Shown here: positions 1-38,943 of the stretch, one piece after another
Layout: each line of letters starts with the position of its first letter
Position numbering within the stretch: the stretch's first letter is position 1
From: Anaerolineales bacterium
GTDB taxonomy: Bacteria > Chloroflexota > Anaerolineae > Anaerolineales > UBA11579
DNA: 38,943 bases
Assembly: GCA_016935415.1 (NCBI GenBank)
Contig: JAFGRA010000420.1
Coordinates: forward strand, 1-38,943
Reading direction: 5' to 3'
Program-made: the position numbers and the translations under genes
The notes under the pieces: generated by a model
Seen by the model: only the letters and a program-made list of their open reading frames with translations
Told to the model about the DNA's origin: nothing
Databases searched by the model: none

Positions 1-390
1 CATGGTCACATAGGCCATCACATCCAGCGGATTGGTGAGCACCACGTAACGCGCATCGGGGGAATATTTCAAGGTCTGTTCAGTAGCTTCGCTGACTATT
101 TTGGTGTTGATATTCAACAAGTCATCGCGGCTCATACCCGGCTTGCGGGCAACACCGGCTGTGATCACCACCACATCTGAACCTTCGGTGGCCTGGTAAT
201 CGTTAGAGCCACTCACGCACACGTCCACACCAATCACCGGCAGGGCCTCCACCAGATCCAATGCCTTTCCTTGCGGCATGCCTTCGACGACATCAATCAT
301 CACAATGTCGGCGATATCCATCTGGGCCAGCCAGTGGGCAGAAGTGGCACCGGTCATCCCAGCGCCAATAATTGAAACTTTGTTCGGCAT
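1..390 (-). CDS. mdh: Malate dehydrogenase, N-terminal part (cut by window edge)
   Basis: Only the first 130 codons are present. The frame starts at an ATG preceded by AGGAG seven bases upstream. It begins with the Rossmann NAD-binding stretch ([18 protein letters not shown]), continues with the acidic residue after beta-2 ([16 protein letters not shown]), and includes the substrate-binding arginine loop ([12 protein letters not shown]) and [10 protein letters not shown]. These features belong to the LDH-like malate dehydrogenase subgroup and closely resemble the Chloroflexus-type enzyme as I remember it. The family oxidises malate to oxaloacetate with NAD in the cytosolic TCA cycle. The catalytic histidine and C-terminal domain lie outside the window, so lactate dehydrogenase specificity is excluded only by the arginine-loop pattern. 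Confidence 0.95.
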
Positions 391-482
391 TTCTATACTC
401 CTAGTCTGATAGTTTCGTACAGCACAGTAGTTTTCGCACCATCAAAAAACTTTCTCTACTCTTGCCTGATTTGTCCAATATG

Positions 483-511
483 ATTATACGATATTAATAG
501 AACGAGTGCCG
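483..511 (-). promoter_or_regulatory. Possible mdh promoter
   Basis: On the minus strand a perfect TATAAT lies about 95 bases upstream of the mdh start codon. No good -35 hexamer is visible at 16-18 bases, so the assignment rests on the -10 box and the position between the trxB terminator and mdh. Confidence 0.35.
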
Positions 512-540
512 CAGCTTGGAAAAACTTCCTTAACTGCGAC

Positions 541-576
541 AAAAAAGCTCTCTTCTGGATATCCAGAAGAGAGCTT
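541..576 (-). terminator. Rho-independent terminator of trxB
   Basis: Positions 545-576 form a perfect 32-base palindrome. On the minus strand it starts 11 bases after the trxB stop and is followed directly by a run of T (541-546). This is a textbook intrinsic terminator that separates trxB from mdh. Confidence 0.9.
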
Positions 577-587
577 AAAATATTATG

Positions 588-1568
588 CTAACTATTTTCC
601 TCAAGAAAATGAGTGGCTTGAATGGCGGCTGCCGCGCCCATTCCTGCTGAGGTAATCACCTGACGGAAATGCGGATCAGCGATTTCGCCCGCCGCATACA
701 CACCCGGTACGCTGGTTTCCATGTGCATATTGGTCTTGATGTATCCAGCGTCATCCATTTCGAGCTTTCCTTTGAACATGCCCGAATTGGGGAGATGGCC
801 GATAAAAATGAAGACGCCGTCGGTATCGAACTTGGTTTTTTCGCCGGTCTTCGTGTTTTTCAATTCGACGTGTTCGACTACGCCGCTGCCATTCTCGGCC
901 GCAATCTCATTAACAACCGTATCCCAGACAAAATCCATCTTGGGATTTTCAAAAGCCCGGTTCTGTAAGATCGCCCCCGCCCGCAATTCATCGCGGCGGT
1001 GTACGACGGTAACTTTGGTGGCAAAGCGGGTCAGGAAGAGGCCTTCTTCCAGAGCGCTGTCACCACCACCCACTACAACAACCTCTTTATCTTTGAAGAA
1101 GAAGCCGTCACAGGTTCCACAGTAGGAGACGCCCTTGCCAGTATATTCGACTTCACCAGGTACTTCAAGATGGCGCGGCGTGGCCCCGGTAGCGATAATG
1201 ACCGCTGCGGCTTTGTAAACAGCGCCGCCCGCCGTCTTTACCGTAAACGGACGCTCCGAGAAATCGACTTCCGTTGCCAGGTCCATGACCATCCGCGCCC
1301 CAAAGCGCTCGGCTTGCTGCTTGAACAATTCGCCCAATTCCGGGCCGGATAAACCTTCCGGGAAGCCCGGGTAATTCTCGATAATGTGGGTCAATGCAGC
1401 CTGCCCACCCAATTCCATACCGGTCAGGACGACCGGCTGCAACTCGGCGCGCGCGGCGTATAAGGCAGCCGAAAGTCCGGCCGGGCCACCCCCGATGATC
1501 AAAACGGGTACATCCTGGGGTTCACTTGACCCTCCGCTGCCTGACATACTACTCAAATTCAATTCCAT
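588..1568 (-). CDS. trxB: Thioredoxin reductase (NADPH)
   Basis: This encodes a 326-residue flavoenzyme that transfers electrons from NADPH through FAD to thioredoxin in the cytosol. Visible motifs are the FAD dinucleotide fold [16 protein letters not shown] (about 26-41), the redox centre CGTCDG (Cys150/Cys153), the NADPH fold [12 protein letters not shown] followed by HRRDELRA (about 165-197), and the C-terminal FAD motif [10 protein letters not shown]. The usual motif is CATCDG; the Ala-to-Gly change leaves both cysteines in place. I chose the ATG at 1568 because GAGGA sits seven to eight bases upstream; the frame remains open to 1613 without a better ribosome site. It stands alone, with its own terminator downstream. 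Confidence 0.96.
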
Positions 1569-1727
1569 TGTTTTCCTCGTTAGATAAGTTTTGTGCTTTG
1601 TATAATAGCTCACAAATACTGACGTGGTTAGGCTATTGAATTTTACCCGATCATGAAAAGTTTATAAAACGCATACATTGCTTTATAAGCTTCCAGCAGT
1701 CAGCGATCAGCTTTCATTTGTAATGTT

Positions 1728-1767
1728 AAAACAAACTGGCCGCTGGTATTCTGCACCAACGGCCAGT
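1728..1767 (-). terminator. Intrinsic terminator after the M29 aminopeptidase gene
   Basis: ACTGGCCG (1735-1742) pairs with CGGCCAGT (1760-1767), and an inner TGGT/ACCA extends the stem. On the minus strand the hairpin is followed by TTTGTTTT. It lies 24 bases past the stop of the aminopeptidase gene and probably closes the transcript that may start at 7111. Confidence 0.85.
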
Positions 1768-1790
1768 GTAAATTTTCCTCAATCAGGGGA

Positions 1791-2891
1791 TCAGACAACG
1801 ATCTTCCCGTCTTTGTAGAACAGGTCACCGTCGATGGTCACTTCGCTGTCAGCCATGTCGCAAAGCATATCCCAATGGATGGCCGATTTGTTCTTGCCGC
1901 CCACTTCGGGGAAACCACCACCTACGGCGAGGTGGATCGTGCCGCCGATCTTCTCATCGAAAAGCATGTTCTTGGTGAACTTCTGGATGTTGTAGTTGGT
2001 ACCAATGCCCCATTCACCCAGGTAGCGCGAACCTTCGTCAGAGTCGAGCATGGTGCTCAGGAATTCCTGGCCCTTGCCCGCTTTTTCCTTGACGATCTTG
2101 CCATTCTCGAACCACAATTCAATATCCTCTACCTCGCGCCCGCCGAAAATAGCCGGATAGCCAAAACGCACCCAGCCATTAACCGAATCTTCAATTGGAG
2201 AAGTATAGATTTCACCATCCGGGAAGTTCAACTTACCGCTGGCCTCCTGGAATTTGCGCCCGTCGAGCGAGAGGGTCAAATCAATGTTCGCACCTTTGAG
2301 CACCGCGGATTTACGCCCGTCCAGCCAGGCGATCACCCCACGCTGGCGTTGGCCTTCTTCCCGCCAGGCCTGCACCGGGTCATCCAGGTCCAACAAACCC
2401 GCTCCATATACGAAATTCTCGTATTCGGTCAGGCTCATGTCGGCTTCCTGGGCGGAGGCATTAGTGGGATAGACCGTCATCGCCCATTTGAGTTCACGCG
2501 TCGCCATACGCTGCATGAAGGTTTCAATGACTTCTTTATTCGCCTGCTGCGAACGCCGCATTTTCTGGGGATCGACGCCGGATAAGGCGCGCGTATTCGT
2601 CTGGGCTTCAATGTTGAGCAAGGCGTCGAATTTCTCGTAATAATACCGACTGATCGGCGACACGTAATCAAGCTGGGCGTTGCTGGCGTTCTTGTAGTAA
2701 ACCTCATTTGAACCGCTGATGCTGATCCGGGAATGCACGTGGGCACCGGCCAGGACAGCCTGTTCATATACGGCTAAACTCAATTCATCTGCCGCCGCGC
2801 TGGTCGAGATCACAAAAGTTTCTCCTGGTTTCAATTCCAGGGAATATTTGACAAGCACTTCGGCTAATTTTTTTACGCGCGGGTCGGGCAT
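1791..2891 (-). CDS. M29-family metallo-aminopeptidase
   Basis: The 366-residue protein matches the thermophilic aminopeptidase family M29 (AmpS/AmpT/PepS-like), cytosolic dimers with two metal ions that remove N-terminal amino acids. Family signatures are the N-terminal KLAEVLVKYSLELKPGE, FPDGEIYTSP with a metal-ligand glutamate, and HLAVGGGFPEVGG followed by SAIHWDML with the histidine and aspartate ligands. The residue seven after the first histidine is Phe (codon TTC), where characterised members have a catalytic Tyr. The ATG is preceded by AAGGAG at good spacing. The gene lies 33 bases after the last gene of the LiaX-like operon, so co-transcription is possible, but no functional link is evident. 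Confidence 0.92.
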   Translation of the reverse strand: MPDPRVKKLAEVLVKYSLELKPGETFVISTSAAADELSLAVYEQAVLAGAHVHSRISISGSNEVYYKNASNAQLDYVSPISRYYYEKFDALLNIEAQTNTRALSGVDPQKMRRSQQANKEVIETFMQRMATRELKWAMTVYPTNASAQEADMSLTEYENFVYGAGLLDLDDPVQAWREEGQRQRGVIAWLDGRKSAVLKGANIDLTLSLDGRKFQEASGKLNFPDGEIYTSPIEDSVNGWVRFGYPAIFGGREVEDIELWFENGKIVKEKAGKGQEFLSTMLDSDEGSRYLGEWGIGTNYNIQKFTKNMLFDEKIGGTIHLAVGGGFPEVGGKNKSAIHWDMLCDMADSEVTIDGDLFYKDGKIVV

Positions 2892-2924
2892 GAAGTTCTC
2901 CTTATCTTGAGGGTGATTGGTCGT

Positions 2925-3836
2925 TTATAACTGTGCCAGCCCTTCGTCGACGGATTTTTCACCATTTTCGAGTTGCTTGAGCAAGTCGATGCGGTTCGGG
3001 CGCGGCACTACCTTCAAATACGGTTCCACGGCGTGCTGGTTTTCCGGCGTAACCAACTGGCAATTACCCGATACAGTCTTCATGATAACCTCCGCGCCAC
3101 CTCCACCAATCTCCACATTCCAGTGCCGCTTGGAGGTATGCAAGGACGTGGCCGGGAGTGCGGTCAAGAAACGCCCGCTGACGGATTTGCCACTGACCGA
3201 ACAGCGAGTTCCAGCCGGTACACGCAGCGTTATTTTACCTGACACGGTGGTGAGCACATACGGCCCAGCACCAATCGGCGTGCCCGCCTCAATATTTCCA
3301 CTGACATTCTTCACTGCCAACTCGGGAAAATCGCCGTCCGGCAACTGGATCACACCGGATACATTGTCGATATCGACCGGCCCGGAGATGCGTTCACCCA
3401 GGATGCGACCGCTGACGGATTTCAAGTAAACGTCACCACTCAAGTCCCGAGCAGTCAAGGAACCACTGACGGTCTTTAGCTTGAAGTTCCCCTCCAGAGA
3501 TTGCACATCCAGCGAACTGCTGACACATTTCGCATTGATCGACACACTGCGGGGCGTCTCGATCACAAAATGCACCTTGCAGGGCTTGGCGAAAAGCAGT
3601 GGAACCAGATAGGGTTTATCGTAGCGCGCTTCGGCAATCACGCCGCCGTCATCAGCCTGCGAAATATTGACCAGAGTCAGTTCGGGGGCACCGCTCAAAT
3701 TATCCCGAACAGCATGGACTTTGATCTTGTCATCCTCCCCCGGCTTGATCTCAACACTGCCGCGCACGTTATGCACGGTCAGCCTTGCAGGCGCATCGAC
3801 AACAAATACCTGCTCGAAAACTTCTTGCTCTGACAT
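2925..3836 (-). CDS. DUF4097 beta-repeat protein with C-terminal SHOCT-like module
   Basis: About 303 residues. Most of the protein is a DUF4097 right-handed beta repeat, visible as recurring VSG/LSG turns (for example LKTVSGSLTARDLSGDVYL), with no signal peptide or membrane segment. The last 24 residues (NRIDLLKQLENGEKSVDEGL) are a degenerate copy of the short helical module found in the upstream genes. DUF4097 proteins such as LiaX and YvlB take part in envelope-stress responses in Firmicutes; the role here is inferred. Two ATGs are two codons apart. The second, at 3836, is preferred because AAAGGA lies about seven bases before it but only one base from the first. Last gene of the module operon. 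Confidence 0.85.
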   Translation of the reverse strand: MSEQEVFEQVFVVDAPARLTVHNVRGSVEIKPGEDDKIKVHAVRDNLSGAPELTLVNISQADDGGVIAEARYDKPYLVPLLFAKPCKVHFVIETPRSVSINAKCVSSSLDVQSLEGNFKLKTVSGSLTARDLSGDVYLKSVSGRILGERISGPVDIDNVSGVIQLPDGDFPELAVKNVSGNIEAGTPIGAGPYVLTTVSGKITLRVPAGTRCSVSGKSVSGRFLTALPATSLHTSKRHWNVEIGGGGAEVIMKTVSGNCQLVTPENQHAVEPYLKVVPRPNRIDLLKQLENGEKSVDEGLAQL

Positions 3837-3847
3837 AGCCATATCCT

Positions 3848-4216
3848 TTATTCAATAAAGATTTCAACGTGCTCGCCGTCTTCTTCGTCAATCACATCCA
3901 CGATCTTGCCGGTCACACCGGCCGAGATCGCGTCGGAGAGGTCTTCAATGCCCATCTCCGGGACGAAGTTCGAGGCGATATTCATCCCCGCACCCACCAA
4001 ACCCAACGGCAGGTTTACGCTGACCTTGGTCTTACCGGTCACCATATCCGTGACGCGCACGCGCATATAGCGCGCTTCCGTCTGGCGGCTGATCGGACGC
4101 TGGCGGCGGCCACCTTCGGTGAGTGCGGCCAGCAGTTTGGCACCATCCTCGGCAGTGATTTTCCCATCCTGGATCATCTGGAGGATTTTCAATCTTTCTT
4201 CACTGGTTGCCATCAT
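3848..4216 (-). CDS. Small LiaX/YvlB-type protein (N-terminal SHOCT-like module)
   Basis: 122 residues. Residues 4-35 form the helical hairpin module (ERLKILQMIQDGKITAEDGA) known from the N-termini of YvlB and LiaX. The remaining roughly 80 residues form a domain shared with the gene just upstream: a RVRV strand, a hydrophobic VSVNLPLGL segment and the terminal DGEHVEIFIE, against DGEHVEVFIG in the paralogue. It lacks that paralogue's two membrane helices, so it looks like a soluble version. An AGGAG lies seven bases before the first of two adjacent ATGs. The 132-base gap upstream contains an inverted repeat, so expression may differ from the first genes of the operon. Confidence 0.85.
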   Translation of the reverse strand: MMATSEERLKILQMIQDGKITAEDGAKLLAALTEGGRRQRPISRQTEARYMRVRVTDMVTGKTKVSVNLPLGLVGAGMNIASNFVPEMGIEDLSDAISAGVTGKIVDVIDEEDGEHVEIFIE

Positions 4217-4239
4217 TGTTATGCTCCTTGTATCTAGGT

Positions 4240-4289
4240 AACTGACCGTCTGTTTTTAGAATACTTCCAAAGGTCATGAACGGTCAGTT
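4240..4289 (-). repeat. Inverted repeat in the 132-base gap inside the operon
   Basis: AACTGACCGT at 4240-4249 and its exact reverse complement ACGGTCAGTT at 4280-4289 are separated by 30 bases. The repeat ends 24 bases before the ATG of the 122-residue gene. It could be an operator for a dimeric regulator or a leader hairpin. The loop is long and no T-run follows it, so it is not a standard terminator. Confidence 0.55.
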
Positions 4290-4348
4290 CCTCACTAAAT
4301 TACGTAATAATACCTGCGGTTTTTTCATCTTATAGCAAACGTTTTTTA

Positions 4349-5110
4349 TCATCCAATAAATACTTCAACGTGCTCGCCGTCATCATCGTCGTCGACCTCG
4401 ATGTAGATCGGCTGTTTACTGGCGGCATACAGATCGATGGCGGTGATAATTTCATCCACACTGGTATTGTCCAGGCCGGAGATATTGCCACCAAATGTCC
4501 GCAAGGCCCAGGCAGAAAAGCGCAGCGGGATCGGAAAACTAACGGCCACATTTTCAGGGCCGTCGCCGGATTGTTTGACGCGCACGTGCAGCCAGGGAGC
4601 CGTACGCGAAGCCCAGGCCAGGGCGATCACCGTAATTCCAAGGATCAGTGGCAGCCAGGAAAAATAGAACCAGAAGCCAAAGTTATTTTTCTGCAAGAGG
4701 CTGTTCATCCACAGACCGGACAAGACGGTGATTCCCACGCCGATCCACAACGGGATCATCCACCATTGCTGCCATTTCTCGATTTTCTCCGGTTCAGCAG
4801 CGGTAAATCGATCCGGGCCAGGCCCTGAAATCACTTCAACCTTAGCAGATTCCGCGGTTGGGTCGGCGGTGCCGTCCTCCGCCGGGGCTGCCGCCTGTGC
4901 GGCTTCACCATTTTGCAGCAGATCGGCACCTTCTTCGGGACTGATTTCACCGGCGTCGATCATTTCCAGGATGTTCATCGGAGTCAGTGCTTCTTCTTCG
5001 GGGGCAACTGCTGCTTCAGCTTCTACTTCCATGAGCAGTTTGGCACCTTCTTCCGGGGTGATCTCGCCGTTCTCAATTCTTTCCAGGATACGTAAACGTT
5101 CGTTCGTCAT
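4349..5110 (-). CDS. Membrane protein with two tandem SHOCT-like modules
   Basis: 253 residues. Two copies of the helical module lie at about 2-30 (ERLRILERIENGEITPEEGA) and 43-69 (NILEMIDAGEISPEEGADLL). An Ala/Glu-rich linker follows, then two membrane helices (about 138-157 and 167-187). The C-terminal domain, ending DDDDDGEHVEVFIG, is paralogous to that of the 122-residue protein. The modules probably face the cytoplasm. It is the only member of the operon with obvious membrane helices, so it is the natural membrane anchor if the modules bind one another. It lies 24 bases downstream of the 454-residue DUF4097 gene. Function is unknown; an envelope-stress role is inferred from YvlB/LiaX. 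Confidence 0.85.
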   Translation of the reverse strand: MTNERLRILERIENGEITPEEGAKLLMEVEAEAAVAPEEEALTPMNILEMIDAGEISPEEGADLLQNGEAAQAAAPAEDGTADPTAESAKVEVISGPGPDRFTAAEPEKIEKWQQWWMIPLWIGVGITVLSGLWMNSLLQKNNFGFWFYFSWLPLILGITVIALAWASRTAPWLHVRVKQSGDGPENVAVSFPIPLRFSAWALRTFGGNISGLDNTSVDEIITAIDLYAASKQPIYIEVDDDDDGEHVEVFIG

Positions 5111-5134
5111 TGTCGGTACTCCATAATCCTACAC

Positions 5135-6499
5135 TTACTCCAAAGGCTCTTCACTGTCCATTGGCGGCTCAGGCGGTTCGGGTGCCATAGGCGGTTCTGG
5201 CGGTTCCGGTGGCTGCGGAAAATCTTCCGGGGGGCGGCCCTCAAGGGCCGCCAGCAAAGATTCAGCCTCATCAATAGAAATCTTCTTATCTTGCACCATT
5301 TGCAAGACCATCTGGCGTTCGGCATCCGTAACCGGATCGCTCTTGGGTTTCATTTTGTCGGTATCGAATGAGAACGAGAAATTACGCCCCTTCCCCTTTG
5401 TATGCCGCCGCGCCCGCTGGGCAGCCAAACGAGCCTGATGCTCGGCGCGCCGTTTGGTCGCTTCGATCTTGCGTTCGATTTGGCGCTGCACGTCGTAGAC
5501 ACGGCGTTCGGCATTGCGGGCGGCGGCCTCGGTACTGAATGTTGTAGTATTAAAATGTTCGGTCAATTCGTTGAGCTGCTCGTTCAGGGCTTCCATTTGT
5601 TCTTCTAATTGTTCGGAAACCTGTACGCTGATCTCTTCGGCCAGGTTGGCAATATCTTCGCCGAAATCAAAATCGAAGTCGAAGTCATCATCTTCGGCCT
5701 TGTCCATTGCCTTGAAACGAATGTCACCGCTCGCCTGTAAACTCAATCGGGCATCCGCGTTACCCAACGCAAACTCAAAACTACCGCCCTGGACGATCTT
5801 ACTCATTTCCGGGGTTTGGATATCGATATTCCCACGCGCCTGGAATTCGGCTTGAAGGTCGCTGGCCGCCGACACCCGGCAGTCAATATTGCCTTTGGCT
5901 TCCATCTCATAGGTCGCGCCCGGCTCCGGCTCGATGCGCAGTTCAATATTACCGCGCGCCACAGCCCTGGCACTGTCGGCCACTTGGCGGGCTTTCAAAT
6001 TACCCTTGACTTCCTCCACGCTGAACTGGCCTTCGACATCCCGCACAGTCAGGTTGCCATTCACCCGGCTGATTGCCAGGTCTTCCTCAACCTGAGTGAT
6101 GGATGCGTTGCCGTTCACTTGCCCAATTTCAACCCCGCCTTCGACCTGTTTGGCGTTCAAATTACCGCGCACGGTCCCCACGGTGAAATGGCCGATGTTC
6201 TTTACGACCAAATTGCCGGTGACTTCGGTAAAGCTTACCTCACCTTCCACAGACTTGACGGTCGCATCGCTGCTCACTTTGCCAACGCTCAAATTGCTGC
6301 CGGTCGGGATGCGCATCAGCAAGCCCGACTTGCTGGAAATCTCAAAACTGTCACCCTCGGCCTGGGCAACAACCGCATCGTCAGCGTCGGCATCGATGCG
6401 GATCTCAGTTTGATCCCAGCCCCGAACGCGCAGCGGGCCACTCGACTGCTTCACAACGATTTCAGGGGTATACGAAGTTTGATATTGTAAGCGTTCCAT
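5135..6499 (-). CDS. Large DUF4097 protein with coiled coil and C-terminal module
   Basis: 454 residues. Residues 80-265 are DUF4097-type beta repeats with short phased units such as GNLVVKNIGHFTVGTVRGNL. An acidic alternating stretch follows (DDDFDFDFDFGED, about 270-282), then a long helical, probably coiled-coil region that becomes strongly basic (about 285-371). A SHOCT-like module lies at 392-421 (RQMVLQMVQDKKISIDEAES), and the tail is made of PPEP repeats (422-454). There is no signal peptide or membrane helix. Its ATG shares one base with the stop of the DUF2089 gene (TAATG), indicating translational coupling. The domain order is the reverse of YvlB/LiaX, where the module is N-terminal. 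Exact function is unknown. Confidence 0.87.
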   Translation of the reverse strand: MERLQYQTSYTPEIVVKQSSGPLRVRGWDQTEIRIDADADDAVVAQAEGDSFEISSKSGLLMRIPTGSNLSVGKVSSDATVKSVEGEVSFTEVTGNLVVKNIGHFTVGTVRGNLNAKQVEGGVEIGQVNGNASITQVEEDLAISRVNGNLTVRDVEGQFSVEEVKGNLKARQVADSARAVARGNIELRIEPEPGATYEMEAKGNIDCRVSAASDLQAEFQARGNIDIQTPEMSKIVQGGSFEFALGNADARLSLQASGDIRFKAMDKAEDDDFDFDFDFGEDIANLAEEISVQVSEQLEEQMEALNEQLNELTEHFNTTTFSTEAAARNAERRVYDVQRQIERKIEATKRRAEHQARLAAQRARRHTKGKGRNFSFSFDTDKMKPKSDPVTDAERQMVLQMVQDKKISIDEAESLLAALEGRPPEDFPQPPEPPEPPMAPEPPEPPMDSEEPLE

Positions 6500-6888
6500 T
6501 ATTCTTTTACCTCACTATCTTGCAAAAGGCGCATCGCTTCTTCGGAATCGATCTTGCCCTCATTCAGGTCACTCAGGATTTGACTGCGCTCTTCTTCCGT
6601 CAAGCCACGCGCATCCTCCTCACCGGGTTCGTAACCCAACGTGCGGATGAGTTCGTGCAGCCGGTTGCGGATCGTCGGGTAAGACAGTCCAAGTTCCGCT
6701 TCCATGCGTGTGATCTTGCCCTCATTGCGAATGAAAATCTCAGCGAACGCCAACTGCTCGGGAGAGAGTTGGGCGAACGGGCTGGCGATGAAGCGCCCCT
6801 GAATAAGGGTATCGCAGTCCCGGCATTGCAGATGGGTAACCAGCAGTTCCCCACCACAAATCGGGCACTCACTAAAAACCGGATGCAT
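6499..6888 (-). CDS. DUF2089 zinc-ribbon/HTH protein, likely regulator
   Basis: 129 residues. The N-terminus has a four-cysteine zinc ribbon (CPICGG at 8-13 and CRDC at 22-25). A helix-turn-helix-like middle follows (about 54-84, MEAELGLSYPTIRNRLHEL), and the C-terminus has another SHOCT-like module (ERSQILSDLNEGKIDSEEAM). This order matches the DUF2089 family, whose members are predicted DNA-binding proteins often found beside DUF4097 genes. It is the most plausible transcription regulator of this operon, perhaps acting on the promoter at 7111-7138. AAGGAGC lies upstream inside the end of the preceding small gene, three bases of spacer separate the two genes, and its stop overlaps the next start. 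Confidence 0.9.
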   Translation of the reverse strand: MHPVFSECPICGGELLVTHLQCRDCDTLIQGRFIASPFAQLSPEQLAFAEIFIRNEGKITRMEAELGLSYPTIRNRLHELIRTLGYEPGEEDARGLTEEERSQILSDLNEGKIDSEEAMRLLQDSEVKE

Positions 6889-6891
6889 AGC

Positions 6892-7083
6892 TTAGTTTGC
6901 TCCTTCTTGCAAATTAGCATTCTCCGTTTTGCTACTACCGGAAAACGGATTGGCCATTTTCTTAAAAATGGTCTGAAGCTGTCGCGGAACCAGCGATTGA
7001 GCCGTAAAGCTGGAACCTTTTTCTGGCGATTGCTTTTCGAGCTTCGGTTTTTGATCCTCGGGGCCAAAAATTCTAAAGTCCAC
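6892..7083 (-). CDS. Small 63-residue protein, GTG start, first gene of the operon
   Basis: I do not recognise this protein. It begins with MDFRIFGPEDQKPKLEK and is hydrophilic, rich in Lys, Gln, Ser and Asn, with no membrane helix or cysteine. Reasons to consider it real are an AAGGA eight bases before a GTG start, a near-consensus promoter 28 bases upstream, and a stop only three bases before the DUF2089 start. It lacks the helical module shared by the other five proteins. It could instead be a leader peptide that couples translation to the regulator gene. Confidence 0.6.
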   Translation of the reverse strand: MDFRIFGPEDQKPKLEKQSPEKGSSFTAQSLVPRQLQTIFKKMANPFSGSSKTENANLQEGAN

Positions 7084-7110
7084 TTCAGATATCCTTAACT
7101 CTGGTTTATT

Positions 7111-7138
7111 ATTATAGACAAAAAGTTCAATATGTCAA
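7111..7138 (-). promoter_or_regulatory. Strong sigma-70-type promoter of the module operon
   Basis: On the minus strand a perfect TTGACA (7133-7138) and a perfect TATAAT (7111-7116) are separated by 16 bases. The predicted start of transcription falls about 20 bases before the GTG of the small first gene. It is the best promoter match in the window. Confidence 0.85.
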
Positions 7139-7222
7139 GCAATATCTTTAGAAAAACACATATTATTATTCATTTTATTGAAGTTTATGTGGAGAAATAG
7201 AAAAACAGGCCTATTTCTATTC

Positions 7223-7255
7223 AAAAAAGCCGCGAATTTGTAAATTCGCGGCTTT
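7223..7255 (-). terminator. Intrinsic terminator of the 9944-7302 transcript
   Basis: A 14-base perfect stem (7226-7239 with 7242-7255) is followed on the minus strand by TTTTTT. It closes the transcript of the DMT transporter, YgfZ and orphan genes and shields the operon promoter at 7111. The 163 bases from 7139 to 7301 hold no gene; besides this hairpin they contain only a small AT-rich inverted repeat (GAAATAG/CTATTTC at 7194-7217). Confidence 0.9.
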
Positions 7256-7301
7256 CGTAATCCGAACTATGCACTTCTTATTAAAACAAGAAAGGTTGTG
7301 G

Positions 7302-7994
7302 TTAGAATAGCTTTCGTAAACGCTCTGCATTTTTCGGCCACATCTCATTTTCTTTGAGGGCCTTGATTTCAGTGCTGATGAACGTTTTAGCATGCAACTG
7401 GACATCATCCAGGGAACTCTTCAAGTTCAGCAACTGCTGATGCAATTCAAGCAAGCTGGCCGCGTAGAGTTCGAGCGGCGGAATACACTTCATGTGATCT
7501 TCGAAAGCATGTTTCTTGGACAGATTGATCGCTTTCATTTGTGCAAACTTACATTGAAACTCCTCCACCAGCCAATCTTCGATCGAATACTCATGTGGCA
7601 GGCTCATTGGTGGCGCACCAACATCGGAAATATCAAAGATCGGGGCAGGTGAATTCAACTGGATGGCGGTGCATTCCTCTTGAACGCAGATGTTGATCGT
7701 GCCCCCAAAGGTAAAGAACTCGATCTTCTTACCTTTGTGATCGGTCAACGAGATGATCCCCGGCGATGATTTCTTTTCAGTTTCATAGATCCAGGGATGA
7801 GTAACCAGAATAGAGTCCTGTTCCTCATCAGGGCCACAGACCGGTATTTCGACCTTGTAAGGATCGAAATGGTCTCCGGTCGCTTTGATATTGATGAATA
7901 TCTCCAGGCGGGAAAAACCTGGGGCGTGCGGATACAGTTTGTTCGATAAGTTGTATCCAAGGCCACATTCCCATTGAAGTGCTTGATCGTTCAT
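7302..7994 (-). CDS. Hypothetical protein, 230 residues
   Basis: I do not recognise a family. The first 140 residues look like a beta-rich domain (EIFINIKATGDHFDPYKVEI, then KKIEFFTFGGTINICVQEE). The last 90 are helical with leucine spacing typical of a coiled coil (ELYAASLLELHQQLLNLKSS). There is no signal peptide, membrane helix or catalytic motif. AAGGG lies nine bases before the ATG, and a strong terminator lies downstream. It starts 32 bases after ygfZ, so it is probably the third gene of that transcript. By eye its codon use is more AT-rich than the neighbours, which may mean a transferred or lineage-specific gene. One speculative reading is a ligand-binding or scaffolding protein. Confidence 0.75.
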   Translation of the reverse strand: MNDQALQWECGLGYNLSNKLYPHAPGFSRLEIFINIKATGDHFDPYKVEIPVCGPDEEQDSILVTHPWIYETEKKSSPGIISLTDHKGKKIEFFTFGGTINICVQEECTAIQLNSPAPIFDISDVGAPPMSLPHEYSIEDWLVEEFQCKFAQMKAINLSKKHAFEDHMKCIPPLELYAASLLELHQQLLNLKSSLDDVQLHAKTFISTEIKALKENEMWPKNAERLRKLF

Positions 7995-8026
7995 GCTAAT
8001 GCCCTTCTATAAAAAAATTTATTGCA

Positions 8027-8983
8027 TCAGGCAATTTCTTCGACGTTTGCCTGAACTTCTTTACCATCCCCGGCAATTTGAACTTCCCTGCCGGTAGTAT
8101 TATATGGCCGCTTGATGATCGCCAATGCCAGTGCGCCCTGATCGGGCGACTGCGCCATAGACGTCACCGCGCCCACCTGTTTCCCTTCACCAAATACCTT
8201 TGCACCAACCTCAACACTTTCGGTAAACCGCAGCCTGACCAGACTGCGGGTGATCTTATCGTAAGTGATTTGCCGGGCAATGATTTCCTGGCCGGTGTAG
8301 CAACCTTTGTTGTCAGAAATAGCCGCGGCCAACCCGGCTTCCAGAGGCGTATACTCGTCAGTGAGTTCGTTTTCCGGCCCAGGGATTCCGGCTTCGACAC
8401 GCAGGGTTTCGGCGGTTTCTGCATCCAGTGCCATCATACCAGCAGCGTCCAGTTGAGCAATTACTTCGGATACACGCTCACTGGGCACAACCAACCGGTA
8501 GGCAGATGGCGCGGCCAACGCTTCCAGTTTGAGCACATCGCCCCTTACCCCTGCGATTTCGCCCTGACGCTGACTGCCCACTTCAGGCAGCGCCTCGAAA
8601 CCAACCTCCCCCAGCGCCTGTTGTGAAGCTGGCCCTAACACATCAATGTGTGTGTACTCGGCGCTCACATCAACGAGTTCAACTTTGTCATTAAAAAAAA
8701 TCTTATCCTTGAGGTACGCTGCGGTTTGGGCTGCACGGCCGGGCAAAGGGATAATCTGTAAATGTTCATCCACCGGATAAACGTGCAACACATCCAGGAT
8801 GCGGGCGGTCGGAGACGTCAACACAGTGGTCCGCACCTGCCCCGCGACAAGATTACGCAGATCATTGGTGGATTGCCGGTGCAAAAAATCGATCCGGTCT
8901 GCGCCGGAGATTTGCAGACAGCCCGCACTCTGAACAAGGTAATAAACACTGCCCTCCCGGGCCTGCGCATAAACTTCAGACAT
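8027..8983 (-). CDS. ygfZ: Folate-binding YgfZ/GcvT-like protein
   Basis: 318 residues. The signature KGCYTGQE (226-233) with its cysteine is the hallmark of YgfZ (IBA57/COG0354), a tetrahydrofolate-binding relative of glycine cleavage T protein that supports iron-sulfur cluster assembly and repair. The GcvT-like N-terminal fold is also visible (DRIDFLHRQSTNDLRNL, about 29-45). GcvT itself is longer and lacks the KGCYTGQE motif. No glycine cleavage genes are nearby. The ATG has AGGT nine to ten bases upstream. The gene is 61 bases downstream of the transporter gene, in the same direction. Confidence 0.9.
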   Translation of the reverse strand: MSEVYAQAREGSVYYLVQSAGCLQISGADRIDFLHRQSTNDLRNLVAGQVRTTVLTSPTARILDVLHVYPVDEHLQIIPLPGRAAQTAAYLKDKIFFNDKVELVDVSAEYTHIDVLGPASQQALGEVGFEALPEVGSQRQGEIAGVRGDVLKLEALAAPSAYRLVVPSERVSEVIAQLDAAGMMALDAETAETLRVEAGIPGPENELTDEYTPLEAGLAAAISDNKGCYTGQEIIARQITYDKITRSLVRLRFTESVEVGAKVFGEGKQVGAVTSMAQSPDQGALALAIIKRPYNTTGREVQIAGDGKEVQANVEEIA

Positions 8984-9044
8984 ACTATTTACCTATCAGG
9001 CCTAAATTTAAAAACAAGCTTTAATTATACCCCCACTGGTCGCT

Positions 9045-9944
9045 TTAAGTAGATAGTTTGCGAGGTCGATTGACAATCCAGACCCCAACCAGGATCACTA
9101 CACCCCCAACCAGCGAGGCAAGCGTGACCGCTTCGGACAAAATCGCGGCCGAAACGACCACAGCTACCAGCGGTTCCAGGTACAGGAATACGCCAACCTG
9201 AGTGGCAGGCAGAGCCTGCAAGGCATCGTACCAGAAAATGTAGGCCAACCCGGAGCAGGCAATTCCCAGGAATACCACACCCAGCCAGCCGTTACGGGTT
9301 AGATTGGTAACATCACTCAAACCTGACCCGGCGAAGAACTGCACACTGGAAAACAGCCAGCCAAACGACATCACATAGAACATCATCGTGGCGGCGCGGT
9401 GGTCTTTCAAACCGCGCCGGGACAGCACCGAAAACACCGCCCAGTTGGGCGCGCTGATCAAGATCAGCTTGTCGCCAGGTGTACCAAAACTGCCGCCCAA
9501 CACCGCGTCCAGATCACCCTTGCTAACCACCAAGAGCACCCCGAAGGCGGCCATCAAAATTCCCAGAGCGGCATCCCATATCAATTTCTCTTTGAGGAAC
9601 AGCCAGCCTAGAATGGCGATGAAGATCGGCGTGCTGGCCACGATCCAGGCGGTGGTAGAAGCTGCGGCGGTTTTCAGGCCGGTCGATTGCAGCCACTGAT
9701 GGTAGGTGATACCGATAAAACCTAACAGGGCAAAGTAGGGCAGGTCCTTGAGCTTAGGCAGGTAAAGCTGTTTACGATAGGCTACGGCCAATCCCAAGAT
9801 AAGCACGCCGATCGCAAAGCGCAGCCACACAATCGTGATCGGCAATGCGTCACGCAGCGCCACCTTGGTGGCGATAAAGGACGCGCCCCAGACCACGACC
9901 GTGAACAAGGCTTTCAAATAGGCAATCAAACGACCTTTTTCCAT
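9045..9944 (-). CDS. EamA/DMT-superfamily transporter
   Basis: About 299 residues arranged as two EamA repeats of five hydrophobic helices each. The first opens with FTVVVWGASFIATKVAL and the second contains GIACSGLAYIFWYDALQ, both typical of the RhaT/YdcZ-like drug/metabolite exporters. The family moves small metabolites such as amino acids or purines through the inner membrane; the substrate cannot be read from the sequence. I chose the ATG at 9944. An upstream in-frame GTG at 9962 has no ribosome-binding site, and the ATG has only a weak one. First gene of a minus-strand transcript reaching the terminator at 7226. Confidence 0.9.
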   Translation of the reverse strand: MEKGRLIAYLKALFTVVVWGASFIATKVALRDALPITIVWLRFAIGVLILGLAVAYRKQLYLPKLKDLPYFALLGFIGITYHQWLQSTGLKTAAASTTAWIVASTPIFIAILGWLFLKEKLIWDAALGILMAAFGVLLVVSKGDLDAVLGGSFGTPGDKLILISAPNWAVFSVLSRRGLKDHRAATMMFYVMSFGWLFSSVQFFAGSGLSDVTNLTRNGWLGVVFLGIACSGLAYIFWYDALQALPATQVGVFLYLEPLVAVVVSAAILSEAVTLASLVGGVVILVGVWIVNRPRKLST

Positions 9945-10058
9945 AAGCGCCCATTCTAGCACGCTTTATTTTTCAGGTAAGGAATTCGTCAGCCAAAGAC
10001 AGGGATTCATTACCTCGATGGCATTATCACAACTATCACACACATCCGCGCTCCGCTT

Positions 10059-10091
10059 TTCGACGCAGCAAAAGCAGCAATTGAGTATAAT
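10059..10091 (+). promoter_or_regulatory. Possible promoter of the signalling cassette
   Basis: A perfect TATAAT lies at 10086-10091, about 32 bases before the ATG at 10124. The upstream TTCGAC (10059-10064) is a poor and too distant -35 element, so the -10 box carries the call. The rest of the 179-base gap (9945-10123), between divergent genes, holds nothing else I can identify. Confidence 0.4.
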
Positions 10092-10123
10092 TTCGCCATA
10101 GCTTTGAATTGTGGCTAAAAATC

Positions 10124-12031
10124 ATGGACCCGAAGAAGCTCCGAAAAATCCTGTACATCGATCATTCCGCCGAAGACCGCGCCCTGGTGCGCGGCTCGCT
10201 TGGCGAAGATTTCATCGTATTGGAAGCCGCCAGTGGAATCAGTGGCATTGATCTGGCCATCGATACCGAACCTCATTTGGTCTTGATCGATACCGAGCTG
10301 CTCGACCTGACCGGTTACGAAGTCGCCACGCGCCTGCAAACCATTATTCCCGGCACGCCCCTAATGGCCGTTTACCCCAGCCAACATGTCATGGCCGCCA
10401 TCCAGAAGTTTGGTCTGGCGGTCGGATTCTCAGGGTACATCAGCAAACCAATCGAAACACAAACCTTACCGCAAGATATCGCCACCTTCCTCAACAGGAA
10501 ACATGAATCGGTCTTCCCCGACTACGATCATCTGATCGCCCACCAATCCGAACTGGCCGCCCGGTTGGAAGACAAGGTACGCCAGCTTTCCAATATCGAC
10601 AACCGCCGCGAATTCCTCGACGAGCAAAACCGCCGCATGATCGACACCCTGCAGCGCCGCCAACGGCTGCTGGAAAACGCGGCTTACGTCGGCAAGGCGA
10701 TCACTTCCATCCTCGACCTGAACGAATTGCTGCCTACCGCGGTCAACATCATCTGCGAAGAATACAATTTTTATTACGCCGGGATCTTCCTCATCGATGC
10801 CGGCGGGGAATGGGCCGAACTGTGCGCTGGGCACGGTGAAGCCGGGCAGGCGATGGTCGCCGCGGGGCACAAGCTCAAAGTCGACACCAACTCTATGATA
10901 GGCAAGGCGATCGAATTCCAGACCGCCCAAATATCGCTCGACGTGGGCACCGAAGCCGGGCATTTTCGCAACCCGCACCTACCCGAAACGCGCTCCGAAA
11001 TGGCGCTGCCGCTAATCGTCAAACGCAAGGTGCTGGGCGCGATTACCGTACAGAGCACCGAAGCCGATGCCTTCGACGGCGATGACATCACCGCCCTACA
11101 AACCTTGGCCGACCAACTGGCGATTGCGATCAACAACGCTCGCCTGCTGCACGACCTGGACCAGGCCAACCACGAACTGCTGCGAACCAAAACCTTCGAA
11201 GCAATTGCCACCGCCACCGGCGAAGCCATCCACTGGGTTGGCAACAAGGCCGCCCCGATTCCCGGCAGCATTGAACGCGTCAAAGAGGATTTATACAACC
11301 TGCTGGCGCTCATCCAAGCCCTGACCACCGATCAAAAAGAAGCCTTACAGGTGCATCCTTTCTGGCCGACGCTGCAAGAAGTCTTCGAGACCGCAGCAGC
11401 CAACGGCGTAGACCTGGCAGCATTAGCCGCGGAACTGGCCGAAGTTCCTGAAACACGCCTATCGCTATTTGTCGGCATCGAATCGATTCTCGAAGACTTG
11501 GAAATCGTCGAGAACAGCGCCACCACAATCCTCAGCCTCAAAGAAGACCTGATCGGCCCAGCGCGCGAACCTCAGATCACCACCATCCACCTGCCCGACC
11601 TGCTCAAGCAAACCGTTGCCGGGATGGGCTTACCCAAAGGTGTAATCGTTACCGATTTTGCCGAAAATCTCCCTAGCATCCAGGCCGACACACGCCAGAT
11701 CGACCGTGTTTTCATCAACCTGATCAAGAATGCCTGGGAAGCCCTACACCAACACCCCGATCCCAAGATCACTGTGAGTGTCCAGCCGAGCAGTGAGCCA
11801 GGATTCGTTGCCGTCGAAGTCATCGACAACGGCCCCGGCATCCCGCCGGAGATCATGGAGAAGATTTGGGTCTCGTTCTTCACCACCAAGAAGAATCGCG
11901 GCGGCACCGGCCTGGGCCTCTCGGCCTGCATGGAAATCATCAATCAATCCGGTGGTAAAATTCTGGTCGACAGCAAGGTCGGCGAAGGCACTACTTTCCG
12001 GGTTTTGCTGCCGGTCAACACTGAAGCCTGA
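10124..12031 (+). CDS. Hybrid sensor kinase: REC–GAF–histidine kinase
   Basis: About 635 residues, cytosolic. Residues 5-125 form a receiver domain with phospho-acceptor Asp56 (VLIDTELL) and Lys108 (YISKPIE). A coiled segment follows, then a GAF sensor domain (about 185-340; FYYAGIFLIDAGGEW, NPHLPETRSEMALPLI) and a kinase core. The probable phospho-His is His370 in AIHWVGNKAAPI, where the residue after His is Trp rather than the usual Glu or Asp. ATP-binding boxes are clear: NLIKNAWEAL (about 531), DNGPGIP, FFTTKKNRGGTGLGLS and GEGTTFRVLLP. The ATG at 10124 is preferred to an upstream TTG at 10109; neither has a good ribosome site. The GAF domain is closely related to both GAF domains of the third gene in the cassette. 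Confidence 0.9.
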   Translation: MDPKKLRKILYIDHSAEDRALVRGSLGEDFIVLEAASGISGIDLAIDTEPHLVLIDTELLDLTGYEVATRLQTIIPGTPLMAVYPSQHVMAAIQKFGLAVGFSGYISKPIETQTLPQDIATFLNRKHESVFPDYDHLIAHQSELAARLEDKVRQLSNIDNRREFLDEQNRRMIDTLQRRQRLLENAAYVGKAITSILDLNELLPTAVNIICEEYNFYYAGIFLIDAGGEWAELCAGHGEAGQAMVAAGHKLKVDTNSMIGKAIEFQTAQISLDVGTEAGHFRNPHLPETRSEMALPLIVKRKVLGAITVQSTEADAFDGDDITALQTLADQLAIAINNARLLHDLDQANHELLRTKTFEAIATATGEAIHWVGNKAAPIPGSIERVKEDLYNLLALIQALTTDQKEALQVHPFWPTLQEVFETAAANGVDLAALAAELAEVPETRLSLFVGIESILEDLEIVENSATTILSLKEDLIGPAREPQITTIHLPDLLKQTVAGMGLPKGVIVTDFAENLPSIQADTRQIDRVFINLIKNAWEALHQHPDPKITVSVQPSSEPGFVAVEVIDNGPGIPPEIMEKIWVSFFTTKKNRGGTGLGLSACMEIINQSGGKILVDSKVGEGTTFRVLLPVNTEA

Positions 12032-12112
12032 ACTTCAGCGCTTGAAATGTTTTTCACATGCATCATTCCCGCTCCAACCTAACGATAGTGTTACGATTAA
12101 CCCGCGGGAATA

Positions 12113-12141
12113 TTGCTTGGTCGATTTTTCCGTTTTAAGAT
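12113..12141 (+). promoter_or_regulatory. Weak candidate promoter before the response regulator
   Basis: TTGCTT (12113-12118) and TAAGAT (12136-12141) are 17 bases apart in the 151-base gap between the first kinase and the receiver gene. Each hexamer matches the consensus only partly, so an internal promoter is possible but unproven. Confidence 0.25.
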
Positions 12142-12182
12142 TCGATCCACAAAACAGATCAACCCCGGAGGAACACCTTCAT

Positions 12183-12581
12183 ATGGAGGTCACAAAGATA
12201 TTACTGGTTGACGATGAGCCATTGGTTCGTCGCAGCCTGGAGAAAACCCTGCTGCGCGCCGGTTTCGACGTCGAAACCGCCCAGGATTGCAATTCCGGCC
12301 TGGATACATTTACCCAGGCCATCACTGCCGGAGCGCCGTTCGACTTCGCCATCCTGGACATCAACATGCCCAACTTTGAAGGCGTCGAAGCCAACGGCGC
12401 CGGGCTGGAATTACTCAGCAAGCTTGTGGAAAAGAAGCCGGATTTATCGGCCATCATGCTTACCGCCTACGATGAAGTCAACAAAGCCAAAGATGCTGTC
12501 CAGCGTGGGGCAAAGGCTTATTTTGTGAAGGGGCGTGAAAAGGGGTTAGTAGAACTCATCAACGACATCATGGACGCCTAA
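12183..12581 (+). CDS. Single-domain response regulator (receiver only)
   Basis: 132 residues forming one receiver domain of CheY/Spo0F type. Acidic Asp10/Asp11 (ILLVDDEP), phospho-acceptor Asp59 (FAILDINMP), the switch Thr in IMLTAYDE and the conserved Lys in AYFVKGRE are all visible. There is no output domain. Such proteins act as phosphotransfer intermediates or bind partner proteins. GGAGG lies ten bases before the ATG. The next gene, another kinase with its own receiver, starts 12 bases downstream, so this protein probably relays phosphate between the two kinases. Confidence 0.92.
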   Translation: MEVTKILLVDDEPLVRRSLEKTLLRAGFDVETAQDCNSGLDTFTQAITAGAPFDFAILDINMPNFEGVEANGAGLELLSKLVEKKPDLSAIMLTAYDEVNKAKDAVQRGAKAYFVKGREKGLVELINDIMDA

Positions 12582-12593
12582 AAGGAAACGCTT

Positions 12594-14675
12594 ATGACAC
12601 CTCCAAATCCCACCTCAACCGAACGCCGGGCAAAACTGCTCTATACCGCGGCCAAAGCCGCCAAGCACTTTGCCTCGATCCTCGACTTCGACGAAATCCT
12701 CACCAAGACCGTTGAGATTATTTGTGACGAATTCGGATTCTATTACGCCGGTGTGTTCCTGATCGATGCCAGCGGCAAGTACGCCGTGCTCCAGGCCGGA
12801 CGCGGCACAGCCGGGCAGGCCATGGTCGCTGCGGGGCACAAGCTTGAAGTCGACGGCAACTCGATGATCGGCGCTGCCACCGGAAATCGCGAAGCGCGCA
12901 TTTCGCTCGATGTTGGCGAGGAAGCCGTATTCTTCAAAAACCCGCACCTGCCCAAAACCCGCTCCGAAATGGGATTACCTTTAATTGTCGGTGATGAACT
13001 AATCGGCGCGCTGACCGTGCAGTCCGAGGAAGAAGCCGCTTTTTCAGACGAAGACATCACCACACTGCAAACTATGGCCGACCAACTGGCGGTTGCCATC
13101 CAGAACGCCCGTCTGCACCAGCAGATGACCCGCCGGGCAAAATACCTGGAAGCCGCCAATATCGTCAGCAAGAACCTGGCTTCCATCCTCGACCTCGACG
13201 AACTACTGCCAAAGACCGTAGACGTGATCTGTGATGCCTACGGCTTTTACTACGCCGGAGTATTCCTGCTGGATGAAAGCGGGGAATACGCTGTTTTACG
13301 CGCCGGGCGCGGTAAAGCCGGGCAGGCGATGATCGCCGCCGGGCATAGGCTCGAAGTCGGCGGTAACTCGATGATCGGTGAAGCCACCGGGAAACGGGTC
13401 GCACGTATTTCACTCGACGTCGGCGAAGAAGCCATATTTTTCAAGAACCCGCACCTGCCCGATACCCATTCCGAGATGGCACTGCCGCTGATCGTCGGCG
13501 ACCAGGTCTTGGGCGCGGTGACCGTGCAATCCGAACAGCAAGCCGCCTTCAGCCAGGAAGACATCGACACGCTGCAAACCATGGCCGATCACCTCGCTGT
13601 AGCGATCCTTAATGCCTATTCGCTGCAAGAACTCGAACGCGCCCACGAAGAACTGCTGCGCAAGAAAACCTACGAGGCGCTGGCAACTGCCACCACCCAG
13701 GCCATCCACTGGATTGGCAACAAAGCGCTGCCAATTACAACAACCGTTGTTCGCATGGAAGATGAAATCAAGAGCGGCGATATCAACATACCCTCTTTAC
13801 TTGAAGACCTAGAAATGATCGACACCAGCGCCCAGATGATCGTCAAAGTCAAAGAGCATTTACTCGGCCCGGCTCGTGAGCACCAACCGCGCCCGATAAT
13901 GATCGCCGATATCGCCCACGCGACTTGCACCCACGCCGGTATCCCCGCCAACACCTTTATGCTGGAAGCACCAGATACGCCGCTCTACGTGCTGGGAGAC
14001 TCTACCCAACTGGGACGCGTTTTTTATAATCTCTACAAGAATTCACTCGAAGCCAATGCGAACCAGATCACCGTCAGCGTCGATCTCAGTGAAGACGGCC
14101 GCTACGTCCAGATGCAGGTTGCCGATAACGGCGACGGTATACCAGAAGATATGCTGGGCAAGATCTGGGCTTCATTCTTCACCACCAAAGGCCCGGCCCA
14201 TAACGGCCTGGGTCTGGCGGCTTGCTTGCATGTGATTACTCAGCACGAAGGCAACATCAGCGTGGAAAGCACGCCCGGCAAAGGCACCACATTCACGATC
14301 AGCTTGCGGGCAATCGCCGCACCGCCCAAGTCAGAAATTCAGGGTGGCGCGGCCGAAATCCTGCTGATCGACGACCAGGATGCCTGGGCCACATTCGCCC
14401 AGCACGCGCTGGAAGCCGCCGGGAAGACTGTGAAGCGGCACGCCGATACTTCAAACGCCGATGAATATGAATTGATCGTACTGGATGATGGGCTGCAAAG
14501 TGGCAGCGTGCTGGAACTTCTACAGGGACTCTATGACATGAGCCAGGGCAAACACACGATTGTGGTTTCAGCTGCTCCCACCGTTGAGCGCACCACTCAA
14601 TACATGAACGCTGGGGCACGCGATGTGATCCTCAAGCCCTATTCCGAAGCCGAATTGGCCGCATTGATTCGATAG
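12594..14675 (+). CDS. Hybrid sensor kinase: GAF–GAF–histidine kinase–REC
   Basis: 693 residues, no membrane helix. Two GAF domains (about 20-178 and 190-350) are near-duplicates: both contain FYYAGVFL, GQAM, a GNSMIG stretch, ARISLDVGEEA and FFKNPHLP. The kinase core has His372 in AIHWIGNKALPI, again His-Trp as in the first kinase. It continues with NLYKNSLEA, DNGDGIPEDM, FFTTKGPAHNGLGLAA and GKGTTFTISL. A C-terminal receiver follows (about 585-693; LLIDDQD, phospho-acceptor Asp631 in IVLDDGL, Lys in VILKPYSE). GAF domains bind small ligands or bilins; no bilin-binding cysteine is obvious, so the signal is unknown. AAAGGAAA precedes the ATG. Last gene of the cassette, followed by two hairpins. 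Confidence 0.92.
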   Translation: MTPPNPTSTERRAKLLYTAAKAAKHFASILDFDEILTKTVEIICDEFGFYYAGVFLIDASGKYAVLQAGRGTAGQAMVAAGHKLEVDGNSMIGAATGNREARISLDVGEEAVFFKNPHLPKTRSEMGLPLIVGDELIGALTVQSEEEAAFSDEDITTLQTMADQLAVAIQNARLHQQMTRRAKYLEAANIVSKNLASILDLDELLPKTVDVICDAYGFYYAGVFLLDESGEYAVLRAGRGKAGQAMIAAGHRLEVGGNSMIGEATGKRVARISLDVGEEAIFFKNPHLPDTHSEMALPLIVGDQVLGAVTVQSEQQAAFSQEDIDTLQTMADHLAVAILNAYSLQELERAHEELLRKKTYEALATATTQAIHWIGNKALPITTTVVRMEDEIKSGDINIPSLLEDLEMIDTSAQMIVKVKEHLLGPAREHQPRPIMIADIAHATCTHAGIPANTFMLEAPDTPLYVLGDSTQLGRVFYNLYKNSLEANANQITVSVDLSEDGRYVQMQVADNGDGIPEDMLGKIWASFFTTKGPAHNGLGLAACLHVITQHEGNISVESTPGKGTTFTISLRAIAAPPKSEIQGGAAEILLIDDQDAWATFAQHALEAAGKTVKRHADTSNADEYELIVLDDGLQSGSVLELLQGLYDMSQGKHTIVVSAAPTVERTTQYMNAGARDVILKPYSEAELAALIR

Positions 14676-14687
14676 GTTTTTACCGGG

Positions 14688-14704
14688 CGGGCACAAAGCC
14701 CGTT
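14688..14704 (+). terminator. Short hairpin after the second kinase
   Basis: CGGGC (14688-14692) pairs with GCCCG (14698-14702) around a five-base loop and is followed by TTCCTGCTT. It starts 13 bases after the stop codon. It is a modest terminator and probably works with the stronger palindrome at 14732. Confidence 0.5.
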
Positions 14705-14731
14705 CCTGCTTGGCAAACAAAGATACTCACA

Positions 14732-14759
14732 TGAGGGGCGCAGCATGCTGCGCCCCTCA
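14732..14759 (+). terminator. Perfect 28-base palindrome, probable terminator
   Basis: Positions 14732-14759 are fully self-complementary and GC-rich (TGAGGGGCGCAGC and its complement). The T-run that follows is weak (ATACATTT). Its position after the kinase stop argues for termination; the symmetry would let it work in both directions. The rest of 14760-14881 shows nothing recognisable. Confidence 0.65.
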
Positions 14760-14861
14760 ATACATTTAGAAACCTTACAAAACTACTCCACAAGCAATAT
14801 TCAACGCGCATTTATCCTTGTGTGGCAATCCAATTGAAATTCCAATCTCCATCTACCAATA

Positions 14862-14887
14862 TTCAAAACCCACCAGCATGTTATACT
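14862..14887 (+). promoter_or_regulatory. Candidate promoter for a leaderless DUF309 transcript
   Basis: TATACT (14882-14887) lies ten bases before the ATG at 14897, and TTCAAA (14862-14867) lies 14 bases upstream of it, which is short for a -35. If the -10 box is right, transcription would start almost at the ATG, which has no ribosome-binding site. Confidence 0.4.
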
Positions 14888-14896
14888 ACCCTTAAT

Positions 14897-15337
14897 ATGT
14901 CCGATTTAGAGCAACAAGCCGAGGTCATCGTCCAGCCCGATGAAATCCCCTGCGCCTGCCAGGGCGAACTGCACCCCATGGCAGTTGAGGGCATCCGCCT
15001 GTTCGACGCCAAAGAATACTGGCATGCCCACGAAGCATTGGAAGAAGCCTGGCTCGAAGAAACCGGGCCAATCCGCCACCTCTACCGCGGCATCTTACAG
15101 ACCGGGGTGATGTACCTGCATATACAGCGCGCCAACTTCATCGGAGCCGCCAAGATGTACGAACGCAGCCGAAAATGGCTGGCCCCCTGGCCTGCGCACT
15201 GTCGCACGATCGATGTCGGCCAACTCAAAGCAGACATTGAAGCCGTACTGGCTGCGGCTGGAAAACTCGGCCCAGATGAATTACAACACTTCGACCAGTC
15301 CCTGCTCAAGCCGATCCGGCGCGTGGCCGCCAGCTAG
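14897..15337 (+). CDS. DUF309 domain protein
   Basis: 146 residues. The core (about residues 30-100) shows the DUF309 pattern: FDAKEYWHAHEALEEAW, then RHLYRGILQTGVMYLHIQR and GAAKMYERSRKWL. This is an all-helical domain with conserved His and Glu residues. The family is widespread and its biochemical role is not established. A CAC sequence pair near the start (PCACQGELH) may help bind metal, but this is a guess. I chose the ATG at 14897. The frame is open back to a GTG at 14822, but that stretch does not look coding and has no ribosome site. The zinc-ribbon gene follows eight bases later, suggesting one transcript through 16330. Confidence 0.85.
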   Translation: MSDLEQQAEVIVQPDEIPCACQGELHPMAVEGIRLFDAKEYWHAHEALEEAWLEETGPIRHLYRGILQTGVMYLHIQRANFIGAAKMYERSRKWLAPWPAHCRTIDVGQLKADIEAVLAAAGKLGPDELQHFDQSLLKPIRRVAAS

Positions 15338-15345
15338 CGGGAAAT

Positions 15346-15555
15346 ATGACCAGCCTAAAAGCAAACAGCCAACCCTGTGAGTATATTTGCGATTGCTGTG
15401 GGACCAAGATGTACGCCCATTTGTGCAAGATCAACTGCCCAAACTGCGGCTATCGCTTTGACTGCTCAGACCTCACCCTGAATTTCGACCCTATCCCCGA
15501 AAATCACGCGCCCGATGCGGCGGAGAAAACACATGGCATATCCCCAGACCTTTAA
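15346..15555 (+). CDS. Small zinc-ribbon protein, 69 residues
   Basis: Two cysteine pairs are visible, CDCC near residue 16 and CPNC near residue 31, with additional cysteines at CKINC and DCSD, giving a compact zinc-ribbon of rubredoxin-like appearance. The tail is acidic and probably disordered. It starts eight bases after the DUF309 gene and overlaps the reductase gene by 23 bases. Its cysteine pattern and operon position support a real gene. Function unknown; a metal-binding accessory or electron carrier is possible. Confidence 0.7.
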   Translation: MTSLKANSQPCEYICDCCGTKMYAHLCKINCPNCGYRFDCSDLTLNFDPIPENHAPDAAEKTHGISPDL

Positions 15556-16330
15556 GGATAAAATCGCTTTAGTGACCGGTTCCAGCCGCGGTATCGGCCG
15601 GGCGATCGCCCTGCACTTTGCCCAACGCGGCGCGGATGTGGTCATCAACTACGCCCGTAAAAAGAGCAAGGCCGAAGAAACCGCCGCCGAAGTGCGCACC
15701 CTCGGCCGCCGCGCCCTGGTGGTGAAGGCAAATGTTGGGGAGTTGGCGGACATCGAGCGCCTGTTTGCAGAAATCGAATCCGAATACGGCGGGCTGGATA
15801 TCTTCGTCAGCAATGCCGCTTCGGGCTTCAACCACCCCACTATGGAGCAAACGCCGAAAGGCTGGGATTGGACGTTGAACATCAATGCGCGTTCCTACCT
15901 GTTTGCCGCCCAACAGGCTGTCCCTTTGATGGAAAAACGCGGCGGGGGATACATCGTCGGCATGACCAGCGCCGGTTCACAATTCGTGCTGCCGGATTAC
16001 ATCGTGGTTGGAGCCAGCAAGGCCGCCATCGAAACATTGACGCGCTATATGGCTGTCGACCTCGCGCCCAAGAATATCAGCGTCAACGCGGTTTCACCCG
16101 GCGTGGTCGCCACCGACGCGCTGCAATATTTTGACATCACCTCAGATGAAGCTATTTTAGAACAAATTGCCAATACCCTCCCCGCCAAGCGGCTGGTGAG
16201 TGTGGAAGATGTGGCCGAAGTGGTCGCTTTTCTGTGCAGTCCGGCAGCCGAAATGATCCGCGGTCAGGTCATCGTGGTGGACGGTGGCCACTCCCTGCTG
16301 ATTGGTGGCTGGTCACCCAATAATGAATAA
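15533..16330 (+). CDS. fabL: FabL-like enoyl-ACP reductase (SDR family)
   Basis: 265 residues, short-chain dehydrogenase fold. The NADP site is ALVTGSSRGIGRAIA (about 12-26). The active site has Tyr156 and Lys163 spaced Y-x6-K (DYIVVGASKAA), the arrangement of enoyl-ACP reductase III (FabL), instead of the Y-x3-K of FabG and other classical SDRs. Other segments resemble Bacillus subtilis FabL as I remember it: VVKANVG, NAASG, WDWTLNINA, MIRGQVIVVDGG. The predicted role is the last step of fatty-acid elongation, reducing trans-2-enoyl-ACP with NADPH. The ATG at 15533 has GGAG seven bases upstream. It overlaps the zinc-ribbon gene. An uncharacterised SDR of the same subgroup cannot be excluded. 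Confidence 0.82.
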   Translation: MAYPQTFKDKIALVTGSSRGIGRAIALHFAQRGADVVINYARKKSKAEETAAEVRTLGRRALVVKANVGELADIERLFAEIESEYGGLDIFVSNAASGFNHPTMEQTPKGWDWTLNINARSYLFAAQQAVPLMEKRGGGYIVGMTSAGSQFVLPDYIVVGASKAAIETLTRYMAVDLAPKNISVNAVSPGVVATDALQYFDITSDEAILEQIANTLPAKRLVSVEDVAEVVAFLCSPAAEMIRGQVIVVDGGHSLLIGGWSPNNE

Positions 16331-16405
16331 ATCCGCCATCAGGCGGATTCTAATAAGATAAATATTCTTACGGATACAAACGGACAAAAATATACTTTGT
16401 CCGTT
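16330..16405. terminator. Two hairpins between convergent genes
   Basis: AATCCGCC/GGCGGATT (16330-16337 with 16342-16349, loop ATCA) begins at the stop codon of the reductase gene. A second 10-base stem, AACGGACAAA/TTTGTCCGTT (16379-16388 with 16396-16405), follows. Neither has a long T-run on the plus strand. They lie between convergent genes and may end transcription in both directions. Confidence 0.55.
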
Positions 16406-16452
16406 GACGGCAGCAATTGAAAATTAACAAACAATCCTGATATTAGCTAGCG

Positions 16453-16581
16453 TTGTCATTCCGAACGAAGTGAGGAATACCTGTGAAGACACTTTGTACA
16501 GACAGCCAACGCGACCTAAATTGATTACCCGCAGGTATTCCTCGGTTGCTGAGCAAAGCTCAGTTGCCGTCGGAATGACAA
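16453..16581. repeat. REP/MITE-like nested inverted repeat, 129 bp
   Basis: The ends TTGTCATTCCGA (16453-16464) and TCGGAATGACAA (16570-16581) are exact complements. Inside them GAGGAATACCTG (16472-16483) and CAGGTATTCCTC (16532-16543) are also exact complements. The right arm holds a further small hairpin, CTGAGC-AAA-GCTCAG (about 16549-16563). The TCATTCCGA...GAGGAAT wording is shared with dispersed intergenic repeats known from many bacterial genomes. No transposase gene is present. The 345-base gap 16331-16675 is otherwise empty. Confidence 0.75.
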
Positions 16582-16675
16582 ATTGAGATACATTTTTCAA
16601 GACCAAGGTCGCGGCAACTTTAGCTGCCATAATTACAAATCCCTTATTTTTGCATCTATCGCTAGATTTGGCTTA

Positions 16676-17311
16676 TCACACGCCCACGAGCAAGGCTCGG
16701 GCTGGCGCGCCTTCGGTTCCGGCCAGTTTCAAGGGCAAGCAATATAACGTATAACGCCCCTGCGACACTTCCGATAAATCAAGGCCTTCTACAACGACTA
16801 CTTCGGCTTTCAAGAACACTTCATGGGTGGGGATAGGATCATCAAAAGGAGCCACTGACAAATAATCCACGCCCACCAATTTAACCCCCTTATTGATCAA
16901 ATATTCAGCTGCTTCCGGGCTAATGGCGACAAAGTCTTTCTGGAATTTCTTGTGGTCTTTCGCCCATAAGTCGGAATTACGCGTGCGGAACAATACCCGG
17001 CGGGTACGTGGGGGAATATCGGATTTCTCTAAAAGTTCGGGGGTGATCACATCCACTTTATCATCGACATGCAACACATACGCTCGCCCAACCAACATCT
17101 TCAAATCGAGATTTTCTACGGTGCCCCCGTTTTCCAGGAAATGATACGGTGCATCCACATGAGTACCGGTATGTACCCCCATATTGATGCGAGATACATT
17201 CGCGTCAGCGCCCGCTTCGATTTTTTCTACGCGCTCTAGTTCGACAGCGGGATCGCCCGGCCAGACGACCAAATCGGGTGAAATCGTCAATGTTATATCG
17301 TAGGTTCGCAT
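16676..17311 (-). CDS. Cyclase/kynurenine-formamidase-like metal hydrolase
   Basis: 211 residues. The signature HTGTHVDAPYHF (47-58) supplies the metal-binding His and Asp residues of the cyclase family (PF04199), whose members include bacterial kynurenine formamidase (KynB), isatin hydrolase and polyketide cyclase-like enzymes. The typical opening DITLTISPDLVVWPGD and the strand VGVDYLSV also fit. No kynurenine pathway genes are nearby, so the substrate is unknown. I chose the ATG at 17311, with GAGG nine bases upstream, over an in-frame TTG at 17326. It lies about 150 bases after the racemase gene in the same direction and may share its transcript. Confidence 0.85.
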   Translation of the reverse strand: MRTYDITLTISPDLVVWPGDPAVELERVEKIEAGADANVSRINMGVHTGTHVDAPYHFLENGGTVENLDLKMLVGRAYVLHVDDKVDVITPELLEKSDIPPRTRRVLFRTRNSDLWAKDHKKFQKDFVAISPEAAEYLINKGVKLVGVDYLSVAPFDDPIPTHEVFLKAEVVVVEGLDLSEVSQGRYTLYCLPLKLAGTEGAPARALLVGV

Positions 17312-17344
17312 ACCGCTCAGCCTCAAGTGAATACTCGCCAGCGA

Positions 17345-17365
17345 GAGAAAATCTTCGATTTTCTC
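17345..17365. repeat. Small inverted repeat between racemase and cyclase genes
   Basis: GAGAAAATC (17345-17353) and GATTTTCTC (17357-17365) form a nine-base stem with a TTC loop. It lies about 35 bases upstream of the cyclase start on the minus strand and has no T-run. It may be a weak terminator, a processing site or part of the cyclase leader. Confidence 0.4.
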
Positions 17366-17460
17366 CCTTATGCAAATCGCTTTGCCATCGTCGGCTGGCT
17401 AATTGAATTCAGTATATATGAGGCTGATAAAACGCGCAAACGAGGAAACGTTGCAATTTT

Positions 17461-18570
17461 TTAAGTTCGGAAGGTCGCTTTTGCCAGGGTCACTTTATCC
17501 AGCACATCAAAATCGATGGTCACACCCAACCCTGGTTGATCGGGAACCGTGATCGTGCTGTCAGCGTTGAGTTCAAAAACCTCGGCAGTGATGTCATGTT
17601 GATAATAACGCACAGAGGCGGAAATGTCGCCTGGCAGTGTGAATCCCGGCAGACTGGCTAATGCCAGGTTCGAGGCGCGCCCCACCCCGGTCTCCAGCAT
17701 GCCCCCGCACCAGACGGGAACATCTTGCGCCCGGCAAACATCGTGGATACCGACCGCCTGACTAAGGCCCCCAACGCGCCCAGCTTTGATATTGATGATC
17801 CCACAGGCTTTCATCTCCAACGCCTGGCGGGCATGACGCGGCGAAAGGATGCTTTCGTCCAGGCAAATCGGCGTTTGCAGCTGGGCTTGCAATTTGCTGT
17901 GATCCCACAAATCGTCTTCGTACAACGGCTGCTCGATCATCAGCAGGTCTAGGTCATCCAGGGCTTTCAGGGCTTCCGCCGTCTCCAAAGTGTAAGCCGA
18001 ATTGGCATCGACCATCAGGCGCACATCCGGTAGTGCCTTCCGCACGGCCTGGGCCTCGGCCACATCCCGCCCGGGTTTGATTTTCATCTTGATGCGCCCA
18101 TAACCCTGGGCACGGTAATCGGTAACGGCCTGCAACAACTCAGAGATCGAATCCTGGATGCCGACCGACACGCCCACATCCACGCGCTCCCGCACCCCAC
18201 CCAGCAACTCGCGCAGCGATTTACCCTGCATTTTTCCAAGCACATCCCATAATGCCATCTCCAGACCGGCCTTCGCCATCTGGTGGCCGCGGATCATGTG
18301 CAGGCAGGCGTGGATATCGCCGGGTTGGGCAATATCTTTGCCCAGGATTTCGGGCAGCATGAATTCCTGCAAGATATGCCAGGCCGTGCCGGAGGTTTCG
18401 GAAGCGTAGCCCGGGTCGTAATCGGCCACGCATTCGCCATACCCAACCACACCTTCCGAGTGCACCTCCAGCAAAATACAATCGCGCGTGGTGATACGCC
18501 CAAAAGAAGTTTCGAAGTGGCTTTGCAGTGGCATGCGAACGTGATACAGATTGACCTGCTCGATTTTCAT
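17461..18570 (-). CDS. N-succinylamino-acid racemase / o-succinylbenzoate synthase homologue
   Basis: 369 residues, enolase superfamily, muconate-lactonising subgroup. The catalytic set is complete: the K-x-K lysines 161 and 163 (RIKMKIKPG), metal ligands Asp188 (MVDANSAY), Glu213 (MIEQPL) and Asp238 (CLDES), and the opposite-face Lys262 (NIKAGRVGG), followed by GGMLETGVGR. This matches the NSAR/OSBS clade described from Amycolatopsis and Geobacillus. Coupling to the GNAT gene points to racemisation of N-acyl amino acids; no other menaquinone gene is near. Of two close ATGs (18576 and 18570) I chose the second because GGGAG lies seven bases before it. The first would overlap the GNAT stop as ATGA. 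Confidence 0.9.
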   Translation of the reverse strand: MKIEQVNLYHVRMPLQSHFETSFGRITTRDCILLEVHSEGVVGYGECVADYDPGYASETSGTAWHILQEFMLPEILGKDIAQPGDIHACLHMIRGHQMAKAGLEMALWDVLGKMQGKSLRELLGGVRERVDVGVSVGIQDSISELLQAVTDYRAQGYGRIKMKIKPGRDVAEAQAVRKALPDVRLMVDANSAYTLETAEALKALDDLDLLMIEQPLYEDDLWDHSKLQAQLQTPICLDESILSPRHARQALEMKACGIINIKAGRVGGLSQAVGIHDVCRAQDVPVWCGGMLETGVGRASNLALASLPGFTLPGDISASVRYYQHDITAEVFELNADSTITVPDQPGLGVTIDFDVLDKVTLAKATFRT

Positions 18571-18572
18571 GT

Positions 18573-19466
18573 TCATACTCCCAAAGTGCTGTCACCGTAG
18601 CTCAGCACGTAATAGCCACGCGCGTGGTTTCCTGATAAATAGACATAGTCCGTCACCAAGTATTGGCGTGCAAACAAGGCTTCAAAGATGGCGCGCGTAT
18701 GCATCCGCCAGCGCAAACCCAGTTCAGGATCGGCAGCTTTCAGTGCCAGGAAATCGGTGGGAATTTCGACCATCAAGATCGTTGGGCGTTCATCATCTTC
18801 GGGTGGTAAGTGTACATTCTCTTCTTCCGGCACTTCCCAACCCGCCTCACTCAAATGCGTGGTATTCACCTTGAAGGTTTCGGCCGCCAGGAAATGGGCC
18901 AGATCGAGTTTCTTGCGGGCTTCGCGGCTCAAACGCTTCTGCACGCGTTCCGAATTCACCCACCAATCGACCTGAAAGCGATCCGAAGGCAAACCGACGT
19001 TGAGGCCGTCACGCATTTCGCCGTAGTATTCCCGCTTGTACGTATTACAAACTGCTCCCAATTTGGCAATATTGAGATTAGCGTTCAGGCTAAGCAGCGG
19101 ATCGTACGTCCAGGTTATCAGATCGACACCCTGGCTGCGAACGACCTGCCATTGAGCGCGTTTGAGCTTGAAGCCAACGCCATAAGCGCGGTATTCCGGC
19201 AGTACGCCCACCTGGTGCGAACAATGCTTAATGTATTGTCCGGCCGCGCTGGGCACCATCCCCAGAAATCCATAGGCAAAACCAACCATTTTATCGCCAT
19301 CATATGCCCCCAGCACCACGCCGCCGTTATGAGCGGCCACGACGATAGCATGTGCCGGGACAATATCGGCTTCGCTACCCGGCCACACCTGGCGCTGAAT
19401 CTCTTCGGTTGGTTCGATTTCCACGTAGTTTTCCAATAATTTAATGGTGATTTTATCGGTATCCAT
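18573..19466 (-). CDS. COG3375-type GNAT acyltransferase
   Basis: 297 residues. The acyl-CoA-binding motif of the GNAT fold is visible as HQVGVLPEYRAYGVGFKLK, following GVVLGAYDGDKMVGFAYGF. The long C-terminal half (PTILMVEIPTDFLALK, then LVTDYVYL) fits the COG3375 family. In Geobacillus, COG3375-like N-succinyltransferases work with N-succinylamino-acid racemase and a desuccinylase to turn D-amino acids into L-amino acids irreversibly; the adjacent racemase gene supports the same role here. I chose the ATG at 19466. The frame is open to 19700, but that stretch is AT-rich, contains promoter-like elements and does not look coding. Confidence 0.85.
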   Translation of the reverse strand: MDTDKITIKLLENYVEIEPTEEIQRQVWPGSEADIVPAHAIVVAAHNGGVVLGAYDGDKMVGFAYGFLGMVPSAAGQYIKHCSHQVGVLPEYRAYGVGFKLKRAQWQVVRSQGVDLITWTYDPLLSLNANLNIAKLGAVCNTYKREYYGEMRDGLNVGLPSDRFQVDWWVNSERVQKRLSREARKKLDLAHFLAAETFKVNTTHLSEAGWEVPEEENVHLPPEDDERPTILMVEIPTDFLALKAADPELGLRWRMHTRAIFEALFARQYLVTDYVYLSGNHARGYYVLSYGDSTLGV

Positions 19467-19484
19467 AACTAAGCTGTTTTTATT

Positions 19485-19513
19485 AAAATAGAATGATAAA
19501 TCCTTTGTACCAA
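19485..19513 (-). promoter_or_regulatory. Possible promoter of the GNAT–racemase genes
   Basis: On the minus strand TTGGTA and TATTTT are 17 bases apart, 19 bases before the ATG at 19466. It lies in the 243-base AT-rich gap between divergent genes (19467-19709). Confidence 0.4.
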
Positions 19514-19597
19514 TGATTTTGTTAAAGGATTCAACTATACTTGGTAACTGATCGTTTGTATTGAACAACATAAACAGTCGGTTACTTGCAAATCCTG

Positions 19598-19603
19598 TAT
19601 AAT
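19598..19603 (+). promoter_or_regulatory. Possible -10 box of the 14-kb ABC–MoxR–VWA operon
   Basis: A perfect TATAAT lies about 107 bases before the ATG at 19710. No convincing -35 is seen 16-18 bases upstream. Because no other promoter is visible between the tightly packed genes up to 33530, this gap is the likely control point for the whole cluster. Confidence 0.4.
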
Positions 19604-19709
19604 AACAAACTGTAGCGTGGAACATTATATCAGTCGGGCACGTTATATCACTATAAACTGCATTGAAATTACTAAAATCACTGCGTAAGTGGTGGTTCAA
19701 GGATTGCTC

Positions 19710-22112
19710 ATGAAGCGAAAACTATGGTTGGGTATTGCCGGCATATTTTTGCTGCTGCTTGTCTTTCCCGGCAGCGCGACCGCTCAAACACAAAACCAGG
19801 TCCAATTGACCGCCATCGCCGGGTTGGACGGGTTTTGCAAAAACAACACCTGGATTCCAGTCTATGCCACATTAGAAAATAACGGCGCAGACCTGGAAGG
19901 CGAACTTGAAGTCCGGGTATCACGCCAGTCAGGCGGCACGGTTTCCGCGTACGCGGCTACAGTAACGCTCCCCACTAATTCGCGTAAAGCGATCCGGTTG
20001 AACGTCTACCCCGAAGGAATCATCTCGCAGGTCAGGGTTTCTTTCGTTGTTGACGGCCAGCGAGCGGCAACTACGGTGACGCGTTTGAATTGCCTGCGCG
20101 AAGCAGCTTTACTTACCGGCGTGGTTGCCGCCAGCCCATCGGCCTACAATATCCTTGGGGACATCCCCCTGAGCAATAACAACTCGGCATACGTTGCCCA
20201 ACTCGATTCGTTATCCTTGCCCGACAACGTCCAGGGATTGCAGCCTTTGGACGTACTGCTTTTCTCGGATGTGGATACCGGCGCGTTGAGCGAGGCCCAG
20301 CGCAATGCCATTGAGCAATGGGTGGGATTAGGCGGAAAATTGATCGTGACCGGTGGTTCGAGCTGGCAAAAGACTGCCGCCGGACTTCAGGCACTGCTGC
20401 CTTTCCAGCCAGAAAATTCAATCACGCTTTCCGATCTAGAGGGGTTACAGAATTTCGACGAAGAGGAAGTCCTGGATGGACGCGAAGTCATCATTGCCAC
20501 CGGCCAGACGCTCGACAACAGCCATGTACTCGCATCCCAGGACAACCACCCGCTAATCGTTACGCGGCCGTTCGGCTACGGGAAAGTGCTGTATTTGGCT
20601 GTCGACCCGGCGGTCGCACCATTGCGCTCCTGGGATGGCATGTTGGCGGTCTACGACAGCTATATCAAACAAGCCATCGACCAGCCGGTGTGGGTGAAAG
20701 GCTTTCAGAACTGGGATTACGCCGAAAGTGCAGCGGGCACCTTCATCAACCTGGGGTTACCTTCCACGTTTTTCATCTGCGGGTTCCTGGCTGTCTACGT
20801 TTTGGCGGTCGGTCCCTTGAATTATCTCGTGCTGCGCATGTTGAAAAAGCGCGAGTTAGCCTGGGTCAGCATCCCAGTTTTCGTGATTTCCTTTACCCTG
20901 CTGGCCTTCATCCTGGGCGGGCAAATCCGCGGCAACCAGGCCCAGCTAAATCGCCTGGCCGTAGTCCAGATGGATGCCGACAGCGATACCGCCTACGTCA
21001 ATGGCTTGGTAAGTATCTTCTCCCCAAGACGCACAAATTATGATCTCACCATCGGTCAGGATTTCACCGCACATGCCATCCCACTCAGCTACGGCACGAG
21101 CGAAGGGGATTGGGAGTTCCGCAAAGGGACCACCGAAACCGTCATTCCCGACATTCGCCTGGAATCGGGCGGCGTGCGGGCCGTGGCCGTGGAGGGTGAG
21201 ATTCCTGCTCCCGAATTCGATTACGACCTCTCCATTTCCATATCCGGCCAGGACGCCTACCTGACTGGAACGATCACCAACAAGAGCGGCTTCAAACTTG
21301 TGGATGCAGTCCTGCTTTATCCCGGCGGTGACCTGGTGATTTCCGATTTCGTGAACAACAAAACCGAACAGATCAACGTCCAGCTCAGCAAAGCCGAACT
21401 ATCCAGCAACGCTGGCAACGGCACCAATCCATTCAGTTTAGGTGTTCCCACCTATTACGGCTACTACAGCAACGATACCCTGGAAGCCATCGTCCAGACA
21501 ACCTATTACTACGACGACAGCACTGCTTTCCAGCGTTTCAATCTGGTCAACGCCCTCTTGGGTGCCAATGAAGCGGCCAACGGCCGTGGTGGCGGCTTCT
21601 ACCTGACCGGATGGGCCGAAACCGATCCGATCCCGGCCAGCCTGAACCAGGCTTCTCGTCCGCAGGATACCTCGCTTTATCTGGTTTCTTTCTCACCAAT
21701 ATACGAACACCAGGTTTCACAGCAAGTCTATCCCCCGGCATTTTTCACCTGGGAAGTGATCGATACGGCTGGCGCTGACTACCGCGTGATCTCTCCTTAT
21801 AATATGTCCCTGAACGGCGAGCGCTACGCACTGCGCTTCATGCTTTCTCCGCAAGTCAGTTATGAGCAGGTCAGCGACCTGATCTTTCACCTGGAAGGCC
21901 CCAGTTACACAAGTATCAACTTCACGATCTATTTCTGGGACTTCGAGCTGGAAACCTGGTCTCCCCAACAGATCAGCACCTGGGGCGATCACGCCATCCA
22001 TGATCCATCCAGATACGTTGGGCCGGGCGGGGACGTGCGCGTGCGTATCGACGACCAGAATTATTCCAATCTACAAATCGACCGCTGTGATTTTACGCTA
22101 ATCGTAGAGTGA
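19710..22112 (+). CDS. Secreted/membrane protein with GATase-like domain, head of ABC–MoxR cluster
   Basis: 800 residues. A signal peptide (KRKLWLGIAGIFLLLLVFPG, ending near ATAQ) is followed by a beta-rich extracellular part. A segment resembling class-I glutamine-amidotransferase folds follows (about 165-240; DVLLFSDVDTG, then IEQWVGLGGKLIVTGGSS) without an obvious catalytic triad. Two membrane helices lie at about 348-375 and 383-406, and a further roughly 390-residue beta-rich domain follows. Similar GATase-like auxiliary subunits accompany ABC-2 exporters such as GldG, and the ABC ATPase gene starts four bases downstream. AAGGA lies six to seven bases before the ATG at 19710, which I preferred to an upstream in-frame GTG at 19689. 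Exact function unknown. Confidence 0.85.
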   Translation: MKRKLWLGIAGIFLLLLVFPGSATAQTQNQVQLTAIAGLDGFCKNNTWIPVYATLENNGADLEGELEVRVSRQSGGTVSAYAATVTLPTNSRKAIRLNVYPEGIISQVRVSFVVDGQRAATTVTRLNCLREAALLTGVVAASPSAYNILGDIPLSNNNSAYVAQLDSLSLPDNVQGLQPLDVLLFSDVDTGALSEAQRNAIEQWVGLGGKLIVTGGSSWQKTAAGLQALLPFQPENSITLSDLEGLQNFDEEEVLDGREVIIATGQTLDNSHVLASQDNHPLIVTRPFGYGKVLYLAVDPAVAPLRSWDGMLAVYDSYIKQAIDQPVWVKGFQNWDYAESAAGTFINLGLPSTFFICGFLAVYVLAVGPLNYLVLRMLKKRELAWVSIPVFVISFTLLAFILGGQIRGNQAQLNRLAVVQMDADSDTAYVNGLVSIFSPRRTNYDLTIGQDFTAHAIPLSYGTSEGDWEFRKGTTETVIPDIRLESGGVRAVAVEGEIPAPEFDYDLSISISGQDAYLTGTITNKSGFKLVDAVLLYPGGDLVISDFVNNKTEQINVQLSKAELSSNAGNGTNPFSLGVPTYYGYYSNDTLEAIVQTTYYYDDSTAFQRFNLVNALLGANEAANGRGGGFYLTGWAETDPIPASLNQASRPQDTSLYLVSFSPIYEHQVSQQVYPPAFFTWEVIDTAGADYRVISPYNMSLNGERYALRFMLSPQVSYEQVSDLIFHLEGPSYTSINFTIYFWDFELETWSPQQISTWGDHAIHDPSRYVGPGGDVRVRIDDQNYSNLQIDRCDFTLIVE

Positions 22113-22116
22113 GCTT

Positions 22117-23073
22117 ATGGCCCCAATTATTGAGATCAAGAACCTGACCAAACGCTACGGCCGACGCACGGCCGTGAGTGGCCTGGACCTCACCGTTGAG
22201 GAAGGCGACATTTTCGGTTTCGTCGGCCCCAACGGGGCCGGCAAGACCAGCACGATCCGCATCATGGCAACGTTGCTATCTTTCAACGACGGCGATATTC
22301 TCGTACAGGGCTACAGCGTGCGCGAAAAGCCGCGCGAGGTGCGCAAGCGCATCGGCTACATGCCCGATTTCTTCGGCGTATATAATGATCTGGCCGTGTG
22401 GGAGTACCTCGATTTCTTCGGAGCCTGCTACCAGATCCCGGAAAACCAGCGCCCCGGCCTGATCGATGACCTGCTGGAACTGGTCGACCTGGGACACCGC
22501 AAGGACGACCCGGTTGAAAAGCTCTCGCGCGGCATGAAACAACGCCTCAGCTTGGCCCGCACCCTGATCCACGATCCCGAAGTGTTGATCCTGGATGAGC
22601 CTGCCTCCGGGCTTGACCCGCGCGCCCGTGCCGAGATTCGCGAACTGCTGGTCGAGTTGGCCGGGCTGGGCAAGACGATCTTCTTTTCCACCCACATCCT
22701 GGCCGACGTGGCCGAAATCTGTTCCAGCATCGGCATCATCGAGGCCGGAGAACTGGTAGCGGCCGGACCACTGGAAGAACTGCACCAACAATTGATCCCC
22801 ACCCGCACGATCCACATTACCCTGTTGGAAGGGACAGAAAAAGCCCAGGAAATTCTGAACAAGATTCCCGAAATTTCCAGGATCGAACTCCGGCCCGCCA
22901 AGAACGGCAATGGCCGCCAGTTGATCGAGATCGAATTTATGGGTGACGATGAAACCTTGAGCGGCATCTTGAAAACCCTGATCGAGGCCAAACTCCCGGT
23001 GCTGCATTTCACCGAGGACAGCCGCAATATGGAAAGCGTCTTCATGCGGGTGACGAAGGGATTGGTGACCTGA
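22117..23073 (+). CDS. ABC-2 exporter ATP-binding protein
   Basis: 318 residues. Walker A is GPNGAGKT (37-44), the signature LSRGMKQRLSLAR (136-148), Walker B VLILDEP (156-162), and the switch His193 is in STHILADVAE. The roughly 100-residue C-terminal extension is typical of CcmA/GldA-like ABC-2 ATPases. It would power the two permeases encoded directly downstream. The gene begins four bases after the membrane protein gene, and the first permease starts one base after its stop, so the three are almost certainly translated from one mRNA. The substrate is unknown. Confidence 0.95.
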   Translation: MAPIIEIKNLTKRYGRRTAVSGLDLTVEEGDIFGFVGPNGAGKTSTIRIMATLLSFNDGDILVQGYSVREKPREVRKRIGYMPDFFGVYNDLAVWEYLDFFGACYQIPENQRPGLIDDLLELVDLGHRKDDPVEKLSRGMKQRLSLARTLIHDPEVLILDEPASGLDPRARAEIRELLVELAGLGKTIFFSTHILADVAEICSSIGIIEAGELVAAGPLEELHQQLIPTRTIHITLLEGTEKAQEILNKIPEISRIELRPAKNGNGRQLIEIEFMGDDETLSGILKTLIEAKLPVLHFTEDSRNMESVFMRVTKGLVT

Positions 23074-23074
23074 G

Positions 23075-24055
23075 ATGGCCGAGACCACGATCGATCCGAT
23101 TCCCGAAACCATTCCTGAATCTCCGCCACCCAAAACGCCGTTCCTCCAAAAACTCCGGCAACGTTTCTTCCGCAACCCGGTGATCCGCAAGGAATTGAGC
23201 AGCCGCATGCGCGGGCTGCGCGCCTTCATCATCCTGACCGTCTACCTATTGATCGTCAGTGCGCTGGTCAGCTTGATCTATTTTTCTTTCACTTCCAATA
23301 ACCGCTCGGGCTTTGATCCCAATTTGCGCCAGCAGATTGGCAAGGTCATCTTTGGCGTGGTGCTCGCCTTGCAGGTCGCACTGATCAACTTCGTTTCGCC
23401 TGCATTAACTGCCGGGGCAATTGCCTCGGAACGTGAGCACCAGACCTACGACCTGCTGCGCACGACATTGCTCACCGCCCGCAGCCTAGTATCCGGCAAG
23501 CTGATCGCCGCACTGCTCTTTTTATTGCTGCTGATGCTCGCCGCCTTGCCGCTGCAAAGCATCGCCTTTGTCTTCGGCGGCATCGGGCTGTCCGAATTCC
23601 TGATCAGTACGCTAATGCTGCTGCTGACCACGATCACCTACAGCACGGTAGGCATCTTCTTTTCCAGCATCGTCAAGCGCACGTTACCCGCCACTGTCCT
23701 GGCTTACCTGGTACCCAATCTGGTGATGTTCGGCATCCCGATCCTTTTATTGGTGCTCGTCTTGATCCAAGAGAGCATCCCTTACGATTCGTTCCTCTAC
23801 GACAGCGGCATCGCAGAAGTAGTGCTGGGAATCATCTTATGGGCGCTGGTTTCCGTCCACCCCATCGCGGCCGCGATCTTATCTGAGGTGATGCTGATCG
23901 AAGAGCAAAGTCTGTTCTTCACCACCACCTACCTCGGCAATTTCCCCAACTTCCCGGTGATCTCACCCTGGATTCCCTTCTGCATCCTTTACACCCTCGT
24001 CAGCCTGCTGTTGTACCTGTTAAGCATCGTGATCGTCGGCCGAAAGGAAAAATGA
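23075..24055 (+). CDS. ABC-2 type permease, first copy
   Basis: 326 residues with a Pro-rich cytoplasmic N-terminus (ETIPESPPPKTPF), the conserved coupling region NPVIRKELSSRMRGLRAF (about 41-58), and about six membrane helices. The segment TAGAIASEREHQTYDLLRTT (about 110-129) is diagnostic of ABC-2 permeases of the ABC2_membrane_5/GldF type. It is a clear paralogue of the next gene, which implies a heterodimeric channel with the ATPase just upstream. The ATG lies one base after the ATPase stop. Confidence 0.92.
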   Translation: MAETTIDPIPETIPESPPPKTPFLQKLRQRFFRNPVIRKELSSRMRGLRAFIILTVYLLIVSALVSLIYFSFTSNNRSGFDPNLRQQIGKVIFGVVLALQVALINFVSPALTAGAIASEREHQTYDLLRTTLLTARSLVSGKLIAALLFLLLLMLAALPLQSIAFVFGGIGLSEFLISTLMLLLTTITYSTVGIFFSSIVKRTLPATVLAYLVPNLVMFGIPILLLVLVLIQESIPYDSFLYDSGIAEVVLGIILWALVSVHPIAAAILSEVMLIEEQSLFFTTTYLGNFPNFPVISPWIPFCILYTLVSLLLYLLSIVIVGRKEK

Positions 24056-24059
24056 TCCC

Positions 24060-25064
24060 TTGGCAAGCATGGATGAAATGACAGAGGTCGAACAGCCCAC
24101 ACCCAAGAAATCGTTTTTCTCAGGCGATTTCCTGCGCAGGCGACTGATCAGTAATCCGGTTACCATGAAAGAGTTGCGCTCCCGGATGCGCGGGGCACGC
24201 GCCTACGTCATCCTAACCGTTTATCTGGCCCTGATCAGCGGCCTGGTGGGTGTGATCTACCTGGCCGTGGTCTCATCCGAAAGCCAGATGCCCAACCCTG
24301 AAACCTATCAAATCATTGGCAAAACCGTATTTGGGACCGTACTCGCGTTACAATTCGCCTTGATCAGCATGATTGCCCCCGCTCTGACCGCCGGGGCGAT
24401 TGCTTCCGAACGCGAGCGCCAGACCTTCGACCTGCTACGCACCACGTTGCTGCCCGCTCGATCCCTGGTCAACGGCAAGCTGCTCTCCGCCGTATTATTC
24501 TTATTGCTGCTGTTGTTTGCGGCGCTGCCCCTGCAGAGCCTGGCCTACCTGCTTGGTGGGGTAGGTTTTGTCGAGATTGGGATCAGCTCGCTGATGCTGG
24601 TGATCTGCACATTCACTTTCAGCCTGATCGGAATTTTCTTCTCCAGCTTGGTCAAACGCACCCTACCCGCCACGATTCTCTCTTACCTCTTTTCCTCTGG
24701 TTTCGTGGTCGGCTTACCGATCCTATTATCTTTTTTTCTAGGCCTGTTCGGACCGCTGATTGGTAACTTCCTGTACGGCAGCTATGGTGGTCAATCCCCG
24801 CCAGAAATCCAACCCTGGCAGGTCTATGCCATGGCGGCCATCATCTGGCTGCTGCTGACCAGCAATCCTGTGTTGGCAGCCCTCACCAGCGAACTACTCT
24901 TAATTGAAGAGCAGGCTATTTTCGCCTGGAGTGTGCCCCTCAATAACAACCTCCCTAACATTACGATCATCTCACCCTGGCTTGGCTTTTGCGTCCTCTA
25001 CCTGGTCGTCAGCCTGATCTTATACTTATTTAGTATCTTAATCGTTAAACGGAAAGAGAAATAG
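24060..25064 (+). CDS. ABC-2 type permease, second copy
   Basis: 334 residues, paralogous to the previous permease: NPVTMKELRSRMRGARAY, TAGAIASERERQTFDLLRTT, SSLVKRTLPATILSYL and the C-terminal VSLILYLFSILIVKRKEK align along the whole length. A TTG at 24060 has AAGGA 11 bases upstream; the ATG at 24069 has no visible site, so the TTG is slightly favoured. The gene is four bases after the first permease and five bases before the coiled-coil gene. A tandem duplication probably produced the pair, which would form the two halves of one exporter. Confidence 0.9.
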   Translation: MASMDEMTEVEQPTPKKSFFSGDFLRRRLISNPVTMKELRSRMRGARAYVILTVYLALISGLVGVIYLAVVSSESQMPNPETYQIIGKTVFGTVLALQFALISMIAPALTAGAIASERERQTFDLLRTTLLPARSLVNGKLLSAVLFLLLLLFAALPLQSLAYLLGGVGFVEIGISSLMLVICTFTFSLIGIFFSSLVKRTLPATILSYLFSSGFVVGLPILLSFFLGLFGPLIGNFLYGSYGGQSPPEIQPWQVYAMAAIIWLLLTSNPVLAALTSELLLIEEQAIFAWSVPLNNNLPNITIISPWLGFCVLYLVVSLILYLFSILIVKRKEK

Positions 25065-25068
25065 CTAC

Positions 25069-26682
25069 ATGGCGACGATATCCGAACTCAACAATTACCT
25101 CAAGCAATGGACTCGCTGGCGGCGAACGCGCAACGCGCTGCGCTGGCTGGTTTACGGCGCATTGATCGGCGCTGGCTTGGGGTTAGCTTTGGCCTTTTTA
25201 CGCACCATGCAACTTGAACTGCTCTCGAACCAGGTTTTCATGGTCGTGCTGGTCGGCGCTGGCGCTGGGGCCGCGCTTGGCAGTCTGACTACCGCCTTGT
25301 GGCCTTTCCCCAAGACGCGTGCGGCGCGTTATTTCGACCTGCACCTGGGCCTCAAGGAGCGGTCCAGCACGGCCCTGGAACTTGCCGCAGATACCGGAAA
25401 TATTCCCACTGAACTCGTAGATAAACAATTAGCGGATGCCGTCCAGGCCGCCCGCGCCGCCAAGCCGCGCCAGGCGCTGCCTTTGCGCTACCATTGGCGA
25501 GACCTGCTAGTCGCCTTGCTGCTGGTCGGCAGTACTTTTTTGCTCTGGCGTTTCGGCACGCCCTATTTCGAGCAAGCTCAAACCCAGCACGAAGTCGAAG
25601 CAGCCATCGTAGAGGAAATCCAGAACATCGAAGAACTGATTACCGAAATCGAGGGCAATGAAGCCCTCGACGCCGAACAGAAAGAAGCGCTAACCCAACC
25701 ACTGCAAGAAGCGATTACTGAACTCGAAGAAGCCGAATCGGTCGAGCAAGCCGTTTCCACGCTGATGGAAACCGAGGAAAAGCTCCAGGCGCTGGCCAAC
25801 CCGGAAACCCAATCCCAGGCCCAAGGGCTGCGCGAAGCCGGAGAACGCCTGATGAACAGCGACAACACCTTGAGTGATTTTGGTGAAGCATTAGCGGAAG
25901 GCGACCTGGAAGCCGCTGCCGAAGCCTTAGAAAACCTGGACACTTCCGAAATGAGCGGAAGCGAGTTGGGCGAACTGGCTCAGGAATTAAGTGAGGCCGC
26001 CGAGTCGCTGCAAGCCACCAACCCAGAACTGGCCGGGCAGCTTTCCGAGATGGCCGGGTCGCTGCAATCTGGCGACTTGCAAGAATTCGAGGGCCAGCTT
26101 GCCGAAGCCGGGGAACTGCTCGAACTCACGCAAGAACAATTGGAAACGCTCGAAGCCGCCCAGGCTGCCGCCGGAGAACTGCAAGACGGCGAGGCTGCCA
26201 TCGCCGCCGCCGGGGGTGAAGGTGGAGAAGGGCAGGGTCTCTTAGCCGGGCAGGGCAGTGGGCAGGGCCAGGGCAACGGCCAAAGCAGCGCTTTTGGGCA
26301 AAGCGACGAAGCCGATGGAGGAGCGGGACGCGGTTCATTCACCGGGGAAACCGGCCCAGGCGATGAGGTTGGCTCCGCGCCCATCGGACAGAATAACGGC
26401 CCCGGTGATGCCGGTGAGACCCAATACGAGCAGATCTACGCTCCGCAGCGCATGGGCGGCGAAGCCGAAGTCGGCGGCGATCTGCCGCAAAGCGACGAGC
26501 CCGGCGACCAGGTCTTGGGGCAAACGCCCTCCGACCCTAACGAATCCGGCCAGAGCGTGGTGCCCTATACCGAAGTGCTGGCCGAATACGAAGAAATCTA
26601 CCGTACGGCGCTGGACAACGGCGACATCCCGCCCCAGTTCCGCCAGTTGATCAAGGAATATTTCAGTTCCCTGGAACCGTAA
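25069..26682 (+). CDS. Membrane-anchored coiled-coil protein (DUF4175-like)
   Basis: 537 residues. Membrane helices lie at about 26-44, 54-78 and 145-161. Between them is KTRAARYFDLHLGLKERSST (82-101), a motif typical of DUF4175-like proteins in MoxR gene clusters. A Glu/Ala-rich coiled coil covers about 175-385, a Gly/Gln/Asp-rich low-complexity linker about 390-495, and the C-terminus ends in a conserved block (VPYTEVLAEYEEIYRTALD, then IPPQFRQLIKEYF). The coiled coil probably bridges the membrane and the AAA+ complex encoded next. It begins five bases after the second permease and ends 16 bases before moxR. The family has no assigned reaction; a structural or scaffolding role is inferred. 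Confidence 0.85.
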   Translation: MATISELNNYLKQWTRWRRTRNALRWLVYGALIGAGLGLALAFLRTMQLELLSNQVFMVVLVGAGAGAALGSLTTALWPFPKTRAARYFDLHLGLKERSSTALELAADTGNIPTELVDKQLADAVQAARAAKPRQALPLRYHWRDLLVALLLVGSTFLLWRFGTPYFEQAQTQHEVEAAIVEEIQNIEELITEIEGNEALDAEQKEALTQPLQEAITELEEAESVEQAVSTLMETEEKLQALANPETQSQAQGLREAGERLMNSDNTLSDFGEALAEGDLEAAAEALENLDTSEMSGSELGELAQELSEAAESLQATNPELAGQLSEMAGSLQSGDLQEFEGQLAEAGELLELTQEQLETLEAAQAAAGELQDGEAAIAAAGGEGGEGQGLLAGQGSGQGQGNGQSSAFGQSDEADGGAGRGSFTGETGPGDEVGSAPIGQNNGPGDAGETQYEQIYAPQRMGGEAEVGGDLPQSDEPGDQVLGQTPSDPNESGQSVVPYTEVLAEYEEIYRTALDNGDIPPQFRQLIKEYFSSLEP

Positions 26683-26698
26683 TTAAGAGGTATCTATC

Positions 26699-27682
<984 letters not shown>

Positions 27683-27730
27683 ACCACTTTGACATAAGCA
27701 CCTATTTATTGTTGATACCTATCAATCCTC

Positions 27731-28612
27731 GTGATCTTTGACGAAACCACCCTGCAAAAGCTGAACACACTGGCGTTCATCGCCACGAAAGTGCGCGCCG
27801 GTGTGCTCAAAGGCGAACGCCGCTCGACCAAACGCGGCACCAGCATCGAGTTCGCCGATTACCGCGACTACGTCCCCGGTGACGACCTGCGCCGCCTGGA
27901 CTGGAACGTGTACGCCCGCCTCGACCGGCCTTTCATCAAGCTGCTGGAAGAGGAAGAAGACCTGGCCGTGCATGTGCTGCTGGACGCCTCGCGCTCGATG
28001 GAATGGGGGGAAGATGGTTTAAACAAGTTCACTTACGCCCGCCAGCTTACCGCCGCGTTGAGCACCATTGCGCTGGCCACCGGCGACCGCCTGACCGTCA
28101 AAGTATTGCGTGCTACAGACCGCAACTTACAATTCGGTCCGGCGCGCGGCCAGCACAATCTGATGCGCCTGCTCGAATACCTGCAAGCTCAGGAAGCCGC
28201 TGGGCAAACTGACCTCAACCAGGCTTTACGCAACTATGCTCTGACCGCTCTACGTCCCGGTCTGGCCGTGCTGATCTCGGACATGTTCAGCCCCAATGGG
28301 TACGAAGACGGTTTTACGCAATTACTCAGTCGCGGCTACGAGGTGATCCTCATCCACTTGCTTTCCCCGGACGAACTCGACCCACCGCTGGCCGGAGATC
28401 TGCAATTGGTCGACGTCGAGACCGGTGCGACGCAAGACGTTTCGCTGGACGGCGCCATCCGGCGCGGTTACCGCCAACGCCTGCAAACCTGGCAGGGTGA
28501 AATTCAAGCCTACTGCAACCGGCGCGGTATCCATTATCTGCAACGCAGCACAGATATACCCTGGGACAAATTTGTACTCTCCGACCTGCGCCGGGCGGGG
28601 GTGGTTAAATGA
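27731..28612 (+). CDS. DUF58 protein (MoxR partner)
   Basis: 293 residues. The DUF58 hallmark RRSTKRGTSIEFADYRDYVP and GDDLRRLDWNVYARLDR spans about 30-66. A VWA-like fold follows with an Asp-x-Ser-x-Ser motif at 85-89 (LLDASRSM). The protein is cytosolic without membrane helices. DUF58 proteins are encoded beside MoxR and are thought to link it to VWA clients. It starts with GTG at 27731, 48 bases after moxR, and its stop overlaps the ATG of the BatA-like gene (ATGA), which shows coupling. The long RGTSIEFADYR stretch is well preserved, so the gene looks functional. Confidence 0.93.
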   Translation: MIFDETTLQKLNTLAFIATKVRAGVLKGERRSTKRGTSIEFADYRDYVPGDDLRRLDWNVYARLDRPFIKLLEEEEDLAVHVLLDASRSMEWGEDGLNKFTYARQLTAALSTIALATGDRLTVKVLRATDRNLQFGPARGQHNLMRLLEYLQAQEAAGQTDLNQALRNYALTALRPGLAVLISDMFSPNGYEDGFTQLLSRGYEVILIHLLSPDELDPPLAGDLQLVDVETGATQDVSLDGAIRRGYRQRLQTWQGEIQAYCNRRGIHYLQRSTDIPWDKFVLSDLRRAGVVK

Positions 28613-30570
28613 GTTTCCTCGCTCCCCTGGCGCTCATCCTGGGCCTATTGGCAGTGCCGATCATCATTCTGTATATGCTCAAGCTGCGCCGCAAGCAGGT
28701 GCAGGTTTCCTCTACGCTCTTGTGGCACATCCTATTGCGCGACCGCCAAGCTAACACCCCCTGGCAGCGCCTCAAGCGTAACTTGCTGCTCTTCCTGCAG
28801 TTGGCAATATTGGCGGCGCTGGTATTGGCGCTCGGCCGCCCCTCGATCCCCGTACCGGTGATCGCTTCTGGCTCGGTGATCGTACTGCTGGATGCATCCG
28901 CGTCGATGAACGCCACCGACGTTTCGCCGACGCGCTTTGCGGCCGCCAAAGATGTGGCCTTACAGCTTGCCAATGGTCTGGGGGCGGGTGATAAAATGAC
29001 CGTGATCGCCGTCAGCCGCCAGCCGCAGACGCTGGTCGCCCACAGCAGTGATCTGGTTGAGTTACGCGCTGCCATCGAAGCTGCCGCGTCCTCGCAATCT
29101 GAGGCCGACTGGCCCGCTGCTATTGCGTTGGCTGCCGGAGCCACCGGGAGCGCGCCGCAGATCACCACCGTGATCGTCTCGGACGGTGGCATCGGCACGG
29201 CTGCGCAGCGCTCTGGAATTGCTCCGCAATTCCAGTTACCTTCATTGCCGGGAGAAGTACGCTATGTCCCCATCGGCGTAAGCAGCAACAACCTCTCCAT
29301 CTCGGCGCTGGCACTTAGCCCAACCAGCCGCGGGGCAGAATTGTTCGCGCGCGTCACCAACCACGGCGAAAGCGAACGCGCCGTGATCCTTTCGCTCTAC
29401 CGCGACGGCAAACTCTTCGATGCCCAACGCCTGGCGATTCCCGCCGGGGAAGAAGCCACGCGTGTCTTTACCGGCCTGCCGAACGAGCGCGCCGCATATT
29501 CCGCTCAACTCTCCCCGGTGGCCGAAAACGGCGCCGCGGTTGACAGCCTGCCACTCGATGACACCGCCTACGCCGTTTACCAGCCGGGGGTGGAAGGGCG
29601 CACGTTATTGGTCTCGCCCGGCAATTTCTTCCTGGAGCAGTTACTGGTCGCCCTGCCGGATGTCAAACCTTTCCGGGCTACGCTCGAGACCGATACGGAG
29701 GGCAACCCCGGAGAAATCACCTTACCCACCGAAGCCTTCGACCTGTATGTTTTCGACGGCGTGCTGCCTGCTGAACTACCCGACAACGACTTACTGCTGG
29801 TCAACCCGCCGGAAAATGATCTCTTCGCCGTTACCGGAGTCACCGATGCGGTCAGCGGCGTAGAACTGAGCGATCACGCTCTCAACCGCTTCACTACCTG
29901 GGGCGACGTGAGCATCTTGCAAACGAAATTGGTCGAACTGCCACCCTGGGGCGAAACCATCCTGCGCAGCAACCAGGGGCCGCTGATCTTCGTTGGCGAG
30001 CAGGGCGGCCGCCGCGTGGCCGTGGTAGCCTTCGACCTGCACGATTCCGACCTGCCGCTGCAAATCAGCTACCCGATCCTGTTTTCCAACCTGATCCGTT
30101 ACCTCAACCCCGGCCTGGCCTTCGACACCGGACAGACGCTGCACCCCGGCGATGTGCTCACCATCAACCCCGAACCCGGCATCGAGACGTTGACCGTGAC
30201 CACACCTTCCGGCCAGACCAGCACCTTCGAAACCGGAGAGAGCGGCGTCAACTACGCCGCAACCGGCGAGCCGGGTATTTACAGCGTAACCTACGACAGC
30301 GATGACGTCCCCCCGGACGCCTTCGCCGTCAACCTGTTCTCCGCGCAGGAATCCATCATCCAACCCCAGGAGAGCGTACAGGTTGGCCGCACCACATTGG
30401 AATCGGCCGGACAGGAACGCCTGGGGCAGCGTGAGTTCTGGCCGTGGCTGGCTGCCGCCGCGCTGCTGATCTTGATGATCGAGTGGGGGGTGTACCACCG
30501 CCGCCAATTAATCCCCGGCGCGTGGCAGGAACGTTTGCAAGCACTGTTTTCAAGGACGGCAGGGAAATGA
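28609..30570 (+). CDS. BatA-like membrane protein with VWA domain
   Basis: 653 residues. The N-terminus is a BatA_N-type segment with two membrane helices (about 3-24 and 58-76) and a short cytoplasmic loop. A VWA domain with complete MIDAS start Asp95-Ala-Ser97-Ala-Ser99 and GDKMTVIAVSR follows. The middle (about 300-600) is beta-rich and extracytoplasmic, and a single membrane helix near 617-635 closes the protein. In aerotolerance (Bat) operons, such proteins interact with MoxR. Both ends overlap neighbours by four bases (ATGA), so translation of three genes is coupled. The metal-binding VWA probably recognises partner proteins; the client is unknown. Confidence 0.9.
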   Translation: MSFLAPLALILGLLAVPIIILYMLKLRRKQVQVSSTLLWHILLRDRQANTPWQRLKRNLLLFLQLAILAALVLALGRPSIPVPVIASGSVIVLLDASASMNATDVSPTRFAAAKDVALQLANGLGAGDKMTVIAVSRQPQTLVAHSSDLVELRAAIEAAASSQSEADWPAAIALAAGATGSAPQITTVIVSDGGIGTAAQRSGIAPQFQLPSLPGEVRYVPIGVSSNNLSISALALSPTSRGAELFARVTNHGESERAVILSLYRDGKLFDAQRLAIPAGEEATRVFTGLPNERAAYSAQLSPVAENGAAVDSLPLDDTAYAVYQPGVEGRTLLVSPGNFFLEQLLVALPDVKPFRATLETDTEGNPGEITLPTEAFDLYVFDGVLPAELPDNDLLLVNPPENDLFAVTGVTDAVSGVELSDHALNRFTTWGDVSILQTKLVELPPWGETILRSNQGPLIFVGEQGGRRVAVVAFDLHDSDLPLQISYPILFSNLIRYLNPGLAFDTGQTLHPGDVLTINPEPGIETLTVTTPSGQTSTFETGESGVNYAATGEPGIYSVTYDSDDVPPDAFAVNLFSAQESIIQPQESVQVGRTTLESAGQERLGQREFWPWLAAAALLILMIEWGVYHRRQLIPGAWQERLQALFSRTAGK

Positions 30571-33530
30571 TCCCGATCCAATTCGCACGTCCACTGTTCC
30601 TGCTGCTGCTCGTGGTGCTGCCACTGGCCGCCTTCCTGGGTTGGCCAGGCAAGGGCCTCAACCGGCGACGCGAGATCGTCTCCCTGATCCTACGGCTGGT
30701 GATCCTAACCTGTGTGATCCTGGCGCTGGCCGGGCCGGAAATCGCCCGCCAGTCCGATAAGTTGGCCGTGGTCTTCCTGCTCGACCATTCCGACTCGATG
30801 TCATCTTCTGCTCAACGAGCAGCTGAAGCCTACATCCAGAAGGCGGTAAGTGAATTGGGCGAACGCGAGCAGGCCGCCGTGGTCGTTTTCGGGAGTGATG
30901 CCCTGGTGGAACGCCCAATCAGTTCGGCCACCAGCTTCGAACCGGTCACCTCGTTAATCACCACTAACCAAACCGATCTGGCCGAAGCCGTGCAGTTGGC
31001 CCTGGCCTTGTTCCCGGCCGACGCTGCCCATCGCATCGTGATTCTGTCGGACGGCGGCAACACCACCGGCGACGCTTTGGCCGCAGCGCGGCTGGCCGCC
31101 ACATCGAACGCCCAAATCCTGTACGTGCCTTTCCAACCAGAAGCCGGGGCGGAGGTCAGCGTCAGTGACGTCGAAGCTCCGGCCAATCTGCATCAGGGTG
31201 AAACCTTCGACCTGAGCTTCACGCTGACCGCCAGCGAAGCCACCCAGGCCGCGGTGCGTGTGTTGGCCGACGGCGAAATCGTGCACAGCGGCAATTACGA
31301 CCTAGACCGCGGCACACACACCTACACCATCCCATTGGAAGCCGGGGAACCTGGCTTTGTCAATTACGAGGTGCTGGTCAGCGCCAACGGCGACACCTTC
31401 TACCAGAACAACGAACTGGATACCTTCTCCCGCGTCAGCGGGCCGCCGCGCGTGTTGGTGGTTGCCCCACCTGCCGGGGAAGCCATGGGCTTCCGCGGCG
31501 AAACCCGCCCGGATGAATATTCGGCCCTGGTGCAGGTCTTGGAGAACGCCAACATCCTGTACGATCTGGCCATCCCCTCCGGTCTGCCCTCGGAATTGCC
31601 GCTGCTGGCGGAATATGCATCCGTCATTCTGGTCGATGTGCCCGCGCGTGAATTCAACCAGCGCCAACTTACCGCCGTGCAGTCCTACGTGCGTGATCTG
31701 GGCGGCGGCCTGATCGTGATTGGCGGCCCAACTGCTTACGGTGTGGGCGGCTATTACCGCACTGCGCTCGAAGAAACCCTGCCGGTCGAAATGCAGCTCA
31801 AAGATGAAGCCCGGCGGCCGTCAATTGCGCTCGTGTTCGTAATCGACCGCTCCGGCAGTATGTCCGATACCAGCGGTGGCATGATGAAGATCGAATTGGC
31901 AAAAGAAGCCGCCATGCGCTCGGTCGAATTGATGGCCCCCTTCGACCAGGTCGGTGTGATCGTTTTCGATGAAGAAGCCAGTTGGGCCGTACCGATGACG
32001 GAGGTCGGCGATTACAACCAGGTCATCGATGCCATCGGCTCGATCCGCTCCGGTGGCGGCACCGACATCCTGGCCGGGGTGCAGGCCATGGCAAACGTAC
32101 TGCCTGATGTCGACGCTACCGTCCGGCATGTGATCCTGCTCACTGACGGGGGGGCTTCGCAGACTGGCATTCCCCAACTTGTCGAGAGTCTCAACCAGGA
32201 GTACGGCATCACGCTGACCACGGTTGGCGTGGGCTACGACGCCGCCCCCTTCCTGCCAGAATTGGCCGAAATCGGTGGCGGGCGCTATTACTTCGCCGGA
32301 GAGCCGAGCAGCGTGCCCAGCATCTTTACTGAGGAAACCACGCTGGCGACGCGCTCTTACATCATCGAAGAAGTCTTCTACCCGCAGCTACTGAACCCTT
32401 CGCCGATCCTATCCGGGATCACAGAAGTGCCCCCGCTGTACGGTTACGTGGGCACCAGCGCCAAAGCCGCGGCGCGTACCATCCTCGTCTCCCACCAAGA
32501 AGATCCCATCCTGGCCTCCTGGCAGTACGGCCTCGGCCGGGCAGTAGCCTTTACCTCCGATGCCAGCGGGCGCTGGGCTAAGGATTGGATCGGCTGGGAC
32601 GGCTACGCCACCTTCTGGGCGCAGGCCGTCAATTACGTCAACAGCCAACCTACTCAATCGACGTTCGATGTCAGCGTAGACCACGAAGATGAAGTCGCCC
32701 ATCTCTCGGTTACCGCGTTCGACGAGAACGGCGATTACCTCAACGATTACACCCTGGAAGCCAACGTAGTCTACCCAGACGGCGAAACCCAGACTGTCGA
32801 ACTACACCAGGTGGCCTCCGGAGAATATGCTGGTGATTTCGTACCCACCAGCCAGGGCACCTACGTGATCGGCGTAGCCGCCAATTCACCGGATGCAGAA
32901 GAGACTGAAGCTGGCACGATCACCGAAACCGCCGGGTGGGTGCTGACCTATTCGCCGGAATACCGCGCTACCCAGGCCAACGTCGACCTGCTGCGACGTA
33001 TGGCGGAATTGACCGGCGGCGGATTGGCACCGGCCGAACCGGCCGCGTTGCTAAACCACGACTTGCCCGCGCCGCGTACCTCCCGCCCGATCTGGTCATG
33101 GCTGCTGGTAATCGCCGCCGTCCTACTCCCGCTGGACGTGGCCGTGCGCCGCCTGGTGGTCACCTGGGCGGATGCGCGCGTCGGGCTATCCAAGTTAAGC
33201 AAGCGGCTCTCCCCCAGACCCGCGGCGCAGCCGGAAACCGTTCAACGCAGCGAGCGCCTCTCGGCCTTGTTCGAAGCCAAACAACGCGCTCAGGATGAGC
33301 AACCCGAAGAAACATCACCCGCCCCGCCCCAGGCACAGGAGCCGAAACCCAAGCGCCAACCGGTGGTCATCAAGCATCCTCCCACGGAGGACACCACCCC
33401 CAAACCGAGTGCGGCCGAGATCACCCAGCGCAAACCAACCGCGTCACCCGCAAAAACAGAAGGATCAACCACCTCCTATCTGCTCTCGCGCAAACGCGCC
33501 CGCGAAAAAGAGGATGCGGAAGAGGATTAA
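30567..33530 (+). CDS. Large membrane protein: VWA–GATase-like–VWA
   Basis: 987 residues. Two N-terminal helices (about 7-26 and 36-56) lead to a first VWA domain with MIDAS Asp73-His-Ser75-Asp-Ser77. A beta domain follows, then a GATase-like fold (about 294-410; RVLVVAPPAGEAMGF, VRDLGGGLIVIGGPTAYG). A second VWA has MIDAS Asp427-Arg-Ser429-Gly-Ser431 and LTDGGASQTG. A further beta region leads to a membrane helix near 841-862 and a roughly 125-residue Pro/Lys/Glu-rich cytoplasmic tail. Two complete MIDAS motifs in one protein are unusual. The start ATG at 30567 overlaps the previous stop (ATGA), with AGGG upstream. It ends the nine-gene cluster. Confidence 0.9.
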   Translation: MIPIQFARPLFLLLLVVLPLAAFLGWPGKGLNRRREIVSLILRLVILTCVILALAGPEIARQSDKLAVVFLLDHSDSMSSSAQRAAEAYIQKAVSELGEREQAAVVVFGSDALVERPISSATSFEPVTSLITTNQTDLAEAVQLALALFPADAAHRIVILSDGGNTTGDALAAARLAATSNAQILYVPFQPEAGAEVSVSDVEAPANLHQGETFDLSFTLTASEATQAAVRVLADGEIVHSGNYDLDRGTHTYTIPLEAGEPGFVNYEVLVSANGDTFYQNNELDTFSRVSGPPRVLVVAPPAGEAMGFRGETRPDEYSALVQVLENANILYDLAIPSGLPSELPLLAEYASVILVDVPAREFNQRQLTAVQSYVRDLGGGLIVIGGPTAYGVGGYYRTALEETLPVEMQLKDEARRPSIALVFVIDRSGSMSDTSGGMMKIELAKEAAMRSVELMAPFDQVGVIVFDEEASWAVPMTEVGDYNQVIDAIGSIRSGGGTDILAGVQAMANVLPDVDATVRHVILLTDGGASQTGIPQLVESLNQEYGITLTTVGVGYDAAPFLPELAEIGGGRYYFAGEPSSVPSIFTEETTLATRSYIIEEVFYPQLLNPSPILSGITEVPPLYGYVGTSAKAAARTILVSHQEDPILASWQYGLGRAVAFTSDASGRWAKDWIGWDGYATFWAQAVNYVNSQPTQSTFDVSVDHEDEVAHLSVTAFDENGDYLNDYTLEANVVYPDGETQTVELHQVASGEYAGDFVPTSQGTYVIGVAANSPDAEETEAGTITETAGWVLTYSPEYRATQANVDLLRRMAELTGGGLAPAEPAALLNHDLPAPRTSRPIWSWLLVIAAVLLPLDVAVRRLVVTWADARVGLSKLSKRLSPRPAAQPETVQRSERLSALFEAKQRAQDEQPEETSPAPPQAQEPKPKRQPVVIKHPPTEDTTPKPSAAEITQRKPTASPAKTEGSTTSYLLSRKRAREKEDAEED

Positions 33531-33629
33531 AGTTTGATTATAAACACACCGGGGTAATGACCACAGAAAAAATTTATGTCATAATTCAAGACTGGCAAGA
33601 AATAAAAACTTTATTGGTGAAGGATCAAA

Positions 33630-35726
33630 ATGCGCAGCCGTAACGTAGCGTTCATCATTTTTACCTCCATTCTGCTGTATTCCTGTACACGCTCCAGTAC
33701 AGCACTATTCACGATTACTCCGGGGGATGAAACAAGCGCAGTCATCCAAAATCCCAACAGCCAACTCTTATTACCCAGTGAAAACCAACCACACGAGAGC
33801 GAGATGATCGAATACACATATCAAGGCGAACACCGCGCCCCAGAGATCCCGGCCGGGCTGGAATGGTTGAACGTCGACCAGCCGCTTACCATTCACGAGG
33901 ATTTGAAAGGTAAGATCGTCCTGCTCGATTTCTGGACTTCCGGCTGCGTCAACTGCATGCACGTGATCCCGGAACTCAAGCGTCTGGAAGCCGAATACCC
34001 TGACTCGCTGGTAGTGATCGGTATCCATTCTGGTAAATTCCAAGCCGAAGGTGAGATCGAATCGCTGCGCCAGGCGGTGGTACGCTACGGCATCGAGCAC
34101 CCCGTGGTCAATGATAAGCGTTTCGTGGTCTGGCGCGACTATAACGCGCGTGCCTGGCCCTCACTATTTCTGATCGACCCGCAGGGCAATGCGATCGGCT
34201 ACCACATGGGCGAAGGTGTCTATGATGTTTTCCAGCCGATCATCGACGTGATGGATAAAGAATATACCGCCAGCGGCGTGATCGATACTGCTCCGTTGCA
34301 ACTCGTTCTAGAAAAGAACGCCGCACCGCCCACCTTATTGGAATACCCTGGCAAAGTGCTGGCAGATGAAGAAGGCCAACGCCTGTTCATCGCCGACAGC
34401 GGCCACCACCGCGTTTTAGTGACCAACCTTAAAGGGGAGCTGCAAGTCGTGATCGGTTCAGGCAGGCCGGGGTACACCGACAGCGCATTCCCCAACGCCG
34501 AATTCTCCAAACCGCAGGGCATGGCGCTTTCCGCCGACGGGCAGACGCTGTACATCGCCGACCGTGATAACCATGTGATTCGCGCTGCCAACCTTGCGAC
34601 CCACGAAGTGACCACCATCGCCGGGACCGGTAAGCAAGCCCGCCAATATCCGAGCGGAGAACCAGCCCTGGAAACCGATTTCAGTTCCCCCTGGGATTTG
34701 TACTTACACGCCGACAAGCTCTATATCGCCAGCGCAGGCGTGCACCAGCTTTGGGTGCTCGACCTGACCAAGAACCGCGTGGATGTGTTCGCGGGCAACG
34801 GCGGCGAGGGTATCGACGACGGCCCGCCCGAAAACGCCACCCTGGCGCAGCCTTCCGGCCTGGCGAGTGACGGCCTGGCGCTCTATTTCACCGACCCCGA
34901 ATCCAGCGCGGTGCGCAGCGTGCCGTTAAGCGGAGAGGGCGAAGTGCGCACAATCATCGGCATTGGCCTGTTCGATTTCGGTGACGAGGACGGCAGCTAC
35001 CCCGATGCCCGCCTGCAACACGCCCTGGGTATTGCTTACTACGGCAGCCGCCTGTTCGTAGCCGATACCTATAACAACAAGATCAAAGTGATCGACCCGA
35101 TCAAGCAGACTAGCGAAACCTGGCTGGGCAACGGTGCGGCCGGTTGGCAGGATGGCGTGTTGCAAGAAGCCCAATTTGCCGAACCCGGCGGTTTGAGCAT
35201 TGCCGGGAACCAGTTGTTCGTCGCCGATACCAACAATCACCTCATCCGGGTCGTCAACCTGAACACCGGCGTGGTGCAAACCCTACGCCTGACCAATCTG
35301 GAACTGCTGGCCGCCAGCCAGGATGCCGCCAACGAAGCGCAAACACTGCAACTGGAACCGCAAACGATTAGCAATGGGGACGGTGAATTGGTATTGAATT
35401 TCACGCTGCCTGAAGGCTACAAATTCAATGAACTGGGCACTTCGACCGTAACCTGGCACGAGGATGACGATGAGGAAGTGATCTCTCGGGAGTTTTCTAA
35501 CACCTATACAGCCAAGACTCCCGAATTCCCGCTGCGCTATCCGGCCAAGTTCTCGAACGGGCAAACCAGCCTACATATCACCGCCACGCTTTACTATTGC
35601 AAAGCCGCCGAAACCGAGGTATGCCTGATCGAGGAAGTGTCGCTGGAAGTGCCGGTGCGTGTGGATGATAACATTTCCAAGAAAGATATCACCATAGAAT
35701 ACGATCTACCGGCGCTGGAGCACTAA
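33630..35726 (+). CDS. Thioredoxin–NHL propeller protein (NHLRC2-like)
   Basis: 698 residues, secreted. The N-terminus looks like a lipoprotein signal (ILLYSC, Cys19), though the lipobox is not ideal. A TlpA-like thioredoxin domain (about 85-205) has the redox pair CVNC (Cys106, Cys109) in VLLDFWTSGCVNCMHVIPE. A six-bladed NHL beta-propeller follows (about 235-550; FIADSGHHRVLVTNLKGEL, YIADRDNHVIRAANLA, FVADTNNHLIRVVNL). The C-terminus is a beta domain. This order is that of eukaryotic NHLRC2, so it is a bacterial relative. AAGGA precedes the ATG. A stretch of 99 bases separates it from the VWA gene. The role is probably extracytoplasmic disulfide handling with a propeller-bound partner. Confidence 0.9.
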   Translation: MRSRNVAFIIFTSILLYSCTRSSTALFTITPGDETSAVIQNPNSQLLLPSENQPHESEMIEYTYQGEHRAPEIPAGLEWLNVDQPLTIHEDLKGKIVLLDFWTSGCVNCMHVIPELKRLEAEYPDSLVVIGIHSGKFQAEGEIESLRQAVVRYGIEHPVVNDKRFVVWRDYNARAWPSLFLIDPQGNAIGYHMGEGVYDVFQPIIDVMDKEYTASGVIDTAPLQLVLEKNAAPPTLLEYPGKVLADEEGQRLFIADSGHHRVLVTNLKGELQVVIGSGRPGYTDSAFPNAEFSKPQGMALSADGQTLYIADRDNHVIRAANLATHEVTTIAGTGKQARQYPSGEPALETDFSSPWDLYLHADKLYIASAGVHQLWVLDLTKNRVDVFAGNGGEGIDDGPPENATLAQPSGLASDGLALYFTDPESSAVRSVPLSGEGEVRTIIGIGLFDFGDEDGSYPDARLQHALGIAYYGSRLFVADTYNNKIKVIDPIKQTSETWLGNGAAGWQDGVLQEAQFAEPGGLSIAGNQLFVADTNNHLIRVVNLNTGVVQTLRLTNLELLAASQDAANEAQTLQLEPQTISNGDGELVLNFTLPEGYKFNELGTSTVTWHEDDDEEVISREFSNTYTAKTPEFPLRYPAKFSNGQTSLHITATLYYCKAAETEVCLIEEVSLEVPVRVDDNISKKDITIEYDLPALEH

Positions 35727-35815
35727 ATACATTTTTCTCACAGCGGTTCGCTGAATAAAAAGCAGATATCCAAACAGTCCTTGATTGCATCAAGACCTCG
35801 CTTGGCTATGCGCAT

Positions 35816-36628
35816 TTATCTGGCTAACTGGCGTTCAAGCGCCGCCCCGAATTCTGCCCCCAGGAAAAACAAAAGGCCCACCAGATACGTCCAGAAGACC
35901 AGTGCGATCACCCAGGCCAACGAGCCATAAATGTAACCGTAGGTGGTCATTGCCAGACCCAGATAATAAGCAAAAATATGCTTGGCCACCTCAATCAAAA
36001 TTCCGGCCAGAACTGCCCCGGCTAAAGCCGGTTTCCAGGCAATTTCCCGGCTGGGAAAATAGCGAAACAATAAGAAACAGGTCAGCGTAATTGCCCAGAA
36101 ACTCACCATCGGCCCAACCCAGGCCTGATTCCAACCCAGATTCCGCAGCACGAATTCCAGCAATGGGCCAAGCATCACCGATATCAAGAAGAGCACACTC
36201 AGCAACACGACCACCGCAGCGCCAAGCAAGCGCCTGCGCACGAACGGTCGTGGTGTACTTTCCCAAACCACGTTCATTCCTAATTCCAGCACGCTGAACA
36301 CTGCCGAGGCAGTCCAGATCAAACCAATCCCGCTGATGATACCGGCCGAGCGTCGCACATTGATCGCCTGCCCGATCACGGCCTGCAAGATCGCCACATT
36401 GCCGGGAAGCAATTGTTCCAGATGCGCGTTCAACGTCTCACGCGTTCCTTCCACCGAAAGGAACTGGCTGCCCAGATAGAACAAAAACAGGATTAAAGGG
36501 AAGACGGAGAACAAGCCATAATATGCCAAGGATGCCGATCTCACTGCGCATTCATGCTCCGTATAGTTCTTGAGAATCCCCCAGATGAAGCTGCCATATT
36601 GCCGGATGCGTCGAGTTATCTTTTCCAT
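35816..36628 (-). CDS. YihY/BrkB-family membrane protein
   Basis: 270 residues with six hydrophobic segments. Family marks are the N-terminal SASLAYYGLFSVFPLILFLF, the segment GLIWTASAVFSVLELGMN, and the C-terminal GSLAWVIALVFWTYLVGLLF followed by LGAEFGAAL. YihY/BrkB proteins (historically mis-called ribonuclease BN) are inner-membrane proteins whose transport function is not settled. The gene stands alone, convergent with the NHLRC2-like gene and divergent from glucokinase. The first 25 residues, rich in Arg, face the cytoplasm. No ribosome site was found within the usual distance, which leaves the start slightly uncertain. Confidence 0.9.
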   Translation of the reverse strand: MEKITRRIRQYGSFIWGILKNYTEHECAVRSASLAYYGLFSVFPLILFLFYLGSQFLSVEGTRETLNAHLEQLLPGNVAILQAVIGQAINVRRSAGIISGIGLIWTASAVFSVLELGMNVVWESTPRPFVRRRLLGAAVVVLLSVLFLISVMLGPLLEFVLRNLGWNQAWVGPMVSFWAITLTCFLLFRYFPSREIAWKPALAGAVLAGILIEVAKHIFAYYLGLAMTTYGYIYGSLAWVIALVFWTYLVGLLFFLGAEFGAALERQLAR

Positions 36629-36663
36629 AACCCCTAGATTATAACAATCGAACGGTTTTTTGA

Positions 36664-36669
36664 TACAAT
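36664..36669 (+). promoter_or_regulatory. Possible -10 box of glucokinase gene
   Basis: TACAAT lies about 53 bases before the TTG start at 36723. The upstream -35 candidate is weak. The 94-base gap 36629-36722 separates divergent genes and holds no other recognisable signal. Confidence 0.35.
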
Positions 36670-36722
36670 CTATGCGGTGTCAAATCAAAGATATTATTCA
36701 TTAAGAATGAGTGAGGATTGCG

Positions 36723-37742
36723 TTGAACCCATCAGCACAAAACGAACAGTATTTACTTGCCGGTGATATCGGCGGAACCAAAACCAGCCTGGCAGTTTAT
36801 TCGACTGCCGGAAACGCCAAAGAACCCCTGCACACCGGTACTTTACCCAGTAATGATTACACCAACCTTGAAACCCTGGCCGAAGCCTATTTGCAGCAAG
36901 CCGGATACGATGTCAGCGCAGCCTGCTTCGGGATCGCCGGACCGGTTGTGGACGGGCGCGTGGAAGTCACCAACCTGCCCTGGATTGTGGTTGTCCACGA
37001 TCTGCGCAGCGCGCTGGGCCTCGACCACCTGTGGCTCCTGAACGACTTAGAATCGATCGCTTACTCGATCCCGATCCTGGACCGTGACGACCTGCATACG
37101 CTGATCGACCGCAAAGCGGATGATGACGGCGCCATCGCCGTGATCGCCCCGGGCACCGGACTAGGCGAAGGCTACCTGACCTATGTCGACGGCGCTTACC
37201 GGGCCTTTCCCTCCGAGGGAGGGCACACCGATTTCGGGCCGGTCAATAACTTGCAAGTCGAACTGCTCACCTATCTGATGGAAACCTTCGAGCACGTCAG
37301 CTACGAGCACGTGTGCTCCGGGATCGGCATTCCCAATATCTACAATTTCCTGCGCGATTGCAGCCATGCTGAAGAACCGGAATGGCTGGCACAGGAACTT
37401 GCTCAGGCCGAGGATCGCACCCCGATAATCGTCAACACCGCCCTGCACCCTGATCGCTCCTGCGAGATTTGTAAGAAAACGCTGGATCTGTTCGTCTCTA
37501 TCCTGGGCGCGGAAGCGGGGAACCTGGCTTTGAAAGTGCTGGCAACCAGCGGCGTGTACCTGGGTGGGGGCATCCCGCCCCGCATCATCTCGGCTTTGGA
37601 AAGCGACACTTTCAAACAAGCCTTCAACAACAAAGGCCGCTTCCGCGACCTGACCAGTAAGATTCCCGTTCACATCATCCTGAACCCTAAAGTCGCCTTG
37701 ATCGGTGCTGCCCGCTATGGATTATCACAACAAAGAAAGTAG
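36723..37742 (+). CDS. glk: Glucokinase
   Basis: 339 residues, glucokinase family PF02685. Family motifs are the phosphate-binding AGDIGGTKTSLAVY near the N-terminus, APGTGLGEGYLTYVDG followed by FPSEGGHTDFGP (sugar-binding Glu and Gly-Gly-His), VCSGIGIPNIYNFL, and VYLGGGIPPRII near the C-terminus. It phosphorylates glucose with ATP in the cytosol, feeding glycolysis. The TTG at 36723 is preferred because GAGGA lies six to seven bases before it. An upstream in-frame GTG at 36711 has no site. The nnrE gene begins 24 bases later, so the two may be co-transcribed. Confidence 0.93.
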   Translation: MNPSAQNEQYLLAGDIGGTKTSLAVYSTAGNAKEPLHTGTLPSNDYTNLETLAEAYLQQAGYDVSAACFGIAGPVVDGRVEVTNLPWIVVVHDLRSALGLDHLWLLNDLESIAYSIPILDRDDLHTLIDRKADDDGAIAVIAPGTGLGEGYLTYVDGAYRAFPSEGGHTDFGPVNNLQVELLTYLMETFEHVSYEHVCSGIGIPNIYNFLRDCSHAEEPEWLAQELAQAEDRTPIIVNTALHPDRSCEICKKTLDLFVSILGAEAGNLALKVLATSGVYLGGGIPPRIISALESDTFKQAFNNKGRFRDLTSKIPVHIILNPKVALIGAARYGLSQQRK

Positions 37743-37766
37743 GCAATCCTTCTCCAGGATCAAAGT

Positions 37767-38504
37767 GTGTTCCAGACCAAAACCGGACAGTTAATTCCTA
37801 CCGTTGACGAAGCGCAAATGCGGGAGGTCGACCGCATTGCCGTTGAAGGTTTCGGTCTGGGTTTGCTGCAAATGATGGAAAACGCCGGTCGCGACCTCGC
37901 GGCTTGCGCCATTGGAATGCTTTCCAGTAAACAAGATACCGTCATCACCATCCTGGCCGGATCGGGCGGCAACGGTGGCGGCGGGATATGCTGCGCTCGG
38001 CATTTGTACAATCGTGGGTACCCTGTCAACCTGATCCTGAATAAGTCCGCAAATGAGCTACAAGGCGCGGCCGCACAGCAATGGAAGATCTTGCAGCAAG
38101 CAGGGCTTACTCCGATTTCATCGCCAGATACAATAACCGCCATCCAAAGCGCCGACCTCGTCATCGATGCCCTGATCGGCTATAGCTTGCGAGCCGCGCC
38201 GCGCGGCCGCGCCGCCGAACTGATCGAACTTGCCAACCACCATGCCACCGCGATTCTCTCCCTGGATTTACCCTCCGGGATGGACGCCACTACCGGCGAG
38301 ACGCCAGGTGCATACATAATGCCCCAATCTACCTTAACCCTGGCACTACCCAAGACTGGCCTCAAAAACCCGACCGCGGGCAATCTCTTACTGGGAGACA
38401 TCGGTATCCCGCCGCAGGTTTACGAGGCGCTGGGCATCACATTCAAGCCATTCTTCGGCCATGATTATTTGATCGAACTTATCCGAACACAGGAAGGATC
38501 ATGA
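37767..38504 (+). CDS. nnrE: NAD(P)H-hydrate epimerase (YjeF N-terminal domain only)
   Basis: 245 residues matching the YjeF_N/AI-BP family, which interconverts R- and S-NAD(P)H hydrate to allow repair of damaged cofactor. Visible features are MREVDRIAVEGFG, MMENAGRDLA, the nucleotide loop GSGGNGGGG and the catalytic region SLDLPSGMDATTG. The loop reads GSGGNGGGG where the usual form is GPGNNGGDG; the missing Asp is notable. The C-terminal ADP-dependent hydratase domain (NnrD), often fused, is absent here. It starts with GTG, with AGGAT seven bases upstream, and its stop overlaps the following lipoprotein gene by ATGA. Confidence 0.88.
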   Translation: MFQTKTGQLIPTVDEAQMREVDRIAVEGFGLGLLQMMENAGRDLAACAIGMLSSKQDTVITILAGSGGNGGGGICCARHLYNRGYPVNLILNKSANELQGAAAQQWKILQQAGLTPISSPDTITAIQSADLVIDALIGYSLRAAPRGRAAELIELANHHATAILSLDLPSGMDATTGETPGAYIMPQSTLTLALPKTGLKNPTAGNLLLGDIGIPPQVYEALGITFKPFFGHDYLIELIRTQEGS

Positions 38505-38943
38505 AAACTTACGCAGCAATATTGCTTGGGGCTACATTTTTACTGGTTGGCTGCGCAACGGCCTCCCCGACACCACAAGCTGAGCCACCAGCGGTCGAAC
38601 CTATCCCCATCCCGGCAACAGAAACCGCCCCCACGCCCACGCAGACTGAAGCACCTGTCCCAACCGAGACAACCCCGCCCACCGAGCCCGAATCAGAGGA
38701 AGCGCTGACCGGACAGGCCAACGCCGATGTACTCTTCGTCCGGGCGACCCAGGCCGCGGACGGCACCTGGTCGTTTGCCGTGACAGTCGAACATCCCGAC
38801 AGCGGTTGGGAGGATTACGCTGACGGCTGGGATGTGGTGCTGCCAGATGGTACCGTAGTCAAGCCCGACCCAGACTCGCCTTTCACGCGCCTGCTGCTGC
38901 ACCCCCATGAAAACGAGCAGCCCTTCACCCGCAGCCAGAGCGG
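38501..38943 (+). CDS. Lipoprotein of unknown function (cut by window edge)
   Basis: The first 147 codons are present. A lipoprotein signal ends in the lipobox LVGC (Cys18). A Pro/Thr/Glu-rich linker of about 45 residues follows, then a folded region beginning VLFVRATQAADGTWSFAVTV and containing WDVVLPDG and LLLHPHENEQPFTR. I do not recognise a named family. The ATG overlaps the nnrE stop as ATGA and has AGGAAGGA upstream, so it is translated with that gene. The linker suggests that the domain stands away from the membrane surface. Confidence 0.85.
   Translation, partial: MKTYAAILLGATFLLVGCATASPTPQAEPPAVEPIPIPATETAPTPTQTEAPVPTETTPPTEPESEEALTGQANADVLFVRATQAADGTWSFAVTVEHPDSGWEDYADGWDVVLPDGTVVKPDPDSPFTRLLLHPHENEQPFTRSQS

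Follow-up and report, generated by a model that had tools for sequence, protein, structure and literature searches.

The stretch of DNA analyzed here (the window; 38,943 nucleotides, from a Chloroflexota bacterium) contains six ORFs, all on the minus strand, at positions 7083-2925 behind one promoter. This promoter (7111..7138, minus strand), described as near-consensus in the initial annotation, turned out to be a perfect match to the sigma70-type consensus (TTGACA-16-TATAAT, 12/12). The intergenic gaps, in operon order, are 3, -1, 24, 132, and 5 nt. The first ORF (6892..7083) has a GTG start, encodes 63 residues, matches no Pfam model, and has no homolog among 27 relative loci. It may encode a lineage-specific leader protein.

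The second gene (6499..6888) encodes a DUF2089 protein containing a zinc ribbon, an HTH, and a C-terminal SHOCT-like module, with three Pfam models above cut-off (PF09862, E 3e-21; PF22747, 1.2e-12; PF22746, 2e-6). Transcription factors of the DUF2089 family are widespread, and the literature searched yielded no functional test of the family. The third gene (5135..6499) encodes TR1, a Toastrack-like beta-repeat protein with a charged helical arm and a C-terminal SHOCT-like module. Its match to DUF4097 (E 1.1e-4, 22.0 bits) is narrowly under the cut-off of 22.9 bits when TR1 is scored alone and counts as above it when the neighbors are included, and DUF4097 was detected at E ≤ 0.01 in 5 of 19 TR1 members. 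TR2, encoded by the last gene (2925..3842), is a Toastrack (DUF4097) protein over the PF13349 cut-off (47.5 bits, E 1.9e-12), with a degenerate SHOCT-like module at its C-terminus. Between the two Toastrack genes lie those for MEM (4349..5110), which combines two N-terminal SHOCT-like modules, a hairpin of two transmembrane (TM) segments, and a C-terminal domain according to Pfam, TM prediction, and AlphaFold2, and for SML (3848..4216), which consists of an N-terminal SHOCT-like module and a C-terminal domain. The predicted topology of MEM is N-in/C-in, the TM hairpin having a mean of 2.75 and 4.5 K+R residues on its flanks versus 0.35 in its loop. No TM segment was predicted in TR1, TR2, or SML. 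Searches of PDB sequences gave no convincing match for DUF2089 or SML, and nothing at E ≤ 0.01 for TR2.

The initial annotation had proposed that one short homologous module is carried by the regulator, the two Toastrack proteins, the membrane protein, and the small protein. We confirm that one helical module of about 30 residues is common to these five neighboring proteins, in six copies; Pfam already lists it under its own name, SHOCT-like_DUF2089-C (PF22746). Matches above the gathering cut-off (27 bits) were obtained for DUF2089 (module 1, 6511..6594, 27.6 bits), TR1 (module 2, 5234..5320, 33.3 bits), MEM (51.0 bits over two stretches), and SML (module 5, 4112..4201, 43.1 bits, E 2.7e-11). 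The two stretches of MEM (modules 3 and 4, 5021..5104 and 4895..4978), the second of which scores 25.6 bits alone, bear out the proposed N-terminal duplication. In an HMM built by leaving out one group at a time, modules 1 to 5 scored 22.1, 37.5, 46.6, 41.2, and 49.7 bits, respectively, versus a top score of 14.0 bits for 3000 shuffles per group. These scores are slightly favorable because the module windows were excised by patterns; the Pfam searches of the window proteins and TR2 homologs are independent of that excision. Module 2 was matched in all of the 19 aligned TR1 members. The mean net charge of the module is negative in every group (-1.4 to -4.0).

A C-terminal module had been claimed for both DUF4097 proteins. 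The claim holds for TR1. In TR2, the module (module 6, 2928..2996), located by alignment with TR2 homologs, is degenerate and goes undetected when the window protein is taken alone: there is no PF22746 match in the Pfam search, and the leave-one-group-out score is 9.9 bits versus 12.7 for the best shuffle. The median score in TR2 homologs is 20.7 bits. PF22746 was found at E ≤ 0.5 in four of seven TR2 homologs (best E 0.0089), at the aligned C-terminal position, so that the proposed count, six copies over five proteins, is correct, with a degenerate copy in TR2. Among the seven homologs, that of locus L023 lacks the module and that of locus L025 ends at a contig edge.

MEM and SML have, from profile comparison, a second domain in common beyond the SHOCT-like module, a feature that is new here and had been overlooked in the initial annotation. 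Their C-terminal regions of about 80 residues (4352..4594 in MEM, 3851..4075 in SML) are homologous according to hhalign (probability 98.6, E 6.5e-16), and AlphaFold2 modeled both as strand-strand-helix-helix-strand-strand (ββααββ), with moderate confidence (pLDDT of 79.8 for MEM and 74.0 for SML). No Pfam model covers this domain. We claim no known fold for it since a Foldseek comparison of the two models with the PDB gave nothing at E ≤ 0.001.

The neighborhood is conserved in related genomes, as the initial annotation had required. A genome scan with SML returned 27 loci, nearly all labeled Chloroflexota or Anaerolineae, of which 15 contain contiguous DUF2089-TR1-MEM-SML genes; TR2 follows SML in 6 of the 27, and the remaining loci show insertions or missing parts. 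Thus, with module homology detected by profiles across the proteins and gene order conserved, the proposal survived both of the tests set to refute it. A second sample comprised 40 Anaerolineae loci spread over families, mostly one per family; 33 of these loci were testable, having 3.5 kb or more of upstream sequence. On the same strand as SML and at the same locus, we found DUF2089 in 30/33, Toastrack in 19/33, and MEM in 9/33. Toastrack and MEM were undetected in 14 and 24 of these 33 Anaerolineae loci, respectively, indicating that neither is essential. Full-length MEM is mostly limited to the order of the window (Anaerolineales), likewise a new observation. Among 150 Anaerolineae genomes, SML is present in 111 and DUF2089 in 114; counted by hand, 105 have both, 6 SML only, 9 DUF2089 only, and 30 neither (Fisher p 8e-18, a statistic that ignores shared ancestry). 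Adjacent DUF2089 and SML genes were also found on plasmids of Niallia, Paraclostridium, and Embleya (Bacillota, Actinomycetota), the Paraclostridium plasmid carrying in addition a lone C-terminal domain after the pair. These plasmid matches all come from one collection, and the range outside Chloroflexota is therefore only sampled. The conserved core is DUF2089 plus SML, with Toastrack and MEM variable, a result that is new here and had also escaped the initial annotation.

Other arrangements of DUF2089 were observed. In genome G000, the gene precedes one whose product combines an N-terminal SHOCT-like module with GIHKVRPSYVREFKELG-like repeats (L019, contig C327, 5616-7606), and it directly follows a PilZ-domain gene at another locus (L020, contig C108, 6759-7576). 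On a plasmid of Legionella adelaidensis (L092, 4995-6072), DUF2089 adjoins a membrane protein (weak Yip1) with an N-terminus weakly like the SHOCT-like module (10.3 bits).

The strong promoter is a recurrent feature, which is also new here. Promoters scoring at least 11/12 lie upstream of DUF2089 homologs at 35 of 59 loci versus 13 of 352 other long ORFs of the same loci, and no dinucleotide shuffle reached this score. The p-value of this enrichment (3e-24) is only indicative because ORF starts were set mechanically in both sets and the loci are related. The near-consensus promoter was not seen at the three plasmid loci (Niallia, Paraclostridium, and Embleya), where scores are 9-10. Within the promoter spacers, TTCAA/TTGAA occurs 13 times versus a mean of 2.4 and a maximum of 8 in within-spacer shuffles. 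Over whole segments, the candidate operator motif TTCAAT/ATTGAA occurs 22 times, inside the shuffle range (maximum of 24), and no operator is therefore claimed. The letter before TTGACA, next to the -35 box, is A or C, a reading made after the promoters had been picked by score.

The annotation's statement that no system with this layout had been described does not stand. A Toastrack context of four genes, including a DUF2089 gene whose product is divided into ZnR-HTH-SHOCT-like parts, was described by Ravi et al. (2024; PMC11237479), who propose sub-membrane or membrane-stress signaling for Toastrack/DUF2089 contexts. As in that context, the Toastrack genes of the window share an operon with a DUF2089 gene of the ZnR-HTH-SHOCT-like type; relative to the text of that paper, the window differs in having five module-bearing proteins with six copies, tandem modules in MEM, and the ββααββ domain in MEM and SML. 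The window thus looks like a lineage-specific, expanded member of this kind. The envelope-stress role suggested in the annotation agrees in kind with this independent proposal; the homotypic network also suggested there is hypothetical. No further paper combining these features was found in the literature searched.

The Toastrack domain links the window proteins to LiaX (LiaFSR-LiaXYZ, enterococci), which acts with LiaFSR (PMC10269926), and to YvlB (Bacillus subtilis), for which two-hybrid tests show binding to Psp proteins (PMC9239133). TR2 matched the LiaX (NF038025) and LiaG models (E 1.9e-8 and 3.8e-9) far under their cut-offs (33.5 of 350 and 36.2 of 285 bits), and the MEM N-terminus matched the LiaX model at E 0.57 only. 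Unlike Lia systems, the operon has no LiaF or two-component genes. Canonical SHOCT (PF09851) is, like the window module, short and two-helix; it is mostly C-terminal (PMC3581485), whereas the window modules occur at either protein end and in tandem. The source genome, 95.23% complete, has no PF04012 (PspA) match, and PspC is found in three other places. A second TR1-MEM-SML copy, on contig C311, is truncated by the contig end and has an MFS gene after SML. Near the cluster at Anaerolineae loci L022-L088, we noted a GNAT acetyltransferase family at 15 loci, MFS families at 12 and 5, and a phage-holin-4_2-like family at 7, counts that stand without a background rate.

We propose, with a probability of roughly 0.45, that the operon is a PspA-free envelope-stress signaling cluster representing an expanded DUF2089/Toastrack context. 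The domains, the module homology, the conserved pairing, and the strong promoter are established; we infer the interaction, the stress signal, and the autoregulation with its sign. MEM would form a hairpin in the inner membrane with both ends in the cytoplasm, where TR1, TR2, and SML are also predicted to reside. The SHOCT-like hairpins and the ββααββ domain of MEM and SML may keep the proteins together beneath the membrane, and DUF2089 would be recruited to the assembly via its own C-terminal hairpin. Membrane disturbance would alter the assembly, so that DUF2089 is freed or held, and DUF2089 would in turn regulate the strong promoter that drives it, autorepression being the simplest mode; a strong promoter is no proof of repression. 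SML would be the near-constant partner of DUF2089, and Toastrack and MEM the lineage-specific sensing side. Counted in favor are the module homology of five proteins, the DUF2089-SML pairing, the charge pattern of MEM, the enriched promoter, and the LiaX and YvlB precedents; counted against are the negative self-association of canonical SHOCT, the sub-threshold DUF4097 score of TR1, the dispensable Toastrack and MEM, the MFS or GNAT genes close to the cluster at several loci, and the plasmid promoters scoring 9-10. A more specific version is doubtful: a modular sub-membrane switch built on one short helical hairpin that recurs in DUF2089, SML, the membrane anchor, and both beta-repeat proteins, with competing contacts gating the access of DUF2089 to its near-consensus promoter and the operon encoding neither a kinase nor PspA nor a sigma factor.

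Alternatively, the modules may not bind one another. Each would then separately tether the protein that carries it, either to the membrane's inner face or to a third partner common to all. Ravi et al. propose anchoring of the SHOCT-like module to the inner membrane leaflet (PMC11237479), and the one published self-association test, which concerned canonical SHOCT rather than the window module, was negative (PMC3581485). The module sits N-terminally in some and C-terminally in other, widely dissimilar proteins, which points the same way, whereas MEM carries the module despite its own TM hairpin. Membrane-binding helices are typically basic; the acidic charge of the module in all groups weakly disfavors anchoring, although a negative charge by itself is compatible with lipid binding. 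We regard this alternative as somewhat unlikely. Less probable still is a cluster acting chiefly as a regulator of detoxification or drug efflux, with the zinc ribbon of DUF2089 sensing a compound or metal and controlling transport and modification genes, Toastrack being secondary. The MFS and GNAT genes near several loci fit such a role too, as does the MFS gene after SML in the genome's second cluster, but the window operon has neither gene and the family counts have no background rate. DUF2089 genes also occur, along with ABC transporters, in gene clusters for leaderless bacteriocins (PMC7332713, PMC10707071). The conserved DUF2089-SML pair, the unmodeled common domain, and the enriched promoter make the published genomic prediction testable in concrete terms: does the SML hairpin bind the DUF2089 hairpin, and is the promoter thereby controlled?

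The gap between MEM and SML (4216-4350) contains a palindromic element, AACTGACCGT...ACGGTCAGTT. Read backwards, the pattern has no occurrence in the genome. Similarly spaced pairs were found elsewhere in the genome, with exact arms on contig C97, two mismatches on C152 and C233, and three on C45; the element is possibly a small mobile repeat.
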